NCBI RefSeq assembly: GCF_024499055.1
Contig: NZ_CP071249.1
Location: 496,001 to 560,000 of the forward strand
Length of the DNA: 64,000 nucleotides
Direction of reading: 5' to 3'
DNA from: Turicibacter bilis
Lineage (GTDB): Bacteria; Bacillota_I; Bacilli_A; MOL361; Turicibacteraceae
Shown here: piece after piece, positions 1-64,000 of the stretch
Layout of the letters: the number at the start of each line of letters is the position of its first letter
Position numbering within the stretch: the first letter of the stretch is position 1
Program-made: the position numbers and the translations under genes
Notes under the pieces: model-generated
The model's input: the letters and a program-made list of their open reading frames with translations, nothing else
Database searches by the model: none
Told to the model about the DNA's origin: nothing

Positions 1-767
1 GCCATTCCTTCTTCACCTGTGACAACTGGAATTTTTTTCTCAAGACAGGCATTCCAAACGACTGGCATTGAGCTTGAAACTAAATTATCCGTTGGGGTAT
101 AAATCACATCAACTTTATCAACAACAGAAGCAATGGCATTTGGAATCTCATTGACAGATGTAATTCCAACTTTGATAATGTCAAGCCCTAGCTTAGCCGC
201 AGCTTCTTCTGCTAATGCCACTTGAATTTCCGAATTCACTTCACTCGTTGTATATAAAATCCCAACTGTCTTTGCCTCAGGTAACAGTTCTTGAATCAGT
301 TCCATTTGTTTAGCCACAGGTGTTAAATCACTCGTTCCTGTCACATTTGTTCCGCTCACATCCCATGCCTTTGTTAACCCTGATTCCACAGGATCAGTTA
401 CCGCTGTGATCACAATTGGAATATCTTTTGTCGCGTTATAAGCCGCTTGAGCCGCTGGTGTCGCAATGGCAAAAACTAAATCAACGTTACTATTCACTAA
501 CTGGCTGGCAATGGTTTGTGCCGTTGGATTTTGTCCTTGTGCATTTTTAAACTCAATGTGAATGTTGTCTCCGTCAACATATCCCTCATCTTCTAAAGCA
601 GCAATAAATCCTTCATAAGAAGCGTCTAGGGCAGCATGTTCTGTATATTGTAAAACACCAATTGTTTTCATATCTGAATCCGTCTTTTGACTACAACCAG
701 CTAGAAAGCTACAATAACAACAAATCATCCCAACCCCTAGACCTTTTAATACTTTACTAGCTTTCAT
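1..767 (-). CDS. ABC transporter substrate-binding lipoprotein (PF04392 type), partial
   Basis: The gene starts at 767 and runs off the left edge, so 255 codons are visible and roughly the last 70 are missing compared with its paralog at 2898-3878. The N-terminus is a lipoprotein signal (MKASKVL start, hydrophobic core, lipobox LAGC), followed by KTIGVLQYTEHAALDASYEG, the start of the PF04392 periplasmic-binding fold. Motifs AITDPVE-like (VITAVTDPVES), SDLTPVAKQMELI and YTTSEVNSE are shared nearly word for word with the paralog, so this is a gene duplicate. The start is fixed by AGGAGG about 6 nt upstream. It has its own promoter and leader and follows the terminator of the transporter operon. 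No permease is visible next to it, though one could lie beyond the edge. It captures a small solute for import; the ligand is unknown. Confidence 0.85.
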   Translation of the reverse strand, partial: MKASKVLKGLGVGMICCYCSFLAGCSQKTDSDMKTIGVLQYTEHAALDASYEGFIAALEDEGYVDGDNIHIEFKNAQGQNPTAQTIASQLVNSNVDLVFAIATPAAQAAYNATKDIPIVITAVTDPVESGLTKAWDVSGTNVTGTSDLTPVAKQMELIQELLPEAKTVGILYTTSEVNSEIQVALAEEAAAKLGLDIIKVGITSVNEIPNAIASVVDKVDVIYTPTDNLVSSSMPVVWNACLEKKIPVVTGEEGM

Positions 768-986
768 ATGATCATCCTCCTATCATTATCTATTTTGTTC
801 AACTCATAATGAGTAAAACCATCCTCTTTATCTTCACATCACATTACCTTTTGGCTGAGAATAAAGGAGTTGTCTCTCAAACCTCTCTATTTACTAAAGA
901 CACCAACCTCATGGATTATTTTCTATTGATTAAGTTGGATTTCAATGAATTATGATTATTATATGAGCTTAAATAATAAAAGTCAA
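768..986 (-). promoter_or_regulatory. Promoter and about 190-nt leader of the edge binding-protein gene
   Basis: On the minus strand TTGACT (986-981), a 17-nt spacer and TATAAT (963-958) form a near-ideal sigma-A promoter. The transcript would carry a leader of about 190 nt. In it two UAG triplets sit 7 nt apart (896-894 and 889-887), and small hairpins can form (ACTCAT/ATGAGT close to the start codon; TGAGA/TCTCA at about 855-880). I see no U-tract terminator here, unlike the paralogous leader at 3879-4130. The promoter sequence and the ACTCAT..TGAGT element are shared with that paralogous leader. Confidence 0.6.
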
Positions 987-1145
987 ACGTTTATTTCTAT
1001 TTTTTTCCAAAAAGGTATTTTTAAATACGTTTTAAAAAAGTAGCCTATCGTATTTAAAATCGTAGCTATCAACGACTAAAAATAAAGTCTTTAAATCGTA
1101 GAATAGGGGAGATACGACGATATCATGATATTAGATCAGTTTTAT

Positions 1146-1169
1146 AAAAGAGATCGAATCGTCTCTTTT
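1146..1169. terminator. Perfect inverted repeat, second terminator-like hairpin
   Basis: AAAAGAGA and TCTCTTTT flank an 8-nt loop, giving a symmetrical hairpin that ends in T on both strands. It lies just beyond the stronger terminator at 1178-1214 and may back it up. Confidence 0.45.
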
Positions 1170-1177
1170 CCATTCAT

Positions 1178-1214
1178 AAAAAAAGTGATGTCGCTACGTG
1201 ACATCACTTTTTTT
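1178..1214 (-). terminator. Intrinsic terminator of the ABC transporter operon
   Basis: AAAAAAAGTGATGTC pairs with GACATCACTTTTTTT around a short loop, with a run of U on either strand. It overlaps the stop codon of the ATPase gene, so it ends the minus-strand operon exactly at the last codon. Confidence 0.9.
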
Positions 1215-2007
1215 ATGAGAATAATAATTCATCACTGAGCGATCCATTATGCACATTTTTTTCAAATTGATGTAATAATTTTTCAGGCGTTAGTTCTTGT
1301 TTTTCATGGCCACTAATATCAAGAACAATCTGTCCTTCATGTAGCATGATTAAACGAGATCCATATTTAATCGCATGCGTTAAATTATGCGTAATCATTA
1401 ACGTCGTAATCTTTGATTCTTGGACCATTTGATTCGTTAAATCCATAATTTTAGCGGATGTTTTAGGATCGAGTGCTGCCGTATGCTCGTCAAGCAGTAA
1501 TAAATCGGGCTTCACCAAAGTCGCCATAATTAAAGAGAGCGCTTGACGTTGCCCTCCTGATAATAGACCAACTGGAGTTTGCAATTGATTTTCAAGCCCA
1601 AGTTGGAGAGGAGCAACGATTGCTTTAAATGTTTCAATATCTTTTCTAGATTCTAAAAATGCTAAACCAAATCGTTTTCCCTTATTACGAGCCAAGGATA
1701 AGTTTTGTTGAATGGTTAAAGAAGGTGAAGTTCCGAGCGTTGGATCTTGAAAGACGCGTGAGATAAAGCGTGTCCGTTGATATTCCTTTAGTTGGGTAAT
1801 CTCATGATTAAGTAAGGAAATAACCCCTGCATCGGGTGTTAACGTTCCGGAGATTAGATTTAATAAGGTTGACTTTCCGGCACCATTACTTCCAATCACC
1901 GTCACAAACTCTCCTTCTTCAATCGTTAAATCCAACCCCTGAAAAATTTTCTTTTCATTGACGGTATTCGGATAAAAAGTTTTACTTAATTGTTGAATGT
2001 TTAGCAC
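1213..2007 (-). CDS. ABC transporter ATP-binding protein
   Basis: This is the cytoplasmic ATPase of the transporter encoded with the genes at 1982-3878. It has Walker A GSNGAGKST near residue 40, signature LLSGGQRQALS, Walker B LLLLDEHTAALD (with His after the catalytic Glu) and the switch MITHN. About 264 aa, normal for a single-domain ATPase. I prefer a GTG start at 2007: the AGGAGGG site is 7 nt ahead of it and too close to the alternative TTG at 2013. The gene overlaps the 3' end of the permease gene by about 26 nt, so the two are translationally coupled. ATPases of this branch occur with PF04392 binding proteins (the TrpXYZ-like group). Substrate is not readable from the sequence. Confidence 0.9.
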   Translation of the reverse strand: MLNIQQLSKTFYPNTVNEKKIFQGLDLTIEEGEFVTVIGSNGAGKSTLLNLISGTLTPDAGVISLLNHEITQLKEYQRTRFISRVFQDPTLGTSPSLTIQQNLSLARNKGKRFGLAFLESRKDIETFKAIVAPLQLGLENQLQTPVGLLSGGQRQALSLIMATLVKPDLLLLDEHTAALDPKTSAKIMDLTNQMVQESKITTLMITHNLTHAIKYGSRLIMLHEGQIVLDISGHEKQELTPEKLLHQFEKNVHNGSLSDELLFS

Positions 2008-2896
2008 GCGCAATCCCTCCTTTAATGTTAGATGGTTTCGAAGTTTTAGATAATAGGGTAGGAAAAGCTTTAATTTTATGATTATTTAACGCTAAAGCTA
2101 ATGTAACAATTAACGCACTTAATAATTTTAAATCTGTTGCAGGGAATCCTAGCTGTAACGCAATAGCTGTACATCCTTGATATAAAATCGCTCCAATAAT
2201 AGCCATCGTGGTTGGAAGAATCCAACGTGCTTTTTTAAAAATCGCTTCACCGAAAATAACGGCGGCTAAGCCAATGACAATCGTTCCTGTTCCCATCCCA
2301 ACATCAGCAAATCCTTGATACTGAGCACTTAATGATCCTGCTAAAGCGACCAATCCATTCGAAACCATTAAACATACAATTTTAACCCATCCTAGATTCA
2401 CCCCTAATGTCGTCACTAATTGGGGATTATCTCCTGTGGCCTTAATCATAAATCCAAACTTCGTTTTTAAAAATAAATCGACGATGATTTTAACACACAC
2501 TACAATGATCACAATGGTTAATAAAATAGGAATCGCACCTGAAAAAATACGTTCTTCATTAAACAGTGGAATATTCGCTTTTCCCATAATACGTAGGTTA
2601 ATGGAATAAAGACCACTCATCACTAAAATTCCTGATAACAAATTCGTAATTTTAAGCTTAACATGCAAAATTCCTGTCACAGCTCCAGCCAACATGCCAC
2701 CTAAAAAAGAAATTAACACAGCGAGTAGGGGAGTGACATCTTGTGTCAGAAGGAAGGCTGTAATAGCCGCTCCTAGTGGGAAGGTTCCTTCAACCGATAA
2801 ATCAGCAAAATCTAACACTTTATAAGTCAAATAAACACCTAGAGCCAAGATCCCAAAAATGAGTCCTTGCTCTAAGACTGTTAATAAAACTCCCAT
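1982..2896 (-). CDS. ABC transporter permease (branched-chain amino acid/TrpY-like)
   Basis: Hydrophobic protein of about 304 aa with eight to ten predicted membrane spans and the PF02653-type segments (YKVLDFADLSVEGTFPLGAA near the N-terminus, GLVALAGSLSAQYQGFADVG in the middle). It forms the membrane channel for the binding protein upstream and the ATPase downstream. The ATG at 2896 is chosen because AGGAGG lies 8 nt before it; the GTG at 2905 overlaps that site. Its start comes one base after the stop of the binding-protein gene, as expected of one operon. Family assignment is firm; the solute is unknown. Confidence 0.9.
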   Translation of the reverse strand: MGVLLTVLEQGLIFGILALGVYLTYKVLDFADLSVEGTFPLGAAITAFLLTQDVTPLLAVLISFLGGMLAGAVTGILHVKLKITNLLSGILVMSGLYSINLRIMGKANIPLFNEERIFSGAIPILLTIVIIVVCVKIIVDLFLKTKFGFMIKATGDNPQLVTTLGVNLGWVKIVCLMVSNGLVALAGSLSAQYQGFADVGMGTGTIVIGLAAVIFGEAIFKKARWILPTTMAIIGAILYQGCTAIALQLGFPATDLKLLSALIVTLALALNNHKIKAFPTLLSKTSKPSNIKGGIARAKHSTIK

Positions 2897-2897
2897 C

Positions 2898-3878
2898 TTA
2901 TTCACCTCCTATAATTTCAGCACCTTTTAAAATCGAATCAGGAATGGATAATCCAATGGCTTCTGCATTTTTTTGATTCACGATTAACGTTGTATTTTGA
3001 AGGGTATTAATTGGCATCGTACTTGGATCTTTTCCTTCTAATACTTGAGCAGCCATTAAACCTGTCTCATATCCTAATTGATAGTAATCAATCCCTTCAG
3101 TTGCAATACCACCATCAATGACCATCGTATCCACTCCAGCAACAATGGGAACTTTTTTATCTAAACAAGCATTCCATAAAACTGGCATCGAACTTGCAAT
3201 TAAGTTATCAGTTGGGGCATACATCGCATCAACTTTATCAATCACAGATGCAACTGCTTGAGGAATATCATTAACCGTTGTGACTCCCACGCGAATCACT
3301 TGTAACCCTAAGTTAGAGGCGGCTTCTTCTGCCATCTTGACTTGAACTTCCGAATTGACCTCACTCGTTGTATAAATCACACCAACTGTTTTCGCCTCTG
3401 GAACTAACTCGGTAATCAATTCCATTTGTTTAGCAACAGGCGTTAAATCACTCGTTCCTGTCACATTTGTTCCTGACTGGTTCCAGTCTTTTACGACTCC
3501 AGCTTCAACAGGATCAGTCACCGCAGTCATTAAGATAGGAATGTCTTTTGTTGCATTATAGGCAGATTGAACAGCTTGTGTTGCAATGGCGAACATCATA
3601 TCCACATCGTCACTTACATACTGATTAGCAATAGTTTGAGCGGTTGTAAGATCCCCTTGAGCATTTTTTAAATCAATTTTAATATTTTCCCCTTCAATAT
3701 ATCCTTCCTCGGCTAATCCTGCGATGAAACCTTCGTAAGCTGCATCTAATGCACCATGCTCCATGTACTGTAAAACACCTATCGTTTTTACATCTGAGTC
3801 TTTATGACTACAAGCAAATAAAAAACTACTAAAAACCATCCCAACACCTACAAATTTTAACAGTTTGCTGGCTTTCAT
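2898..3878 (-). CDS. ABC transporter substrate-binding lipoprotein (PF04392 type)
   Basis: First gene of the binding-protein/permease/ATPase operon, 326 aa. It begins MKASKLLKFVGVGMVFSSF with lipobox LFAC, then KTIGVLQYMEHGALDAAYEG and the conserved ILMTAVTDPVEAG and MYAPTDNLI segments of the family. The ATG at 3878 has AGGAGA 8 nt upstream. Expression should be governed by the terminator at 3953-3980 and the UAG-rich leader, with the HutP-family gene just upstream as the likely regulator. That would suggest histidine or a related compound as the solute, but the binding protein does not belong to the classical histidine-binding family, so the ligand stays open. The paralog at 1-767 is very similar along its whole visible length. 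Confidence 0.88.
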   Translation of the reverse strand: MKASKLLKFVGVGMVFSSFLFACSHKDSDVKTIGVLQYMEHGALDAAYEGFIAGLAEEGYIEGENIKIDLKNAQGDLTTAQTIANQYVSDDVDMMFAIATQAVQSAYNATKDIPILMTAVTDPVEAGVVKDWNQSGTNVTGTSDLTPVAKQMELITELVPEAKTVGVIYTTSEVNSEVQVKMAEEAASNLGLQVIRVGVTTVNDIPQAVASVIDKVDAMYAPTDNLIASSMPVLWNACLDKKVPIVAGVDTMVIDGGIATEGIDYYQLGYETGLMAAQVLEGKDPSTMPINTLQNTTLIVNQKNAEAIGLSIPDSILKGAEIIGGE

Positions 3879-3952
3879 ACGATCATCTCCTATATTCATT
3901 TTTTATCTTGTTAAACTCAGATGAGTCAAACATCACCTGCTTATATGGAAAT

Positions 3953-3980
3953 AAAAAAAAACTCTCTTATAAAGAGAGTT
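3953..3980 (-). terminator. Intrinsic terminator inside the leader (attenuator)
   Basis: AACTCTCTT / AAGAGAGTT form a perfect 9-bp stem with a 3-nt loop (3960-3980), followed on the minus strand by eight T (3959 downward). It lies about 75 nt before the start of the binding-protein gene and well downstream of a strong promoter, so it must be read through for expression. The base of its 5' arm abuts ACCTACA, which can pair with TGTAGGT at 4045-4051, offering a possible alternative fold. Confidence 0.85.
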
Positions 3981-4000
3981 GTAGGTAGACTTTAAAAACC

Positions 4001-4107
4001 CTATGTAAATAGAGGTTTAATTTACTTGAGCTACCATTCTACGAACCTACAAAATCCCCATATAATTTCTACCTCATAAATCACCGTTGATTTATGTTTT
4101 CCTACTA
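4001..4107 (-). promoter_or_regulatory. UAG-triplet cluster, putative HutP binding region in the leader
   Basis: The leader RNA has UAG at 4107-4105, 4104-4102, 4071-4069, then three at 4049-4047, 4041-4039 and 4033-4031 with a constant 8-nt period, and one more at 4003-4001. HutP of Bacillus subtilis is known to bind regularly spaced UAG/NAG triplets next to the hut terminator. The periodic triplets, the downstream terminator and the adjacent HutP-family gene are seen; binding is inference. Confidence 0.5.
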
Positions 4108-4130
4108 TTGAGTAGTTTTAAATTATGATT

Positions 4131-4159
4131 ATTATATGAGTTTTGGTAATAAATGTCAA
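4131..4159 (-). promoter_or_regulatory. Sigma-A promoter of the transporter operon
   Basis: Minus strand TTGACA (4159-4154), 17-nt spacer, TATAAT (4136-4131). Both hexamers are perfect. The same sequence context (CTCATATAATAATCATAATT) occurs at the paralogous promoter near 960. Confidence 0.85.
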
Positions 4160-4194
4160 AAGGAATATAGAGATTTTTTTATCTATTTATAAAA

Positions 4195-4620
4195 TTACAG
4201 ATTTGCAGGTACTGAACGATGGGCGAGACCGATGACGACATCATCTAAATGAAGTAACCCAATACTTAAGAAAATACAGACGGTTAAATTTTCACCACAG
4301 CGAGCAATGGCAACTTTACCTCCTGCATTTAACCCAGTTGCTTTCATTGAAACTTGCATAATGGCATCACGTGTTGCACCTGCAACAGCTCCATCTAAAA
4401 TAAAAGATTCTTTTGTCACATTTGTTTTACGTGAGGCAATAATCGCACGCTCAATAATTTTAGGAATGGATTGAATTAAATTTCCCCCGATATCCACTGC
4501 AGTGGCATAAATACCTTGCGATCTTAATTCACGAACTAATTGATCTTCTTCACTTCTCGATGCGGTCATTGAAACTTTAACAGCCGCTTTAGCTACATCT
4601 AAACTACTAAATTCTTTCAT
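4195..4620 (-). CDS. hutP: HutP-family RNA-binding antiterminator
   Basis: Protein of 141 aa matching the HutP family end to end: an N-terminal helix with MTASRSEEDQLVRELRSQGI, the segment GGNLIQSIPKIIERAIIASR, the DGAVAGATRDAIMQVSMKAT helix, GGKVAIARCGENL, and a C-terminus with HLDDVVIGLAHRS. In B. subtilis HutP is a hexamer that binds L-histidine and Mg2+ and prevents termination in hut mRNA. The C-terminal GLAH aligns with the GLEH that contains the metal ligand His138, but by eye the His73/His77 ligands of B. subtilis are not present, so the co-ligand may differ. The ATG at 4620 has AAGGAGG 8 nt upstream. No hut genes are nearby; the next gene downstream is an ABC transporter with an attenuator-like leader. 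A terminator also stands upstream of hutP itself. Confidence 0.8.
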   Translation of the reverse strand: MKEFSSLDVAKAAVKVSMTASRSEEDQLVRELRSQGIYATAVDIGGNLIQSIPKIIERAIIASRKTNVTKESFILDGAVAGATRDAIMQVSMKATGLNAGGKVAIARCGENLTVCIFLSIGLLHLDDVVIGLAHRSVPANL

Positions 4621-4705
4621 CTTCAGACCTCCTTCAGCTACCATTTAAGGTTACACCTTTTTAGAAGAAAATACAAAATAAAAATCGAATTTTTTCTATA
4701 AATAA

Positions 4706-4727
4706 TAAAAAAACACTGAATCAGTGT
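4706..4727 (-). terminator. Intrinsic terminator upstream of hutP
   Basis: ACACTGA / TTCAGTGT with seven T following on the minus strand. It is about 85 nt before the hutP start. Either it ends an upstream transcript or it is an attenuator within the hutP leader. Confidence 0.75.
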
Positions 4728-4989
4728 CTTTTAGATTAATAATACATCATTACAAATAGAGAGGTATGAGGAGGAGAAGAAAGGTGAGCTCTAGTTGAAT
4801 GTCTAAGTTGTGCTCATTAGTAGTATGGATTATTTATGATTAGTTATACAATGTTATAGTCATTTTTTTATTTTTTAATAAAGAAAGGCTTTGTTTTAGA
4901 AAGGTGTTGATATTTCACACAGAATTTGCATAACTAACTCCTAAAATATCCATTATAATATTATTAGAACATACGTTTGATGGGTTTGA
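4728..4989. other. Intergenic stretch, no gene seen
   Basis: No ORF with a ribosome site. On the minus strand the stretch includes a pyrimidine-rich tract (about 4770-4795) and TATAAC-like boxes at about 4845-4860 that could serve hutP, none convincing. Confidence 0.4.
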
Positions 4990-5172
4990 TTTATACCAAA
5001 AGCAGTTATTTTAGCACTTTTAAAGCGAGTAGCATCAGTTGATTTACCAGAAAATTTAGTCGAAGTTGAAAAAGGAATCTCAAAGATTCAAAAGGTATAT
5101 GTTCAATCACAAGCAAGTTACTCTGTCATATCAAATGAAAGTATTAAAAGACGCAAACCACAGTTTATATAA
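4990..5172 (+). pseudogene. Gene fragment lacking a start
   Basis: An open frame of about 60 codons after a TGA reads ILALLKRVASVDLPENLVEV and continues with EKGISKIQKVYVQSQAS to a TAA at 5170. It has no start codon or ribosome site, and its composition (amphipathic, Lys/Glu-rich) is protein-like. Probably the 3' remnant of a lost gene; I do not recognise the family. The IS3 element inserted 13 bp after its stop. Confidence 0.3.
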
Positions 5173-5203
5173 TTTAACATCTATATGGATTGTCAACACT
5201 AAA

Positions 5204-6037
5204 CTAAACAACTTTTTTAAGGGTGTTTTTACGATACTCAACTGGGGACAAATAACCTAGTGAAGAGTGGATCCTATGATTGTTATACCAGTTAACGTAG
5301 TCGGCAAATTCATAACCTAGTTGTTCTTGGGTTTCAAATATCTGATGGTTTACAAATTCTGTTTTGATTACTTTATAGGTCGCTTCTGCAACAGCGTTGT
5401 CATAGGGACATCCCTTCATACTTAAAGAGCGTTCAATTTCAAATACCTCTAAAATCTCATCAATGATTTTATTCTTAAATTCGTTACCTCGATCCGTGTG
5501 GAAAATCTTGATTTGACTTAGGTTAGTTTGGACTGTACTGAACGCCTTCTTAACTAATTCTGCATCCTTATTAGGCCCAGAGCTATAACCGATAATTTCA
5601 CGATTAAACAGGTCTACAAGCACACAAAGATAGTGCCAGCGATTTTTTACACGAACGTACGTTAAATCACTGACAACAACGTTTAAATGTGGTTGTTCAT
5701 CAAAGTTACGATCCACGATATTTTCAGTGTTATCTTCGTTACATTTAGCTGTATGCGGCTTAAATTGAGCAACGGTATAATTCGATACAAGGCCTTCTTG
5801 TTTCATGATACGACTAATACGACGACGTGAAACTTGTTGTCCCATCTTTTTTAACTCTTGCTTAATTTTTCGAGTCCCGTAATTATTTCGGCTTCGACGA
5901 AAAATCTCAATGATATCAGTAACCAGTTGAGTTTCATCTTTCTTCGGTTTAGACTCGTAATAATAAGTGCTACGAGGCACATTAAGGACTTTGCACATCG
6001 CTGAAACTGAATATTTGTGTGTATTGTTTTTAATCAC
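5204..6037 (-). CDS. IS3-family transposase OrfB (DDE integrase core)
   Basis: Protein of 277 aa with an N-terminal HTH_21-like region (MCKVLNVPRSTYYYE, NYGTRKIKQELK) and a DDE core: VVVSDLTYVRV (first Asp), IFHTDRGNEFKN (second Asp) and GCPYDNAVAEATYKVIKTE (catalytic Glu), followed by the INxRxH-like NWYNNHRIHSSLGYLSP. It cuts and joins IS ends, normally as an OrfAB fusion made by frameshifting. The apparent start is GTG at 6037. With orfA interrupted upstream, the fused transposase cannot be made from this copy, so it is probably inactive unless helped in trans. Confidence 0.9.
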   Translation of the reverse strand: MIKNNTHKYSVSAMCKVLNVPRSTYYYESKPKKDETQLVTDIIEIFRRSRNNYGTRKIKQELKKMGQQVSRRRISRIMKQEGLVSNYTVAQFKPHTAKCNEDNTENIVDRNFDEQPHLNVVVSDLTYVRVKNRWHYLCVLVDLFNREIIGYSSGPNKDAELVKKAFSTVQTNLSQIKIFHTDRGNEFKNKIIDEILEVFEIERSLSMKGCPYDNAVAEATYKVIKTEFVNHQIFETQEQLGYEFADYVNWYNNHRIHSSLGYLSPVEYRKNTLKKVV

Positions 6038-6039
6038 AT

Positions 6040-6381
6040 TTATCTTCGTCCTAAGATCAGCGCGGCTTGCTTTAAAATATCATTTTCCATTCCCTAGCAG
6101 TGGAGGATTTATGCTTCGCATGCTAGGTGACCCATTTCCAATTGTTTAACCTTTTTACGAAGTTGGATTAACTCTTGTTCTTCTTCTGAGCGGTTATCTT
6201 TCTCCTTAAAAGAACCTGTAGAAGTTGACTGTTTAATCCATTTATCGAGTAAAGACGATGAGATATCGTATTCACGAACAATATCACATTTACGTTTCCC
6301 ATTTAAATAAAGCTGGACTAATTGGTTTTTAAATTCATCTGTATACGTACGGCGAAGTCTACGAGTTTTAGTTTGGGTCAT
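6040..6381 (-). pseudogene. IS3-family OrfA (HTH_Tnp_1), interrupted by a 40-bp insert
   Basis: The frame begins MTQTKTRRLRRTYTDEFKNQ, the typical HTH start of IS3 OrfA, and continues to KQLEMG, then meets a TAA at 6109-6111 inside a 40-bp foreign insert (6092-6131). Taking out the insert plus one 5-bp duplication (45 bp, in frame) restores KQLEMENDILKQAALILGRR and a normal stop at 6040-6042, giving a 98-aa OrfA, the usual size. The predicted product now stops after 90 codons. The lesion is therefore one clean insertion into a previously intact gene. Confidence 0.85.
6092..6131. repeat. 40-bp palindromic mini-element with 5-bp target duplication
   Basis: Flanked by direct repeats CCATT at 6087-6091 and 6132-6136. 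Its ends hold inverted repeats CCTAGCA (6093-6099) and TGCTAGG (6121-6127), with an inner TGCTTCGCA hairpin. It is more GC-rich than its surroundings. No second copy is visible in this window. It looks like a very small mobile palindromic repeat (REP- or MITE-like), mobilised in trans. Confidence 0.7.
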
Positions 6382-6635
6382 GTTAAAGCTCCTTTAGATT
6401 GATATTATTTATAATTCTACATGACCTTAAAAAAACTGTCTAATTAATTGTAACCTATCCAATAAATTACATAAATTGTTAATAGGTATTTAAGTAAGTG
6501 TTTTTTTGCTATATTCCTATTTTATTACAATTAGTATATAATTAACCTAAACATTAAGTAACCAATGCTATGAAATCGAGGTTAGATTGTTGTTAAATAA
6601 GAGCTATGAATGATAACTTTTATAGGGGGAAAGAT

Positions 6636-7223
6636 ATGTTGTTGAAAGGTTATAATTCTACTTGGATTTACGAACCTAAAGAATATAATTTATCAGATGA
6701 AAAATTAATGATTAAGACGGAACCTAAAACAGATTTTTGGCAAAGAACCTACTACGGCTTTCAAAATGACAATGCGCCTGCATTACTGATTCATACAAGT
6801 GAAAAATATTTTTCTTTTAGTGTGAAAACACAATTTAACAGTAAACATCGATTTGACCAATGTGGGGTCATAATTTATCAAGATAGTGATAATTGGTTTA
6901 AAGCATCTATAGAATATGAAAATGAGAACTATCAACGATTAGGGAGTGTTGTGACTAATCATGGGTATTCAGATTGGGCAACAACAGATATCCCAGCTAA
7001 ACAAAAAGAAATGTATTATAGGCTCAGCCGACGTGGTAGTGATTATTGTATTGAAAATTCATATGATGGAATTCATTATAAACAAATGAGGATTTTCCAT
7101 TTATTTGAGGGGCAAGGCGAAATAAGAATTGGAGTATATGCTTGTAGTCCAGAAGATTCTTCATTTGAAGCCACTTTTACAGAAATCCAATTTACAGAAT
7201 GTAAATGGGAAGAACATAAGTAA
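6636..7223 (+). CDS. DUF1349 family protein
   Basis: Protein of 195 aa with the DUF1349 (PF07081) pattern: TDFWQRTYYGFQNDNAPAL, FSFSVKTQFNS, FDQCGVIIYQDSDNWFKASIE and IRIGVYACSPEDSSFEATF. This fold is a concanavalin-like beta sandwich related to carbohydrate-binding lectins; no catalytic function is established. No signal peptide, so it is cytosolic. The ATG at 6636 is chosen because AGGGGG stands 6-7 nt before it; the ATG at 6606 has no ribosome site. It is a single-gene unit between the IS3 element and a terminator. Confidence 0.8.
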   Translation: MLLKGYNSTWIYEPKEYNLSDEKLMIKTEPKTDFWQRTYYGFQNDNAPALLIHTSEKYFSFSVKTQFNSKHRFDQCGVIIYQDSDNWFKASIEYENENYQRLGSVVTNHGYSDWATTDIPAKQKEMYYRLSRRGSDYCIENSYDGIHYKQMRIFHLFEGQGEIRIGVYACSPEDSSFEATFTEIQFTECKWEEHK

Positions 7224-7241
7224 TTAGAATAAATTAAAAAG

Positions 7242-7273
7242 AAAAAGGCTGAAATATAAGTTTCAGCTTTTTT
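7242..7273 (+). terminator. Intrinsic terminator of the DUF1349 gene
   Basis: AAGGCTGAAA / TTTCAGCTTT stem with a 6-nt loop and a T-run (TTTTTTC) on the plus strand. Confidence 0.85.
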
Positions 7274-7315
7274 CTTTTTAAATATCAACATTATTCTAAA
7301 ACATAGCGTAAAGAA

Positions 7316-7344
7316 AAAACACCATTGCCGGTCAATGGTGTTTT
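7316..7344 (-). terminator. Strong hairpin, likely terminator of the FAD/Rieske gene
   Basis: A perfect 12-bp stem AAAACACCATTG / CAATGGTGTTTT with loop CCGGT, followed on the minus strand by TTTTC. It stands about 220 nt beyond the stop of the gene at 7563. Confidence 0.65.
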
Positions 7345-7562
7345 AGGAATGTAGGTAAAGATAAGGAGTGTGAGCACAACAGGCTCAAATCTATTATACG
7401 TTCTATTTGAACTGCCTTCAACCAAATCCCCTCAATGAAACACAATAAAATGAAATAGGGGAGTCGTTAACATCCTTTTTTGACGATTTACCACTAGTTT
7501 CGACACTAAAAACATAATGTTTATAGCATCAGTTGTTGTTTATGAGTTATTTTGTAGATAAA

Positions 7563-9071
7563 TTAAAAGAGGTTCGGATCAATTTTATTTTTCGTCGACT
7601 TCAATGAATAATGAGCAGGTCCCGAAATAATCTCACCTTTATATGAGAAACGTGAGGCATGACATGGACAATCCCATGTACATTCTGCACGATTGAAATT
7701 CAACTCACATCCTAAGTGAGGGCACGTAATGTCGACAACAAATAACTCCTCATTTTCATCTTTATAAACGCCATATTTTCCTTCATCTGTAGAAATAACT
7801 GTCGCTTCACCAGGATTAAGTGAGGTTACTCCTTCTACGTGTTGTAATTTTCCTTTCAACAATTCAAACGCCACTTGAGCATTATAAAAGATTAGATTTT
7901 TGATTTGTGCTTTTAAATTTTTACGTTGTGGACTAAATAAAGGTTCATATGGATTTTCTTTGTCTAAAATTAAGTCACGTAAAAGTAGGGCAGCTGCCGT
8001 ACTATTCGTCATTCCCCATTTTCGAAAACCTGTTGCGACAAAGATATTATCATTCTCTTGCATCCGACCGACAAAAGGAAGCTTATCAACCGTCTCATAA
8101 TCTTGTGTTGACCATTCATAAATCACATCATCGACATGAAAATTCTGATGAGCAAAACCTTTTAATGCCTCATACTTAGCCACTGTATCTTCTTGATTTC
8201 CTGTTCGATGATCTTCACCACCAATGAGTAATAAATCTTGATAGGTTCGAACGGAGTGCGTCGGCTGTTCGTAAGACAAATACATCCCTTCGGGTAAATT
8301 TTGTGCTCCCTCACAAGCAATTAAATAAGAACGAGAAGGTTCAATTTTAGCAAAGAGTAGGGCAAGATCGTCATAAAAAGGGAAGTGTGAGGTTTGAATC
8401 ACTTTTTGGGCACGAATTTCCACATGAGAAGCTGTCTCAATCACATAAGCAGAATCTTGTTTTTTTATATCTGTGGCAGGCGTATTTTCATAAACTTCAA
8501 TATTAGAAGCTTCTGCAATAGAGTTGAGTAAGCCAAGTGTATATTTTAAGGGATGAAACTGTGCCTGATCCTCTAAAATCAATGCTTTCTCAATCGCAAA
8601 AGGTAAATCTAATTCATCTACCAAATTTCCCTTTAACCCTAACGTTTGATAAGCTTTAAACTCTTTTTCAAGCACAGGAACATACGTAGGATCTTGCGTA
8701 TAAATTGCTGCAAATTTTCGTTCAAATTCACAGTCAATCTTTAATTGCTGAATGGTTTGCTCAATGAAATAAAGGGCATCTGTTTGAGCATTCGCATAGC
8801 ACTTAGCTTGATATTCACCGTAAGAATGGATAATTTCATCATAAACAATATCATGCTGGGCCGTCACTTTTGCTGTTGTATAAGCCGTCGTCCCATGTAA
8901 AACATGATCGGAATCAATTAAAACAACTTTTAAATCAGTATCTTTGAGTAAATAAGCTAACGTCACACCAGTAATTCCAGCTCCAACAATACACACATCA
9001 ACATCTAGAGGATGAGTAAGTGTCGGATAATTGGGTGCCGAAACCGTATCTAACCATAAAGGAACACGCAT
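7563..9071 (-). CDS. FAD-dependent oxidoreductase with C-terminal Rieske 2Fe-2S domain
   Basis: Protein of 502 aa. Residues about 25-45 hold the dinucleotide-binding motif VDVCIVGAGITGVTLAYLL; the middle is a DAO-type (PF01266) flavoprotein with LPFVGRMQENDNIFVATGF near residue 340. The C-terminal 60 residues are a Rieske domain with both cluster motifs, CPHLGC (from about 449) and CPCH. This architecture matches B. subtilis YhfW (509 aa). The fused cluster suggests electron transfer between flavin and an unknown partner; the substrate is unknown. It is cytosolic and monocistronic. The start at 9071 follows AGGAGG. Confidence 0.88.
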   Translation of the reverse strand: MRVPLWLDTVSAPNYPTLTHPLDVDVCIVGAGITGVTLAYLLKDTDLKVVLIDSDHVLHGTTAYTTAKVTAQHDIVYDEIIHSYGEYQAKCYANAQTDALYFIEQTIQQLKIDCEFERKFAAIYTQDPTYVPVLEKEFKAYQTLGLKGNLVDELDLPFAIEKALILEDQAQFHPLKYTLGLLNSIAEASNIEVYENTPATDIKKQDSAYVIETASHVEIRAQKVIQTSHFPFYDDLALLFAKIEPSRSYLIACEGAQNLPEGMYLSYEQPTHSVRTYQDLLLIGGEDHRTGNQEDTVAKYEALKGFAHQNFHVDDVIYEWSTQDYETVDKLPFVGRMQENDNIFVATGFRKWGMTNSTAAALLLRDLILDKENPYEPLFSPQRKNLKAQIKNLIFYNAQVAFELLKGKLQHVEGVTSLNPGEATVISTDEGKYGVYKDENEELFVVDITCPHLGCELNFNRAECTWDCPCHASRFSYKGEIISGPAHYSLKSTKNKIDPNLF

Positions 9072-9209
9072 ATAAAAAAACCTCCTAAAATTAAGATAAT
9101 CTTAGTTTTAAACACTAAAACTAAAATATGTACAAAAATCTATATACAAACAGAAATGTTTTCTACATTTAATACATCAACCGAAATATGAGATGGTTAT
9201 GCCGTGCAA

Positions 9210-9280
9210 GGCAGACTATAGTCCAGCTAAAAGTTTTTACGATGTAAAAAACTTATCTGGACTTATATAGTCATTGTGCC
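9210..9280. repeat. Long composite hairpin
   Basis: GGCA (9210) pairs with TGCC (9277-9280); GACTATAGTCCAG (9214-9226) pairs with CTGGAC..TATAGTC (9257-9272) with a small bulge; the inner AAGTTTTTAC / GTAAAAAACTT forms the top. About 70 nt folds on itself. It is upstream of the minus-strand oxidoreductase, so it may be a leader structure or a small palindromic repeat element. Confidence 0.5.
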
Positions 9281-9300
9281 TAAAATACCAATAATCCTCA

Positions 9301-9347
<47 letters not shown>

Positions 9348-9348
9348 T

Positions 9349-9471
9349 ATGAATTCTTATCAACCATTGATATTACACTCTTTCTTACCTCATTATTTCC
9401 GTTATTTCTATATGTTTTTAAAAATAACGGAGTCAAAACAGATTCGATTTTTTAGTTATTTAACATTATAG
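9349..9471 (+). pseudogene. Short ORF of 40 codons, possible transposase N-terminal remnant
   Basis: ATG at 9349 is preceded by AGGAAG and reads MNSYQPLILHSFLPHYFRYF to a TAG at 9469. The rest of the stretch to 9860 has no open frame. Aromatic-rich N-termini of this kind occur in some transposases, but I cannot name a family. It may be a degraded gene start. Confidence 0.25.
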
Positions 9472-9860
9472 AAAGAATTCGATCAAAGTCATATTTGAAT
9501 TTAACAAAGTTAGACATGTCCGCTTTAATCCACTGGACACCCTTCATATCTGGTTTCTTATTACACACTGAAATTAAGAGAAAGTTATCACTTAATATTT
9601 TAGCAACTTTTGAATCAGTCTTATGGCTACGAATTTAATTTGATAATACTCAAACTCGATTCGCTCACGATTTTAGAATTACAACGTGCGCTCTCCTCTT
9701 CAATGACTATCTATCCCCACTTTTCAGCTAATCGTTCCATCCTGTTCTTCTCAATATCCGTACAACACTGGCACATCTAATCAACTCAATCTTCTCACGA
9801 CAAGTCCAATCTAGCCTATTAAATACTTACTATTAATTTCAAATACTAAATTAGTGTCTT
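9472..9860. other. Non-coding stretch, probably decayed
   Basis: About 390 bp without an ORF of useful length or clear RNA structure. Local composition is more pyrimidine-rich than the flanks on the plus strand, suggesting old coding sequence on the minus strand. Confidence 0.3.
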
Positions 9861-9863
9861 AAT

Positions 9864-9906
9864 AAAAAAAGCAACTCAGTAGCGTATTGCCATCTAGTTG
9901 CTTTTT
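9864..9906 (-). terminator. Intrinsic terminator of the MMPL/xxxLxxG operon
   Basis: AAAAAAGCAACT / AGTTGCTTTTT stem with a loop of about 18 nt. It lies some 65 nt beyond the stop of the gene at 9970. Confidence 0.75.
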
Positions 9907-9969
9907 CTATAGTAAACCGAATTTAATTATTTAAACATTCTCAAGTATTCGTATAAAAGATATTTCAGC

Positions 9970-12129
9970 CTACTCAATGCCAAATAGTTTTAACAATTTA
10001 CCCCAAAAATTAAGTTCTTCTACTGGTTGTGAGTAATTCTCCTCTACTTCCGATACCTCAATCGCCTGACTCTGAATGACAAACTGTACCGCATTTACGT
10101 TCGTATTTTTTTCTGATACAAATGAAACAATATCTCTGTCTCCTCCAGTGATACTTTCTAACAATTCATCTATTTTATCACTGATTTCTGTATCCATGCC
10201 TGACGTTTCTTCACGCATTGTTGTGGTTCCATCCTTTAATTCACCGGTTCCATCGTAAAGATCAACGATTCCAGTCAACAATTTAGCAACTCCCTCATCT
10301 AATGTGCCAGTTCCATCTGTTAATGTCCCTGTCCCATTATAAACTTCAACAATTCCTGAAAGTAAATCACTGGTTCCGCTATAAAGTGTTTCTGTTCCAT
10401 TTTTTAGCGTCCCGCTACCTGTTACTAGCTTAGTCGCCCCATCAGATACCTGTGAATAACCGGCAAGGATTTCTGACACCCCTTCTGTATAAGCATTAAT
10501 TCCCGAATCAAGTTTTTCATACTCAGTCACTAAAGTATTAATTGCCGTCGATAACTCAGTGAGCTTATAAGCTAGACCGCCAAGCATATTAACAAGTTCA
10601 TCTATTTTTGCATCAAAGATTGTATAATTCGTTTGTAATGCTGTTACCGCCTCTAACAATGCTGAGAGATTTTCATGAATAGTAGAGAGATAGCTTTCTG
10701 TCCCACTAATGCTAGCATTATTAGCTCCAAATAGTGAAATGATATTATCGAGTTGCGCTACTTGGGATTGAAGCTGTGTTGTATCTACTCCAGCTGCTTG
10801 CAGTGTTGCAATCTGCTCACTTAAAGAGACAATAGTGGCTTGTAACGCATTAATCGCTGAATCATTACTCTGTTTTAACGCCTCAATATCCAGACCATTT
10901 TGTAACATGACAGATTTATAAGACTCATAGCTTACGTTTTGATATAAAAAAGACACATTAGACACCAAAGACTCTATACCTGATTTAAGTTCACTAGAGG
11001 CTTGGATTAATGCTTTAAAATCATCTGTTGTTACTGATACACTGTTAAGAGCGCCTTGAATCTGTGACAATGCTGATTTGATTTTAGAAGAACCCTCCGT
11101 TAAAGTAGATGATTGACCGTTCAAAGACTGAAGTGCCGTTTGAATTTGGACAATCCCATCATTCAACGACTGAAGTCCCTCATTTAATGCTTCTGCTCCA
11201 ATTTGTAAATTTGCCACGCCACTCTGTAATGAACTCCCACCATCTTTTAAACTTTTAGTCCCCGCATACAAATTTTGAACACCATTTTGTAAATCGTTAA
11301 CCCCCGCTTGTAAATCATTCTTAACACCCTCTTGCAAATCAGCTACACCACTTTTTAGTTCGTTAGCTCCATCATCCAACTGTTCAATCGCATCTAATAA
11401 TTCAGTGACTCGCTCTATTAGCTTTTCATCATCCACTTCAATATTCAGATTAAGTGGAATCCCGTTAATCGAAATGCCCCCCATTTCAAAATCAGTGACA
11501 TCAGCCGTAATCGTAATGTCTGCTTCCTGACCAGGAAGCAAAATATAAGTCAATTGCTTATCACTACCCACATTCGCAATAGTTGCCTCATTTGCCACAA
11601 TATTTGCACAATTTTTTGTATCCAATGTTAAAGAGGCTTGAAGGGCATAAGTATCAAAAAAATCGGACTGCCCTAGTTCATTTTTACTTACAGATATCTT
11701 AATTTTCAAACTTCCACTCTGACCGGCAATTTCATCAGCGGTATATTCTTTATCATCCATATAATACTGAATACTAATATCCCAAGGAATCACACGACTA
11801 TCAAGTTTCCCTTCGTAATAAAGCTTTCCTGCCTGTGCATCAATTATTATTGTATCATCAAGATTTTTAATTTCATCTGTTGTTGTCATATTTCGAATGG
11901 ACTTATATTTTCCGTAATCAACTATTTCACTATTTTCATTCAACTCAAAAATATTGACAACATTAATTTCCTCCACTGAACCATCGTTATTCAGATTAAT
12001 ATATACGACTTCTTCTTTGGGTGTATTTTCAGATACGGCATGTGCCATCACTGGTAGCATTGAAATAGACATCAATACAGCCAATGTAGTGGCAATCACT
12101 TTACTTTCATTCCCTTTGACACTTTTCAT
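9970..12129 (-). CDS. Secreted protein with xxxLxxG heptad repeats
   Basis: Protein of 719 aa with a Sec signal peptide (MKSVKGNESKVIATTLAVLM, ending near MAHAV). An N-terminal domain of about 240 aa is followed by a long region of L-x-x-G heptads (NELKSGVADLQEGV, NDLQNGVQNLYAGTKSLKDG, YSGTSDLLSGIVEVYNGTGT), as in TIGR03057. Such repeats form long extended or coiled structures in YhgE/MMPL-associated proteins of Gram-positives. The C-terminal tail ends LLKLFGIE without a clear anchor. It begins 26 nt after the MMPL transporter gene, so the two probably form one envelope system. The ATG at 12129 follows AGGAGGT by 9 nt. Function unknown. Confidence 0.8.
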   Translation of the reverse strand: MKSVKGNESKVIATTLAVLMSISMLPVMAHAVSENTPKEEVVYINLNNDGSVEEINVVNIFELNENSEIVDYGKYKSIRNMTTTDEIKNLDDTIIIDAQAGKLYYEGKLDSRVIPWDISIQYYMDDKEYTADEIAGQSGSLKIKISVSKNELGQSDFFDTYALQASLTLDTKNCANIVANEATIANVGSDKQLTYILLPGQEADITITADVTDFEMGGISINGIPLNLNIEVDDEKLIERVTELLDAIEQLDDGANELKSGVADLQEGVKNDLQAGVNDLQNGVQNLYAGTKSLKDGGSSLQSGVANLQIGAEALNEGLQSLNDGIVQIQTALQSLNGQSSTLTEGSSKIKSALSQIQGALNSVSVTTDDFKALIQASSELKSGIESLVSNVSFLYQNVSYESYKSVMLQNGLDIEALKQSNDSAINALQATIVSLSEQIATLQAAGVDTTQLQSQVAQLDNIISLFGANNASISGTESYLSTIHENLSALLEAVTALQTNYTIFDAKIDELVNMLGGLAYKLTELSTAINTLVTEYEKLDSGINAYTEGVSEILAGYSQVSDGATKLVTGSGTLKNGTETLYSGTSDLLSGIVEVYNGTGTLTDGTGTLDEGVAKLLTGIVDLYDGTGELKDGTTTMREETSGMDTEISDKIDELLESITGGDRDIVSFVSEKNTNVNAVQFVIQSQAIEVSEVEENYSQPVEELNFWGKLLKLFGIE

Positions 12130-12155
12130 TTTCAGATGACCTCCTGTTAACATTC

Positions 12156-14219
12156 TTAATCAGCTCCCATTTGTATCTGCTTGATTTTCCTTTTCCGAAT
12201 AATTAATGGGTCAAATAGATATAAAAGTCCCGGTAGCACAAACAATACAATGATTAATGATAAGATAGCACCGCGTCCAATAAAAATACCAAGCTGTCCT
12301 AACAGCTGATTTGTCGTAATATATCCAAGTAATAAGCCAACTACCGTTAAGACACTTCCTGATGTCAAGATAGAAACAGTCACATCAGAAATTGTTTGAA
12401 TAACCGCTGCTTTTTTGTTCATCATTTCACGATTTTCCTTATATCGATCGGTCATTAAAATAGCATAATCCACAGTTGCCCCAAGCTGAATAGAACTGAT
12501 AATCAAATAAGCAATATAAAAAATAGGCGTATCCATAAAGTATGGGATAGATAGATTTATCCATATGGCTGTTTCAATACTAAGTACTAAAACAATTGGC
12601 AAAGAAATTGATCGTAGTGATAATAAGAGAACAATAAATACGGCTGCAATTGCCATCAAATTAACCTTAACCATATCATTGGTTACAGTCTCCATCAAAT
12701 CATACGTGCTGACACCCTCACCAGCTAAATAATACGTATCAGAATAATATTTTTGTGCGATGTCGCGAACTTGTTCAACTAAAGAAAAGGCATCTTCTCC
12801 CTCATAAGGAACATCAACTGATAACACCATTCGACTATAATTTTTTGATATCAACTGTGAGAGTGTATTTTCGTCTAGATATTCCAGTGGAATCTCTGCC
12901 CCAGCCAGATCCACATAAGAAATAATACTTGTGACTTGTGGTAGGCTATTTAATTCCTGAGAAAGTTCTGTTTCAGTTGCTGTATCCCCTACTGGCACCA
13001 TCAGCACATAGGTATCACTTTTGCCAAACACTGATTCGATTACAGCTGTATCTGATCCTAGTTGGGTTTCACTACCAAAAATATTAGATGAACCATAATA
13101 ATAATCATTAGCATTAGAAGCTAAATAAGCAGGTATAATGAGAATAACAAAAATACAAACCATAGGAATTGTAACTTTTTTCACAATCTTTCCAAATAAA
13201 TCGAACTTAGGTAATAATTCTTTATGTCTTGTTTTATCTAACCATTTATAGGTCAATAAAATAAATGACGGCATGAAAACAAATACCGTAATCAAACTAA
13301 TTGCCACACCCTTTGCCAAAGCAAGGCCAAGATCAGGTCCTAGTCTAAATTGCATCAGTACTAGTGCCAAAAAACCAATAACTGTTGTCAATCCACTAGA
13401 AAGGATCGAGGATGTTGACTTACAAAGTGCCTCCGTCATCGCAGCTTTAACGTCTGGATTTTCTTGACGGCATTCTTCAAAACGATGAAGCAAAAATACC
13501 GAATAGTCTAACGAGACTGCAAGTTGTAAAATACTTCCTGCTGCATTCGTAACAAACGATATCTCACCAAAAATCAAATTCGTTCCATTATTAATGACGA
13601 TAGCAAGACCAAGGCCGATCAGAACAATCAGTGGCTCCATCCATGAATTTGTCGTCATCACTAGGACAACTAAAACGAACAAAACTGTAAAAATTGAAAT
13701 TTTATTGATTTCTAAAACAGTCTCAGTCGTTGAAATAGCGGTTGAAACAGCACTTCCTGTCATCGCATTATCTTCACCTATGAGCTCACGAATACTAGAT
13801 ACCGCTTCAATACGACGATCTTCCTCAATGGTCACTGTAAACAATGCATTATTATCCTTATAATAAGTTTCGAGAGTATCAGTATCTAGTGTTGAAAGAG
13901 GAACAAAAATACTGACCACATCATCTAGCCAAGTAACAGCTGTGACTCCATCAACAGCTTCCAACTTCTCTTTATATTCCAAAGCCTCTGGAATTGTAAC
14001 ATCAGAAATCATGATACGCGCATTAGGAATCCCCCCATCGAACTCTTCTTGCATCAACTCAAGGGATACTGTAGAGGGACTACTCTCTGGCAGATAGTCA
14101 TTAATATCATAATTGACCTTAACTAGATTCCCAAGTAATAAACACACCACAAAAACCATCGTAAAAATCATAACCATCGTTTTCCGATGATTTACGAGAC
14201 TCATATAGAATTTTTTCAT
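12156..14219 (-). CDS. MMPL/RND family transporter
   Basis: Protein of 687 aa with the duplicated RND layout: a first span near residues 12-32, an extracytoplasmic loop, five or six spans from about 180 to 350, a second loop, and further spans from about 530 to 670. Characteristic segments are AGSILQLAVSLDYSVFLLHRF and IQLGATVDYAILMTDRYKEN, carrying the DYS/DYA Asp-Tyr motifs that in RND proteins relay protons. Length fits the MMPL family of Firmicutes (YdfJ-like). It probably exports lipids, peptides or toxic compounds using the proton gradient. It is first in a two-gene operon with the xxxLxxG protein. The start at 14219 follows AGGAGGAGG. Confidence 0.88.
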   Translation of the reverse strand: MKKFYMSLVNHRKTMVMIFTMVFVVCLLLGNLVKVNYDINDYLPESSPSTVSLELMQEEFDGGIPNARIMISDVTIPEALEYKEKLEAVDGVTAVTWLDDVVSIFVPLSTLDTDTLETYYKDNNALFTVTIEEDRRIEAVSSIRELIGEDNAMTGSAVSTAISTTETVLEINKISIFTVLFVLVVLVMTTNSWMEPLIVLIGLGLAIVINNGTNLIFGEISFVTNAAGSILQLAVSLDYSVFLLHRFEECRQENPDVKAAMTEALCKSTSSILSSGLTTVIGFLALVLMQFRLGPDLGLALAKGVAISLITVFVFMPSFILLTYKWLDKTRHKELLPKFDLFGKIVKKVTIPMVCIFVILIIPAYLASNANDYYYGSSNIFGSETQLGSDTAVIESVFGKSDTYVLMVPVGDTATETELSQELNSLPQVTSIISYVDLAGAEIPLEYLDENTLSQLISKNYSRMVLSVDVPYEGEDAFSLVEQVRDIAQKYYSDTYYLAGEGVSTYDLMETVTNDMVKVNLMAIAAVFIVLLLSLRSISLPIVLVLSIETAIWINLSIPYFMDTPIFYIAYLIISSIQLGATVDYAILMTDRYKENREMMNKKAAVIQTISDVTVSILTSGSVLTVVGLLLGYITTNQLLGQLGIFIGRGAILSLIIVLFVLPGLLYLFDPLIIRKRKIKQIQMGAD

Positions 14220-14664
14220 GCCTCCTCCTCCTAATCCCTTCCTAATATTACCTATTAATGCTACGCAAAAATACCCTCAAAATATTACTTTTTGTGCGAA
14301 TTAAAATCAATTTTCTGATATTTTTTTAATAATTACCTGTATTTTAGTGATAAAAAAGAACAGTAAAAAATACTGTTTGCTAAAAAAACTAATTATTGAT
14401 GAGATGCTATCTGATCACATTTATTCTATAAGATTATAATGCCCACTCTCCATACAACCAATCTTGCGACTCATTGGATTTAGTAATCGCCTTCTACTTC
14501 TAATTACTCCTACTTAAGTAAGATTTTCATATCGTCAAGCTAGAAGTTTATATAAACTTGCTATATCTTTTATCATTTACTGCCTAATGTTTAGGGTTTT
14601 ATAAAACCTCCTCATACTTATATTAAAAAAACAATTATAAAAAATACTTGGGGAATTTTTAATC
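14220..14664. other. Intergenic stretch with a small dyad (14359-14377)
   Basis: Holds AACAGTA / TACTGTT separated by five A, a possible operator for the MMPL operon, whose promoter must lie here. No regulator gene is adjacent. The rest of the 445 bp shows no ORF or clear RNA. Confidence 0.35.
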
Positions 14665-14898
14665 TTATTTAATTAAACTAACTGGGTGTTCATCAACGAT
14701 TTTTTGAATAATTTCTTTAACTTCTTGCTCAGAGATTTCTAAGTGCGCAAGTCCCCCACATTCACAGGCCACACTACTTTGGATACTTTTAAAAATCTGA
14801 TGATAGATTTGTTTTGGCTTTTTAAAGGTTTCTCCATCCTCTATCATGTACTGATACAGCATTTCTGCCTCTTTTTGAATATAAGCTTGATCGTCCAT
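14665..14898 (-). CDS. Small hypothetical protein, 77 aa
   Basis: Begins MDDQAYIQKEAEMLYQYMIE with AGGAGGG 5 nt before the ATG at 14898, a convincing translation start. The protein is acidic and helical, with a CECGG pair of cysteines near the centre (ACECGGLAHLEISEQEV). No membrane segment or signal. Family not recognised; the closely spaced cysteines could bind a metal, but two are few for a zinc site without dimerisation. Confidence 0.7.
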   Translation of the reverse strand: MDDQAYIQKEAEMLYQYMIEDGETFKKPKQIYHQIFKSIQSSVACECGGLAHLEISEQEVKEIIQKIVDEHPVSLIK

Positions 14899-14990
14899 CA
14901 AAACCCTCCTATCTAAATGGCTCTATCATAACCAATTTTACCTTGTTGCGTCAATCCTCTGACTTTTTTAGATGAATGCGACGTCACATA

Positions 14991-15023
14991 AAAAAGACCA
15001 GTCTATTTAATTAAGACTGATCT
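14991..15023 (-). terminator. Intrinsic terminator of the symporter gene
   Basis: AAGATCAGTCTT and AGACTGGTCTT pair on the minus strand, followed by six T. Confidence 0.8.
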
Positions 15024-15031
15024 TCCCTTTA

Positions 15032-16543
15032 TTAAACTGTCACTTTTTTATTTTCGACAGACTTTGATTGATCTTTTGTAGGAATGAAACTCATGATGAT
15101 ACCGAAAACAACGGTTAAAGCGACCACTGCCCATCCTCCTGTGATCAAATGTGCTACGGGATAACCATCGTATGGATTTTTAAGATTAGTAATGAGATAC
15201 GTTACACTAATAAATAAGAAAATAACTGGACAGATGTATTTAATCGCAACATCCCACCAAACTCCATACTTAAAGGTTGTATTAGAGTTGAGATACTCAC
15301 GAAGCTTTTTAGCCCCAAAAATCCAACCTAATGCGATACATTCCACTAATCCAATGGCAATTAAATTAAAATCATTCACAAAATGATCAACAATATCTAA
15401 CCAATATAGTCCAGCACGAGTCGCAAAAATTAAACTTGAACAAAATCCGATTACGCAAAACCAGAAGGTTGTACGTTCCTTATTCCATCCAAATTTATCA
15501 ACAAATGCTGTAATAATCGCTTCAATGATAGAAAATGCCGAGTCAATCGCTAATGTAAATAACATGATAAAGAAAATTAATGAGAATAAAATGACTCCAA
15601 ATCTTCCACCAGGCATTTGTCCTAACGCTTCAGGATAAGTGACAAAGGCGAGCATAATTCCAGTATGCTTCATCTCGACAATCGGTGTTCCACTAATTTG
15701 AGCTAGATATCCAAGTGTTCCAAAGGCAGCAAACCCTGATAAAAAGCTAATTCCAGCATCAGCTAAACCGATAATCATTGCATCCTTAGTCACTTCTGCA
15801 TCTTTCCCCAAATAACTTCCATAGGCCACCATAATGGAGAATAAAATACTCAAACTAAAGAAAATCTGACCATAAGCTGCGGCCCAAACATTAATATCCA
15901 ATAATTTAGACCAATCAGGAACTAAATAATAACTTAATCCTTCTAAAGCACCAGGTAAAGTCACCGCGCGGAGGATTAAAAACATCAGTAAAATAATTGA
16001 TAAAATAACAGTATATTTTACAACCTTCCCTACAGATGCTACGCCATGACGAATACAATACCAAATGCTTAGCCACGCAAAGACTAGCCCAAGTAAAACA
16101 ACAGGACTAAATCCTCCTAAATCAAACATCCCACTTGAGACTTATAACACCCCTTGTGTAAACACTTCAGCTGCAGCTTTATCCATCCACGGTACTTTAA
16201 AAGATAACGCAACATAATCAATCACCCAAGCTACGACAACAGAGTAGTAAGCCGCGATACAAAATGCGGTTCCTACTCCCCACCATCCAAACCATTCAAA
16301 TTTCTTATTTAGTTGAGCGAACGCCCCTGGTGCACCTGATTGAAACTTTTTACCAATTGATAACTCTAAAGCTAGTAATGGGATTCCAGCTGTAAATAAG
16401 GCAATAAAGTATGGAACTAAAAATGCCCCTCCCCCGTTTTGATATGCGATTCCCGGAAATCGCCAAGCATTCCCTAACCCTACGGCTGACCCAACCGCAG
16501 CCATGACAAAAGTACTTCTTGAACTCCACTGTTGACGTGCCAT
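15032..16543 (-). pseudogene. Sodium:neurotransmitter symporter family (NSS) gene with internal TAA
   Basis: The whole reading frame of 503 codons encodes an NSS/SNF transporter (TnaT/MhsT-like), which imports amino acids with Na+. TM1 has GSAVGLGNAWRFPGIAYQNG; later segments include TLAIDSAFSIIEAIITAF and the FYMLFTLA-like region. One in-frame TAA at 16144-16142 divides it: the frame goes on at once as VSSGMFDLGGFSP. The first part is 133 aa (three spans, 16142-16543); the second could restart at ATG 16129 (365 aa) but has no good ribosome site. A single base change (for example CAA to TAA) would explain it. Starts at 16543 after AGGGGG. Probably non-functional in this strain, or a sequence error. 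Confidence 0.85.
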
Positions 16544-16578
16544 ATAGGATTCCCCCTTATGATTTATTTAATTAGATC

Positions 16579-16604
16579 CTTACTAGATTTCCCCCTCTAG
16601 CAAG
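16579..16604 (-). promoter_or_regulatory. Leader hairpin with G5 loop upstream of the symporter gene
   Basis: On the minus strand CTTGCTAGA pairs with TCTAGTAAG around the loop GGGGGAAA. It is about 40 nt before the start codon and presents an SD-like G-run in the loop. Possible RNA- or protein-binding site; not assigned to any class. Confidence 0.4.
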
Positions 16605-16639
16605 AATTTAATTACATAATTTGGTAAATAATAGCTATT

Positions 16640-16958
16640 TTAGCATACCGTATTAGAAAATCAAGAGATAAAATAGACGTTTTTTTAACATTATTCTATC
16701 CTTATTCCTCATAAAAAAAGAAAGCCTTAACATTTAAATTTAGACTCTCTTTTATTAAAACTATTGATTAGAATAAAATTAAAATCGTATTTTGATTAAT
16801 CTTTCTTCACTCCGTTCAACGCTTTGGAATGATTGATTAGATCGTATTAAAGCGGTATCAAGCTACCTAGAAAACAATGGATCTCCTATTCGTGATGAAA
16901 CCTCATTTTCTACTTCTCGTATTGCTTGTCTGACAATCTTTATTACGTTTCAATAAAG
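16640..16958 (-). other. Gap with a weak terminator-like hairpin (16712-16755)
   Basis: AAAGAGAGTCTAA and the imperfect partner TTAAGGCTTTCTTT form a stem with TTTTTTT behind on the minus strand. This could end the msrB transcript. Nothing else is seen in the gap. Confidence 0.4.
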
Positions 16959-17414
16959 TCATTCATTTAAACGTAATAACGGTAAATACTCCCCATAACC
17001 CGCTGCTTGCATCTCTTCCTTTGGAATAAATCGTAAAGCCGCCGAATTGATGCAATAACGTAATCCTCCTTGTTCAATCGGTCCATCATTAAACACATGG
17101 CCTAAATGAGAATCTGCTTGTGCACTTCTAACCTCAATACGATGCATGTTATGTGACCAATCTGCCTTTTCCTTAATCATTTGGCGTGAAATAGGTTTTG
17201 AAAAAGCAGGCCACCCACAACCCGAATTAAATTTATCACACGATAAAAACAAGGGTTCCCCACTGACAACATCGACATAAATCCCTTCTTCAAAATGCTG
17301 ATCATATTCGTTATAAAACGGTTGTTCGGTTGCATTATTTTGTGTCACCTCATATTGTAAAGGTGTCAAATTCATTCTTAATTCTTCTGGTGATGGTTTC
17401 ATATATTTCGTCAT
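16959..17414 (-). CDS. msrB: Peptide-methionine (R)-S-oxide reductase
   Basis: MsrB repairs oxidised methionine (R-sulfoxide) in proteins, using thioredoxin. The 151-aa protein has the family blocks [47 protein letters not shown] and [14 protein letters not shown]; the last contains the catalytic Cys. Length is that of the free-standing Firmicute enzyme. The CxxC zinc pairs found in some MsrBs are absent, as in B. subtilis. Start at 17414 with AAGGAA 8 nt before. It stands alone here, without msrA next to it. Confidence 0.95.
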
Positions 17415-17474
17415 GATTTCATTTCCTTTTTGATTTCTTGTTAAATGGTGTAAGATTTTTGCGATTTCCTCGGT

Positions 17475-17543
17475 CTATGATTCATTATTTCCGTCCTTAT
17501 TTCTCTTTATACCACTGATGAGAGGCTTGTTTCCAAATTTCAT
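17475..17543 (-). CDS. Possible 22-aa peptide upstream of msrB
   Basis: ATG at 17543 has AAGGGG well placed upstream and reads MKFGNKPLISGIKRNKDGNN and two further codons to a TAG. It precedes msrB by 60 nt and could be a leader peptide or chance ORF. No homology recognised. Confidence 0.25.
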   Translation of the reverse strand: MKFGNKPLISGIKRNKDGNNES

Positions 17544-17670
17544 TTAATTTTCCCCTTTCTTATGAATCTTTACCTACTATCATAGCATCGTCTCTTAATC
17601 AACTATTTAATTTAATTCATTTCCTTTAACTGACCTAGCCACTATACTAGATAACGTTAAAGAGCTAAAT

Positions 17671-17706
17671 AAAAAGGAACTCTTCAATTAAGAAGAGTTC
17701 CCTTTA
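17671..17706 (-). terminator. Intrinsic terminator of the beta-lactamase-fold gene
   Basis: Perfect stem GGAACTCTTC / GAAGAGTTCC with a loop of about 6 nt, and TTTTT on the minus strand. Confidence 0.9.
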
Positions 17707-18843
17707 CTATTGCACTTCCGCTAAAACTAAACGAGCCAGATTATAAGCCATGAACATGTCATTTTCATCATGATTTGTTAATAAAATGACCGTAACTTTA
17801 TCTTCTTGATGACGGAGTAACATCGAATGCCAACCAATTAAATTTCCAGGGTGAGAAACTGTGTCCTCTACCCCCGTATTGACATACCAACCATAACCAT
17901 ATGATTTAGTTCCAACTTTCGAAGACTCTTGAGTCATTAAATCGTAACTTTCCTGTGAAATTAACAGATTAGAATGTAACGCACGATCGTATTTATATAA
18001 ATCCATGGCTGTCGAATGAAGTCCACCAGAGGAATAACCAAAGGATGGATGTAAGACTTTAGCTTCATCGCCCTCGGAGATATTCCCATTATAAGCTGTT
18101 GCCATATTTTCTAATACTAATCCTTCCATATTCAAACCAGATTGAGTCATTCCGGCAGGAATCAAAACATGTTCTTCAATATAGTCTGCATAAGTTTGAC
18201 CACTAACCTGTTCAATAATGGCTCCTAAGACATCATAGCCTAAATTTGAATAAATTGAATACGTTCCTGGCTCCTCATAATATAAATTCGAAGACTTAAA
18301 CGCAGGTGCAATAATTTCGTCAACAGTTGTTACCTGACTGTAATTTGTTAGATCATCACCTGAGTATAAGCCTGATGTATGCGTTAACAATTGATGAATC
18401 GTTATTAACTCTGCATTTGGCATATCTGGAAAATACTTATCAATCGTCTGATCTAATGTTAATTTTCCCGCTTCAACTAATTGTAAAATGCTAACAGCGA
18501 CAAATGACTTTGAAACAGAAGCAATTTGAAATTGATGATCGACTGTCATTTCTTCCTGCTCATTCACTTGAGCTAATCCATACGCTTTTAACAGAATAAT
18601 TTGATCACCTGAAGCGACTAATGTTACACCATTAAATGATTGATCAAGTAAATAGGCATCTAACGATTCAGCCAATGGCTGATAATTAGATGAAATTATT
18701 TCACTCACTACTTCTAATGATTCTAACTCTACTGTTTCTATCTCCGGTTTTGGAACAACATTTAATGCCTTGAGTTGGGGAGAACATCCACCTATCACCA
18801 TGAGGATACTTACTAAAGCTATTAATTGTAGTTGATTCTTCAT
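17707..18843 (-). CDS. Beta-lactamase-fold serine hydrolase lipoprotein (PF00144)
   Basis: Protein of 378 aa beginning MKNQLQLIALVSILMVIGGC, a lipoprotein signal with lipobox IGGC. The serine beta-lactamase/DD-peptidase motifs are present in order: SVSK (SxxK nucleophile, near residue 110), YSN (YxN) in the segment YSIYSNLGYDVLG, and HPG (in place of KTG) near the C-terminus. Also typical are LLTHTSGLYSG and YSSGGLHSTAMDLYKYDRAL. PF00144 members include esterases, D-aminopeptidases and cell-wall carboxypeptidases; antibiotic resistance cannot be inferred. Membrane-anchored outside the cell. ATG at 18843 follows GGGAGG by 6 nt. Confidence 0.88.
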   Translation of the reverse strand: MKNQLQLIALVSILMVIGGCSPQLKALNVVPKPEIETVELESLEVVSEIISSNYQPLAESLDAYLLDQSFNGVTLVASGDQIILLKAYGLAQVNEQEEMTVDHQFQIASVSKSFVAVSILQLVEAGKLTLDQTIDKYFPDMPNAELITIHQLLTHTSGLYSGDDLTNYSQVTTVDEIIAPAFKSSNLYYEEPGTYSIYSNLGYDVLGAIIEQVSGQTYADYIEEHVLIPAGMTQSGLNMEGLVLENMATAYNGNISEGDEAKVLHPSFGYSSGGLHSTAMDLYKYDRALHSNLLISQESYDLMTQESSKVGTKSYGYGWYVNTGVEDTVSHPGNLIGWHSMLLRHQEDKVTVILLTNHDENDMFMAYNLARLVLAEVQ

Positions 18844-19023
18844 AAATCCTCCCAATATCACCAATTAATGATTTGATGATTTAAAATCATCCCCTCATCA
18901 CTATACCATAAGTTACCTTAAAAAACTCTTAAGTTCGACAAACTTCTAGATAAAATCCATATTTTACTTCTATTTAATAAAAAAGTTATATTTTACAATA
19001 AATCCCTGAAGGTTTTAATAGAT

Positions 19024-19530
19024 CTAATTAGCGATTGAATACCCTAATAGCTGATTAAATCGTGAGACAATTTCTTGGTTCGGATGAATGGTTAAATATT
19101 TTTCAAATAAAAGACGATAGCAAGAATCATTTGAATCATTTAATGGAATTTCTACTTTAATATAGTGTGGACTAACAAGAAATGACGCATCATTTCCATA
19201 GTCTTTTTCAATTCCTAAAGCATATACTCCCCAATCAGAACAAGTATAGCATTGATTGTGTTTTGCTTCCTCACAAAACGGAGTAGATTCCCCTGTCGAA
19301 TCTAATTGCGCTTTAACATTCTCCATTGGATTTAAAAACTCGAGTCTCACTTTATAAAGAGGATAAACGGTACGGATCACTTGCACCTGAATCTCATTAT
19401 GAGAGACTTCTTTAACTTCTATACATACATGTTCACTTTCAAAATAAGGAGAATTATGTCTTAAATATTCAATTCCATGTTCCCCCTCCACTGAGACTGA
19501 TTTTAAATAGTTAAATAACTTATAAATCAT
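19024..19530 (-). CDS. Hypothetical protein, 168 aa
   Basis: Begins MIYKLFNYLKSVSVEGEHGI with GAGG 8 nt before the ATG at 19530. The sequence is soluble and acidic with mixed alpha/beta character; CEEAKHNQCYTCSDWGVYAL holds a cluster of three cysteines that might bind metal. No signal peptide or membrane span. I do not recognise the family. Codon use is like the neighbours. Confidence 0.6.
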   Translation of the reverse strand: MIYKLFNYLKSVSVEGEHGIEYLRHNSPYFESEHVCIEVKEVSHNEIQVQVIRTVYPLYKVRLEFLNPMENVKAQLDSTGESTPFCEEAKHNQCYTCSDWGVYALGIEKDYGNDASFLVSPHYIKVEIPLNDSNDSCYRLLFEKYLTIHPNQEIVSRFNQLLGYSIAN

Positions 19531-19711
19531 ACTTATCACCTCGTCCTAGGATTCCATTTCGGAAGAATTTCCTCTTTCTTAATAAGTGTATGACATAATT
19601 TTAGACGCTATGACAAAAAAAGCTATCAATTGAAATATTCAACAGTTTCAGTTTTATGGATTTTAATCACTAAATTTCTGTTAAAATGGTCAATTAAATG
19701 ATTTTATACCT

Positions 19712-19762
19712 AAAAAGGTACTTATCGAGTAGGGTTTAATCCGCTTGAATAAGTACCTTTTT
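19712..19762. terminator. 14-bp stem with 23-nt loop, bidirectional hairpin
   Basis: AAAAAGGTACTTAT pairs perfectly with ATAAGTACCTTTTT. The loop GAGTAGGGTTTAATCCGCTT is unusually long and could fold further (GGG/TCC). It lies between two minus-strand genes but about 100 nt from the upstream gene's own terminator, so it may end a separate plus-strand transcript. Confidence 0.6.
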
Positions 19763-19867
19763 ATTAGAAGGTTATGTTTTAAATCTTAATATTTTAAGAG
19801 CATTCAATATTACTTATTAATAATGATTATAGTTTCCTAACTTTCTAAAATAAGGCCTAATAAAAGT

Positions 19868-19895
19868 AAAAAAGCCCACAACCTTAGTTATGGGC
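19868..19895 (-). terminator. Intrinsic terminator overlapping the stop codon of the 19884 gene
   Basis: GCCCATAAC / GTTGTGGGC stem with loop TAAG, then six T on the minus strand. The TAA stop lies in the loop and the last three codons form the stem. Confidence 0.85.
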
Positions 19896-20627
19896 GAGGA
19901 AATTATCGGTTTCTGATAGAAAGATAATCTCTCCAAAATCAACATATAAACTTTCTTCTCCTGTTTTTACGTTTCGCACATAGGTTTGAAAGTGGTAATC
20001 AGAATTAAGTAATCCCTCTAATAGAGCACCAAAAGGTGTGAGGTGTTTACTGTAAGAAAAGAAAACAAAGGTTTCATCTTGAGAAAGAGCACGAGGAACG
20101 TAACCTGGTGAAAACTTTGCATCATAGGCTCCGTAGAAATTTTTGATTAACATGGTTTCATCCGTAACGGCATCCTTTAAGTATAAATCACCACCTTCTT
20201 CGTAAAATCTATCCTCAGCCATTATGGAATGAACACGCCAATCTGCTTCTAAATCGAGGGTGGAAATTCCAAGAGAAGTTGCTGTTCCATCCTCATTTAA
20301 TTTAAAAAGTCCCCAATCTTCTAATGCGTCATCATAGGCTTCAAAAATAAGACGGTTATTTGCTTTATCATAGGTAATACCCGAAATGTTTCCATTATCA
20401 ATGGAATCTTGATGTTCGTAAAGTAATTGTTCATTCTCTAAATTAGCTTGAGCGGTATAAATTTTCAAAATGGAATCTGTATCACGTCGAGTATATATAA
20501 TTTGACCTGTTAACTCATTTAAAACATCTTGATTGTATTGTCCCCCGACACATCCCCATGCAAATAATGAGAGTAAGCCAGTTATCACAATGGCCAGACT
20601 GAACAGAATTATTTTCAATAGTTTCAT
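19884..20627 (-). CDS. Membrane-anchored protein of unknown function, 247 aa
   Basis: The N-terminus MKLLKIILFSLAIVITGLLS ends at FAWGC, which fits a lipobox, so it is probably a lipoprotein. The remainder has short repeated beta-strand units (TGQIIYTRRDTDSILKIY, GNISGITYDKANNRLIFEAY, GDLYLKDAVTDETMLIKNFY, YVRNVKTGEESLYVDFGEII) like part of a WD40/TolB-type beta propeller. No catalytic motif. ATG at 20627 follows AAGGAGAGG. Function unknown. Confidence 0.7.
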   Translation of the reverse strand: MKLLKIILFSLAIVITGLLSLFAWGCVGGQYNQDVLNELTGQIIYTRRDTDSILKIYTAQANLENEQLLYEHQDSIDNGNISGITYDKANNRLIFEAYDDALEDWGLFKLNEDGTATSLGISTLDLEADWRVHSIMAEDRFYEEGGDLYLKDAVTDETMLIKNFYGAYDAKFSPGYVPRALSQDETFVFFSYSKHLTPFGALLEGLLNSDYHFQTYVRNVKTGEESLYVDFGEIIFLSETDNFLAHN

Positions 20628-20639
20628 TTTTTTACCTCT

Positions 20640-21133
20640 CCTTATCAGTCAATTTTTACTTATCATGAACTATATTAATCTTGTCCTCTTGATTATATCA
20701 CAAAAACAGGAAAAACTTTACATTTTAGAACAATAGAGTAAAATAATAATTGTAAAAATAAATGACAAAAAGTAGGTAAAATGACAACCCTTTATATAAG
20801 GCTAATTTTTCTAATACATAAGGGAGTTATCGCCTAAAATTATCGTTTTATCATTTGAAATTACAATCGTTTTTGTAGATATTTTTACAGTCATAAAAAA
20901 GTCGGTAATAAATTTATTACCGTAAAATTTAGTGATGTAAAAACTAATGTAAAAATCGTCATATTTTTAATAAATAATACTTAAAAACGTTGATAATACA
21001 ACAAAAGCAGTCATTGTAAAAGTGACTGCTTTTTTCTTTGTAAAAATTAAGGTAATTTACTTTTTTCAACCCCAAAACTGAAACTGTTTTTGAAATATTT
21101 ATAGCTTTTTTTCTTTCTATATTATATAGAGAT
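20640..21133. other. Intergenic stretch of about 490 bp with hairpins
   Basis: No ORF. It contains the palindrome GGTAATAAATTTATTACC (20904-20921) and a terminator at 21003-21035. A weak plus-strand promoter candidate (TTGAAA at 20855-20860, then GATATT after 17 nt) would give an RNA of about 145 nt ending at that terminator. GTAAAA-type motifs recur five times. Confidence 0.35.
21003..21035. terminator. Terminator downstream of metK
   Basis: AAAAGCAGTCA / TGACTGCTTTT stem with a 9-nt loop. The T-run is better on the plus strand (TTTTTTT) but the hairpin can also serve the spe-metK operon about 100 nt upstream on the minus strand. Confidence 0.7.
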
Positions 21134-22294
21134 TTATACTGCTAATTCGATCACTTGTTCCCAAGGTAAGTTGGCTTGTCCAAAGTGACCATATGCGGCT
21201 GTTTGTTTAAAGATGGGTTGACGTAATTGTAACATTTCAATAATTCCTTGTGGATGTAACTTGAAATTACGTTTAATGATGTTAACTAATTGCTCATTTG
21301 AAACGTTTGCAGTTCCGAAATCTTCAACTAAAATCGATGTTGGTTCAGCAACCCCAATGGCATAAGATAATTGAATCTCACATTTTTCAGCTAAACCATT
21401 CGCAACGATATTTTTAGCAATGAAACGTGCCATGTAAGCTGCTGAACGGTCTACTTTTGTTGAGTCTTTTCCAGAGAAAGCTCCTCCACCGTGACGGGCA
21501 TATCCACCATATGTATCAACAATGATTTTACGTCCTGTTAATCCAGCATCTCCATCTGGTCCACCAATCACAAAGCGTCCGGTTGGGTTAATGAAAATAC
21601 GAGTTGCTTCATCCATTAAAGCAGGATCAATGATTGTTTCAATGACATGCGCTTTTAAATCAGCAACGATTTGTGCATGTGACACTTCTTCATCATGTTG
21701 AGTTGAAATAACGATCGTATCAACGCGTACTGGTTCATTTACTTCATTGTATTCAACCGTTACTTGTGTTTTTCCATCTGGACGTAAGTAGTCTAATGTT
21801 CCATTTTTACGAACTTCACTTAATTTTTTAGCTAATTTATGAGCTAATGAAATGGGTAACGGCATTAACTCTTCAGTCTCACGACAAGCATAACCAAACA
21901 TTAATCCTTGATCGCCCGCTCCGATCACTGCCTCTTCTTCATCTTGCTCGCGCGCTTCTAATGAAGCATCAACCCCTTGTGCAATATCAGGTGATTGTGC
22001 ATTTAACTCTACCATCACGCGGCAGTTATCTGCATCTAATCCAATTTCTTTTGCTGTATATCCGATTTCACGAATCGTTTGACGAACAATCGCTTCAAAA
22101 TCAACTGTCGCTGTCGTTGTAATCTCTCCTGTCACTAAAACTAAATCCTTTGAAGCAACTGTTTCACATGCGACACGCGCCATTGAATCTTGTGCTAAAA
22201 CTGCATCTAAAACTGCATCTGAAATTTGGTCACAAACTTTATCTGGATGCCCTTCTGTTACTGATTCTGATGTGAATAATTTACGTTGTTTCAT
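21134..22294 (-). CDS. metK: S-adenosylmethionine synthetase
   Basis: MetK makes SAM from ATP and methionine. The 386-aa protein has [20 protein letters not shown] at the start, the signature [13 protein letters not shown], the P-loop-like GGGAFSGKD and [20 protein letters not shown]. Length is normal. It is the last gene of the spermidine operon, 18 nt after speB. This placement makes sense because SpeD consumes SAM to provide the aminopropyl donor. No SAM riboswitch is seen before it. Start at 22294 with GGGAGA upstream. Confidence 0.97.
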
Positions 22295-22312
22295 AAATAT
22301 CTCCCTACCTAT

Positions 22313-23185
22313 CTATTTACTTGCTACTAATAATGCTAATTCTCTTAATACTTTACATGCCACAATCGTTGATACGTTAGCTGTATCATAATGTGGACTT
22401 AATTCAACCATATCGGCTCCAACTAATTCGATGTCAGCTGCTTTAATTGCTTTAAACACCGTCTCTAGTTCACGATATGTAATTCCACCTGGTTCTGGCG
22501 TTCCAGTTCCAGGGAAAATAGATGGATCTAAAATATCTAAATCAATCGTGATATATACTTTTTTCCCTGATAACTGTGCCACAATATCTTTCACGCTATG
22601 AACAGTGAATGGCTCCATATAAGTATGGTGATCTTTTAAAGCAAAATCGAACTCTTGCTTCATTCCTGAACGAATACCAAACTGATAAATGCGACCATCA
22701 CCAAGAATATCCCAACAACGACGAATAACTGTTGCATGCGATAATTTTTCATTGTTATACGTTTCACGTAAGTCTGTATGCGCATCAAAATGTAGAATAT
22801 GAATATTAGGATGCTTTTTCACTAATGCTTCAATAACTGGAAGTGTTACCAAATGCTCTCCACCAATCATTAATGGCTTTTTATGATCATTAATAATTCC
22901 CGCTGCAACTTCTTCTATCTCAGATAAGATTTTCGGTGTATTTCCGTTCGATAAAGCGACATCTCCCGCATCACAAATCGAATAATCTTCTAAATCTAAA
23001 TCAAGCAATGGACTGTACGTTTCGATCCCATCTGATTCACAACGCATCTGTTGCGCGGCAAATCGCGTTCCTGGACGATAAGAGGTTGTTCCATCAAATG
23101 GAGCACCGAAGACAACCACATCTGCGTCTTCATAAGAGGCTTCCATAGCTAAAAACTGAGCTGCATTACTTAGACGATTTTGCAT
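22313..23185 (-). CDS. speB: Agmatinase
   Basis: SpeB hydrolyses agmatine to putrescine and urea. The 290-aa ureohydrolase has both dimanganese sites: LMIGGEHLVTLP, HILHFDAHTDLR (DAHxD) and YITIDLDILDPS (DxDxxDP). The ATG at 23185 lies 10 nt after AAAGGAG; a TTG at 23191 is an alternative. It overlaps the 3' end of speE by 20 nt, so they are translationally coupled. It acts after SpeA in the arginine-agmatine-putrescine route. Confidence 0.95.
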   Translation of the reverse strand: MQNRLSNAAQFLAMEASYEDADVVVFGAPFDGTTSYRPGTRFAAQQMRCESDGIETYSPLLDLDLEDYSICDAGDVALSNGNTPKILSEIEEVAAGIINDHKKPLMIGGEHLVTLPVIEALVKKHPNIHILHFDAHTDLRETYNNEKLSHATVIRRCWDILGDGRIYQFGIRSGMKQEFDFALKDHHTYMEPFTVHSVKDIVAQLSGKKVYITIDLDILDPSIFPGTGTPEPGGITYRELETVFKAIKAADIELVGADMVELSPHYDTANVSTIVACKVLRELALLVASK

Positions 23186-24032
23186 CTTCAAGCATCTCCT
23201 TTACAAATGTCGGTAACATGAATGATCCTACATGGATATCTGTGTTATAGTACTTTGTTTTTAAACCTAATGCGTTCCATTCATCAACTTTCGCATCTTT
23301 AATCGGATCAAATGTTTTAGAAGCAAATCCAAATAACCAATGTCCTGATGGGTATGTTGGAATATGTGCCTGATAAACCTTTGCAATTGGGAAAATACGA
23401 TTAATTTTTTCATGAGCACGTTTCATTTCGCGTGCATTATGAGCAAAGTAGGGGCTCTCATTTTGATTCACTAAAATTCCATCTTTTGATAAAATGCGAT
23501 AACAATTTTGATAGAATTCTGTTGAGAACAATCCCTCTCCTGGACCAATTGGATCCGTTGAATCAACAATAATTAAATCATACGTTTCATCTTTGGCATT
23601 AGCTACCCAAGCTACCCCATCTTCAAAATATAAATGAATTCGTGAATCTTCTTCTAATTTAGAAGCTGTAATCGGTAAGAACTCTTGTGACGCACGAACC
23701 ACTAACTCATCAATTTCCACCATATCAATTTTTTCAATTGAGGAATAACGTGATAATTCACGAGCTGTTCCACCGTCTCCACCACCGATAATTAAAACAT
23801 TTTTAATGTTAGGATTTACACACATTGGTGTATGAACGATACAATCATGGTAAACAAATTCATCTTTTTCATTAACCATCATTAAACCATCTAAGGTTAA
23901 AAACTTTCCTAATTCTTGGCTTTCAAAGATATCTACTTGTTGAAAATCTGACTTTTTTGAATAAAGTTGCTGATCGACTTTAATTGAAAAACGTACGTTT
24001 TCTGTCCACTCTTCTGTATACCAAAACTCCAT
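23166..24032 (-). CDS. speE: Spermidine synthase
   Basis: SpeE transfers aminopropyl from decarboxylated SAM to putrescine. The 288-aa protein begins MEFWYTEEWTENVRFSIKVD and contains the family motifs LDGLMMVNEKDEFVYHD, NVLIIGGGDGGTARELSRY (nucleotide-binding), VEIDELVV and DLIIVDSTDPIGPGEGLFS. Normal length. It lies between speD and speB with short spacing in one operon. AAGGAGAGA precedes the ATG at 24032. Confidence 0.97.
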   Translation of the reverse strand: MEFWYTEEWTENVRFSIKVDQQLYSKKSDFQQVDIFESQELGKFLTLDGLMMVNEKDEFVYHDCIVHTPMCVNPNIKNVLIIGGGDGGTARELSRYSSIEKIDMVEIDELVVRASQEFLPITASKLEEDSRIHLYFEDGVAWVANAKDETYDLIIVDSTDPIGPGEGLFSTEFYQNCYRILSKDGILVNQNESPYFAHNAREMKRAHEKINRIFPIAKVYQAHIPTYPSGHWLFGFASKTFDPIKDAKVDEWNALGLKTKYYNTDIHVGSFMLPTFVKEMLEDAKSSK

Positions 24033-24053
24033 GTTTATCTCTCCTTTTATGAC

Positions 24054-24479
24054 TTACATTGCAGCCGCTTCAATTGGTTTATGTGTAATTAATCCTAAAT
24101 CATTTTTACTATGTTTTTGAATTTTTGACGTTAATCCACGTGGGATTTCAATCGATTCACTAAATTCAGATTTTAAAATGGTTTCTAAATATTCAAAACT
24201 CTTCCATGGATCAATCTCACCACATGTGAAGAAATCAGCAGATGCAAATCCATATTCAGGCCATGTATGAATCGTTAAATGAGATTCAGCTACAATAACA
24301 GCTCCGCTAACTCCCCATGGATTAAAATGATGAAAAACAGAATCAACAATCGTTGCTTTGGCTTCTAACGCTGCTTGATTCATTGATTGTTCAATGAGCT
24401 CAGGGTCTTTTAAAACTTCTGGATCACAATTGTAGTATTCAACTAAAATGTGACGACCTAATGTTTCAACTTTATGCAT
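24054..24479 (-). CDS. speD: S-adenosylmethionine decarboxylase proenzyme
   Basis: SpeD (SpeH type) decarboxylates SAM to supply aminopropyl groups. The 141-aa proenzyme has the self-cleavage site in VIVAESHLTIHTWPEYGFAS: cleavage between Glu and Ser gives the pyruvoyl cofactor. Also seen are the catalytic His and FFTCGEIDPWKS. Length is that of the class 1B bacterial/archaeal enzyme, including a slightly longer C-terminal tail. ATG at 24479 has AAAGGAG 8 nt upstream. Sits between speA and speE. Confidence 0.95.
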   Translation of the reverse strand: MHKVETLGRHILVEYYNCDPEVLKDPELIEQSMNQAALEAKATIVDSVFHHFNPWGVSGAVIVAESHLTIHTWPEYGFASADFFTCGEIDPWKSFEYLETILKSEFSESIEIPRGLTSKIQKHSKNDLGLITHKPIEAAAM

Positions 24480-24497
24480 AGGTAACACTCCTTTATC

Positions 24498-26018
24498 TTA
24501 AGAAAGATTGTTTTCTTTAATCACTAATAACTGTTTCATTTCTTTATCAACATTATCTGTTAAAAAAGCATGACTTTGTTTGAGTTGCTTCAAGGAAATA
24601 ATCACTTCTGAAGTAATTCGTTCACCTGGGGCAACAATAGGGATACCTGGTGGATAAGCTAAAATGGATTCACCCGCTAATCGCCCAATGGCTTCTTCGA
24701 GCGGAACTAATTCTTTTTCACTAAAGTAGGCATCACGTGGAGATAGTTCAACTTGAGGATGACTCACTAATTTAAATGGGGTTTGCTCAATGTTAGATTC
24801 TTTATGATGCTGACTCGCTATGTCTTTAAACGCCTCAATTAAGCGATTAATATTTTTTAATTGATCACCTAAGCTAATCACAGCTAAGACATTATTAAAG
24901 TCAGGCATCTCTAATTGGATATTATATTTTTTCCACATCAGGTCATAGACTTCAAATCCCGTTAATCCTAATCCTTGAACATTTACCCCTAGTTTAGTCA
25001 CATCATAAGACTGATGGTAAACACCTATCGGTTCAATCGTATGCAATCCTGGAATTTGGTTGATTTTATATCGCGCATATTCACTTAAATAAATCGTTTT
25101 AGATAATTGTTCATGGCCATTTAAGACTAAATTCTGGCGCGCTCCATCTAGACTACTCATGAGTAAATAAGAACATGAAGTAGATTGTAGCATGTTAATG
25201 ACTTGTTGAACTTTTTTAACATCAATGCGTGCTTTATTAACAAGCAAAGCAGACGCTTGAGTTAAGGCTCCCCCAGTTTTATGAATGCTCACACATGAGA
25301 CATCAGCTCCTAATTCAACTCCCGAAGGTGGCAGATCAGGATGAAAAGGAAAATGTGCTCCATGTGCCTCATCCACTAAGACAAGTACATCTCTTTGATG
25401 ACAAATTTGAATAATTTGCTCTAAATCGGTGACAAAGCCATAATAAGTTGGATTTAATAAAAATACAGCTTTGATGTTTGAATCTTGATTAAGCATTGAT
25501 TCAACATCAGATGGTTTAACATTACAAGCAATTCCTTCTTTTCCTAGCATTTCTGTTGGCAAATAAACAGGAGTTGCTCCACACAGAATCAAACCATTCA
25601 ATGCTGACTTATGAATATTTCTCGGTAGCAATACTTTATCGTTCGGTCCTAATACTGACATTAGCATACAGTGAATCGCCGATGTGGTTCCATTTGTCAT
25701 AAAAAAGGCAGCATCTGCATGATAGGCATCCGCTAACAATTCCTGTGCTTCTTTAATAACTCCTTTAGCATTCGATACATTATCAAGCAATGGCAGGGAA
25801 TTAACATCCATTCTCATCAGTTCATGTCCAAAATATTGATTTAATACCTTTACTCCCTGACCACGTTTATGACCAGGAACATCAAAAGCTGCAATATCTT
25901 GAAGGCTATATTCTTTTAAAGCCGATAACAGTGGAATGTCACGATGTTTTTCTAATCGGTTAGTATCTACGACTGAGACATATTGTGTGTTTAAATCCAT
26001 ACATTTCAAATGACTCAC
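24498..26018 (-). CDS. speA: Arginine decarboxylase (Orn/Lys/Arg decarboxylase family, fold I)
   Basis: PLP enzyme of 506 aa in the B. subtilis SpeA group, lacking the N-terminal wing domain of the E. coli enzymes. Motifs: FDVPGHKRGQGVKVLNQYFG, MTNGTTSAIHCMLM, LVDEAHGAHFPFH and the PLP lysine in CVSIHKTGGALTQASALL. Family members can act on arginine, lysine or ornithine; an agmatinase in the same operon argues for arginine. I choose GTG at 26018: AAAGGAGGA stands 8 nt before it, whereas the upstream ATG overlaps that site. First gene of speA-speD-speE-speB-metK. Confidence 0.92.
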   Translation of the reverse strand: MSHLKCMDLNTQYVSVVDTNRLEKHRDIPLLSALKEYSLQDIAAFDVPGHKRGQGVKVLNQYFGHELMRMDVNSLPLLDNVSNAKGVIKEAQELLADAYHADAAFFMTNGTTSAIHCMLMSVLGPNDKVLLPRNIHKSALNGLILCGATPVYLPTEMLGKEGIACNVKPSDVESMLNQDSNIKAVFLLNPTYYGFVTDLEQIIQICHQRDVLVLVDEAHGAHFPFHPDLPPSGVELGADVSCVSIHKTGGALTQASALLVNKARIDVKKVQQVINMLQSTSCSYLLMSSLDGARQNLVLNGHEQLSKTIYLSEYARYKINQIPGLHTIEPIGVYHQSYDVTKLGVNVQGLGLTGFEVYDLMWKKYNIQLEMPDFNNVLAVISLGDQLKNINRLIEAFKDIASQHHKESNIEQTPFKLVSHPQVELSPRDAYFSEKELVPLEEAIGRLAGESILAYPPGIPIVAPGERITSEVIISLKQLKQSHAFLTDNVDKEMKQLLVIKENNLS

Positions 26019-26416
26019 TTTATTCTCCTCCTTTCTATGCAAAGAGATTTATTTCTCTTCCAGTTACCAATACAAGACGATTTGTTTAGTATTTATAAAC
26101 TTTTTGGGCAAAAAAAAGTTTTTTCAGTTAAAAACACAAAACGAACTCTTTCATTTTTTTGCTTTATCACACAAAAATCAACAACAAAAACAGGATAAAA
26201 TACTATATCTTGCCTATAAATGGATTTTTATTCACCTTTTATTACCCTGTTGACTGATTACCAGCACAACATCGACTATAATAGTACACTTTTTTTCCTT
26301 TAGCAATACTTTTTTAGCAAAAAATATTAAAATTTAATTATTTTTAACAACTTGTTTTATATTACTAAACTTAACTTGCCTCATTCAATCCAGAAGTTTA
26401 ATTTATATAAACTAAC
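26019..26416 (-). other. Upstream region of the spermidine operon
   Basis: About 400 bp, very A/T-rich, with no ORF. On the minus strand GAGA..TCTC (about 26041-26056) forms a small hairpin just before the speA ribosome site, and AAACTTTTT / AAAAAGTTT-like complementarity occurs at about 26097-26122. I recognise no SAM, guanidine or other riboswitch. The promoter must lie here but no clear pair of hexamers stands out. Confidence 0.4.
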
Positions 26417-26454
26417 AAAAAAAGACAATCCTGATTTTAGGATTGCCTTTTTTT
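26417..26454 (-). terminator. Intrinsic terminator of the diguanylate cyclase gene
   Basis: AAAGGCAATCCT / AGGATTGTCTTT stem with loop AAAATC and long T-runs on both sides; adjoins the stop codon at 26456. Confidence 0.9.
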
Positions 26455-26455
26455 G

Positions 26456-27358
26456 TTAACTAATAACACAATTTCTACCGTTATTTTTTGCCTGATATAG
26501 TTTTTGATCTGCTTCTTGTAATAATTCAGTTTGTTTTAAATTACCTGATTGACACATTGAAAGTCCAATACTACACGTTAAGCGGTGAACATGATCCCCA
26601 ATTTTAAAAAAATGACGCTCAACAGACTGGCGAATTCGTTCAGCAACTTTATTCGCATGAGAGAAATCCACATTTTTTAAAATAACAACAAACTCTTCCC
26701 CACCATATCGACTCATCCAATCGATATCATGACGAAGGACTGACTGAATCACTTCAACAAATTGCTTTAACACTTCATCACCGACTAAATGTCCATGTAA
26801 GTCATTAATTTGTTTAAAATGATCAATATCAATAATCATAACCGCTAAATTCGTTTCATAAAAGCTACTATACATTATTTCTTTAGCTAACTGTGCTTCA
26901 AAGTAGCGTCGATTATAAACTTTTGTTAACTCATCCGTATTAGCTAACTCCGTCAAAGTTGTTGTTGTTGAATTGAGTGGTAATGCTAAGTTAAAAGACA
27001 AATCAGAAAAGAAATCATCAGCTGTCACTTTTTTCAGTAGTTCCACAATGTATAAGCGACCTTTCCATTCGATTGGCAAGGCAAATATACAATACGCCCC
27101 ATCTTTATAGCGTTCGATTTTAAAAGTAGATTTCTTGTTTTTATAAGCCACAAAAGACACACAATTGCCACAAACGGTATCTTGTTCCCAAAAATCGTAA
27201 CAATGACGCCCTTTTCTAGGTAATTCAATTGAGCTGCACGCCCCTTCTTCTTTAATCAGTTCCTTTTTAATGGGATCCACAATACGGATACTATCATATA
27301 ACCCAATAAATATACTTAATCGCTCACGAATTTCATTAATCAATTCTGTTTCAAACAT
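26456..27358 (-). CDS. GGDEF-domain diguanylate cyclase with Cys-rich N-terminal sensor
   Basis: Makes the second messenger c-di-GMP. The C-terminal 170 aa are a GGDEF domain: LTKVYNRRYFEAQL, MIIDIDHFKQINDLHGHLVG, active-site YGGEEF near residue 217, and CSIGLSMCQ. The I-site is not the usual RxxD in register (RHDID). The N-terminal 130 aa hold Cys41, Cys53, Cys63, Cys66 and Cys90 (DTVCGNCVSFV between them) in a PAS-like sequence, which could bind a metal, heme or a thiol-reactive signal. No membrane span. It lies 20 nt after the RHH coiled-coil gene, so the two are likely one operon. Confidence 0.9.
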   Translation of the reverse strand: MFETELINEIRERLSIFIGLYDSIRIVDPIKKELIKEEGACSSIELPRKGRHCYDFWEQDTVCGNCVSFVAYKNKKSTFKIERYKDGAYCIFALPIEWKGRLYIVELLKKVTADDFFSDLSFNLALPLNSTTTTLTELANTDELTKVYNRRYFEAQLAKEIMYSSFYETNLAVMIIDIDHFKQINDLHGHLVGDEVLKQFVEVIQSVLRHDIDWMSRYGGEEFVVILKNVDFSHANKVAERIRQSVERHFFKIGDHVHRLTCSIGLSMCQSGNLKQTELLQEADQKLYQAKNNGRNCVIS

Positions 27359-27378
27359 TTGTCTGTCCCCTTTTATTA

Positions 27379-28245
27379 TTAGATTGCTGATTCTTCTCCT
27401 TTTGATAACTGTTGATCTAACTGCCTTTTCAATCCGTCATTTTCTTGGACTAATTGCACGACCTTTGATTCATAGTCTTCTTTTAACTTTTCGATCTTTT
27501 CGCTGTGGTCTTGTTGTAATAAAAGACGCAATTCTTGTAATTCAAGCGTTTGTTTTCGTTTTAGCAACTCAATCTCTTGCTCCATTGCCACTTGATTTTG
27601 ATTCATTTTTTCTGAAAACTTATTCTTTTGCTCTTCTTTCTCATCTTCAATCACATGAATTCGACGATTTAAACGTTTAACTTCCTCTTCTTTGTCTTCA
27701 ATTAACGCTCGAAGTTTAGTTAACTCCTCTAAAGCTGCATCTGCTGTTTCGATTTTGACTTCAACTTCAACAAATCTCTTCTCTAATTCACTATTTTTCT
27801 CCCGTAGTAAATCATTTAAATCTTTTAAATTACGTCGCTCTTCTTTTTGAACAGTAACTTCTTGTTTTAAACCTTTGACTTGATCCTTTAATTGTTGGAT
27901 TTGTCGTTCTTTTTCTTCTAATTGTGAAAGTTGTTCTTTTAATTGCGCGATTTCTTCTTCTTGCTCATAAAGTTGTTGATTTTCTTTATTCTTAGTTTCT
28001 AACTCACGTAATTGTACGCGCTCTACCATATTGATATAAATGTCCGCCATACGCTTTGTCAAACGTTGAAGTTCATCAATATCTTGTGTGAACTGATCAG
28101 ATCCTGTCCCGATTTGTCCTAATTCAAACTGTGTCAACATCATTTGCATTAAATCTTTATTATTCATCCCGTTTTGTTGTGCCAATTCGAGAAATCGATT
28201 CTTCAATTCTTCATCTATACGTACACTAAATACTGCATCTGCCAT
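27379..28245 (-). CDS. Ribbon-helix-helix DNA-binding protein with long coiled coil
   Basis: Protein of 288 aa. Residues 1-45 (ADAVFSVRIDEELKNRFLEL, then AQQNGMNNKDLMQMMLTQF) match the Arc/MetJ ribbon-helix-helix fold: a short beta strand FSVRID followed by two helices. Residues 75-275 are almost entirely Glu/Lys/Gln/Leu-rich coiled coil. This layout resembles plasmid proteins such as KfrA in principle (DNA-binding head, long coil), though the head fold differs. Its promoter region carries an array of TGTAAAC/GTATAC sites, suggesting autorepression. AGGTGA precedes the ATG at 28245. Role unknown; it may regulate the downstream cyclase gene, organise DNA, or both. Confidence 0.75.
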   Translation of the reverse strand: MADAVFSVRIDEELKNRFLELAQQNGMNNKDLMQMMLTQFELGQIGTGSDQFTQDIDELQRLTKRMADIYINMVERVQLRELETKNKENQQLYEQEEEIAQLKEQLSQLEEKERQIQQLKDQVKGLKQEVTVQKEERRNLKDLNDLLREKNSELEKRFVEVEVKIETADAALEELTKLRALIEDKEEEVKRLNRRIHVIEDEKEEQKNKFSEKMNQNQVAMEQEIELLKRKQTLELQELRLLLQQDHSEKIEKLKEDYESKVVQLVQENDGLKRQLDQQLSKGEESAI

Positions 28246-28261
28246 TTTCTCACCTTTTTTG

Positions 28262-28292
28262 CTACATTTTTATCTATTATAGCATATTTTTT
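28262..28292 (-). promoter_or_regulatory. Probable -10 region of the RHH gene promoter
   Basis: On the minus strand TGCTATAATAG gives an extended-like TATAAT (about 28276-28281), roughly 30 nt before the start codon. The -35 box is poor (TGTAAA-like), and falls within the motif array, so repressor binding there would block RNA polymerase. Confidence 0.5.
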
Positions 28293-28308
28293 AGTATTTT
28301 TACACCCT

Positions 28309-28399
28309 ACATGTTTACACCTTCGAAAAGTATACATTTGTATACAAGGTATATATTATTTATATACAACATGTTTACAGGAGTTTACAATTGTATACG
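28309..28399. promoter_or_regulatory. Operator-like array of TGTAAAC / GTATAC motifs
   Basis: ACATGTTTACA occurs at 28309-28319 and again at 28369-28379, exactly 60 bp apart. Between and after them are GTATACATTTGTATAC (28330-28345, near-palindromic) and GTTTACAATTGTATAC (28383-28398, near-palindromic). Four related sites in 90 bp in front of an RHH gene fit cooperative RHH-dimer binding. Confidence 0.6.
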
Positions 28400-28415
28400 A
28401 CTCCAGCCGTGGAAT

Positions 28416-28453
28416 ATTATATTCAATATAACTTTTATTATATTGAATATAAT
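28416..28453. repeat. 13-bp inverted repeat
   Basis: ATTATATTCAATA (28416-28428) and TATTGAATATAAT (28441-28453) are exact inverted copies separated by 12 bp. Possibly a further operator or a hairpin; no attached gene. Confidence 0.45.
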
Positions 28454-28744
28454 TGAGGGGATTAAAAATAAGCAAAAAAAAGGGGGAACAAAGAAAAATG
28501 AAGAATAAAAAAAAGGGAAGAGACGAGTTAAATTATGGAAAACAAAAAAACTAACGCAAAACGACAATAAAAATAATGAAAAAGAGTGAATAAATTAAAC
28601 TGAAAGGATAAGAACGGACAGAAGCGATGAAGGATTACTAATAAGTAAAACGTAAGGAATAATAAGAGAAGAAAAAGGAGATGAATAATAAATCGAATGG
28701 AAATTAAAAAGTACAACGTGAAACATACAAGCAATCGGTAGCTG
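28454..28744. other. Purine-rich non-coding stretch
   Basis: About 290 bp with strongly A/G-biased plus strand and frequent stops in all useful frames. No RNA or gene recognised; probably decayed. Confidence 0.3.
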
Positions 28745-29012
28745 ATGGAACGAGCAAAAATCTACAAAATCATCCCGCTTAAAACAGGGATCTATTCCTG
28801 TTGAACAACGGGTTTTATAAACTAGTCCATGATTTAAAAGACAAAGAACGACTCATTGGTAAAACAATTCCTCGTCAAAAAGATAAAAGTAACCCCCCCC
28901 TCTATTAGAGGAAGATGAGAATTCAGCAAACGGAAGAAATGTTATAGTGGTTAGAGTTACGGATTTGATGATGAATAACATGGGGAACAGAGCTAATAAA
29001 ATGAGTGTATGA
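28745..29012 (+). pseudogene. Decayed gene with two frameshifts, one at a C8 tract
   Basis: ATG at 28745 opens MERAKIYKIIPLKTGIYS and stops; the next frame continues LNNGFYKLVHDLKDKERLIG and KTIPRQKDKS up to a run of eight C (28893-28900); the frame after it continues LLEEDENSANGRNVIVVRVT to a TGA at 29010. One more C would join the last two parts. Three protein-like segments in successive frames show a recently decayed or slip-prone gene. Family not recognised. Confidence 0.45.
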
Positions 29013-29182
29013 AGACAAGTGAAAGATAAATAAACTTAAAACAGAGCTTGAGAAATGAGTTCTTTTAAAAGAAAGGATTGTCAATCGCATCTTGATTGCT
29101 ATTTTGAGTTAGCTAGGCCATCATTTAGACCTCTTTAAACCGAAAGTCACACATAAAAGTACTCACCACCGTTCACGAGATC

Positions 29183-29218
29183 AAAAAAGCGCTAGTTGAA
29201 GAAAACTAGCGCTTTTTT
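29183..29218. terminator. Strong bidirectional terminator
   Basis: AAAAAAGCGCTAGTT / AACTAGCGCTTTTTT, with loop GAAGAA. Ends the minus-strand gene at 29225. Confidence 0.9.
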
Positions 29219-29224
29219 AAAATA

Positions 29225-29761
29225 TTAAATCACTAATACGGAAACATTCAATCCTGGATCATCATAACTTCCCCAAGATTGCCAATCCATTTGTTCTTCT
29301 TGATTCAGTTGCTGTCGATGTCTTGAATATTCATCAACTAATATGAGTTTCGTATCTTTTGCCTTGTTCATTTCAACTAATGATTTTAATTCATTCACTT
29401 GCGAGAAAAACTGTGGCATTAAGACTCGAGGTAAATGATACTCACAAATATCACGGCGATGACGTGAAGGTTCAAATAGGACACGCACGACCAACTCAAC
29501 TTGAGAAGACGATTTAAACATGTCACGATAATTCATTCCTTGTGAAACAACGACTAATTCATGCTCGTTATACTCTTTACCCCCTCTTTTTAGCGGATAG
29601 TCTTGATAAACTTCTAGGGCATACCCCTTTTTTTCAATCAACTCAATCATCTTTTTTTGCAAAATCCAGGCAATATCACGTTGCACCATAAATTGATAAG
29701 TTGGATAGTCCTGCTGTAACGCTTGTACCGATAATTCTAAAATTTCTTTTGCTAAAGACAT
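29225..29761 (-). CDS. Hypothetical protein, 178 aa
   Basis: Begins MSLAKEILELSVQALQQDYP; soluble and helix/strand mixed. KEYNEHELVVVSQGMNY and QVELVVRVLFEPSRHRRDI place Glu/Asp residues next to hydrophobic strands, faintly like a PD-(D/E)xK nuclease core, but the motif cannot be established by eye. The C-terminus ends DDPGLNVSVLVI. Monocistronic, with a strong terminator behind. Family not recognised. Confidence 0.65.
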   Translation of the reverse strand: MSLAKEILELSVQALQQDYPTYQFMVQRDIAWILQKKMIELIEKKGYALEVYQDYPLKRGGKEYNEHELVVVSQGMNYRDMFKSSSQVELVVRVLFEPSRHRRDICEYHLPRVLMPQFFSQVNELKSLVEMNKAKDTKLILVDEYSRHRQQLNQEEQMDWQSWGSYDDPGLNVSVLVI

Positions 29762-29834
29762 AACTTCACCCTCATGTTTATTCGATTAATTCATCCTATT
29801 CACAAGAGTAAAAAATTATTATAAAATGTTTGAA

Positions 29835-30545
29835 TCATTTTGAAGATAGATTTTTATTTCGATCGAGCATCCATCCAATTAATAAAATGACCCCACAGCA
29901 GATGGTAAAAATCACTGGCTGATCTAAATTTTTAATGCCAATCGCTATATAGGCCCATATAAAGACTAATGGATATAAAAAATCATTCTGACTAATATTA
30001 AACGCAATCGCTATAAATCCAGCAAACATTAAAATAAAAACAGCCCAAAAGACTTCAGGTAATCCTAATAAATTTGCAAATCCCGCTGCTTTTAAAACAA
30101 TTGAGATTTCAACAATAGTGGCAATAGATAACCATCCTAAATAAATCGAGAATGGTGCTCGAAAAAATAAAGATTTCTTTTTGGCATGTTGACATGAAAG
30201 ATAAGAACCCATCGCACTAATCAAAGCTCCTACTATAAATAAAGACGCAAAAGGTTGTCCCGCTAATAAAGATCCTCCTGCACATAAAAGACTAATCGGT
30301 AAAAAACGACTTACTTTCATATAACCCTCATCATACGGGGTTGACTTTAATCCAAACTTAATGATCCAGATTCCTAAAAGAACATAAATGAGTACCCAAA
30401 TTAAAAATGCATAGCCAGCAGGTGTAATAAGAGGTTGGGCATCTGGAACTGAAAAGGCTGTTGCTCCATTCACTAAAGTCGATGTAATTAATAAAAAGCT
30501 ATAACTAACTAAATTAAATAATGTAAATAGATATTTTTTGTTCAT
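29835..30545 (-). CDS. TspO/MBR-related membrane protein
   Basis: Protein of 236 aa with about seven membrane spans. Blocks LITPAGYAFLIWVLIYVLLG, FRAPFSIYLGWLSIATIVEI and WAVFILMFAGFIAIAF match the long bacterial TspO-like (tryptophan-rich sensory protein) family, where such residues line the pocket for porphyrin-like ligands. It is longer than classical TspO (about 160 aa), as usual for this subgroup. Function in this group is not established. ATG at 30545 with GAGAGGAAG upstream. Single gene. Confidence 0.65.
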   Translation of the reverse strand: MNKKYLFTLFNLVSYSFLLITSTLVNGATAFSVPDAQPLITPAGYAFLIWVLIYVLLGIWIIKFGLKSTPYDEGYMKVSRFLPISLLCAGGSLLAGQPFASLFIVGALISAMGSYLSCQHAKKKSLFFRAPFSIYLGWLSIATIVEISIVLKAAGFANLLGLPEVFWAVFILMFAGFIAIAFNISQNDFLYPLVFIWAYIAIGIKNLDQPVIFTICCGVILLIGWMLDRNKNLSSK

Positions 30546-30624
30546 AACTTCCTCTCCTCATTCATTAGACTCACAGTTAATCATATGTTGGATTGAAAGA
30601 AATTCGAACGAAAATGATGAATAA

Positions 30625-30653
30625 TAAAAAAAGCTTAGTAATCTAAGCTTTTT
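30625..30653 (-). terminator. Intrinsic terminator of the recombinase gene
   Basis: AAAAAGCTTAG / CTAAGCTTTTTT with a 4-nt loop, T-run on the minus strand, overlapping the stop codon at 30652. Confidence 0.88.
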
Positions 30654-31641
30654 ACCTATTAAATTCTATATCATCTAATCGAATAAAATCTCCTGCATTC
30701 TCTTTTAACTTATCAATCGAGTGAACATAACGGTTAGTTGTGGCAATATTTTGATGAGCTGCAAAATCACGAACCTTTTCAATACTTGCCCCACCTGTAA
30801 TCGCTAAAGTAATCGCCGTATGTCTGGTTGAATGAACCTTTAAATGCTTATTAATATCTGCCTTTTTACAGGCAGCTTTAATCATGTAATTTAATGAACT
30901 TGGATCTAACTTCTCATTATTTCGTTTATTTCTTGAATGACCAATAAACAAATAAGCTTCTGCATGATCATTAAAATTACGGTCCGTTCGCTTCACATAA
31001 TCATAAATGAGCGATTTAACTATCGGTTGAATCTTAACCATATCCTTTTTACTTCCTTTTCGGATGACATGAATGACATCATATTCCCCATACTTTGCGA
31101 TATCTTTTAATTTAATATTAATAAGTTCTGATTTACGGAGTGCTGTCGTCAATGCTAAATACATGATGGTCTTATTACGAAGATCTAAAATCTTCTTCGT
31201 ATCAAAGACACTTAATAACTTCACACATTCTTCAGACGTTAGAAACTCAGTTTCTTTAGAATTCACTTTCGGCTTTTCATCGCGAAGATTTCCAAATGGG
31301 TTAAAATATAATAACGCTCTTCCCGTTCGGTTATCTTGATATTTTAACAGCCATTTATAGAGTGAACTTAAAGAGGAGACTTTACGGTTAATCGTCGCTG
31401 AGGCACAACCTTTTCCTTTTAAATCTAATAAATAATGTTCAACATCAAACATATTGACAGCCACAATTTGTTCTAGCGTAATCTCCTCAATTTTTTCAAC
31501 TTGAAAAAAGTCTAAAATATCACGTTCATATGAAATAGCTGTATATTTACTACTACTTCCTTTTAAATTTAAAAAATGGCGAATAAAATGAGTTTTTTGT
31601 CGCTCACCTACCGCCCGATTTTGGGTTAATACTAGTTCCAT
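30652..31641 (-). CDS. Tyrosine recombinase/integrase
   Basis: Protein of 329 aa with an N-terminal SAM-like core-binding domain (about residues 20-120) and a C-terminal catalytic domain. The catalytic residues are visible: Arg in LTTALRKSELINIKL, HSTRHTAITLAI (HxxR), His in AAHQNIATTNRYVHS, and the nucleophile Tyr in the same segment. Length and absence of an arm-binding domain resemble XerC/D-type enzymes more than phage integrases. No attachment sites or phage genes are adjacent, so a role in dimer resolution or in a lost element is equally possible. The ribosome site before ATG 31641 is weak. Confidence 0.88.
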   Translation of the reverse strand: MELVLTQNRAVGERQKTHFIRHFLNLKGSSSKYTAISYERDILDFFQVEKIEEITLEQIVAVNMFDVEHYLLDLKGKGCASATINRKVSSLSSLYKWLLKYQDNRTGRALLYFNPFGNLRDEKPKVNSKETEFLTSEECVKLLSVFDTKKILDLRNKTIMYLALTTALRKSELINIKLKDIAKYGEYDVIHVIRKGSKKDMVKIQPIVKSLIYDYVKRTDRNFNDHAEAYLFIGHSRNKRNNEKLDPSSLNYMIKAACKKADINKHLKVHSTRHTAITLAITGGASIEKVRDFAAHQNIATTNRYVHSIDKLKENAGDFIRLDDIEFNR

Positions 31642-31743
31642 TACGTTTCACCATCTCTGTTTCATATAAGTCAAAATTTTAAACGATCTAGATTATTTAT
31701 CAGTTTATAGAGTATTCCTATCATAACACAAATTTGACCAATT

Positions 31744-31771
31744 AAAAAGAACCTAAGTACTAGGTTCTTTT
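31744..31771 (-). terminator. Intrinsic terminator of the DUF308 gene
   Basis: AAAGAACCTA / TAGGTTCTTT stem with loop GTACT and T-run; overlaps the stop codon. Confidence 0.88.
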
Positions 31772-32279
31772 ATCTAAAAGTATCTTTTAATTTAACTCCA
31801 AGGTATATCTCGCCTAAAGCAGTCACAATTAAAGCCGTTCCAATAAAATAAGGCGCTGTTATCAATGCTGAAAAAGGTTGAAAGACGACAATGGCACCAA
31901 AAATAACTAAAATAGCATTTGAAACGGTATAAATATTGAATCCAAAATATCCATTTCTAATCGAGATAAACATTAAATAAACACCTCGAACAAGAACCCA
32001 TATTCCATAAATCAAGACTAGAAGATCTAAGGTTGAAATGGGATATAACCATAATACCAGTCCAAATAAAATATTAATGACACCATTAAAGATATAAAAC
32101 CATTTTCCTTCGCGAGTCCCACTACGAATAATTGTTAAAACCCCAACAATGATAAAGAGTACTGCGATAAGAGTGCTCAAGCTAATAATACTCTGAAGCG
32201 GGAAGATAAAAAATAATAATCCAATAATAGCAAAAATGATCCCTTCAATAATAAACATCTTCTCTAAATACGTCGTCAT
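31770..32279 (-). CDS. DUF308 (HdeD-like) membrane protein
   Basis: Protein of 169 aa with six predicted spans in three pairs of DUF308 hairpins: IIFAIIGLLFFIFPLQSIIS, FYIFNGVINILFGLVLWLYP and NAILVIFGAIVVFQPFSA, each followed by short charged loops. The family includes E. coli HdeD of the acid-resistance island; no molecular function is established. Located in the cytoplasmic membrane. AAGGAG precedes the ATG at 32279. Single gene, divergent from pulA. Confidence 0.8.
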   Translation of the reverse strand: MTTYLEKMFIIEGIIFAIIGLLFFIFPLQSIISLSTLIAVLFIIVGVLTIIRSGTREGKWFYIFNGVINILFGLVLWLYPISTLDLLVLIYGIWVLVRGVYLMFISIRNGYFGFNIYTVSNAILVIFGAIVVFQPFSALITAPYFIGTALIVTALGEIYLGVKLKDTFR

Positions 32280-32589
32280 ATCTTGACTCCTTTCTATTCA
32301 AATGCCTTACATCATCGTTTCATATCACCTTCTCCATTTATTAGAGCAAGATGACTTCTCTTTTCTTGCAATACAACATGATGATCTAATTTTGGAAAAC
32401 TCGTCATTTAATGAACAGACATCGTATCCTTTATGACAATTGAATATCTTTTAAAATTAAACAACGAGAGACAGTGACTTCATCTTTTCCAAAACCTAAG
32501 ATTAGTATGTGACAGATAGTGCCATTTTATAATTAGGAAATCGACATCAACTATTGCCCCGTACTCCACGACGATTTAAACGAACATCA
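32280..32589. other. Intergenic stretch, nothing recognised
   Basis: About 310 bp between divergent units. No ORF, hairpin of note or repeat. Confidence 0.4.
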
Positions 32590-32654
32590 TGTAAAGCGTT
32601 ACAGCACAACAATCAATAAAAACCCTTTCAAATTAAGCGTTCTTTCGGTATAAT
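32590..32654 (+). promoter_or_regulatory. pulA promoter region with dyad
   Basis: TATAAT at 32649-32654 with a poor -35 (TTTCAA, 32626-32631) 17 nt upstream. TGTAAAGCGTTACA at 32590-32603 is a perfect inverted repeat around AGCG. It resembles a catabolite-response element but has the central bases out of register, so a pulA-specific activator or repressor is as likely. Confidence 0.45.
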
Positions 32655-32684
32655 GAAGTGAACATTAAGATGAGGGGGATTTTT

Positions 32685-34820
32685 ATGCGTAAACTTCAAA
32701 CATTTGAAGCTTATTTAGACACATTTGAAACCATTACAGCTTATTTAAATAAGAGTTATTACCAGGGGGAAAGTCAGTCCTTTCGATTAAAAGATGAAAC
32801 ATCAACGACAACGTTACTGAACATCTTAAAAACAGTCGATGAAGGCGAGTATATGAAATATATCTTAGAAACTCCTATTCTCGAGTTAGGAAAAAACTAT
32901 AAGGTGACTGATGATCATAACCTAGCTGTGCCACTACAATATGGATATGTTGTCAGAACAAAGGAATTTGATGAGGCCTTTTATTATGATGGACATGATT
33001 TAGGTGTAACCTATACGAAGGAAGCTAGTACCTTTAAAGTTTGGTCACCAATCGCAACTCAAGTTAAAGTTGAAGTTCAAACAAAGGATGGGATTGAAAC
33101 TTACGATTTAACAAAGGGAGATAAAGGAGTTTGGTCGATTACAATTTCTCAAGATTTAGAGCTTGCCTCTTATATTTATCTTGTTAAAGTGAATGGAACA
33201 TGGAATCAAGCGACGGATCCGTATGCTATTGCCTCTACACCTAATCATCAACGCACGGTGATCGTTGATTCTGAAAAAATCAAAATGGATTCAAAACGTG
33301 AATTAGCACCTGAGGTTAAATCATATACTGATGCAATTATTTATGAAATGCATGTTCGTGATTTCTCTGTCCATAAAAATTCAGGAATTAAGCATGTTGG
33401 TAAGTTTTTAGGCGTGGTTGAAGAAGGAACAAGAACAAGTCGTGGAACTTTAACAGGTCTTGATTACCTTGTCGATTTGGGTGTCACACATATTCAATTA
33501 TTACCAACTTATGATTTCGGATCAGTGGATGAGCTTAACCAATTTGAAACTTATAACTGGGGATATGATCCAGTTCAATACAATGTTCCTGAAGGAAGTT
33601 ATTCAACAGATGTTCATAATCCTTACTCACGCATCATTGAAATGAAACAAATGATTGCTAAATTACATGAAAAAGGATTCAGAGTCATCATGGACGTTGT
33701 TTACAACCATATGTTTGACCGTCAAACATCATCTTTTGAAAACATCATGCCAAACTACTATTTCAAACTTGGTGACAATGGTGAAATTTCAAACGGTTCA
33801 TTCTGTGGAAACGATGTGGATTCATTACGCCCGATGTGTCGTCAATTCATTGTCGACTCTTGTAAAATGTGGGTTAAAGAATATGGATTTGATGGATTCC
33901 GCTTCGACTTAATGGGAATTTTAGATACAGAAACAATGAATCAAATCGCTGATGAGTGTCAGGCCATTGATGCTTCAGTCATGGTTTATGGTGAAGGATG
34001 GAACATGCCATCCATCATGCCAGAAGAAGCAAAAGCGATGATGTATAATAACAAAAAAATGCCAAAAATCGCCCACTTCAACGATCGTTTTGGACGTGGA
34101 ATTAAAGGATCTCCATTTGAATATGAAATGTCTGATATTGGATATGGTTTAGGATATACAGGAGACATTAATCGTGCGATGAATGTCGTAGCAGGTTCTT
34201 GTACGGACATCGGAATGGAAGCATTATTTGTCGAGCCAACGATGACGTTAAACTATGTTGAATGTCACGATAATATGACATTGTTTGATAAAATTATGTT
34301 ATCAAACCGTTGTGAATCATTAGAAACACGTTTAAAACGTCAAAAAATGATTACGGCTTTAATTCTGGTCTCTCAAGGCATTGCCTTCTTACATGCAGGA
34401 CAAGAATTTAACCGCACAAAAGATGGCGATCATAACTCTTACATGTCACCAGATAGCGTTAATCAATTCGACTGGGACCGCAAAGATGAATACATCGAAA
34501 CGGTAGAATTCGTCAAAGGATTTATTAACTTACGTAAAGAACTTAAAGCCCTACGCTTAAACACAGCAGAAGAAATCAAACAACACGTCACAGTTAACAA
34601 ATTAGAGGATCGTATCATTGAGTACACCATCTCTGATGTTAAAGCTTATGGACCATACGAAGAAATTAAAATCTTTATCAACCCAACACACGAACCATTT
34701 AATATAAACCTTGAAAAAGAATATCTCATTGTTGCAGACCAAAGTGGACTTTTGAAACAACATCTAAAATCGGATCAAATAACGATTAATGCGATTGAAT
34801 TGAAAGTTCTTGCTATTTAA
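32685..34820 (+). CDS. pulA: Type I pullulanase (GH13)
   Basis: Debranching enzyme cutting alpha-1,6 bonds in pullulan, starch or glycogen fragments. The 711-aa protein has an N-terminal CBM48-like domain (SPIATQVKVEVQTKDGIETY) and a GH13 barrel. Landmarks: pullulanase signature YNWGYDPVQYNVPEGSYS (about 288), DVVYNHMF (about 336), GFRFDLMG with the nucleophile Asp (about 403), EGWN with the acid Glu (about 435) and VECHDNMT (about 526). No signal peptide, so intracellular. The ATG at 32685 is chosen for AGGGGG 6 nt before it; GTG at 32658 lacks a ribosome site. It is monocistronic. Confidence 0.95.
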   Translation: MRKLQTFEAYLDTFETITAYLNKSYYQGESQSFRLKDETSTTTLLNILKTVDEGEYMKYILETPILELGKNYKVTDDHNLAVPLQYGYVVRTKEFDEAFYYDGHDLGVTYTKEASTFKVWSPIATQVKVEVQTKDGIETYDLTKGDKGVWSITISQDLELASYIYLVKVNGTWNQATDPYAIASTPNHQRTVIVDSEKIKMDSKRELAPEVKSYTDAIIYEMHVRDFSVHKNSGIKHVGKFLGVVEEGTRTSRGTLTGLDYLVDLGVTHIQLLPTYDFGSVDELNQFETYNWGYDPVQYNVPEGSYSTDVHNPYSRIIEMKQMIAKLHEKGFRVIMDVVYNHMFDRQTSSFENIMPNYYFKLGDNGEISNGSFCGNDVDSLRPMCRQFIVDSCKMWVKEYGFDGFRFDLMGILDTETMNQIADECQAIDASVMVYGEGWNMPSIMPEEAKAMMYNNKKMPKIAHFNDRFGRGIKGSPFEYEMSDIGYGLGYTGDINRAMNVVAGSCTDIGMEALFVEPTMTLNYVECHDNMTLFDKIMLSNRCESLETRLKRQKMITALILVSQGIAFLHAGQEFNRTKDGDHNSYMSPDSVNQFDWDRKDEYIETVEFVKGFINLRKELKALRLNTAEEIKQHVTVNKLEDRIIEYTISDVKAYGPYEEIKIFINPTHEPFNINLEKEYLIVADQSGLLKQHLKSDQITINAIELKVLAI

Positions 34821-34969
34821 TAAAAACATAACTAGCTACTATGAATTTTTTCAGGATAGTAAAAAAGATCTCAACTTTAACCCCATAACTATCAAATTAT
34901 TAAACGCATTATAAATAGATTTTTACTTAATCTATTAAAAATATAATAAAAAAGCAAGTTTTCTTATAA

Positions 34970-35017
34970 AAAGGCCCTATTAAGTAAGTTATTTTAACTA
35001 CTTAACAGGGTCTTTTT
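34970..35017. terminator. Bidirectional terminator between pulA and the collagen-like gene
   Basis: AGGCCCTATTAAGTA pairs with TACTTAACAGGGTCT; A-run before and T-run after let it serve both converging genes. Confidence 0.85.
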
Positions 35018-35057
35018 TATATGACATGTTATTTAAAGATAAGAATTAAATTAATCC

Positions 35058-37088
<2,031 letters not shown>

Positions 37089-37091
37089 ACT

Positions 37092-38217
37092 CCTGAATTA
37101 TATAATTAAGTCAGACAACTGGTAAACGTATTTAATGGTAATAAAAAAGACATAGATGGTACACTTAATTCATCGCCAAACAAATTAAGGAGTTTTCATC
37201 TATGTCTTATCATCATATTAACATAAATCAGCTGACAAATATAGAGTCAAATTATTATTTAGGAGTTAACGCTCGTGAATGTGCACGACGTATGAAGATT
37301 GGAAAGGATAAAGTTTATACCTATTATCGCTTATTGAAAAAGGGATTCAGTGTTGAAGAAATCTACTTTAATTATAAGCAAAATAAAAAGCGTTGTGGAA
37401 GAAAAGAAATCACTTTATCTCAGCAGAAAGTACAAGAGATTCATGAGTTATTAGGTCAAGGATGGTCATTAGATGCTATTGCGGGGCGTGATAAGCTGAT
37501 GGGTCATTCAGAAAGAGTTTCAACTAAAACATTGTATAAGCTTGTGAAAAATGGAAGCATTGATGCCAAAAAGCTCCGTCGAAAAGGAAAGAATAATCCT
37601 AAAAACCACAAAGAAACACGTGGAAGAATCAATGATTGTAAAACCATTCATGAGCGAGATAAGCAGTATCTTAAAGCTTCGATGAATCAAGAATACGGGC
37701 ACTTTGAAGGGGATACCATTGTTGGTAAGAATCGTCAATCAGCCATTGTCACTTTAGTTGAAAAGAAAAGTAAATATATCGTACTATTAAAAGCAAGTCG
37801 TAAGAGTCAAGATGTCAAAGATGCGACATTAAATTGGCTAAATGAACAAGTTGAAATCGGCATCAAAACCATCACCTTTGATCGAGGAAAAGAGTTTTCT
37901 AGATGGAAAGAAATTGAACAAGAAAGCAAGATACCTCTTGAGATTTACTTTAGTGATCCAGGAGCACCAGGACAACGAGGATTGAATGAGAATTCAAATA
38001 GTATCGTTAGACAAGACCTACCGAAATCCACGGATTTATCCGTCCATTCACAAAAGAAATTAAATGAAATTGCGATGAAATATAATCGTGTACCCCGAAG
38101 ATCTTTAAACTATTACACACCAGAAGAAATCATGAAAAAAGCAACTGGATTAGATTCACTCCTTCCAATTGCTTAGTTTGTGATAAATAATGGTCTGATT
38201 TAAATTGACAACTCAGG
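37092..38217 (+). mobile_element. IS30-family insertion sequence, 1126 bp
   Basis: Ends are imperfect inverted repeats of about 29 bp: CCTGAATTATATAATTAAGT at the left, and CCTGAGTTGTCAATTTAAAT from the right end read inward, both continuing into CAGAC. The element is flanked by the 3-bp direct repeat ACT (37089-37091 and 38218-38220). One transposase gene fills it. Ends, target duplication and gene all look intact. Confidence 0.85.
37202..38176 (+). CDS. IS30-family transposase
   Basis: Protein of 324 aa with an N-terminal HTH (VNARECARRMKIGKDKVYTY) and a C-terminal DDE core: GHFEGDTIVGKNRQSAIVTL (first Asp), IKTITFDRGKEFSRW (second Asp) and PGQRGLNENSNSIVRQDLPK with the catalytic Glu. It has the family end YNRVPRRSLNYYTPEEIM. 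Length is normal. ATG at 37202 is preceded by AAGGAG. The element is probably active. Confidence 0.95.
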   Translation: MSYHHININQLTNIESNYYLGVNARECARRMKIGKDKVYTYYRLLKKGFSVEEIYFNYKQNKKRCGRKEITLSQQKVQEIHELLGQGWSLDAIAGRDKLMGHSERVSTKTLYKLVKNGSIDAKKLRRKGKNNPKNHKETRGRINDCKTIHERDKQYLKASMNQEYGHFEGDTIVGKNRQSAIVTLVEKKSKYIVLLKASRKSQDVKDATLNWLNEQVEIGIKTITFDRGKEFSRWKEIEQESKIPLEIYFSDPGAPGQRGLNENSNSIVRQDLPKSTDLSVHSQKKLNEIAMKYNRVPRRSLNYYTPEEIMKKATGLDSLLPIA

Positions 38218-38474
38218 ACTCAAAAAAACAAAATTTATATAATCAAGTCAATCTAATACCTGTTAAAGTAGATATCTCGCGGTATGTAGTTCTTTACTGG
38301 TGTAATGATATATATAGATACCGATTTTTAATGTTGGCTCTATTAGGCGAAAGTATTGTTTTTCATTATTTAACTACTTGAAAAGGATGAAATTTTTAAC
38401 AATGAGATTTAACAACCATTGATACTAAGTGATTCACTATCAACAAGGTTGTCTAACACAGCTTTTATATTTAG

Positions 38475-38642
38475 CTATTACTCGATGATGTAACAGAATT
38501 TGCCGATAGTGAGGATAATTACTATATTTCAATTGGAATTATGCGATATACTTCTGGGAATCGATTTTTTAAAACAATTATTAATCAACCTTCAAAATCA
38601 ATTGAAGACTATCAGTTAGTAAGTCGTTTTTGCCTTAAATAA
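38475..38642 (+). pseudogene. Gene remnant downstream of IS30
   Basis: An open frame of 55 codons following a TAG reads DDVTEFADSEDNYYISIGIM, continues RYTSGNRFFKTIINQPSKSI and ends at 38642. No start or ribosome site. Protein-like, so probably the 3' end of a gene whose front is lost; family not recognised. Confidence 0.3.
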
Positions 38643-39027
38643 CTTAAATTTCCTAACCAAATCGTTCCGTCATAGCGCCAATAATAAATGATTTTAGTTG
38701 TAACAACCAAGTTATCTCTAAATATTTTTGATCGTTTATATCAGTTGTTCTGATTGCTACTCTAAACGATGACAAACTAAGTGATGTTGTTCAGCTAATT
38801 CGTCTGTTGAGAGTTTCTTTTCAATTCACGAGTAAGCGTAAAATAATGATGATTGAATTATTGAACAGTTTGTCTCGTAGAATAGACCATTTTTGAAAGA
38901 ACTTCTATACGTATGTGTTAAGATGGTGGTAACTGATAAATAGCATTGCTTGTTAAGGATTAAGTGTGATAACTTCATTCTATAACAAAGCTCCTATTTA
39001 TGAGCTTTTTATGTGTCGCACTTAATA
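38643..39027. other. Non-coding, probably decayed stretch
   Basis: About 385 bp without ORF, terminator or repeats that I can support. Confidence 0.3.
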
Positions 39028-39255
39028 TTACAATCTGTCACATAAAAAAACTTGATTATAATAACCAGGAGCTTCCATTTTTAGTGAACCCTTTTGTAAA
39101 ATAGCTAAATCCACCTTTACTTGACGAGATGAAAACTTATTTTTTAAAATAGGAGCAACTAACTCTTGTCCGTTACTAATTTCAAGAATACAATCTCCCT
39201 CTTGAAACTCAAGAAGTTCTATATAATCTAAAATTAATTGAAGTTGATCACTCAT
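39028..39255 (-). CDS. Small hypothetical protein, 75 aa
   Basis: ATG at 39255 lies 5 nt after AGAGGA and starts MSDQLQLILDYIELLEFQEG. The segment EGDCILEISNGQELVAPILK resembles motif I of a class I methyltransferase, but the Gly-rich turn is altered and the protein ends soon after, so it could be a truncated methyltransferase or an unrelated small protein. No signal or membrane span. Confidence 0.55.
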   Translation of the reverse strand: MSDQLQLILDYIELLEFQEGDCILEISNGQELVAPILKNKFSSRQVKVDLAILQKGSLKMEAPGYYNQVFLCDRL

Positions 39256-39338
39256 AACATCCTCTATTTCTACCTTCAAATCTGAATTAAAATAAATTTA
39301 TTTAGTATATCATATGCAATGACCCATAAAATTGTTCT

Positions 39339-39372
39339 AAAAAAGTCAAACATTGAAATGTTTGACTTTTTA
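39339..39372 (-). terminator. Intrinsic terminator of the MATE gene
   Basis: AAAAGTCAAACATT / AATGTTTGACTTTT with a 2-nt loop; overlaps the stop at 39370. Confidence 0.9.
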
Positions 39373-40601
39373 TGCAATCGTCGCTTCTAATTCTTTTTCA
39401 TCTTCGTCGATAAAATGATGATTGAGCCATTTATCGCCACGTAAACGAATCACATAAAGGATGCCTCGAACGGCCCAATCAACGAACATCGCAATAAAAA
39501 TTCCTGCGACTCCCCAACCTAGTACCACTCCAAATAAGTAACCCAATCCTACTCGAAACACCCACATTCCAATGATGGCCGTCATCATCGTATACTTTCC
39601 ATCGCCTGCTCCTTTTAAGCCACCAGGTAAAACAAAAGAAAAAGCCCAGATTGGTGTAGCTAGTGCGTTAAGTTGAATCAAGCGAGTGGCATAACTTAAC
39701 ACCTCTGGATTATCCGTATAAAGCGCAACAAAATACCAGGCAGTCGGAATAGAAAAAGCGCCCAAAATAACTAAATAAACAACCGCTAAGCGGGTAATAA
39801 AACGAAGAGTATGTCTTGCTAAAGCCGTTTCTTTACGACCAATTTCTTGCCCTACAATTGTGGTTGCCACAGTCGTTAATGAATTTCCTGGAATGTTAAT
39901 CAAATTAATAATAGAATTAGCGATTGAGTTCGAAGACATGGCAATCGCCCCCATCCCCCCAATAAACACTTGTGTCAGTAATTTACCTAAGTGAAAAATA
40001 ACGGATTCAATTCCTGCAGGTACCCCTACATAAAAGATCTGACGTAAATAATTAAATTGTGGACGATACAGTTGGATTTTTCCAAACTGAATCGCCTTCT
40101 TCCCCTTTATTAAAATCCACATCACATAAAGGGTTCCAATCACACGAGCTAAAGAAATTCCTAAGGCTGCACCGACAATCTCCCATTTAAACACATATAA
40201 GAAAAGATAAGTTAAAAGAATATTAAAAATATTAGCGACGACATTACTAATCGCTGCTATCTTTGTATCCCCAGCACCTCTTAAAATTCCATTAGCCATT
40301 AAAGTTAAGGCCATAAATGGAAAGCTAAATAATACAATACTAAAATAAGTAATTCCATACTCCACCACTTGAGGTTCTACTCCGTGATAAACAAGTTGAA
40401 TTAAGGGGCGATTAAATACGAGTAACAATATCATGATAAAAATGGAAATAAAGGTTGTTGATATAATGCCTTGCATCGTAGCTTCATTTGTTTTTGCATA
40501 ATCGTTACGCCCAACATATTGTGCGACCACAACCGTTCCCCCCCCCCATAGCAAATGATGTAAATACTGAAATAAATAGCACCTATTATAGTTTGATTCA
40601 C
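39370..40601 (-). pseudogene. MATE family multidrug efflux transporter, 5' end broken
   Basis: The main frame (39370-40554, 394 aa) encodes most of a Na+/H+-driven MATE exporter: GGGTVVVAQYVGRNDYAKTN, then ten or so spans, VGVPAGIESVIFHLGKLLTQ, and RLIQLNALATPIWAFSFVLP. A complete family member has about 450 aa, so the first one or two spans are missing. Upstream, remnants occur in other frames: VNQTIIGAIYFS (from 40601) and VFTSFAMGGG, the latter joining the main frame only if the run of ten G (minus strand, 40538-40547) were nine. The leading part before VNQTIIG is absent. Likely inactive, or at best expressed as a shortened protein. Confidence 0.75.
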
Positions 40602-40671
40602 ATCAAAACGATATGAGCTTATGCCACATTAAAAATTAATTAAATGACATTTTACCTTGTTTCGTCGATAC

Positions 40672-40705
40672 AAAAAAAGAGCACCATGAGTTGATGCTCT
40701 TTTTG
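40672..40705 (-). terminator. Terminator of the kdgA-kdgK-kduD operon
   Basis: AAAAAGAGCAT and GTGCTCTTTTTTT pair around about 8 nt on the minus strand, just beyond the kduD stop. Confidence 0.8.
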
Positions 40706-40718
40706 GTTTTACTGTTAC

Positions 40719-41480
40719 TTATCGTGCTAACCAACCACCATCGACAGCTATTGTATATCCATTGACATAATCACTTGCTGAGCTTGCTAAGAAGACAACA
40801 GGTCCTTTTAAGTCTTCTGGTGTTCCCCAACGATCAGCTGGAATACGTCCTAAAATTTCTGAACTACGTTGTTCATCAGCACGAAGTTGTGCTGTATTAG
40901 CGGTCGCCATATATCCTGGAGCAATCGCATTAATATTAATCCCATGTTTTGCCCATTCATTGGCCATTAACATTGTAATCCCTTTTACCCCTGACTTACT
41001 CGCTGTATAAGATGGCACACGAATTCCACCTTGAAATGATAACATCGATGCAATATTAATAATTTTTCCACCTGTTCCTTGTTTCATAAATTGATTGGCT
41101 GCCGCTTGACAGAAGAAGAAAACAGATTTTAAGTTTAAATTAATGACGTCATCCCAATCTTTTTCTGAAAACTTAACTGAATCCTGACGACGAATAATTC
41201 CTGCATTATTGACTAAAATGTCGATATGTCCAAACTCAGCAATTGCTTGATCAATAATGGATTGAATAGGATCAGTTGACATTAAATTTGCTTCAATCGT
41301 TAAACAACGGCGTCCAACTGCTTCAACGGCTGCCTTGACTTCATCCATTGAACTAATTCCTACAGCGACAATATCAGCGCCTGCTTCAGCTAATCCGATC
41401 GCCATTCCTTGTCCAAGTCCAATAGCTGCTCCTGTAACGATTGCTACTTTCCCATCTAACTTAAATTGTTCTAAAATCAT
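40719..41480 (-). CDS. kduD: 2-dehydro-3-deoxy-D-gluconate 5-dehydrogenase
   Basis: Short-chain dehydrogenase of 253 aa that converts 2,5-diketo-3-deoxygluconate to 2-keto-3-deoxygluconate (KDG) in pectin/uronate breakdown. Seen are the NAD-binding VTGAAIGLGQGMAIGL, ILVNNAGIIRRQD, the catalytic Ser in KIINIASMLSFQGGIRVPSY and YTASKSG (YxxxK), plus the KduD-typical RIPADRWGTPEDLKGPVVFL. Last of three genes, 18 nt after kdgK. Without kduI in view, the upstream isomerisation is not encoded here. Confidence 0.9.
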   Translation of the reverse strand: MILEQFKLDGKVAIVTGAAIGLGQGMAIGLAEAGADIVAVGISSMDEVKAAVEAVGRRCLTIEANLMSTDPIQSIIDQAIAEFGHIDILVNNAGIIRRQDSVKFSEKDWDDVINLNLKSVFFFCQAAANQFMKQGTGGKIINIASMLSFQGGIRVPSYTASKSGVKGITMLMANEWAKHGININAIAPGYMATANTAQLRADEQRSSEILGRIPADRWGTPEDLKGPVVFLASSASDYVNGYTIAVDGGWLAR

Positions 41481-41498
41481 ACTATTCCCCTTTTCTTT

Positions 41499-42518
41499 TT
41501 ATCGTTTCATTCCAACTGAACCCGTTTGGCTCATTAAATCTTTGACTTCTTGATCGTGAGTTAATAAAACATCTCCATTCATCGTATGTTTTAGAACCCC
41601 ACATGCTAATCCGTAATTTAATGCTTCCTGATATGTTTGACCGTTTAAATCTAATTCATTTAACACACCTGCCACAAACGCATCTCCCGCTCCGACACGG
41701 TCAATAATTTCAAATTGGTACGTTTGATTTGTGGTATACACATCACCCGTTTTGGTATAACAGTACGCACTTAAACAATTTTGATGAGTGGATTGTTGTT
41801 CACGAACCGTTCCAAAAACTGCTTGACAGTGACTGTTAGCCATGAAGTAATGAAATACAGCTTTACGCTTAGCATCTACTGATTCAAAGGCTTGCTCTAA
41901 GCGGTATCCACCAATGGTTTCAATATCATATAAGCTTCCAAAAACAATATGAACATATGGTAAGATTTCACGAATCACCGTAGACGCTTCTTCAACAGTC
42001 CATAATTTTGCACGATAATTAAAATCAAAACTAATCGTTAATCCACGTTCAAACGCCACTTTAACTAACTCAAGTGTAAATTCTCTAATCTCTTTTCCTA
42101 AAGCTAGGGTAATTCCACTGACATGCAAATGAGTACGATCCGATAAAACTTCGTCTATATCAAGCGTATTTGCCTCCATCTGGGCAATGGCTGAATATTT
42201 TCGGTTATAAATAACATTCGAAGCGCGTAACGATTAACCTACCTCAACGTAATAGCTTCCTAATATGTCACCTTTAAGTTTAGTTGGTGTTAAATCCATT
42301 CCATATTGTCTGAGTGAACGATAAGCAGCAATTCCCAATGGATTATCAGGTAATACTGTCGCAAATCGAACATCATGGCCGAAATTCGCTAAAGCGATCG
42401 CGATATTTGCTTCGCTCCCCCCATACGTGACATTTAAACTTCGGCATTGTTCTAATTTATCATGAGCCGGTGGAGTTAGACGTTGCATAACCTCCCCCAA
42501 GGTTACAAACTTCTTCAT
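41499..42518 (-). pseudogene. kdgK: 2-keto-3-deoxygluconate kinase (PfkB family) with internal TAA
   Basis: The 339-codon frame encodes KdgK, which phosphorylates KDG to KDPG. The N-terminal part MKKFVTLGEVMQRLTPPAHD, NVTYGGSEANIAIALANFGH ends at YYVEVG with TAA at 42236-42234. The same frame continues SLRASNVIYNRKYSAIAQME and includes the PfkB signature DRVGAGDAFVAGVL with the catalytic Asp. One substitution (for example CAA to TAA) explains the split. The C-terminal half may begin at ATG 42179, but lacks the substrate-binding N-terminal domain. ATG at 42518 is chosen with AGGTG 6 nt before. The break would block this ketogluconate route at its kinase step. Confidence 0.85.
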
Positions 42519-42527
42519 TTTCATCAC

Positions 42528-43169
42528 CTAGTTCTTTCTAGCATTTGCTACTTTTTCAACGAATTGTCTAGCTAATTCTGTTACAGCTGCATAGTCACCG
42601 GATTTAGCTGGAGCTGTTAAATCTCCACCTACACCGACGGCCACACATCCATTTTTAATCCATTGATCGACATTCTCTAAGCTAACGCCACCTGTTGGCA
42701 TAATATTCGCTTGTGGAAGAGGTCCTTTCACTGCTTTAACGAAGCTTGGTCCAAATGCACTTCCAGGGAATAATTTAACAATATCTACTCCTGCTTCCAT
42801 CGCTGTGATGACTTCTGTAATCGTCATACATCCTGCCATGTAAGGAACTTGATATCGATTACATAATTTAGCTGTTTCTAAATCAAATCCTGGAGAGACG
42901 ATATATTTAGCACCTGCTAAAATCGCAATACGAGCTGTTTCACTATCTAATACGGTTCCAGCACCAATTAACATGCTTGACCCAAACTCTTTGACTAATG
43001 ATTTAATCACTTCATCAGCAAAAGGTACAGTGAAAGTTAACTCAACGGCTTTAATTCCACCTGCTAAACAGGCTTTTGAGATTTCAACTCCTTGCTCTTC
43101 GTTTTCAGCACGAACAACAGCTACGACACCTGTTTCACAAATTTCCTTAATGACTTCATATTTTTTCAT
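42528..43169 (-). CDS. eda: KDPG/KHG aldolase
   Basis: Class I aldolase of 213 aa that splits 2-keto-3-deoxy-6-phosphogluconate into pyruvate and glyceraldehyde-3-phosphate. Markers: GVVAVVRAENEEQG, GIKAVELTFTVP with the catalytic Glu, LIGAGTVLD, and the Schiff-base Lys in DIVKLFPGSAFGP; the phosphate site is PTGGVSLENVDQWI. Also called kdgA. First gene of the kdgA-kdgK-kduD operon; the stop codon abuts the start region of kdgK. Confidence 0.95.
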   Translation of the reverse strand: MKKYEVIKEICETGVVAVVRAENEEQGVEISKACLAGGIKAVELTFTVPFADEVIKSLVKEFGSSMLIGAGTVLDSETARIAILAGAKYIVSPGFDLETAKLCNRYQVPYMAGCMTITEVITAMEAGVDIVKLFPGSAFGPSFVKAVKGPLPQANIMPTGGVSLENVDQWIKNGCVAVGVGGDLTAPAKSGDYAAVTELARQFVEKVANARKN

Positions 43170-43270
43170 AAGACACCTCTTCTACTTTTTTCATTAACTA
43201 TTAGTTTATTTTAAAGCTTTCAATTCTACTTTATATTTTAAAGGGTTAATTGTTTATCATAAGTAAATGA

Positions 43271-45247
43271 TTATTTTTCATAGGGCGTAGCTATTTTTTT
43301 CACTTTACAGTGCATATACTCATCAACTTCATCCCAAGGAACGATAAATCCACTTCCTTTGGCACAAAAAACCGATCCCGAAGGGTTTAAGCGATCAGCA
43401 GCTTTATCATAAGCGATTTCTGAAATAACCTCTTCTGGATTATGACAAATATCATATCCTGCAACATTTAATGAGATTCTTCCGGCTCCTTTTGTATAGG
43501 ATAAAAATTCACTCGGATAATCCATAAAAGTCGCTACTGGAACCGTTCCAGTAATCAAACATTTATTTTCTTGAATGATTGGATTCTCAAATTTTCCAGA
43601 CATCTTTTTTAAATCGGTTAAGATTCGTCCCATTAAATCCATCTCTACTTCGAATTTAACGGTATAATATGGTTCCAACAAGAGATTCTTAGCTTGTTCT
43701 AATCCTTGACGAATGGCACGATACGTCGCCTCTCTAAAATCTCCACCTGACGTATGTTTCTGATGTGCACGCCCTGTGATGAGTTTAATATGAACATCAG
43801 TTAAAGATGATCCTGTTAAAATCCCAAGATGTGTTTTCTCAAAGATATGTGTTTCGATTAATTTTTGATGGCTTAATTCTAATTCTTCTGTTGAACACAC
43901 GGATTCAAAGGTCACCCCACTTCCTCTTTGACCAGGCTCTAATTGTAGGTGAACTTCCGCATAATGCTTCAATGGCTCATAATGCCCGCTTCCAATGACT
44001 TGATTTGTAATAGTTTCTTGATAAATAACTTTTCGCGGACTAAATTCAATTGAAAGATCAAATCGTTCTTGGACGATTTCTTTTAAGACTTCTAGCTGAA
44101 TACTTCCCATCACGGAAACATCAATAGACTGTGTGACTTCATTCCATAAAACCAACAGCATCGGATCTTCATCTTCTAATTTTTTAAAAATAGCTAATAC
44201 ATCTTTGGCATTTAATGATTGAGGATAGAGTACAGACACACGCATGACAGGTTGTAATAATCCCTCTTCCCTCTTAATTTCATGACCAATTATTTGACCT
44301 GCCATAGTATGTGTTAATCCGGTTACCCCAATCAGTTCACCTGCCTGTGCAATCGGTGTCGTTTCAAATTTCTTTCCTTGATAATAACGTATTTGATTTA
44401 CTTTCTCTCCTTCTTCAGTCGCGGATGTTTTAATTGAATCTTTTACGGCTAAATTCCCACTCAACACTTTTAGATAAGTAATTCGATCCCCTTTTTCATC
44501 ATAGCGAATTTTATAAACTCTTCCTTTAAAAGGAGCTGTACGATCATATGTCGTTTCTGTTAACTCATCAAACTGTTTTAAAAAAGAGGTAATTCCGATA
44601 TTTTTTAAGGCTGATCCGCTAAAAACTGGACAAATATTTTGCATTCGAATTTGCTGTTTAAAAGTTGTTAACCAAAATTGTGAATCCCGTTTATTTTCTA
44701 AGAAGTAATCGAGTAAGTCTTCATTTAACTCTGCTAATTGCTCAATAATTTCAATTGGTAACTCACTTAAGTCTAATTCATTTGGAAGATAAATAGGATT
44801 AACCCCTAAATTCAATCGTAACTGTGTCAAAACACGTTCAATATCAACTCCTTCACGATCCACTTTATTAATAAAGAAAACCATTGGGATATGATACTGT
44901 TTTAAGCAGTCAACAATCGTCTCGGTATGACTTTGAACGCCTTCAAATCCATTAATGATAACAATTGCATAATCTAAAACTTTAATGGCACGTTCCATCT
45001 CACTCGAAAAATCAATATGTCCAGGGGTATCGAGTAAATAATAGATGGATTCATTATACTTAAAACTCGCTTGTTCAGTAAAAACAGTGATCCCTCTTTG
45101 TTTTTCAATTGAATGATGATCCAAAAATGTATTTTGATGATCGACTCTTCCTTTTGTGCGAATTACATTCGTTTCATATAAAATTTGTTCAGCCAGTGAC
45201 GTCTTCCCAGAATCAACATGAGCAAATAATCCGATTGTTTTAAACAC
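43271..45247 (-). CDS. TetM-like translation-factor GTPase
   Basis: Protein of 658 aa with EF-G/TetM architecture: G domain with AHVDSGKTS (G1), RGITVFTEQ (G2), DTPGHIDF (G3) and NKVD (G4), then domains II to V. It is near the length of tetracycline ribosomal-protection proteins (639 aa), but diverges clearly from TetM/O/W at the N-terminus (TFLDHHSIEKQRGITVFTEQ). Related chromosomal proteins in gut Firmicutes are annotated only as translation-factor GTPases. It probably binds the ribosome; tetracycline resistance cannot be concluded. No mobile element adjoins it. Single gene upstream of the kdg operon. Confidence 0.85.
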   Translation of the reverse strand: MFKTIGLFAHVDSGKTSLAEQILYETNVIRTKGRVDHQNTFLDHHSIEKQRGITVFTEQASFKYNESIYYLLDTPGHIDFSSEMERAIKVLDYAIVIINGFEGVQSHTETIVDCLKQYHIPMVFFINKVDREGVDIERVLTQLRLNLGVNPIYLPNELDLSELPIEIIEQLAELNEDLLDYFLENKRDSQFWLTTFKQQIRMQNICPVFSGSALKNIGITSFLKQFDELTETTYDRTAPFKGRVYKIRYDEKGDRITYLKVLSGNLAVKDSIKTSATEEGEKVNQIRYYQGKKFETTPIAQAGELIGVTGLTHTMAGQIIGHEIKREEGLLQPVMRVSVLYPQSLNAKDVLAIFKKLEDEDPMLLVLWNEVTQSIDVSVMGSIQLEVLKEIVQERFDLSIEFSPRKVIYQETITNQVIGSGHYEPLKHYAEVHLQLEPGQRGSGVTFESVCSTEELELSHQKLIETHIFEKTHLGILTGSSLTDVHIKLITGRAHQKHTSGGDFREATYRAIRQGLEQAKNLLLEPYYTVKFEVEMDLMGRILTDLKKMSGKFENPIIQENKCLITGTVPVATFMDYPSEFLSYTKGAGRISLNVAGYDICHNPEEVISEIAYDKAADRLNPSGSVFCAKGSGFIVPWDEVDEYMHCKVKKIATPYEK

Positions 45248-45368
45248 TCTAACACCTCAAAACTTTATTTTCGTCTCTTTTATTATAACAAACATCTATT
45301 AAAAATCATAAATAATTAGTCCCACCAAATAAACCGAACAAAAGTTTGTTTTTTTTGACGAGAAACTA

Positions 45369-45550
45369 TTGAAAAAAGTTACTTTTTTTGTCATAATATA
45401 AGAGTCAGCAAGACACAAACCACCCTAACTCGTGAAGTTACCCCCTAATTAACTTCACACATTCCGAAATTCCAAACAATTTTTCAAAACGAGATCATCT
45501 TTCCAGGTCTCTTCTTCGAAAAAAGCTCACCATACTGTGAGCTTTTTTTA
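45369..45550 (+). ncRNA. Candidate small RNA with promoter, C-rich hairpin loop and terminator
   Basis: TTGAAA (45369-45374), 17-nt spacer and CATAAT (45392-45397) form a plus-strand promoter. The predicted transcript, from about 45404 to 45549, has no ORF. It has three hairpins: GTGAAGTT/AACTTCAC (45432-45458) with loop ACCCCCTAATT; GAGATC/GGTCTC (45491-45511); and the terminator AAAAAAGCTCAC/GTGAGCTTTTTT (45519-45548) with a T-run. A C-rich loop that could pair with AGGGGG ribosome sites is typical of Firmicute regulatory RNAs. The terminator also ends the converging DUF2325 gene, so part of the evidence is shared. Confidence 0.45.
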
Positions 45551-45551
45551 T

Positions 45552-47102
45552 TTAAATGAACTTAGCAATTTCCTCAATAATCAAATCAACATTTGTAACC
45601 GTCACTGACTTTTTCTTAGCCTTGGGACAATGCTTATCCAATTTTTTAGTCATACTATGATTTAAAATATTAGTTAACAAAATGGCGAATTTAACGCCTT
45701 GAAAATATTGATCATTATATTTTTTATCAACCTCAAAATACTTACAATTCGGTAGAATTCGCTTTAACTTTTGAATCGTAGGTGTTGCCCCTCCGACAAT
45801 CATAATTTCTGCCTTATTAATTTCACTCACATCCACGGATTGTTCCAAAGTCATTTCGTACACTTGTTCCTCTGCTTCTGATGGCTCTTTTATTATTGAC
45901 TCTAATTGGGCACATCTTTCTTTTAGATTCTCCAACTCTTTTTCTAACCGTTCCTTTTCATGCATTGTTGTCATTAAGTTAGACCGTAACTGTTTTAATT
46001 GAAGTTTATACATTTTCTCTTGATTCAACTTTTCCTCACTCAGGGAGAGTTTTAACAACTTATTCGTTTCTTTTACTGATTTTAAATCGCGTTTAAGTAA
46101 CTCGACTTCTTTTTCCAACTGCTTCGAAATCATTTGATCCTTTAACGTATAAGAGCGGAAAAAGAACTCTCGATTTTCTTTCATCACTTGACTCATTACA
46201 AAATACGGTAATAATTCATTTAACAACTCCTCAAATGCTTCAAGTTCTGAAATAGGTAAAACTAAATCTCCGATTTCAATACTAGCTCCCTCTTCTTCAA
46301 TTAGATTGTCTCCATCGGTACATAATAAAAGAGTCATTAACTGGTAGACATCTGTTATGGTTAACCGATAGACCGTGTGTTGATCAATTAATCCTAAATC
46401 TCTCATCCACTGGATGTGAGAACTTAATTTTTCTTCCTGATAACACCTCTCTAGCTTATCATTTAAAACATCGACTACATTTTGTCCTAAATAGTCAGAA
46501 TAACTCCGGTAAAAGTGCTTAACTCTCTTAAACGTTATTGAATTAGGTTTCGTTAATTGATACTTGAAATATTGATAATTCAGCTCATCGATGTCGAGTT
46601 CAAAGTCTAAAATTTTTCGTTGAATTCCGTCATAAGTGACTTTTAATTGGTTAAAAAATGTTGTCTCATCGTACTGAACCTCTAATTTTTCTAGAAAAAA
46701 ATCAAAAATAGATACATCCATTAAATCACTTTGATTGATCAATTCTTCATCCTTCATTAATACCTCTAGCCCAGTATCCGAAATTAATTTACTACGACCA
46801 TAATATTTTTTTAATTGTTTGTAAAGAGCCCCATACTGCTTATAGAGTTCTTCAAATAAAACATTAAAAATAATTGAATCTTCTTTAGAGGCTTCAAACA
46901 AACAATAAGCACATTTTAGTTTATATTCTTCTTTTAAACTGGGCCTCTCCAAACACACATGCTTATAATATTTATACTGATCCCGTTGTTTCCAAACGAG
47001 TGGAAATCGACGATGTAACCCTTCAATGGTTGAGAATTTACAATTTGCTAACACATATGCTAAAAAGACCTCTCGATTTTCAATCAATCGAGTTCGTCTC
47101 AT
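45552..47102 (-). CDS. Coiled-coil protein with C-terminal DUF2325 domain
   Basis: Protein of 516 aa. The first 300 residues are mainly helical, with MRRTRLIENREVFLAYVLAN at the start. Residues about 320-400 are coiled coil rich in Lys/Glu/Leu. The last 95 aa, beginning INKAEIMIVGGATPTIQKLK, are DUF2325 (PF10087), a Rossmann-like fold of unknown function often found after coiled coils. No signal or membrane span. Single gene. Function unknown. Confidence 0.75.
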   Translation of the reverse strand: MRRTRLIENREVFLAYVLANCKFSTIEGLHRRFPLVWKQRDQYKYYKHVCLERPSLKEEYKLKCAYCLFEASKEDSIIFNVLFEELYKQYGALYKQLKKYYGRSKLISDTGLEVLMKDEELINQSDLMDVSIFDFFLEKLEVQYDETTFFNQLKVTYDGIQRKILDFELDIDELNYQYFKYQLTKPNSITFKRVKHFYRSYSDYLGQNVVDVLNDKLERCYQEEKLSSHIQWMRDLGLIDQHTVYRLTITDVYQLMTLLLCTDGDNLIEEEGASIEIGDLVLPISELEAFEELLNELLPYFVMSQVMKENREFFFRSYTLKDQMISKQLEKEVELLKRDLKSVKETNKLLKLSLSEEKLNQEKMYKLQLKQLRSNLMTTMHEKERLEKELENLKERCAQLESIIKEPSEAEEQVYEMTLEQSVDVSEINKAEIMIVGGATPTIQKLKRILPNCKYFEVDKKYNDQYFQGVKFAILLTNILNHSMTKKLDKHCPKAKKKSVTVTNVDLIIEEIAKFI

Positions 47103-47349
47103 ATTTCAACCCCTCCTCATCCTTTTTTACATTATATGCAAACAAACCTTACAATTATGAGTGAAATCGTCAATAATCTCTACTTATCGATACATGATTA
47201 GAACAGCATCAATGGATTAATTAATGACTACAAAAGAAACTGATCGTTACGCAGATACAATCAAATTTCTTAATTTAAAACGATTAATTTCTTTAACTTA
47301 GTTTTCGCAATAAACTCTAGCGAAATTTTCAACATCCTATTCAAAAATA

Positions 47350-47384
47350 AAACGGCATGGCTCTTTAATAGATACCATACCGTT
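47350..47384 (-). terminator. Intrinsic terminator of the nhaC-like gene
   Basis: AAACGGTATGG / CCATGCCGTTT on the minus strand, loop about 13 nt, then TTTATTTTT. Confidence 0.8.
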
Positions 47385-47416
47385 TAACATGCTTCTACTT
47401 CCTTAACAGTAGATGA

Positions 47417-48709
47417 TTATTTTTTCAATTTAGGGAATCCAATAATAATTGCAAGAATTCCGAATATCCCCATTAACATCGGATAATGAACAAATTTAAC
47501 AATTTCCATTGGAGAGATAGCGGCTAATCCTGCAGCTCCTAATACTTGGGCTCCATATGGAATTAGTCCCTGCCAACATGAAGAGAAAATATCTAGTAAA
47601 CTAGCTGAACGACGAGGATCAATATCAAATTCATCGGCGATTTCTTTAGCTAATGGACCTGCCATTACAATTGCAATCGTATTATTAGCTGTACATAAAT
47701 CAATGACACTAACTAAAGTCGCAATTCCAAACTCTGCTCCTTTTTTTGATTTAATACGAGATTTAATTAAAGATAATAAATAATCAATTCCACCATTATG
47801 TTTAATTAACTCTAATACCCCACCGACTACAATACAAATCATTGCTAATTCTTGCATACCAGCCATTCCATCTGAAGTGGCAGTAATTAAATTTAATAAA
47901 CTAAATGAGTGAGTCGCTAATCCGATGATCCCAGCTAATACGATCCCGCCTCCAAGTAAAACAAAAACATTTATTCCTAGTAAGGCTCCAACTAAAATTG
48001 CAACATATGGAATAACCTTCATCCACTCTACTTGATAAACCGCAGTTAAATCAACTTGATATTGTGAGGTCATAACAAATAAAATAATTAATGCCAGGAT
48101 GGCAGCCGGTAAAACAATTAAAAAATTCACTTTGAATTTATCTTTCAGTTCACACCCTTGCGTACGCACAGCAGCAATCGTTGTGTCAGAAATGATGGAT
48201 AAGTTATCACCGAACATTCCACCACCAACAATCGCTCCAACAACTAATGCGACAGGAATTCCAGTTGCTTCTGCAACTCCAAGACCAACTGGGGTTAATG
48301 CGGTAATTGTTCCAACTGATGTTCCCATTGAAACTGAAATAAATCCTGCAATGATAAATAATCCAACGACTACTAAATTAGGTGGTAAAATGGATAAACT
48401 TAAATTAACTGTTGCATCAACACCACCCATGGCTTTTGCTACACCAGAAAAAGCCCCTGCTAATAAAAAAATCATGACCATCATGATAATATTTTCATTT
48501 CCTGCTCCCTTACAGAAAATAGCTACTTTATCATTAAAGTGTTCTTTTCGATTAAACATAAACGCTGCAACCGAAGCTAACAAAAAGGCAACTAATACAG
48601 GCATCGCATAAAAATCACCTGTCATTATTCCACTACCAACGAATAAAATCAAAAAAATCCCTAATGGCAATAGTGCCCACGGATTTCCCTTACTCTTTTT
48701 TGAGTTCAT
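47417..48709 (-). CDS. Na+/H+ antiporter NhaC family protein
   Basis: Membrane protein of 430 aa with about eleven spans. Typical NhaC-family parts are GFISVSMGTSVGTITALTPV, GGGMFGDNLSIISDTTIAAV (Asp pair in the transport core) and DLCTANNTIAIVMAGPLAKE. Family members exchange Na+ or organic ions such as malate/lactate (MleN-like) for protons, so the substrate is open. ATG at 48709 has AAGGAGGAG upstream; the extra Arg-rich N-terminus from 48733 would overlap that site and is rejected. It has its own promoter and terminator. Confidence 0.88.
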   Translation of the reverse strand: MNSKKSKGNPWALLPLGIFLILFVGSGIMTGDFYAMPVLVAFLLASVAAFMFNRKEHFNDKVAIFCKGAGNENIIMMVMIFLLAGAFSGVAKAMGGVDATVNLSLSILPPNLVVVGLFIIAGFISVSMGTSVGTITALTPVGLGVAEATGIPVALVVGAIVGGGMFGDNLSIISDTTIAAVRTQGCELKDKFKVNFLIVLPAAILALIILFVMTSQYQVDLTAVYQVEWMKVIPYVAILVGALLGINVFVLLGGGIVLAGIIGLATHSFSLLNLITATSDGMAGMQELAMICIVVGGVLELIKHNGGIDYLLSLIKSRIKSKKGAEFGIATLVSVIDLCTANNTIAIVMAGPLAKEIADEFDIDPRRSASLLDIFSSCWQGLIPYGAQVLGAAGLAAISPMEIVKFVHYPMLMGIFGILAIIIGFPKLKK

Positions 48710-48767
48710 TTTTCTCCTCCTTCTAAGTCTCATTTTTTGAGACTAAACCTACAAAGCTACAGTATCA

Positions 48768-48796
48768 AGTTTACTGACTCAGTCGGTTTTTGTCAA
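48768..48796 (-). promoter_or_regulatory. Promoter of the nhaC-like gene with internal dyad
   Basis: TTGACA (48796-48791), 17-nt spacer, TAAACT (48773-48768). The spacer holds CGACTGAGTCAG, a partial palindrome that could be a repressor site. A small hairpin AGTCTC/GAGACT follows just before the ribosome site. Confidence 0.7.
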
Positions 48797-48946
48797 CGTT
48801 TGTACTATTTATTTTTATATTGAATTTTTATCATTCAGTTACTTTTTTTTACAAAAAAGATAAAGAAGGTCGACAAAATAAACTAAGAAAAAGTCATTAA
48901 TTTACGATACAATAAGGAAAAGAGAATTAAAAGGGGTTACACTAAA

Positions 48947-49576
48947 ATGAGTATAAAGCAAATTATATTAAGTCGACTTCATAGTATCGAGCGTGAAGGG
49001 ATGAGTGACTTAATCCATTTTCTAACATCAGAGAGTGATTATTTCAAGGCACCGGCTAGTATTAAAGGCCATTGTAATTATCCTCATGGATTAGCGATCC
49101 ATAGTCATAATGTGGTTGAATTACTACTTCAAAAGAATAACCAATACCACTTAGGATTATCAAAGGAAACCATCTATTTAGCAGGATACTTACATGATTT
49201 ATGTAAAACAAATATCTTTTATCCGACACTTAAAATTCGCTATAATCATAAAAACGAAAAAGAGTGCTATTTCACGTATGAATGTCTCGATGATGTTCCA
49301 CTTGGACATGGTGAAAAGAGTGTGATTCTTGCCCAACAATATATTAAACTAACACTAGAAGAAATTTTATTGATTCGATGGCATACCGGACCACAAACAC
49401 CTTGTGAGAATCCTTATCGTTACGACCAAGCACTTGAAAAGTGTCCCGCTATTAAAGCCATCTTTACTGCTGATGAAGAAGCAGCTACTTTTCTTGAAAC
49501 AATAAAACCAACACCCGTCTTTCAACCAAGTGTATTTTATGCCTGGAAAAAAACCGGCGTTTTGCCCAAAATTTAA
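48947..49576 (+). CDS. HD-domain protein (putative phosphohydrolase)
   Basis: Protein of 209 aa with metal-binding HD pattern: HGLAIHSHNVVELLL (first His), GYLHDLCK (His-Asp), and GHGEKSVILAQQYI (later His). Such soluble proteins hydrolyse phosphate esters of nucleotides or are RNA-related hydrolases; substrate is not readable. ATG at 48947 follows AAGGGG. It is a lone plus-strand gene divergent from nhaC, with its own terminator at 49584. Confidence 0.85.
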   Translation: MSIKQIILSRLHSIEREGMSDLIHFLTSESDYFKAPASIKGHCNYPHGLAIHSHNVVELLLQKNNQYHLGLSKETIYLAGYLHDLCKTNIFYPTLKIRYNHKNEKECYFTYECLDDVPLGHGEKSVILAQQYIKLTLEEILLIRWHTGPQTPCENPYRYDQALEKCPAIKAIFTADEEAATFLETIKPTPVFQPSVFYAWKKTGVLPKI

Positions 49577-49583
49577 AACCATT

Positions 49584-49620
49584 AAAAAAAGGCTGTATGA
49601 TAACAAATACAGCCTTTTTA
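49584..49620. terminator. Bidirectional terminator
   Basis: AAAAAGGCTGTAT / ATACAGCCTTTTT with loop of about 8 nt. It ends the HD gene and the converging ECF operon (stop at 49618 inside it). Confidence 0.9.
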
Positions 49621-50448
49621 TCTAAATGGATTATAAAAACGTGTTCCATTACTAAATGTAATCCATAAAAAGATTCCCATTAAACACGTCATTCCGATGA
49701 TAACGATTAAATCTGATTTTTTTAGAGGACGAGCATTATAAAATGTTCTTTTTTTATGTATTCCAAATGCACGTAATTCCATAGCATAACTAATCGTTTC
49801 AATACGTTCTAAACTTGTTAGAATGAGGGGAAGTAAAATAGCCCCCATATTTTTCAGTCGTTTACTAAGCTTTTCTTTTGAGGATAAATCGATTCCTCTT
49901 GCTTGCTGCGCTTGAGAAATTTCAATGAAATCACGTTGAATGTCTGGAATATAGCGCATGGCAATTGAAACAGAATAAGCAATACGATAACTCACGCCTA
50001 GTTTATTTAAGGACGCTGCAAATTCACTTGGATTCGTAGTTGCTAAGAAAATTAATCCGATTGGAATAATGGTTAAATATTTTACCGTCATATTAAATTG
50101 GTAAAATAACTGTTCAGTCGTTAACACATAAGGGCCAAACAGTTTAATTAGATTATGTTGTGTACCATAAATTGAGACACCTTCAAGTGGTGAGAAGAAA
50201 AACACCGCTAAGTTATTAAATAATAAGAAAATTAAAATAAAGTAAAAAACAAAAGCAATATCTTTAAAATCAACTTTTGAAATTTTAAAAATAATAAAAC
50301 TTAATAGTAACATCACGACTAAGACACGTGTATCATAGCTTAACATCGCTGTCACTGACCATAATAAAAAACAAATCAGTTTCGTACTACCTGTTAAACG
50401 ATGAATCGGTGAATCAATGTCAATATAAGCTAATAAGTTAGCACTCAT
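49618..50448 (-). CDS. ecfT: ECF transporter transmembrane T component
   Basis: Protein of 276 aa with five or six spans and the two coupling Ala-Arg-Gly-type motifs of EcfT: QARGIDLSS and LRAFGIHKK, which grip the ATPases. N-terminus LAYIDIDSPIHRLTGSTKLI is typical. Together with the fused ATPase (overlapping start, TAATG arrangement at 50448) and the S component upstream it forms a vitamin-type importer. Confidence 0.9.
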   Translation of the reverse strand: MSANLLAYIDIDSPIHRLTGSTKLICFLLWSVTAMLSYDTRVLVVMLLLSFIIFKISKVDFKDIAFVFYFILIFLLFNNLAVFFFSPLEGVSIYGTQHNLIKLFGPYVLTTEQLFYQFNMTVKYLTIIPIGLIFLATTNPSEFAASLNKLGVSYRIAYSVSIAMRYIPDIQRDFIEISQAQQARGIDLSSKEKLSKRLKNMGAILLPLILTSLERIETISYAMELRAFGIHKKRTFYNARPLKKSDLIVIIGMTCLMGIFLWITFSNGTRFYNPFR

Positions 50449-52151
50449 TACGTTCTCACCGCCTTATCACTTGAAATAAATTTACAAATAAATTCAACTG
50501 GAGGTAAATCTCCAACTTTTTTTGCTAATTCATATAATGAGGTTCTCTTTAAATGAGCTGTTTTTATTAACGCATCATTCGTTAATACGTGCCATGTTGT
50601 ATCATCGGCAACAAGCTCTCCATTTGTAATGACAAGAGCACGGGTTGTATACTCAAGCATTAAATGCATATCGTGCGTAATCATCAGAATCGTAATCCCT
50701 CTTGCATTTAACGTCTTTAAAAACTCCATAATTTCAGTATAATGTTTTAAATCTTGCCCAGCCGTCGGTTCATCTAAAATTAAAATTTCTGGATTTAACA
50801 CTAAAATTGAGGCAATCGTAACTCGCTTTTTTTGTCCGAAACTTAAAGCAGAAATCGGCCAATTACGATAAGGGTAAAGCCCACAGACTTTTAACGTTTC
50901 AAACACACGGCGTTTAACTTCTTCTTCATCAATCCCTCGAATTCGTAGTCCGAATGCGACTTCATCAAAGATCATTGTTTTTGAAATCATCTGGTTTGGA
51001 TTTTGCATGACTAATCCAATTTTTTCAGCACGTTCTTTAATGGTTTGGTTACTTAAGTCCTGACCTTTAAACTCAATGCCTCCTGCCGTCGGTTGATAAA
51101 AACCACTAATGAGTTTTGAAATCGTTGATTTCCCAGCTCCATTTTTTCCAACAATACTTACCATTTCGCCTTGATGAATTTTAAAGGAAATATCTTTTAG
51201 TGTTTTTTGATTCATTTGATAACCAAAACTCACATTTTTAAATTCTAAAATCACCTGTTGCTTTTCTTCTGGTAAATAAGAACTCGCGTTTAAAAACCAC
51301 TTTTTAACTGAATCTGTACACGTTGTTAGATTCATTGTTTCTAATGACTCTGGATTCATATCTTCCGAAATCTCACAACCTGCATATTTTAAAGCTGTAA
51401 CATAAAGAGGTTCACGAATCCCTACTTCTTGAAGCAAAGAAGAAGCTAGTAATTGATTAGGGGTTAAATCTGCTACGATTTCACCTTGATTGACCACAAT
51501 AATTCGATCTACCTTTTTGTATAAAACATCCTCTAAACGATGTTCAATCATCACGATGGTTTTATTTGTTTTAGCGTGGATCTCATCAATTAAAGTCATC
51601 GTATGCAGCCCGGCTGCTGGGTCTAAATTAGCTAATGGTTCATCAAATAATAAAATATCAATATCATCTACTAAGACACCCGCTAAGGTCACACGCTGTT
51701 TTTGTCCTCCTGACAGTTGGTGAGGAGAATACGTCAGGTGTGAGTCAACATTCACTAACTGTGCTACTTTTTGAACAGTTTCAATCATCTCTTGTTGTGG
51801 AACGACTAAGTTCTCCAACTTAAAAGCAATATCTTCCCCAACCGTTAATCCAATAAACTGATCATCAGGATTTTGCAAAACAGTTCCAACATGAGCTGAA
51901 CGTTCAAAAATGTTATGTTTTAAAGCATTTTGACCTTTAATTTTAAATGTCCCACTTGTAGTCCCTTTATAAATATTCGGAATTAAACCATTAATACAGT
52001 GTGCAATGGTACTTTTTCCTGATCCAGAAGGACCGACAATGACAACCTTCTCGCCCTCATAAATCGTTAAATTAATATTTTTAAGAGTTGGGCTTGACTG
52101 AACTCGATATTGAAAGCTAAAATTTTCGAATTCAATAACTGGCTTTCGCAT
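50448..52151 (-). CDS. ECF transporter ATPase, two fused nucleotide-binding domains
   Basis: Protein of 567 aa made of two ABC ATPase domains (EcfA-EcfA' or YkoD-like). First: GPSGSGKSTIAHCIN, signature LSGGQKQR, Walker B LLFDEPLANLD. Second, from about residue 305: GKNGAGKSTISK, LSFGQKKR, ILILDEPTAGQD. The signature of the second (LSFGQ) is degenerate but common in ECF. ATG at 52151 is chosen with AAAGG 9 nt before; the long extension from 52223 has no ribosome site. A promoter with extended -10 (TGTTATAAT, about 52256-52261) lies upstream, so it can be transcribed apart from the S component. Confidence 0.9.
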   Translation of the reverse strand: MRKPVIEFENFSFQYRVQSSPTLKNINLTIYEGEKVVIVGPSGSGKSTIAHCINGLIPNIYKGTTSGTFKIKGQNALKHNIFERSAHVGTVLQNPDDQFIGLTVGEDIAFKLENLVVPQQEMIETVQKVAQLVNVDSHLTYSPHQLSGGQKQRVTLAGVLVDDIDILLFDEPLANLDPAAGLHTMTLIDEIHAKTNKTIVMIEHRLEDVLYKKVDRIIVVNQGEIVADLTPNQLLASSLLQEVGIREPLYVTALKYAGCEISEDMNPESLETMNLTTCTDSVKKWFLNASSYLPEEKQQVILEFKNVSFGYQMNQKTLKDISFKIHQGEMVSIVGKNGAGKSTISKLISGFYQPTAGGIEFKGQDLSNQTIKERAEKIGLVMQNPNQMISKTMIFDEVAFGLRIRGIDEEEVKRRVFETLKVCGLYPYRNWPISALSFGQKKRVTIASILVLNPEILILDEPTAGQDLKHYTEIMEFLKTLNARGITILMITHDMHLMLEYTTRALVITNGELVADDTTWHVLTNDALIKTAHLKRTSLYELAKKVGDLPPVEFICKFISSDKAVRT

Positions 52152-52308
52152 GCGCTTCATCCTTTCTCTCTCTTTAATCATGAGATGAACTAAAATCAAC
52201 TTTATCTCGTTGATAAAACTCATTTTAACTCATCTCAAAAATGGCCAACTTTTATATTATAACATACTTTTTGTCGAATAATGTTTGAAAAATCTTACAA
52301 CTGTTTCA

Positions 52309-52339
52309 AAAAAATTGAGGGATACATCCCTCAATTTTA
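52309..52339 (-). terminator. Terminator after the S component gene
   Basis: AAAATTGAGGGA / TCCCTCAATTTT stem around a short loop; overlaps the stop at 52337 and separates the S component from the ATPase gene. Confidence 0.85.
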
Positions 52340-52891
52340 GTCTTCCATTGTTAAACTTCCTTTTTCTGTACGTGTCTTTGCATAAGTTGTCACTAATAAA
52401 GAGCCTAATATCCCAATTGTCACCATATTGACACATCCAGCAACAATTCCTTGTGAATAAACTTTATCTACAGGTTCTGCATAAATAAAAACATCTAGTG
52501 TAGGAGCGATGATAAACCATCCAATAATGTTAGCAACAATTTGTGCAACATTAAATTTAATTAACTCCTTAACCCCAAATACTCCATCTTCAATGTTAAT
52601 ACTTTTAGAAATAAGTCCAATGACAAGTCCAATCATAGCTGATGCAATGATCCAACTCATCCAAGGAGAACCAAAAATTAAAACATCTTTTAAGAAATGC
52701 CCGATTAATCCAGTTGCAAATCCCGCTAAAGGACCATATAACAGTGCAATTAAAGCTAATACAGCATAAGAAGTTTCTAGACTTGTATTTGGAATTCCTG
52801 TTGGAATAGAAGCAAATCGTGATAAAACAACAAAAATGGCTGCTCCAATACCAATCGCTACAATGGTTTGAATTGATCGATTTTTATTCAT
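52337..52891 (-). CDS. ECF transporter S component (UPF0397 type)
   Basis: Membrane protein of 184 aa with six spans. It matches UPF0397: [59 protein letters not shown], and the end with [20 protein letters not shown]. It captures a small cofactor-like substrate and docks on the EcfT/ATPase pair just downstream; the ligand of UPF0397 proteins is not established and no TPP, cobalamin or other riboswitch is recognised in the leader. Start at 52891 with AAGGAG upstream. Confidence 0.85.
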
Positions 52892-53025
52892 TTAACTATC
52901 TCCTTAATTGTTATTTGTTCATACTGTTATCTAGTTTATACCTTCGACATTTTTGTCAAACTTTGTCCATTATTTAGTATATAAGGAGAGCTGTTCAGTG
53001 TCAATAAACAAACTTATACATTGAT

Positions 53026-53051
53026 TGATAGTAAAACGAAATTTACTATCA
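53026..53051. repeat. 10-bp inverted repeat hairpin
   Basis: TGATAGTAAA (53026-53035) and TTTACTATCA (53042-53051) around loop ACGAAA. Lies upstream of the S component promoter; no T-run, so not a terminator. Confidence 0.5.
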
Positions 53052-53074
53052 GATGAATATCATTTAGTGCTAAA

Positions 53075-53106
53075 GAAAAAAGACACTGTTTAATACAGTG
53101 TCTAAT
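53075..53106 (-). terminator. Intrinsic terminator of the BaiN-like gene
   Basis: GACACTGT / ACAGTGTC stem with a 5-nt loop, then TTTTTT on the minus strand; just past the stop at 53109. Confidence 0.9.
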
Positions 53107-53108
53107 GG

Positions 53109-54329
53109 TTATTTATTGATAGCTTGTGAGGCAATATAGGCCGTTGACATAGCTGCTTGTATATTATATCCACCTGTGTCTCCATCTATATCTAAAACTT
53201 CTCCAATGAAATAAAGGTTGCTTACTTTTTTTGATTCCATCGTCTTAGGAGAAATCTCTTTTATTGAAACTCCACCTGTTGTTACCATCGCAACGTGATA
53301 TCCGCCTAATTCTTTCACTTCCATTTCATATTCCGTTAAAGTTGTGAGAAGTTTTTGACGCGTTGCTTTTGTTAACTCTGCACATTTTAAATCGTCATTA
53401 ATCTCGCATAACTCTAGCACTTTATCTGCGAATCGTTTCGTTAAATTTAATTCTCGAACAATGGATTTAACGAGTGTTTTACCCCCATGATTCAATTTTT
53501 TAGTTAAGTTACTTCTAAACTCCTCTATCGATTCTGCGGCCACGAAATTACATTTTATCACATCGCCAGATTGCATAAAGCGAGAATTATTAATGATTCC
53601 CGGTCCTGAAACACCGGTATGAGTTAATAGAAAATCTCCTTGATACGATCCAATCTTTTTGCCATTACGCCATAATGTATAAGGTAGTTCTTCAAAAGAA
53701 GTTCCTGACATATCACTTAACTCATAATTTTTAATTTTTAATGGGGTTAACGCTGGCTTTGTTGGAACAATTTTATGCCCAAACGTTTTCGCCCACACGA
53801 ATCCATCACCCGTTGATCCAGTATGCGGGTAGCTTAAACCACCGGTTGCAACAACAACAACCGGGCTTTCAAAACTCCCTTTTACTGTCTCTAAATGGAA
53901 TAGTTCCTCTTCTTTTACTAATGATTCAACCGCTGATTCATAATGAATCTCAATCGAACGTCGTCGACATTCCTCAAGTAAAACATTTAATACATCTTGA
54001 GATTTTAACGACTTTGGGAAAATTTTCCCCTTCTCAGTTGTCATAAACTCTAATCCACGTTTTCTAAAGAAGTTTAATAAGTCTTCATTTTGAAAAGACA
54101 ATAGAGCATGTTTTAAAAATTTGGCATTTGCTCCATAGCACGTTAAAAAATGATGAATATCACCTGCCTGTGTAATATTACATTTTCCTGCACCCGCCAT
54201 TAATAACTTACGACCACACGATTTATTTTTTTCTAAAATAGCAATGCGCTGTTTTTTATTTGCACACATGATAGCAGCAAATAACCCAGCTGGTCCACCA
54301 CCAATAATAATCACATCATATTTTTTCAA
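53109..54329 (-). CDS. NAD(P)/FAD-dependent oxidoreductase, HI0933/BaiN family
   Basis: Flavoprotein of 406 aa: FAD motif IIIGGGPAGLFAAIMCANKK, then LEKNKSCGRKLLMAGAGKCNITQ, VVVATGGLSYPHTGSTGDGF and C-terminal NLYFIGEVLDIDGDTGGYNI. These are hallmarks of PF03486. The family includes BaiN, reported to reduce bile acid intermediates, but most members (YtfP/YhiN) are of unknown role, so bile acid activity is not claimed. Single gene with own terminator. Confidence 0.9.
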   Translation of the reverse strand: MKKYDVIIIGGGPAGLFAAIMCANKKQRIAILEKNKSCGRKLLMAGAGKCNITQAGDIHHFLTCYGANAKFLKHALLSFQNEDLLNFFRKRGLEFMTTEKGKIFPKSLKSQDVLNVLLEECRRRSIEIHYESAVESLVKEEELFHLETVKGSFESPVVVVATGGLSYPHTGSTGDGFVWAKTFGHKIVPTKPALTPLKIKNYELSDMSGTSFEELPYTLWRNGKKIGSYQGDFLLTHTGVSGPGIINNSRFMQSGDVIKCNFVAAESIEEFRSNLTKKLNHGGKTLVKSIVRELNLTKRFADKVLELCEINDDLKCAELTKATRQKLLTTLTEYEMEVKELGGYHVAMVTTGGVSIKEISPKTMESKKVSNLYFIGEVLDIDGDTGGYNIQAAMSTAYIASQAINK

Positions 54330-54441
54330 ATGTCAATCCTCCGACTTTTATGACCTCATCTAATTAGACAGTCATATCCTCTTGCTGTCTTTTGCCTTTT
54401 TAGTTTATCACTCTTCCCTCGTGTCTGCAAGAACAACTCAT

Positions 54442-54471
54442 CGAAAAAAACCTAGTGATGAGCACTAGGTT
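54442..54471 (-). terminator. Intrinsic terminator of the 55-kb operon
   Basis: AAACCTAGTG / CACTAGGTTT with a small loop, T-run on the minus strand; overlaps the stop at 54471. Confidence 0.85.
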
Positions 54472-55094
54472 TAAAAGAAAATCCTTTTAAGTTCTTGGCA
54501 AGCTCGATTCATAAATTCTTTAATCTCGAGTTCAGATAGGACCTGTAATGGTTGGACGCCTTTTTCTTCCGTTCCCTTGATTAAATCAGCGCACAACACT
54601 TTTTCTTTCCACGCTGTAATTTCATGTTCAGTTAACAAGGGATGAGCAGCTATAGCCATCGGATCACTTAGTAAATCCCTAATTTCGTGAATCCAAGTTG
54701 CCCTAAGAAGAACCTGCTCATCTATTATTCCCATATCGCTATAATAAAGCGAATATAGTTGTGTCCGAGGTATTCGTTCTTTTTCTCGATGAAAATATGG
54801 AGCATAAATTTGGTCTCGCCATAAATAATCCGTATAGATATGAATGAGATATCCTAATAAAAAACATTGAGAGTGAGTTGAAATGACCTGACGTGCCGTT
54901 AAAATGGCTTCCTCATAGCTTCGATCGGCTTCATGATAAAAGTGGGTAGTCGCTTTATCTTCCCATGTTTGTCCTGCTCTCATGTGAATGGCATCCGGAC
55001 TAATCACACCTAAAACAAGTTCCGAATTTAATGGTTGCTGTAACTCCTCGTATAATCGATATAAAATTTCTAAGTGCACAATCGGTGATGGCAT
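54471..55094 (-). CDS. Zinc-dependent phospholipase C-like protein
   Basis: Protein of 207 aa resembling PF00882: MPSPIVHLEILYRLYEELQQ, LGVISPDAIHMR, the metal-binding ATTHFYHE, and FLLGYLIHIYTDYLWRD. The His/Asp residues at these positions match the metal ligands. No signal peptide, so unlike clostridial alpha-toxin it is intracellular and its substrate is unknown. It follows the gene at 55110 by 15 nt and is likely co-transcribed. Confidence 0.75.
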   Translation of the reverse strand: MPSPIVHLEILYRLYEELQQPLNSELVLGVISPDAIHMRAGQTWEDKATTHFYHEADRSYEEAILTARQVISTHSQCFLLGYLIHIYTDYLWRDQIYAPYFHREKERIPRTQLYSLYYSDMGIIDEQVLLRATWIHEIRDLLSDPMAIAAHPLLTEHEITAWKEKVLCADLIKGTEEKGVQPLQVLSELEIKEFMNRACQELKRIFF

Positions 55095-55109
55095 TGTTCA
55101 AACACCTTC

Positions 55110-56159
55110 TTATCCTTGTTGTTTTAAAATAGCGATTGAACGCTGCTCAAATGAGTCTAATTCAACGGCTTGAACAACATTTAATAAATAATCCTCAATC
55201 TGTTGTCCTTGAGGTTTTGGGAAACTGTTCATGTAATCATAAAATAAGACAGCTGGTTTACACGTCTCAAACTCATAACGCCCCAAATACTCATAGGGTT
55301 GTGACAACACCTTTAAATGAGAACAAATTGAAGTGATAAATGCTAATTTAACATTAAAATCAATATATGCAAGTAATGACTTATACGTTGATTTCACCTC
55401 TTTATACGTCATCATAAGCTCTTTATTTTTCTTTAATGAACGATATAATGGTTTTAATGCCTGTTCAATTGAAAGTGTCTTGAATAATTGCTCAACTAAT
55501 GAATGAATAAACATTTTTGAATCTAACTGAAGTGAACCAATCAGATGCTCATTGACACGTGAAACTGAATGATTGAGATTAAAGCTTAATAAATAAACCT
55601 TTTGATCAGTTAAATATGTTTCAGTTAGCCGTTCATTAATCATTTCAATTAATACATTCGTCCCTATTTCTTTTTCATATTGCTTAATTCTTTGCTTAAT
55701 TCGTGGTAAACGTTCTTCTATCCAGAACACTTTAAACTTTACTTTTTCTAATTCTGCTACAATTTTAACTAAGGAACTTAGCAATAACTGTGCATCACGC
55801 TTGACAAATTTTTTGTATCCTTTAGTTGCTGTTTGATAATCATCTGACTTTTTATACATAGAAATTAAAAACTTTGGACTGCCTAGTAGTTCTGCTACTT
55901 GAAGGTTTTCAAAATCTTGATCAGCTAAAACTAATGGAAAAACAAGTGAAGTTAGGGTCTCTTCCTTAGGAATTAACTTCTGAATGCGTTTAATCTCATT
56001 CCTAGCGTCTTGTGTCAAACATTCCTCAAAATAATAAATGATTCGCTCATCATCACTTGTCGTTTGAATAGGTGCATCAGAGCATAAAAGCTCTAAAAAG
56101 CAGAGTATATCTAATAAATACGATGGTAGAAATTCTAATGTCTTTTTCTGTTCATTCAT
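55110..56159 (-). CDS. Hypothetical helical protein, 349 aa
   Basis: Begins MNEQKKTLEFLPSYLLDILC; almost all alpha-helical, with Lys/Leu/Glu-rich segments (LKPLYRSLKKNKELMMTYKE) and no signal or membrane span. Family not recognised. First gene of an apparent pair with the phospholipase C-like gene. GGGGGA precedes the ATG at 56159. Confidence 0.65.
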   Translation of the reverse strand: MNEQKKTLEFLPSYLLDILCFLELLCSDAPIQTTSDDERIIYYFEECLTQDARNEIKRIQKLIPKEETLTSLVFPLVLADQDFENLQVAELLGSPKFLISMYKKSDDYQTATKGYKKFVKRDAQLLLSSLVKIVAELEKVKFKVFWIEERLPRIKQRIKQYEKEIGTNVLIEMINERLTETYLTDQKVYLLSFNLNHSVSRVNEHLIGSLQLDSKMFIHSLVEQLFKTLSIEQALKPLYRSLKKNKELMMTYKEVKSTYKSLLAYIDFNVKLAFITSICSHLKVLSQPYEYLGRYEFETCKPAVLFYDYMNSFPKPQGQQIEDYLLNVVQAVELDSFEQRSIAILKQQG

Positions 56160-56266
56160 GAAGCAATCCCCCTGAAACCAATATCATTTTAATCCTATTG
56201 TATCATAGGAAATAATAAGAGGATATTCCTTTTTTTATTTATGTCTCGATAGAACATAAATAACAG

Positions 56267-56291
56267 AACCAAGCCTTAACAAGGCTTGGTT
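56267..56291. terminator. Perfect 11-bp hairpin
   Basis: AACCAAGCCTT / AAGGCTTGGTT around loop AAC. No T-run; may be a residual terminator for a lost gene or a small repeat. Confidence 0.45.
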
Positions 56292-56299
56292 AGACAAAG

Positions 56300-57218
56300 C
56301 AACTAATTGATATTGTCCTTGCAAATATACAGTTACGCCAACTAATCCACCAAGTATTTTAATGGCTAGGATCTTAAGTGCTAACTGACTGTATTGGAGT
56401 AAATTGTTATCTGTTTTATTAGTTTATTGGTGCCACTTGAGATTCCAACATTTTCACTCACTGATACCGTTCCCTAGTAGACACTGTTTATGTCCCACTT
56501 ATTTCAACTGATGCAGCACTGTAATTACTCATAAATCGCACCACCATAGTAAAAGCCTTTATGTTTTTAAACAAATCATGATTTAAATTAATCATACAAC
56601 TTTCAGCCTTATTCGCTCCACAGAAAAATCATGTACCTGGCAATGTATCGGGGATTTTAACCGTTTTCTGGTCTGATCCTATAGCGACAATATTAACGAT
56701 ACGATTTAGACTATGGGCAAGACAGGCTCCTCATTTTTATAGCTATACAGGAACTTAATATTTTTCTAAATTCTATATCGTTCCCATTCCCTACTTCAGT
56801 CGAATGGATACTTCTCTGCTCATCCTATGAATTCCTAAAAAAGATGACACCTATTTATAGGTTGAAAAGTGCACCACTATATTTTTTCAACTCTTCTCTA
56901 CAGGCATAATGAATGATTTACCTACTCAAACAAAATTGTACCTTTTTTAATATATTGCATATATTATACTAAAAATAAGAGAATATTTAACTCTATATAC
57001 TAGCATACATTAACACAAGTTTTACACTCATCCTATCTTAAAATAGATTAACACTACTATCATTCAACTAAATGCATGATTTTTTTCAGGTTATCGTAGA
57101 CGTTAAATCATCTTTTATTTTATTCAGTCATAATTTTTCTTTTTAATTCCATCATATGCCTATTTTTAATTTCTAAATTAAGGGTATTACTAACTATTCA
57201 TATAAAGGAGTTAATTAA
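56300..57218. other. Decayed region of about 900 bp
   Basis: No intact gene. On the minus strand several frames show protein-like stretches with stops (see 56488-56712). From 56940 the sequence is very A/T-rich and probably holds the promoter of the glycosyltransferase gene. Confidence 0.4.
56488..56712 (-). pseudogene. Remnant of a coding sequence
   Basis: One frame reads SLNRIVNIVAIGSDQKTVKI, PDTLPGT, a TGA, then FFCGANKAESCMINLNHDLF and FTMVVRFMSNYSAASVEISG to a TAA at 56488. One stop in 74 codons with protein-like content suggests an old gene. Family not recognised; the beta-rich, Thr/Ser-rich end could belong to a surface protein. Confidence 0.35.
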
Positions 57219-58325
57219 ATGAATAAATATAAAGTATGTGTCTATGCAATAGCTAAAAATGAAGAACAATTTGTAGATCGTTGGATGGATCATGTAAGTG
57301 AAGCTGATTTAGTTGTTGTGCTTGATACGGGGTCAACGGACCATACAATAGAAAAGTTTAAATCTAGGGGTGCTCTTGTCTATCAATCGAAAGCAGATAA
57401 ATTTAGATTCGATTCTGCACGAAATGAGTGTCTCGAATATATTCCTACAGATGTTGATATTTGTGTTTCGGCAGATGTTGATGATGTCATTGAATATGGT
57501 TGGAGAAAAAACTTAGAGAAGGCGTGGAAAAAGGATACGACTAGAGGCTTTTATCTATATAATTGGTCGTTCAATGAAGAGGGACAACCACTTGTTCAAT
57601 ACACACATAATAGAATACATGCGAGACACGGTTATCATTGGATTTATCCAACACATGAAATTGTAGAATATATTGGAGAAGGAGAAGAAAAACCAGTATT
57701 CCTTACAGGTGTAGTTTATAATCATTATCCTGATGGAGCAAAAGATCGCAGTTTAAATTTACCATTATTAGAGCTTGCTGTAGAAGAAAATCCAAATAGT
57801 AATCGAAATCTACATTATCTAGGCCGAGAATATCTATTTTACCAAGAATGGGATAAAGCAATTGATATGTTAAAGCGATATTTAGACGATCCAAACTCTA
57901 CTTGGGATGAAGAACGATCAGCTTCTATGAGATTTATTGCTCGGGCATACAGAGAAAAAAAGGATTATTCTAAATCAAAAAAATGGCTTTATTTGGCGAT
58001 GGCTGAAACGCCAAATGCGAGAGAACCTTATGTTGAAAGAGCACAGTTATCTTATTTAGAACAAGATTGGCCTGCTGTTTATTACTTTATCCATGAAGCA
58101 TTAAAAATTAAAGAAAAAAGTTATGGTTATGTTAATGAAGGATTTGCTTGGGACGCAACGCCTTATGATTTAGGTGCACTCGCTTGCTATTACCTGGGCC
58201 TCTATCAGCAAGCAATTAATTATTCAAATGAAGCACTAATACTTTCACCACATGATCCAAGACTTTTATCTAATCATCAATATTACTTGGAGCATCAAGA
58301 AAAATATCTAAAAAACTCTCTCTGA
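57219..58325 (+). CDS. Family 2 glycosyltransferase with TPR-like C-terminus
   Basis: Protein of 368 aa. Residues 1-180 are a GT-A fold: VCVYAIAKNEEQFVDRWMDH, LVVVLDTGSTDHTIEKFKSR, and VSADVDDVIEYGW containing the metal-binding Asp cluster (DxD). Residues 200-360 are tetratricopeptide-like helices (LHYLGREYLFYQEWDKAIDM, LACYYLGLYQQAINYSNEAL). Cytosolic, moves sugar from a nucleotide sugar to an unknown acceptor; enzymes of this type often glycosylate surface proteins such as collagen-like fibres, which this genome has, but the link is inference. ATG at 57219 follows AAGGAG by 7 nt. Confidence 0.88.
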   Translation: MNKYKVCVYAIAKNEEQFVDRWMDHVSEADLVVVLDTGSTDHTIEKFKSRGALVYQSKADKFRFDSARNECLEYIPTDVDICVSADVDDVIEYGWRKNLEKAWKKDTTRGFYLYNWSFNEEGQPLVQYTHNRIHARHGYHWIYPTHEIVEYIGEGEEKPVFLTGVVYNHYPDGAKDRSLNLPLLELAVEENPNSNRNLHYLGREYLFYQEWDKAIDMLKRYLDDPNSTWDEERSASMRFIARAYREKKDYSKSKKWLYLAMAETPNAREPYVERAQLSYLEQDWPAVYYFIHEALKIKEKSYGYVNEGFAWDATPYDLGALACYYLGLYQQAINYSNEALILSPHDPRLLSNHQYYLEHQEKYLKNSL

Positions 58326-58631
58326 TGCTGACATAAAAAGTCAAAATAATAAGCTAATAAATGCAGCGTTTATAATCCCTAAAAGAGGTAACTCTAATTA
58401 ATTTGTTTCAGAAATCAGCTTCTATTCCCAATAGGGCTTATTCCTTTTAATTTCAGATTCTATAATATTGGGTGTTGCTGAATAAGCAATGCCTTTTTTC
58501 ATGACGTAAAAAGAGAGAGCAAATTACAATGTTAACGATGAAGAAAACAATGGAAAGGATAAAATGCGATGTCTCCTCCACCGGTAAGAATGAAACTTAT
58601 GTCTTTTATGTTTTGTGATGCTGACATAAAA
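58323..58631. repeat. 16-bp direct repeat pair
   Basis: TGATGCTGACATAAAA at 58323-58338 and again at 58616-58631, 293 bp apart. The first copy overlaps the stop of the glycosyltransferase gene. It suggests a duplication or a past insertion between the copies. Confidence 0.6.
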
Positions 58632-58760
58632 TAGATTATTAACATCATAGAAGATTGTCGTTTAAGTTCACTCAACTAAAAAGAAAAATCCTAATAGCAT
58701 AGCTACTAAGATTTCACCTTAGTCATTCATAGTAATAGGTCACTATTTAATCAGCAACAC
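58472..58760. mobile_element. Possible MITE remnant with 10-bp inverted ends
   Basis: GTGTTGCTGA at 58472-58481 and its exact inverse TCAGCAACAC at 58751-58760 flank 269 bp without an ORF. Similarity continues weakly beyond the 10 bp (AATAA/TTTAA). No target duplication is evident. Confidence 0.35.
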
Positions 58761-58778
58761 TATTTGACAAAGAACCCA

Positions 58779-58813
58779 AAAAATCCCTAAAACACATTGT
58801 TTTAGGGATTTTA
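58779..58813 (-). terminator. Terminator of the pot operon
   Basis: AAAATCCCTAAAAC / GTTTTAGGGATTTT around a short loop, with T-run on the minus strand; just beyond potD. Confidence 0.9.
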
Positions 58814-58816
58814 AAT

Positions 58817-59866
58817 TTATCGATTAGAAGTTGCTAGAACCTCTGTCCAGATACGATCATATTCTGTAATAAATGAACCTGGATCACGGAATGTTTCCAT
58901 AGGTAAAGAGCTTAATAACTCTTTTGATGGGCTGTACGCTTCATTTTGTGTCCATTCCTCATCAGTTACATTTGCTAATGCTTCTGTATTTGGTGTTGAA
59001 TACATGACATATTCTGTATTCATTTGAGCGATGTCCGGACGTTGCATGAAGTTAATAAACTCATGAGCTAACTCAACATTTTGTGCTGTTGATGGAATAA
59101 CCATTGCATCAACCCACATATTAGATCCTTCTTTTGGAATAACAAACTCCATATCTTCATTTTCACTCATGATATATGTTGCATCTCCAGAATAAACAAC
59201 AGCTAAGGCAGCATTTCCTGCAATCATTCCATCAATAACTGTATCTGTCACATAGGCATAAACTAATGGACTTTGTTCAATTAATAATTGTTTAGCCTCT
59301 TCTAATTCATCAACATTTTGAGTGTTCATTGAATAACCTAATAATTTTAAGGCTACCATTAATGAATCGCGTTGGCTATCATACATGAAGATATTGCCCT
59401 TATATTTTTCATCCCATAAGATAGACCAAGAATCGACTGGTTCTGTTACGACAGTTTTATCATATAAAATTCCAACTGTTCCCCAGAAGTAAGGAACTGT
59501 ATAAAGATTTTCTGGATCATAAGGTAAGTTTTTATATTCATCTGAAATATATTCAAAATTAGGAATTTTACTATAATCTAATGGTAATAACAACCCTTCA
59601 TTTTCCATTTTTTCAACCATATAATCTGATGGGAAAACGACATCATAGCTCGTTCCACCAGCTTTAACTTTTTGATACATCGTTTCATTTGAATCATATA
59701 CTTCATAATTCACTTTACAATCAAATTCTTTTTCAAAAATTTTAATAACTTCAGGATCAATATATTCCCCTACGTTATAGACATTTAATTTCTCTTTATC
59801 GCCACCTGAACAAGCCGTTAAGACTAAAACAAATGCACAAGTTAAAAGTGTGAATACCTTTTTCAT
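58817..59866 (-). CDS. potD: Spermidine/putrescine-binding lipoprotein
   Basis: Extracellular binding protein of the Pot importer, 349 aa. Signal MKKVFTLLTCAFVLVLTACS with lipobox LTAC; then LNVYNVGEYIDPEVIKIFEK, the usual start of PotD/PotF proteins, SYDVVFPSDYMVEKM, and DAMVIPSTAQNVELAHEFIN. Trp and Asp/Glu residues suited to binding polyamines are spread as in the family. Last gene of potABCD; starts 8 nt after potC. Confidence 0.93.
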   Translation of the reverse strand: MKKVFTLLTCAFVLVLTACSGGDKEKLNVYNVGEYIDPEVIKIFEKEFDCKVNYEVYDSNETMYQKVKAGGTSYDVVFPSDYMVEKMENEGLLLPLDYSKIPNFEYISDEYKNLPYDPENLYTVPYFWGTVGILYDKTVVTEPVDSWSILWDEKYKGNIFMYDSQRDSLMVALKLLGYSMNTQNVDELEEAKQLLIEQSPLVYAYVTDTVIDGMIAGNAALAVVYSGDATYIMSENEDMEFVIPKEGSNMWVDAMVIPSTAQNVELAHEFINFMQRPDIAQMNTEYVMYSTPNTEALANVTDEEWTQNEAYSPSKELLSSLPMETFRDPGSFITEYDRIWTEVLATSNR

Positions 59867-59873
59867 TTTGAGC

Positions 59874-60653
59874 TTAAGCCCCCTTTTTATTCTTTATTGA
59901 TAGTTTATTAGAAACTAAAACTGACACTAGTACTAAACTCACCATGATAGTAGCAAGTGCATTTACAGTAGGTTTAATTCCACGCTTTGCCATTGAATAA
60001 ACTTCAATTGATAAATTCGTCACTCCATTACCAGCTGTAAAGTAACTGATAACAAAATCATCAATTGACATCGTAAATGCCATTAATGCGCCTGCCATGA
60101 TTCCTGGCATAATTTCAGGAATGACTACCTTACGGATAGCTTGCATCGGTGTTGCACCTAAATCCATTGCAGCTTCAGCCATATTTGGATTCATCGCATA
60201 TAAACGTGGTAAAACTGATAAGACCACATAAGGAATGCAAAACATAATATGAGCAAGTAACATTGTCGTAAATCCAAAGTTTAGTTTAACGGTTTTAAAT
60301 AACATCATTAATGCAACTGCTAAAACAATATCTGGACTAATAACTGGTAAGTAGTTAATATTTAAAACAAATGCTTTTGTTTTCTTAGTTAATTTATAAA
60401 TACCAATCGACGTAAATGTTCCAACAATTGTTGCAATAATTGTCGCTACAATAGCAACAATTACAGTATAGAAGATTGCCGTTTGCATTTTACTATCGTT
60501 AAATAATTCTTCATACCAGCGCAGTGAAAAACCAGACCAACGTCCACTTGACTTAGAGTCATTGAACGAAAAGACAATTAATACAGCAATCGGTGCATAT
60601 AAGAATAAAAACATAATTGATAAATATAATCTAGACATCCATTTTTTTACCAT
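59874..60653 (-). CDS. potC: Spermidine/putrescine ABC transporter permease
   Basis: Inner membrane protein of 259 aa with six spans: SIMFLFLYAPIAVLIVFSFN at the start and the EAA loop EAAMDLGATPMQAIRKVVIP that contacts PotA. Pairs with PotB to form the channel. The start overlaps the end of potB by 7 nt. Confidence 0.93.
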   Translation of the reverse strand: MVKKWMSRLYLSIMFLFLYAPIAVLIVFSFNDSKSSGRWSGFSLRWYEELFNDSKMQTAIFYTVIVAIVATIIATIVGTFTSIGIYKLTKKTKAFVLNINYLPVISPDIVLAVALMMLFKTVKLNFGFTTMLLAHIMFCIPYVVLSVLPRLYAMNPNMAEAAMDLGATPMQAIRKVVIPEIMPGIMAGALMAFTMSIDDFVISYFTAGNGVTNLSIEVYSMAKRGIKPTVNALATIMVSLVLVSVLVSNKLSIKNKKGA

Positions 60654-61492
60654 GGTAATGCACCTCCTGCTTGATCACCTGAATCAAATTTTTTCATTAA
60701 CCAGATAGATAGGAGAATAAATAGCATTAGAACCATTGATAATGCAGAACCAAAATACCAATTTCCAGTTAATAAGAATTGTTTTTCAATCAGATTACCA
60801 ATCATCATGTATTGACCTCCACCTAATAATTGTGGAATAACAAAAGTACTTACTGCCGGTAAAAATACCATGATGATTCCTGTAATAATCCCTGGTAATG
60901 TCAGCGGAAATACTACACGTGTAAAGACTTGTTTACTATTTGCTCCTAAATCACGAGCAGCATCAATTAAATTTTTATCTACTTTTGTAATTGATGTATA
61001 AATAGGTAACACCATAAACGGTAGGAAATTATAGACCATCCCTAAGATAACAGCAAAGTCTGTATACATGAAATCAAATGGCCCAAGATTAAAAATGCCT
61101 AATATATTATTTAAAATTCCATTCTTACCTAAAATTGTAATCCATGCGTATGTACGAAGCAACATGTTAATCCACATTGGCATGATAAAAAGCAATAAAA
61201 TAGATGATTGGCGTTCTACCTTAAATTGAGAAATAATCCATGCAAGTGGATACCCCAATACTAAACAAATTAAAGTAGATAATGCCGCGATCCATAACGA
61301 ACGCACGAGCGTTGACGTATAAATAGGATCAAAAAAGCTGATATAATTTGATAATGTAAATCGAAAGGCCATCGGATTTCCATCACTTGGATCAATGATA
61401 CTATATAAGAAAATCAGTAACATTGGGATGATGATCATAATAGAAATCCAAACAATATAAGGATAACTTAATCGTTTTGTTGATTCATGCAT
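60647..61492 (-). CDS. potB: Spermidine/putrescine ABC transporter permease
   Basis: Protein of 281 aa with six spans. The segment LIDAARDLGANSKQVFTRVV is the EAA motif; STFVIPQLLGGGQYMMIGNL is typical of PotB. Encoded between potA (2-nt gap) and potC (overlap). Confidence 0.93.
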   Translation of the reverse strand: MHESTKRLSYPYIVWISIMIIIPMLLIFLYSIIDPSDGNPMAFRFTLSNYISFFDPIYTSTLVRSLWIAALSTLICLVLGYPLAWIISQFKVERQSSILLLFIMPMWINMLLRTYAWITILGKNGILNNILGIFNLGPFDFMYTDFAVILGMVYNFLPFMVLPIYTSITKVDKNLIDAARDLGANSKQVFTRVVFPLTLPGIITGIIMVFLPAVSTFVIPQLLGGGQYMMIGNLIEKQFLLTGNWYFGSALSMVLMLFILLSIWLMKKFDSGDQAGGALPW

Positions 61493-61494
61493 AA

Positions 61495-62538
61495 CTAAAC
61501 ACCAACTTCCATAACATGAATATCTGCCGGGGCAACTGTCATCCCTACTTCTACTCCGACTTCAGCACTTTGTGTACTGTGAACAATATATTCACGGCCT
61601 TCTACCATGACAATAATTTCATAGTGAACACCTTTAAAAATAACACTATCAACGATTCCAGTAAAGGCTCCGTTTTCTTTCGAAACAATTTGTAAATCTT
61701 CTGGACGAATGACAACTTCCACCGTCTCATTCGGGTTATATCCGCGATCCACACACTCAAAGATATGTCCTTCAAACTCAACTTTATAATCTTCAATCAT
61801 TGTTGCATTTATAATATTACTTTCACCAATGAAGTTAGCAACAAATCGGTTACGTGGTTCATTGTAAATATCAACTGGTGTTCCAATTTGCTGAATTAAT
61901 CCATCATTTAAAACAACAATCGTATCTGACATGGTTAAAGCTTCTTCTTGATCATGAGTAACGAAGATGAATGTAATTCCCATTTCACGTTGAATCTCTT
62001 TTAATTCATATTGCATATCTTGACGTAATTTTAAATCTAATGCACCTAGAGGCTCATCTAATAATAAAACTTTAGGGCGATTAACTAATGCACGAGCAAT
62101 GGCAATACGTTGTTGTTGTCCACCTGATAATGAATCAATACTTCGTTTGGCATAATCAGTAAGTTTAATCATTTTTAACATGCGGTTTACACGTTCTGTC
62201 ACCTCTGCTTCAGGGACGTTTTTCATACGTAAACCAAACGCGATATTATCAAACACATTTAAATGCGGAAAAAGGGCATATTTTTGGAAGACCGTATTAA
62301 TCTCGCGCTTATACGATGGGATTTGAATTAAATCTTTTCCGTTGAATTCAACTTCACCCGATGTTGGTGTATCGAATCCACCAATAATACGTAATAATGT
62401 TGTTTTCCCACACCCAGATGGCCCAAGTAATGTCACAAACTCATTCTCATGAATGGTTAAGTCAATCCCTTTTAAAACGATATCCCCATCGTATTCTTTA
62501 GTTAAGTTTTTGATTTCAATTAATGGTACTTTAGTCAT
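61495..62538 (-). CDS. potA: Spermidine/putrescine ABC transporter ATP-binding protein
   Basis: ATPase of 347 aa with [18 protein letters not shown] (Walker A), [16 protein letters not shown] (signature), [11 protein letters not shown] (Walker B), [17 protein letters not shown] (switch) and a C-terminal TOBE domain ([15 protein letters not shown]). Normal PotA length. Second gene of the operon, after the regulator potR, by about 22 nt. Confidence 0.95.
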
Positions 62539-62560
62539 ACTTGACCCTCCTTAAATAATG

Positions 62561-63103
62561 CTAGAATGTTGGGGGTGTTGCAACCCAAAGAACAGATGCG
62601 GGCACTTTTGAATTGTTTTTTAATTTATGATCCACATCCGCTTTATAATAAAAGCTCTCACCTTTTTTAACTTTATATCTTTTGGCACCTAAAACAAGTT
62701 CTACCTCACCTTTTAAAACATAACCGAACTCTTCTCCGTGATGTGGCTCATCATCGTAAGACATCCCTCCAGGTTCGAGATCAATAATGATAGGCTCCAT
62801 TTCATTTTTTTGGGCATTAGGAATAATCCAACGAATGGTCATATTATAATCTGGTTCTTCTTTTATGAAAACATCCTCCTGTTTAAAAACAATCTTTTCA
62901 TCTGATTTTTCATCTGAGAAAAATTCACCCAATGTTGTTCCTAAGGCTTCTAAAATGTCAACAAGTGTTGCAATGGATGGAGAAGCTAAATCACGTTCTA
63001 CTTGAGAAATATATCCTTTAGTTAATTCAGTACGATCAGCTAACTCTTCTTGAGTTAATTGAAGTTCCATTCTTAGGCGCCTTATTTTTTCTCCTATAAT
63101 CAT
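62561..63103 (-). CDS. XRE-cupin transcriptional regulator of the pot operon
   Basis: Protein of 180 aa: HTH_3 in residues 5-58 (LRMELQLTQEELADRTELTK, SQVERDLASPSIATLVDILE) and a C-terminal cupin (DEPHHGEEFGYVLKGEVELV, SFYYKADVDHKLKN) that could bind polyamine or a metal. This PuuR/PotR-like layout is common as first gene of pot operons. ATG at 63103 follows GAGGTG by 5 nt; the upstream GTG would overlap that site. Likely autoregulates the operon through the dyad at 63133. Confidence 0.88.
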   Translation of the reverse strand: MIIGEKIRRLRMELQLTQEELADRTELTKGYISQVERDLASPSIATLVDILEALGTTLGEFFSDEKSDEKIVFKQEDVFIKEEPDYNMTIRWIIPNAQKNEMEPIIIDLEPGGMSYDDEPHHGEEFGYVLKGEVELVLGAKRYKVKKGESFYYKADVDHKLKNNSKVPASVLWVATPPTF

Positions 63104-63132
63104 AATCACACCTCAAATTTCTATTAAATAAA

Positions 63133-63194
63133 TAAACAATTTGTTTACTTATAATAAACCTCTTCTATTATAATATGATTCGTGATTTTGTCAA
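63133..63194 (-). promoter_or_regulatory. Promoter and operator-like dyad of the potR-potABCD operon
   Basis: TTGACA (63194-63189), 16-nt spacer, TATAAT (63172-63167). Downstream at 63147-63133 is TAAACAAATTGTTTA, a perfect 15-bp dyad that would block transcription when bound, fitting self-control by the XRE-cupin protein. Confidence 0.7.
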
Positions 63195-63417
63195 TATTAT
63201 ATCAGTCAAAAATATACCTTTTTTTTAATCAATTTTTACATTTTTTAAGGTGAGCTTCATTCCTTATTGTTTGAGATGCTCGACAATTTATACAAATCCT
63301 CACTTAAAATGAAAAATCATTTTTAGTGACTCCTCTTTTCCTCTTCTATAAAGCTATGTGCCTTTCTAATTTAATTCTTCATCACATTCAAAACCTATTT
63401 CTAACTTAAGTTAAAAA
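63195..63417. other. Intergenic stretch, nothing recognised
   Basis: About 220 bp between the pot promoter and the typA terminator; no ORF or structured element of note. Confidence 0.4.
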
Positions 63418-63470
63418 TAAAAAAACCCAATCAATGAAGAAGGATTTTCTTCATCGATTGAGTTAAAAAA
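63418..63470 (-). terminator. Terminator of typA
   Basis: AACTCAATCGATGAAGAA pairs with TTCTTCATTGATTGGGTT on the minus strand around a 6-nt loop, followed by TTTTTTT. Confidence 0.9.
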
Positions 63471-63473
63471 TAA

Positions 63474-64000
63474 TTATTGATCAGCGTATTTTTTACGTTT
63501 ATCGAATTTTTTACGCTCATTTGTATCTAAAATTTTCTTACGTAAGCGAACTGATGTAGGAGTAATTTCTACTAATTCGTCTTCATTAATATATTCTAAG
63601 GCATACTCTAATGTGATTAGACGTGGTTTCTTTAATACAACTGTATTATCTTTACCCGCTGAACGGCAGTTTGTTAATTGTTTTGCACGTGTAACATTGA
63701 CTGCTAAGTCTAAATCTTTGTTGTTTTCACCAACGATCATTCCTTCGTAAACAGGAGCTCCTGGTTCAATGAACATGATTCCGCGATCTTCTAATCCCAT
63801 TAAACCGTAGTTTGTTGCTTTTCCATTTTCCATAGAAACTAAAGCACCATTTTTACGTTCTCCAACTGATCCTTTTTCCATTGGGCGGTATTCAGAGAAT
63901 GTATGGTTGATGATTCCGTAACCTTTTGTTAATGTTAAGAATTCTGTCATGAATCCGATTAAAGCACGAGATGGTACATCATAAATTAAACGAACTTGTC
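63474..64000 (-). CDS. typA: GTPase TypA/BipA, C-terminal part
   Basis: The frame stays open to the right edge, reading VRLIYDVPSRALIGFMTEFL onward, so the start and G domain lie outside. Visible are GYGIINHTFSEYRPMEKGSV, GLMGLEDRGIMFIEPGAPVY, EGMIVGENNKDLDLAVNVTR and the C-terminal domain LEYALEYINEDELVEITPTS ending KKFDKRKKYADQ. These belong to domain V and the TypA-specific C-terminal domain. TypA is a ribosome-binding translational GTPase involved in ribosome assembly and stress growth. About 175 of roughly 610 residues are in the window. Confidence 0.95.
   Translation of the reverse strand, partial: QVRLIYDVPSRALIGFMTEFLTLTKGYGIINHTFSEYRPMEKGSVGERKNGALVSMENGKATNYGLMGLEDRGIMFIEPGAPVYEGMIVGENNKDLDLAVNVTRAKQLTNCRSAGKDNTVVLKKPRLITLEYALEYINEDELVEITPTSVRLRKKILDTNERKKFDKRKKYADQ

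Follow-up and report, generated by a model that had tools for sequence, protein, structure and literature searches.

A HutP-like protein and UAG arrays in eight-nucleotide steps as a putative aromatic amino acid-responsive RNA repressor circuit in Turicibacter and clostridia

The window, a 64,000-nucleotide stretch of the Turicibacter bilis genome, harbors on its minus strand a gene encoding a HutP-like protein, 3′ of which lie a promoter, a leader with three UAG triplets, a terminator and the genes of a PF04392 ABC transporter, in that order. This circuit is very probably a real conserved genomic unit. On balance, it is probably a ligand-controlled RNA repressor circuit, in which an aromatic amino acid-responsive (probably tyrosine-responsive) subfamily of HutP would act with a sign opposite to that in hut. 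HutP is the textbook one-operon, histidine-only antiterminator.

The hutP-like gene (4195..4620, minus strand) encodes a protein of 141 amino acids, predicted to be an RNA-binding regulator with the HutP fold. The ORF spans 4195-4644 (-), and its likely start is the ATG at 4620, with GGAGG located 5′ of it. The protein matched the PF09021 profile over positions 1-128 of 128 with 133 bits (cut-off 25). Tertiary structure prediction using AlphaFold2 with a 53-sequence alignment gave a model with a pLDDT of 90.8, and the top 11 PDB matches retrieved with Foldseek were all HutP (TM about 0.7), the best being 1vea (E 6e-9, TM 0.73, 19% identity); only HutP structures were matched at E below 0.001. 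Among the PDB sequences, phmmer and profile searches found no HutP, the link coming from the fold search only, and hhalign against Bacillus subtilis HutP gave nothing informative. The protein was also without a match to NF002838, the equivalog model of the hut antiterminator HutP. The residues H73, H77, and H138 of B. subtilis HutP, which are the metal ligands in the HutP structures, aligned in a joint alignment of about 20% identity with an invariant Gly, an invariant Gly, and Glu/Asp, respectively, in 53 of 53 members. The preliminary description had reported two metal-ligand histidines as lost; the loss holds, while the count does not, as all three are replaced in this alignment of about 20% identity. 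Its suggestion of an altered specificity is borne out by their replacement across the clade. Because these three residues are replaced, the clade should not bind histidine and metal in the known way, and the small residues would give space for a larger side chain. The second HutP of one clostridial genome (Clostridia bacterium Soudan_22; L148, G583) is canonical, every metal histidine being present, and it matched NF002838 with a score of 168.5 (cut-off 155). The hutP gene at this locus precedes a leader with step-8 UAGs, a terminator and a gene for a TRAP-type (DctP-like) binding protein; as this canonical locus also has step-8 UAGs, the 8-nt step is not confined to the new clade. One further HutP match (G375/L018) was rejected as a Toprim-like false positive.

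The hutP gene, promoter, UAG steps, and terminator described earlier for this locus were all present at the positions given for them. The promoter of the transporter operon (4131..4159, minus strand) is of the form TTGACA-17-TATAAT, a 12/12 match. The UAG array GUAGGUUCGUAGAAUGGUAG (4031..4050, minus strand), a predicted HutP operator, consists of triplets at 4049-4047, 4041-4039, and 4033-4031 (-), each step being exactly 8 nt, and additional UAGs are present in the leader at about 4107-4102 and 4073. An intrinsic terminator with a 9 bp stem and a U tract (T9) is positioned at 3960..3980 (-), 5′ of the first transporter gene. No Rfam match was obtained in the window, and hence none to the T-box family (RF00230) in its leader. 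The operon encodes a TrpX-like substrate-binding lipoprotein (SBP; 2898..3878, minus strand; PF04392, 287 bits), which scored 344 bits against the TrpX equivalog NF041285, below its cut-off of 390, followed by a permease (1982..2905, minus strand; PF02653) and an ATPase (1213..2013, minus strand; PF00005). A second substrate-binding protein, 70% identical and truncated by the window edge (1..767, minus strand), lies 3′ of the operon. This second copy has its own promoter-like sequence, TTGACT-17-TATAAT, at 986-958 (-), and neither a UAG array nor a terminator was found before it (1-986, minus strand).

In a shuffled sequence of 64 kb, UAG-N5-UAG-N5-UAG is expected 0.31 times, and the array of the window is therefore weak evidence by itself; the proof is carried by the comparative data. 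The strict pattern GTAGNNNNGTAGNNNNGTAG has a single occurrence in the 2.79 Mb genome of the window, at 4031-4050; about 40 of the fetched loci contain it too, in nearly every case shortly 3′ of hutP. Counted over 26 non-redundant orthologous leaders, step-8 UAG pairs numbered 90 against 10.2 ± 3.5 expected from dinucleotide shuffles (z 23), whereas step-7 pairs in the same leaders were at chance (12 vs. 9.9). The operator consensus nAUGGUAG is common to the window and its relatives. The strict pattern gave 24 matches in 22 HutP genomes against 3 for the reversed pattern, and 26 in a further 50 HutP genomes against 12 for the reversed control. Conservation of the UAG spacing had been proposed as one of the points on which the idea would stand or fall, and the step of 8 was found to be kept across Clostridia and Haloplasmataceae. 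The 5-nt spacer pointed out earlier is likewise a true feature, given the enrichment of step-8 pairs in orthologous leaders. Sites of HutP are reported to have three NAG triplets each (PMC7430163). Three regularly spaced NAG triplets are present here also, as three UAGs in the window and as GAG-UAG-UAG at the start codons of the relatives. From these sequence data, it is highly likely that the HutP-like protein binds the arrays directly.

The linkage of hutP to the importer was evaluated by scanning about 85,000 species genomes with an alignment of HutP-like proteins, which yielded 80 loci; together with whole-genome searches, the linkage sample comprised 91 loci, some of them from copies of the same genome. 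In 41 of these 91, hutP has a PF04392 importer 3′ of it in the same orientation, and the upstream genes varied. The linked loci span Turicibacter, Haloplasmataceae, Clostridium, Romboutsia/Terrisporobacter, Alkaliphilus, and others. In Anaerovorax odorimutans (L051/L174), an SSS symporter is found 3′ of hutP in the place of the importer. A second group of loci has hutP adjoining apparent ponA, comEC, and holA genes, as read from the sequence, and the targets of these proteins must thus lie in trans. At one congener locus (L010, G004), the only one from a congener with the importer, the importer is placed 5′ of hutP; its leader (12900-13090, minus strand) contains a degenerate UAG array and a strong antiterminator/terminator pair, GUUUGUGAG/CUCACAAAC.

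Most relatives possess a second operator, GAG-N5-UAG-N5-UAG, covering the Shine-Dalgarno sequence and the start codon. In 26 leaders, GAG (within the Shine-Dalgarno sequence), UAG, and UAG were found at -12, -4, and +4 from the importer AUG in 21, 22, and 22 cases, respectively; codon 2 is GTA, and residue 3 varies (G, V, A). A search of 60 HutP genomes with this pattern gave 27 matches against 1 for the control, comprising 25 PF04392 binding proteins, 1 NSS symporter, and 1 chance match. The SBP gene of the window is without a start operator.

Structural prediction of the window leader showed a putative antiterminator with a 5′ arm at 4045..4065 (-) and a 3′ arm at 3967..3986 (-), the latter overlapping the 5′ side of the terminator. 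For a transcript elongated as far as the terminator loop, 4065-4055 and 4052-4045 (containing the first UAG) were predicted to pair with 3967-3986. Blocking the array in silico lost 7 kcal/mol and left the terminator arm free; 8% of shuffled leaders were as good as the window antiterminator, which is modest support. The segment most complementary to the terminator arm overlapped the array in 19 of 23 leaders (8.7 expected), and the paired segments differ in sequence yet match, as in UAGGAGA/UCUCC, GGCGAG/CUCGCC (L027), and GAAGAG/CUCUUC (L098). The array accounted for 77% of the upstream pairing of the terminator arm against a leader coverage of 25% (p 5e-6). The total upstream pairing of the terminator arms was not above that of shuffles (p 0.14), and the helix energies were not significant overall; hence, the case for the sign of control comes chiefly from the start operator and from the identity of the pairing segment. 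With moderate confidence, the UAG array is predicted to act as an antiterminator arm. An array serving in this way and a UAG operator over the start codon both predict repression, and we infer that the HutP-like protein is likely a repressor. The proposal that HutP prevents termination is not supported by these two features.

Arrays were also found at loci away from hutP, where they mark candidate trans targets. They precede unlinked PF04392 operons (L111, L112, L114, L122), NSS symporter genes (L127, L260), and SSS symporter genes (L124, L143, L146). An array adjoins the start codon of prephenate dehydrogenase-aroB (TyrA-AroB) in three genomes (L117, L144, L145) and precedes PaaK in two (L116, L142). 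In Turicibacter, hutP is present in 5/5 genomes and the ABC importer in 2/5, while all five have UAG-N5-UAG beside the Shine-Dalgarno sequence of one orthologous NSS symporter gene (G000:C1:1046013-1046028 in the window genome). This putative target would explain the retention of hutP where the importer is absent. The pattern GTAGNNNNGTAGGAGG was not enriched across all genomes, the control being commoner, and it was used solely for orthologous recurrence in Turicibacter. For genes other than those of SBPs and NSS symporters, the trans matches were few relative to the control rate (12 control matches in the second set of genomes), and the case for them is their recurrence at orthologous genes. 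The hut genes were not among the candidate targets found, which were importers, symporters, TyrA, and PaaK. The linkage and the conserved operators agree with the earlier prediction that HutP controls the transporter, and importers and symporters as candidate targets fit the accompanying idea of a circuit moved from degradation to uptake. UAG arrays were seen once each before EtfBA (L147) and an AMP-dependent ligase (L222); these single cases could be due to chance and are not claimed as targets.

The identity of the ligand was approached through T-boxes. All of the five T-boxes on candidate-target symporter genes or an orthologue had the specifier UAC (Tyr). They comprise those on the SSS gene L124, which carries a UAG array, and its orthologue L160, in which the strict array was not seen, and those on the NSS genes L193/L260, L194, and L192, each of which has a start operator. 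The rule for reading the specifier was checked on a serS T-box, which read UCC. An NSS gene without a UAG operator (L211) has a T-box reading AUC. The PF04392 operons yielded no T-box of their own. Other NSS paralogues devoid of a UAG operator (L191, L195, L205, and L206) have a different structured leader in common, and in three of the four it matches the Rfam trpB motif RF04312 just under its cut-off. On the mRNAs of L124 and the NSS genes L192, L193, and L194, the HutP operator lies 3′ of the Tyr T-box, and the sequences suggest that two separate sensors follow each other on the transcript and respond independently to the same amino acid. The Tyr T-boxes, together with TyrA as a candidate target, make tyrosine the leading choice, and it is probably the ligand of the HutP-like protein.

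A mechanism can be proposed in which the protein, with its HutP fold and most likely the hexameric state of its relatives, would bind an aromatic amino acid (tyrosine being the probable one) and then grip NAG (mostly UAG) triplets at 8-nt spacing. An unbound array would pair with the 5′ side of the terminator, permitting readthrough into the importer genes; on a bound array, the terminator would form and uptake would be turned off. In most clostridial relatives, binding to the GAG/UAG/UAG operator around the start codon would, in addition, keep the ribosome off the mRNA. The circuit would govern a regulon for uptake of the amino acid, through a TrpXYZ-like ABC importer and Na+ symporters, and in some lineages also for its synthesis, through TyrA-AroB. 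It is an even call whether the tyrosine-sensing subfamily serves widely, across Clostridia and their allies, as a global RNA-binding repressor, governing uptake and synthesis through both attenuation and the start-codon operator as an equivalent of TRAP. This equivalent, evolved from HutP, would sometimes be stacked behind a Tyr T-box on one mRNA.

The same circuit might respond to tryptophan, or to aromatic amino acids generally. In Streptococcus suis, the PF04392 system TrpXYZ imports tryptophan under a Trp T-box, a tyrosine peptide being without effect (PMC9382623), which makes tryptophan a possible ligand; the SBP of the window is TrpX-like as well, and neither PaaK nor AroB is specific for tyrosine. 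Such a ligand is nevertheless unlikely, as all five T-boxes on the symporter genes read UAC, prephenate dehydrogenase is a tyrosine step, and the trpB motif matches fall on NSS paralogues devoid of UAG operators. Positive control, with bound HutP disrupting the terminator so that the amino acid switches the importer on, would follow the precedent of the B. subtilis antiterminator (PMC7430163) and could draw on the UAG within the terminator loop of some relatives. It is rather improbable given that the arrays lie 5′ of the terminator and are able to pair with its 5′ arm, that the second operator overlies the Shine-Dalgarno sequence and AUG, and that a product inducing its own uptake and TyrA would be unusual.

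Histidine as ligand and cargo, the view taken in the preliminary description, draws on membership of the HutP family and is now very improbable: the metal and histidine ligands are lost clade-wide, the SBP is TrpX-like, and the targets are aromatic amino acid genes, prephenate dehydrogenase among them, with Tyr T-boxes. It is equally improbable that some other protein reads the arrays and that the HutP linkage is coincidental. Binding by HutP is predicted from sequence, and TRAP also recognizes UAG/GAG triplets (PMC7430163), but the arrays recur beside hutP in many lineages and three NAG triplets per site fit HutP (PMC7430163). The window system itself has the HutP fold and three triplets at step 8, not about 11 close-set ones as in TRAP. 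Triplets bound by TRAP are separated by 2–3 nt, a spacing unlike the 8-nt step.

The HutP-like system described here resembles B. subtilis HutP in its fold, its Pfam family, and its clusters of NAG triplets in a terminator-bearing leader. The new clade differs in its identity of about 20%, the loss of the histidine and metal ligands, a step of 8 (the B. subtilis site has a step of 7), many candidate trans targets in uptake and synthesis rather than degradation, and predicted repression with operators over start codons. The predicted likeness to TRAP lies in an amino acid-activated protein on NAG repeats that occludes an antiterminator and, on further mRNAs, the site of ribosome binding; TRAP is an unrelated protein that responds to tryptophan and binds 11 triplets with short spacers. 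With S. suis TrpXYZ (PMC9382623), the importer family and leader attenuation are shared, the sensor there being a tRNA-sensing T-box and here, by prediction, a protein-bound UAG array. Tyr T-box leaders (RF00230), found on five of the putative HutP-target symporter genes or orthologues, differ in sensing uncharged tRNA and sit 5′ of the HutP operator on a shared mRNA. Among 40 of the 45 open-access papers naming HutP, none gave an account of such an aromatic HutP circuit. If the proposed circuit is correct, much of the HutP family in clostridia and gut bacteria would be an aromatic amino acid regulator of opposite sign and dual mode, convergent with TRAP. The operator code NAG-N5-NAG-N5-NAG could then be used for regulon prediction, a function would be assigned to an uncharacterized RNA-binding protein, and likely substrates to several as yet unassigned importers.

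In the vicinity of the hutP gene of the window, an IS3-type transposase pair is located immediately 5′ (5204-6381, minus strand). UAG triplets, including one step-8 pair, also surround the hutP start (4560-4660, minus strand), with AATGGTAG upstream and TAGTAGTTTAGATGTAG within codons 4-9. This pattern, partly common to the genus, could possibly reflect autoregulation.
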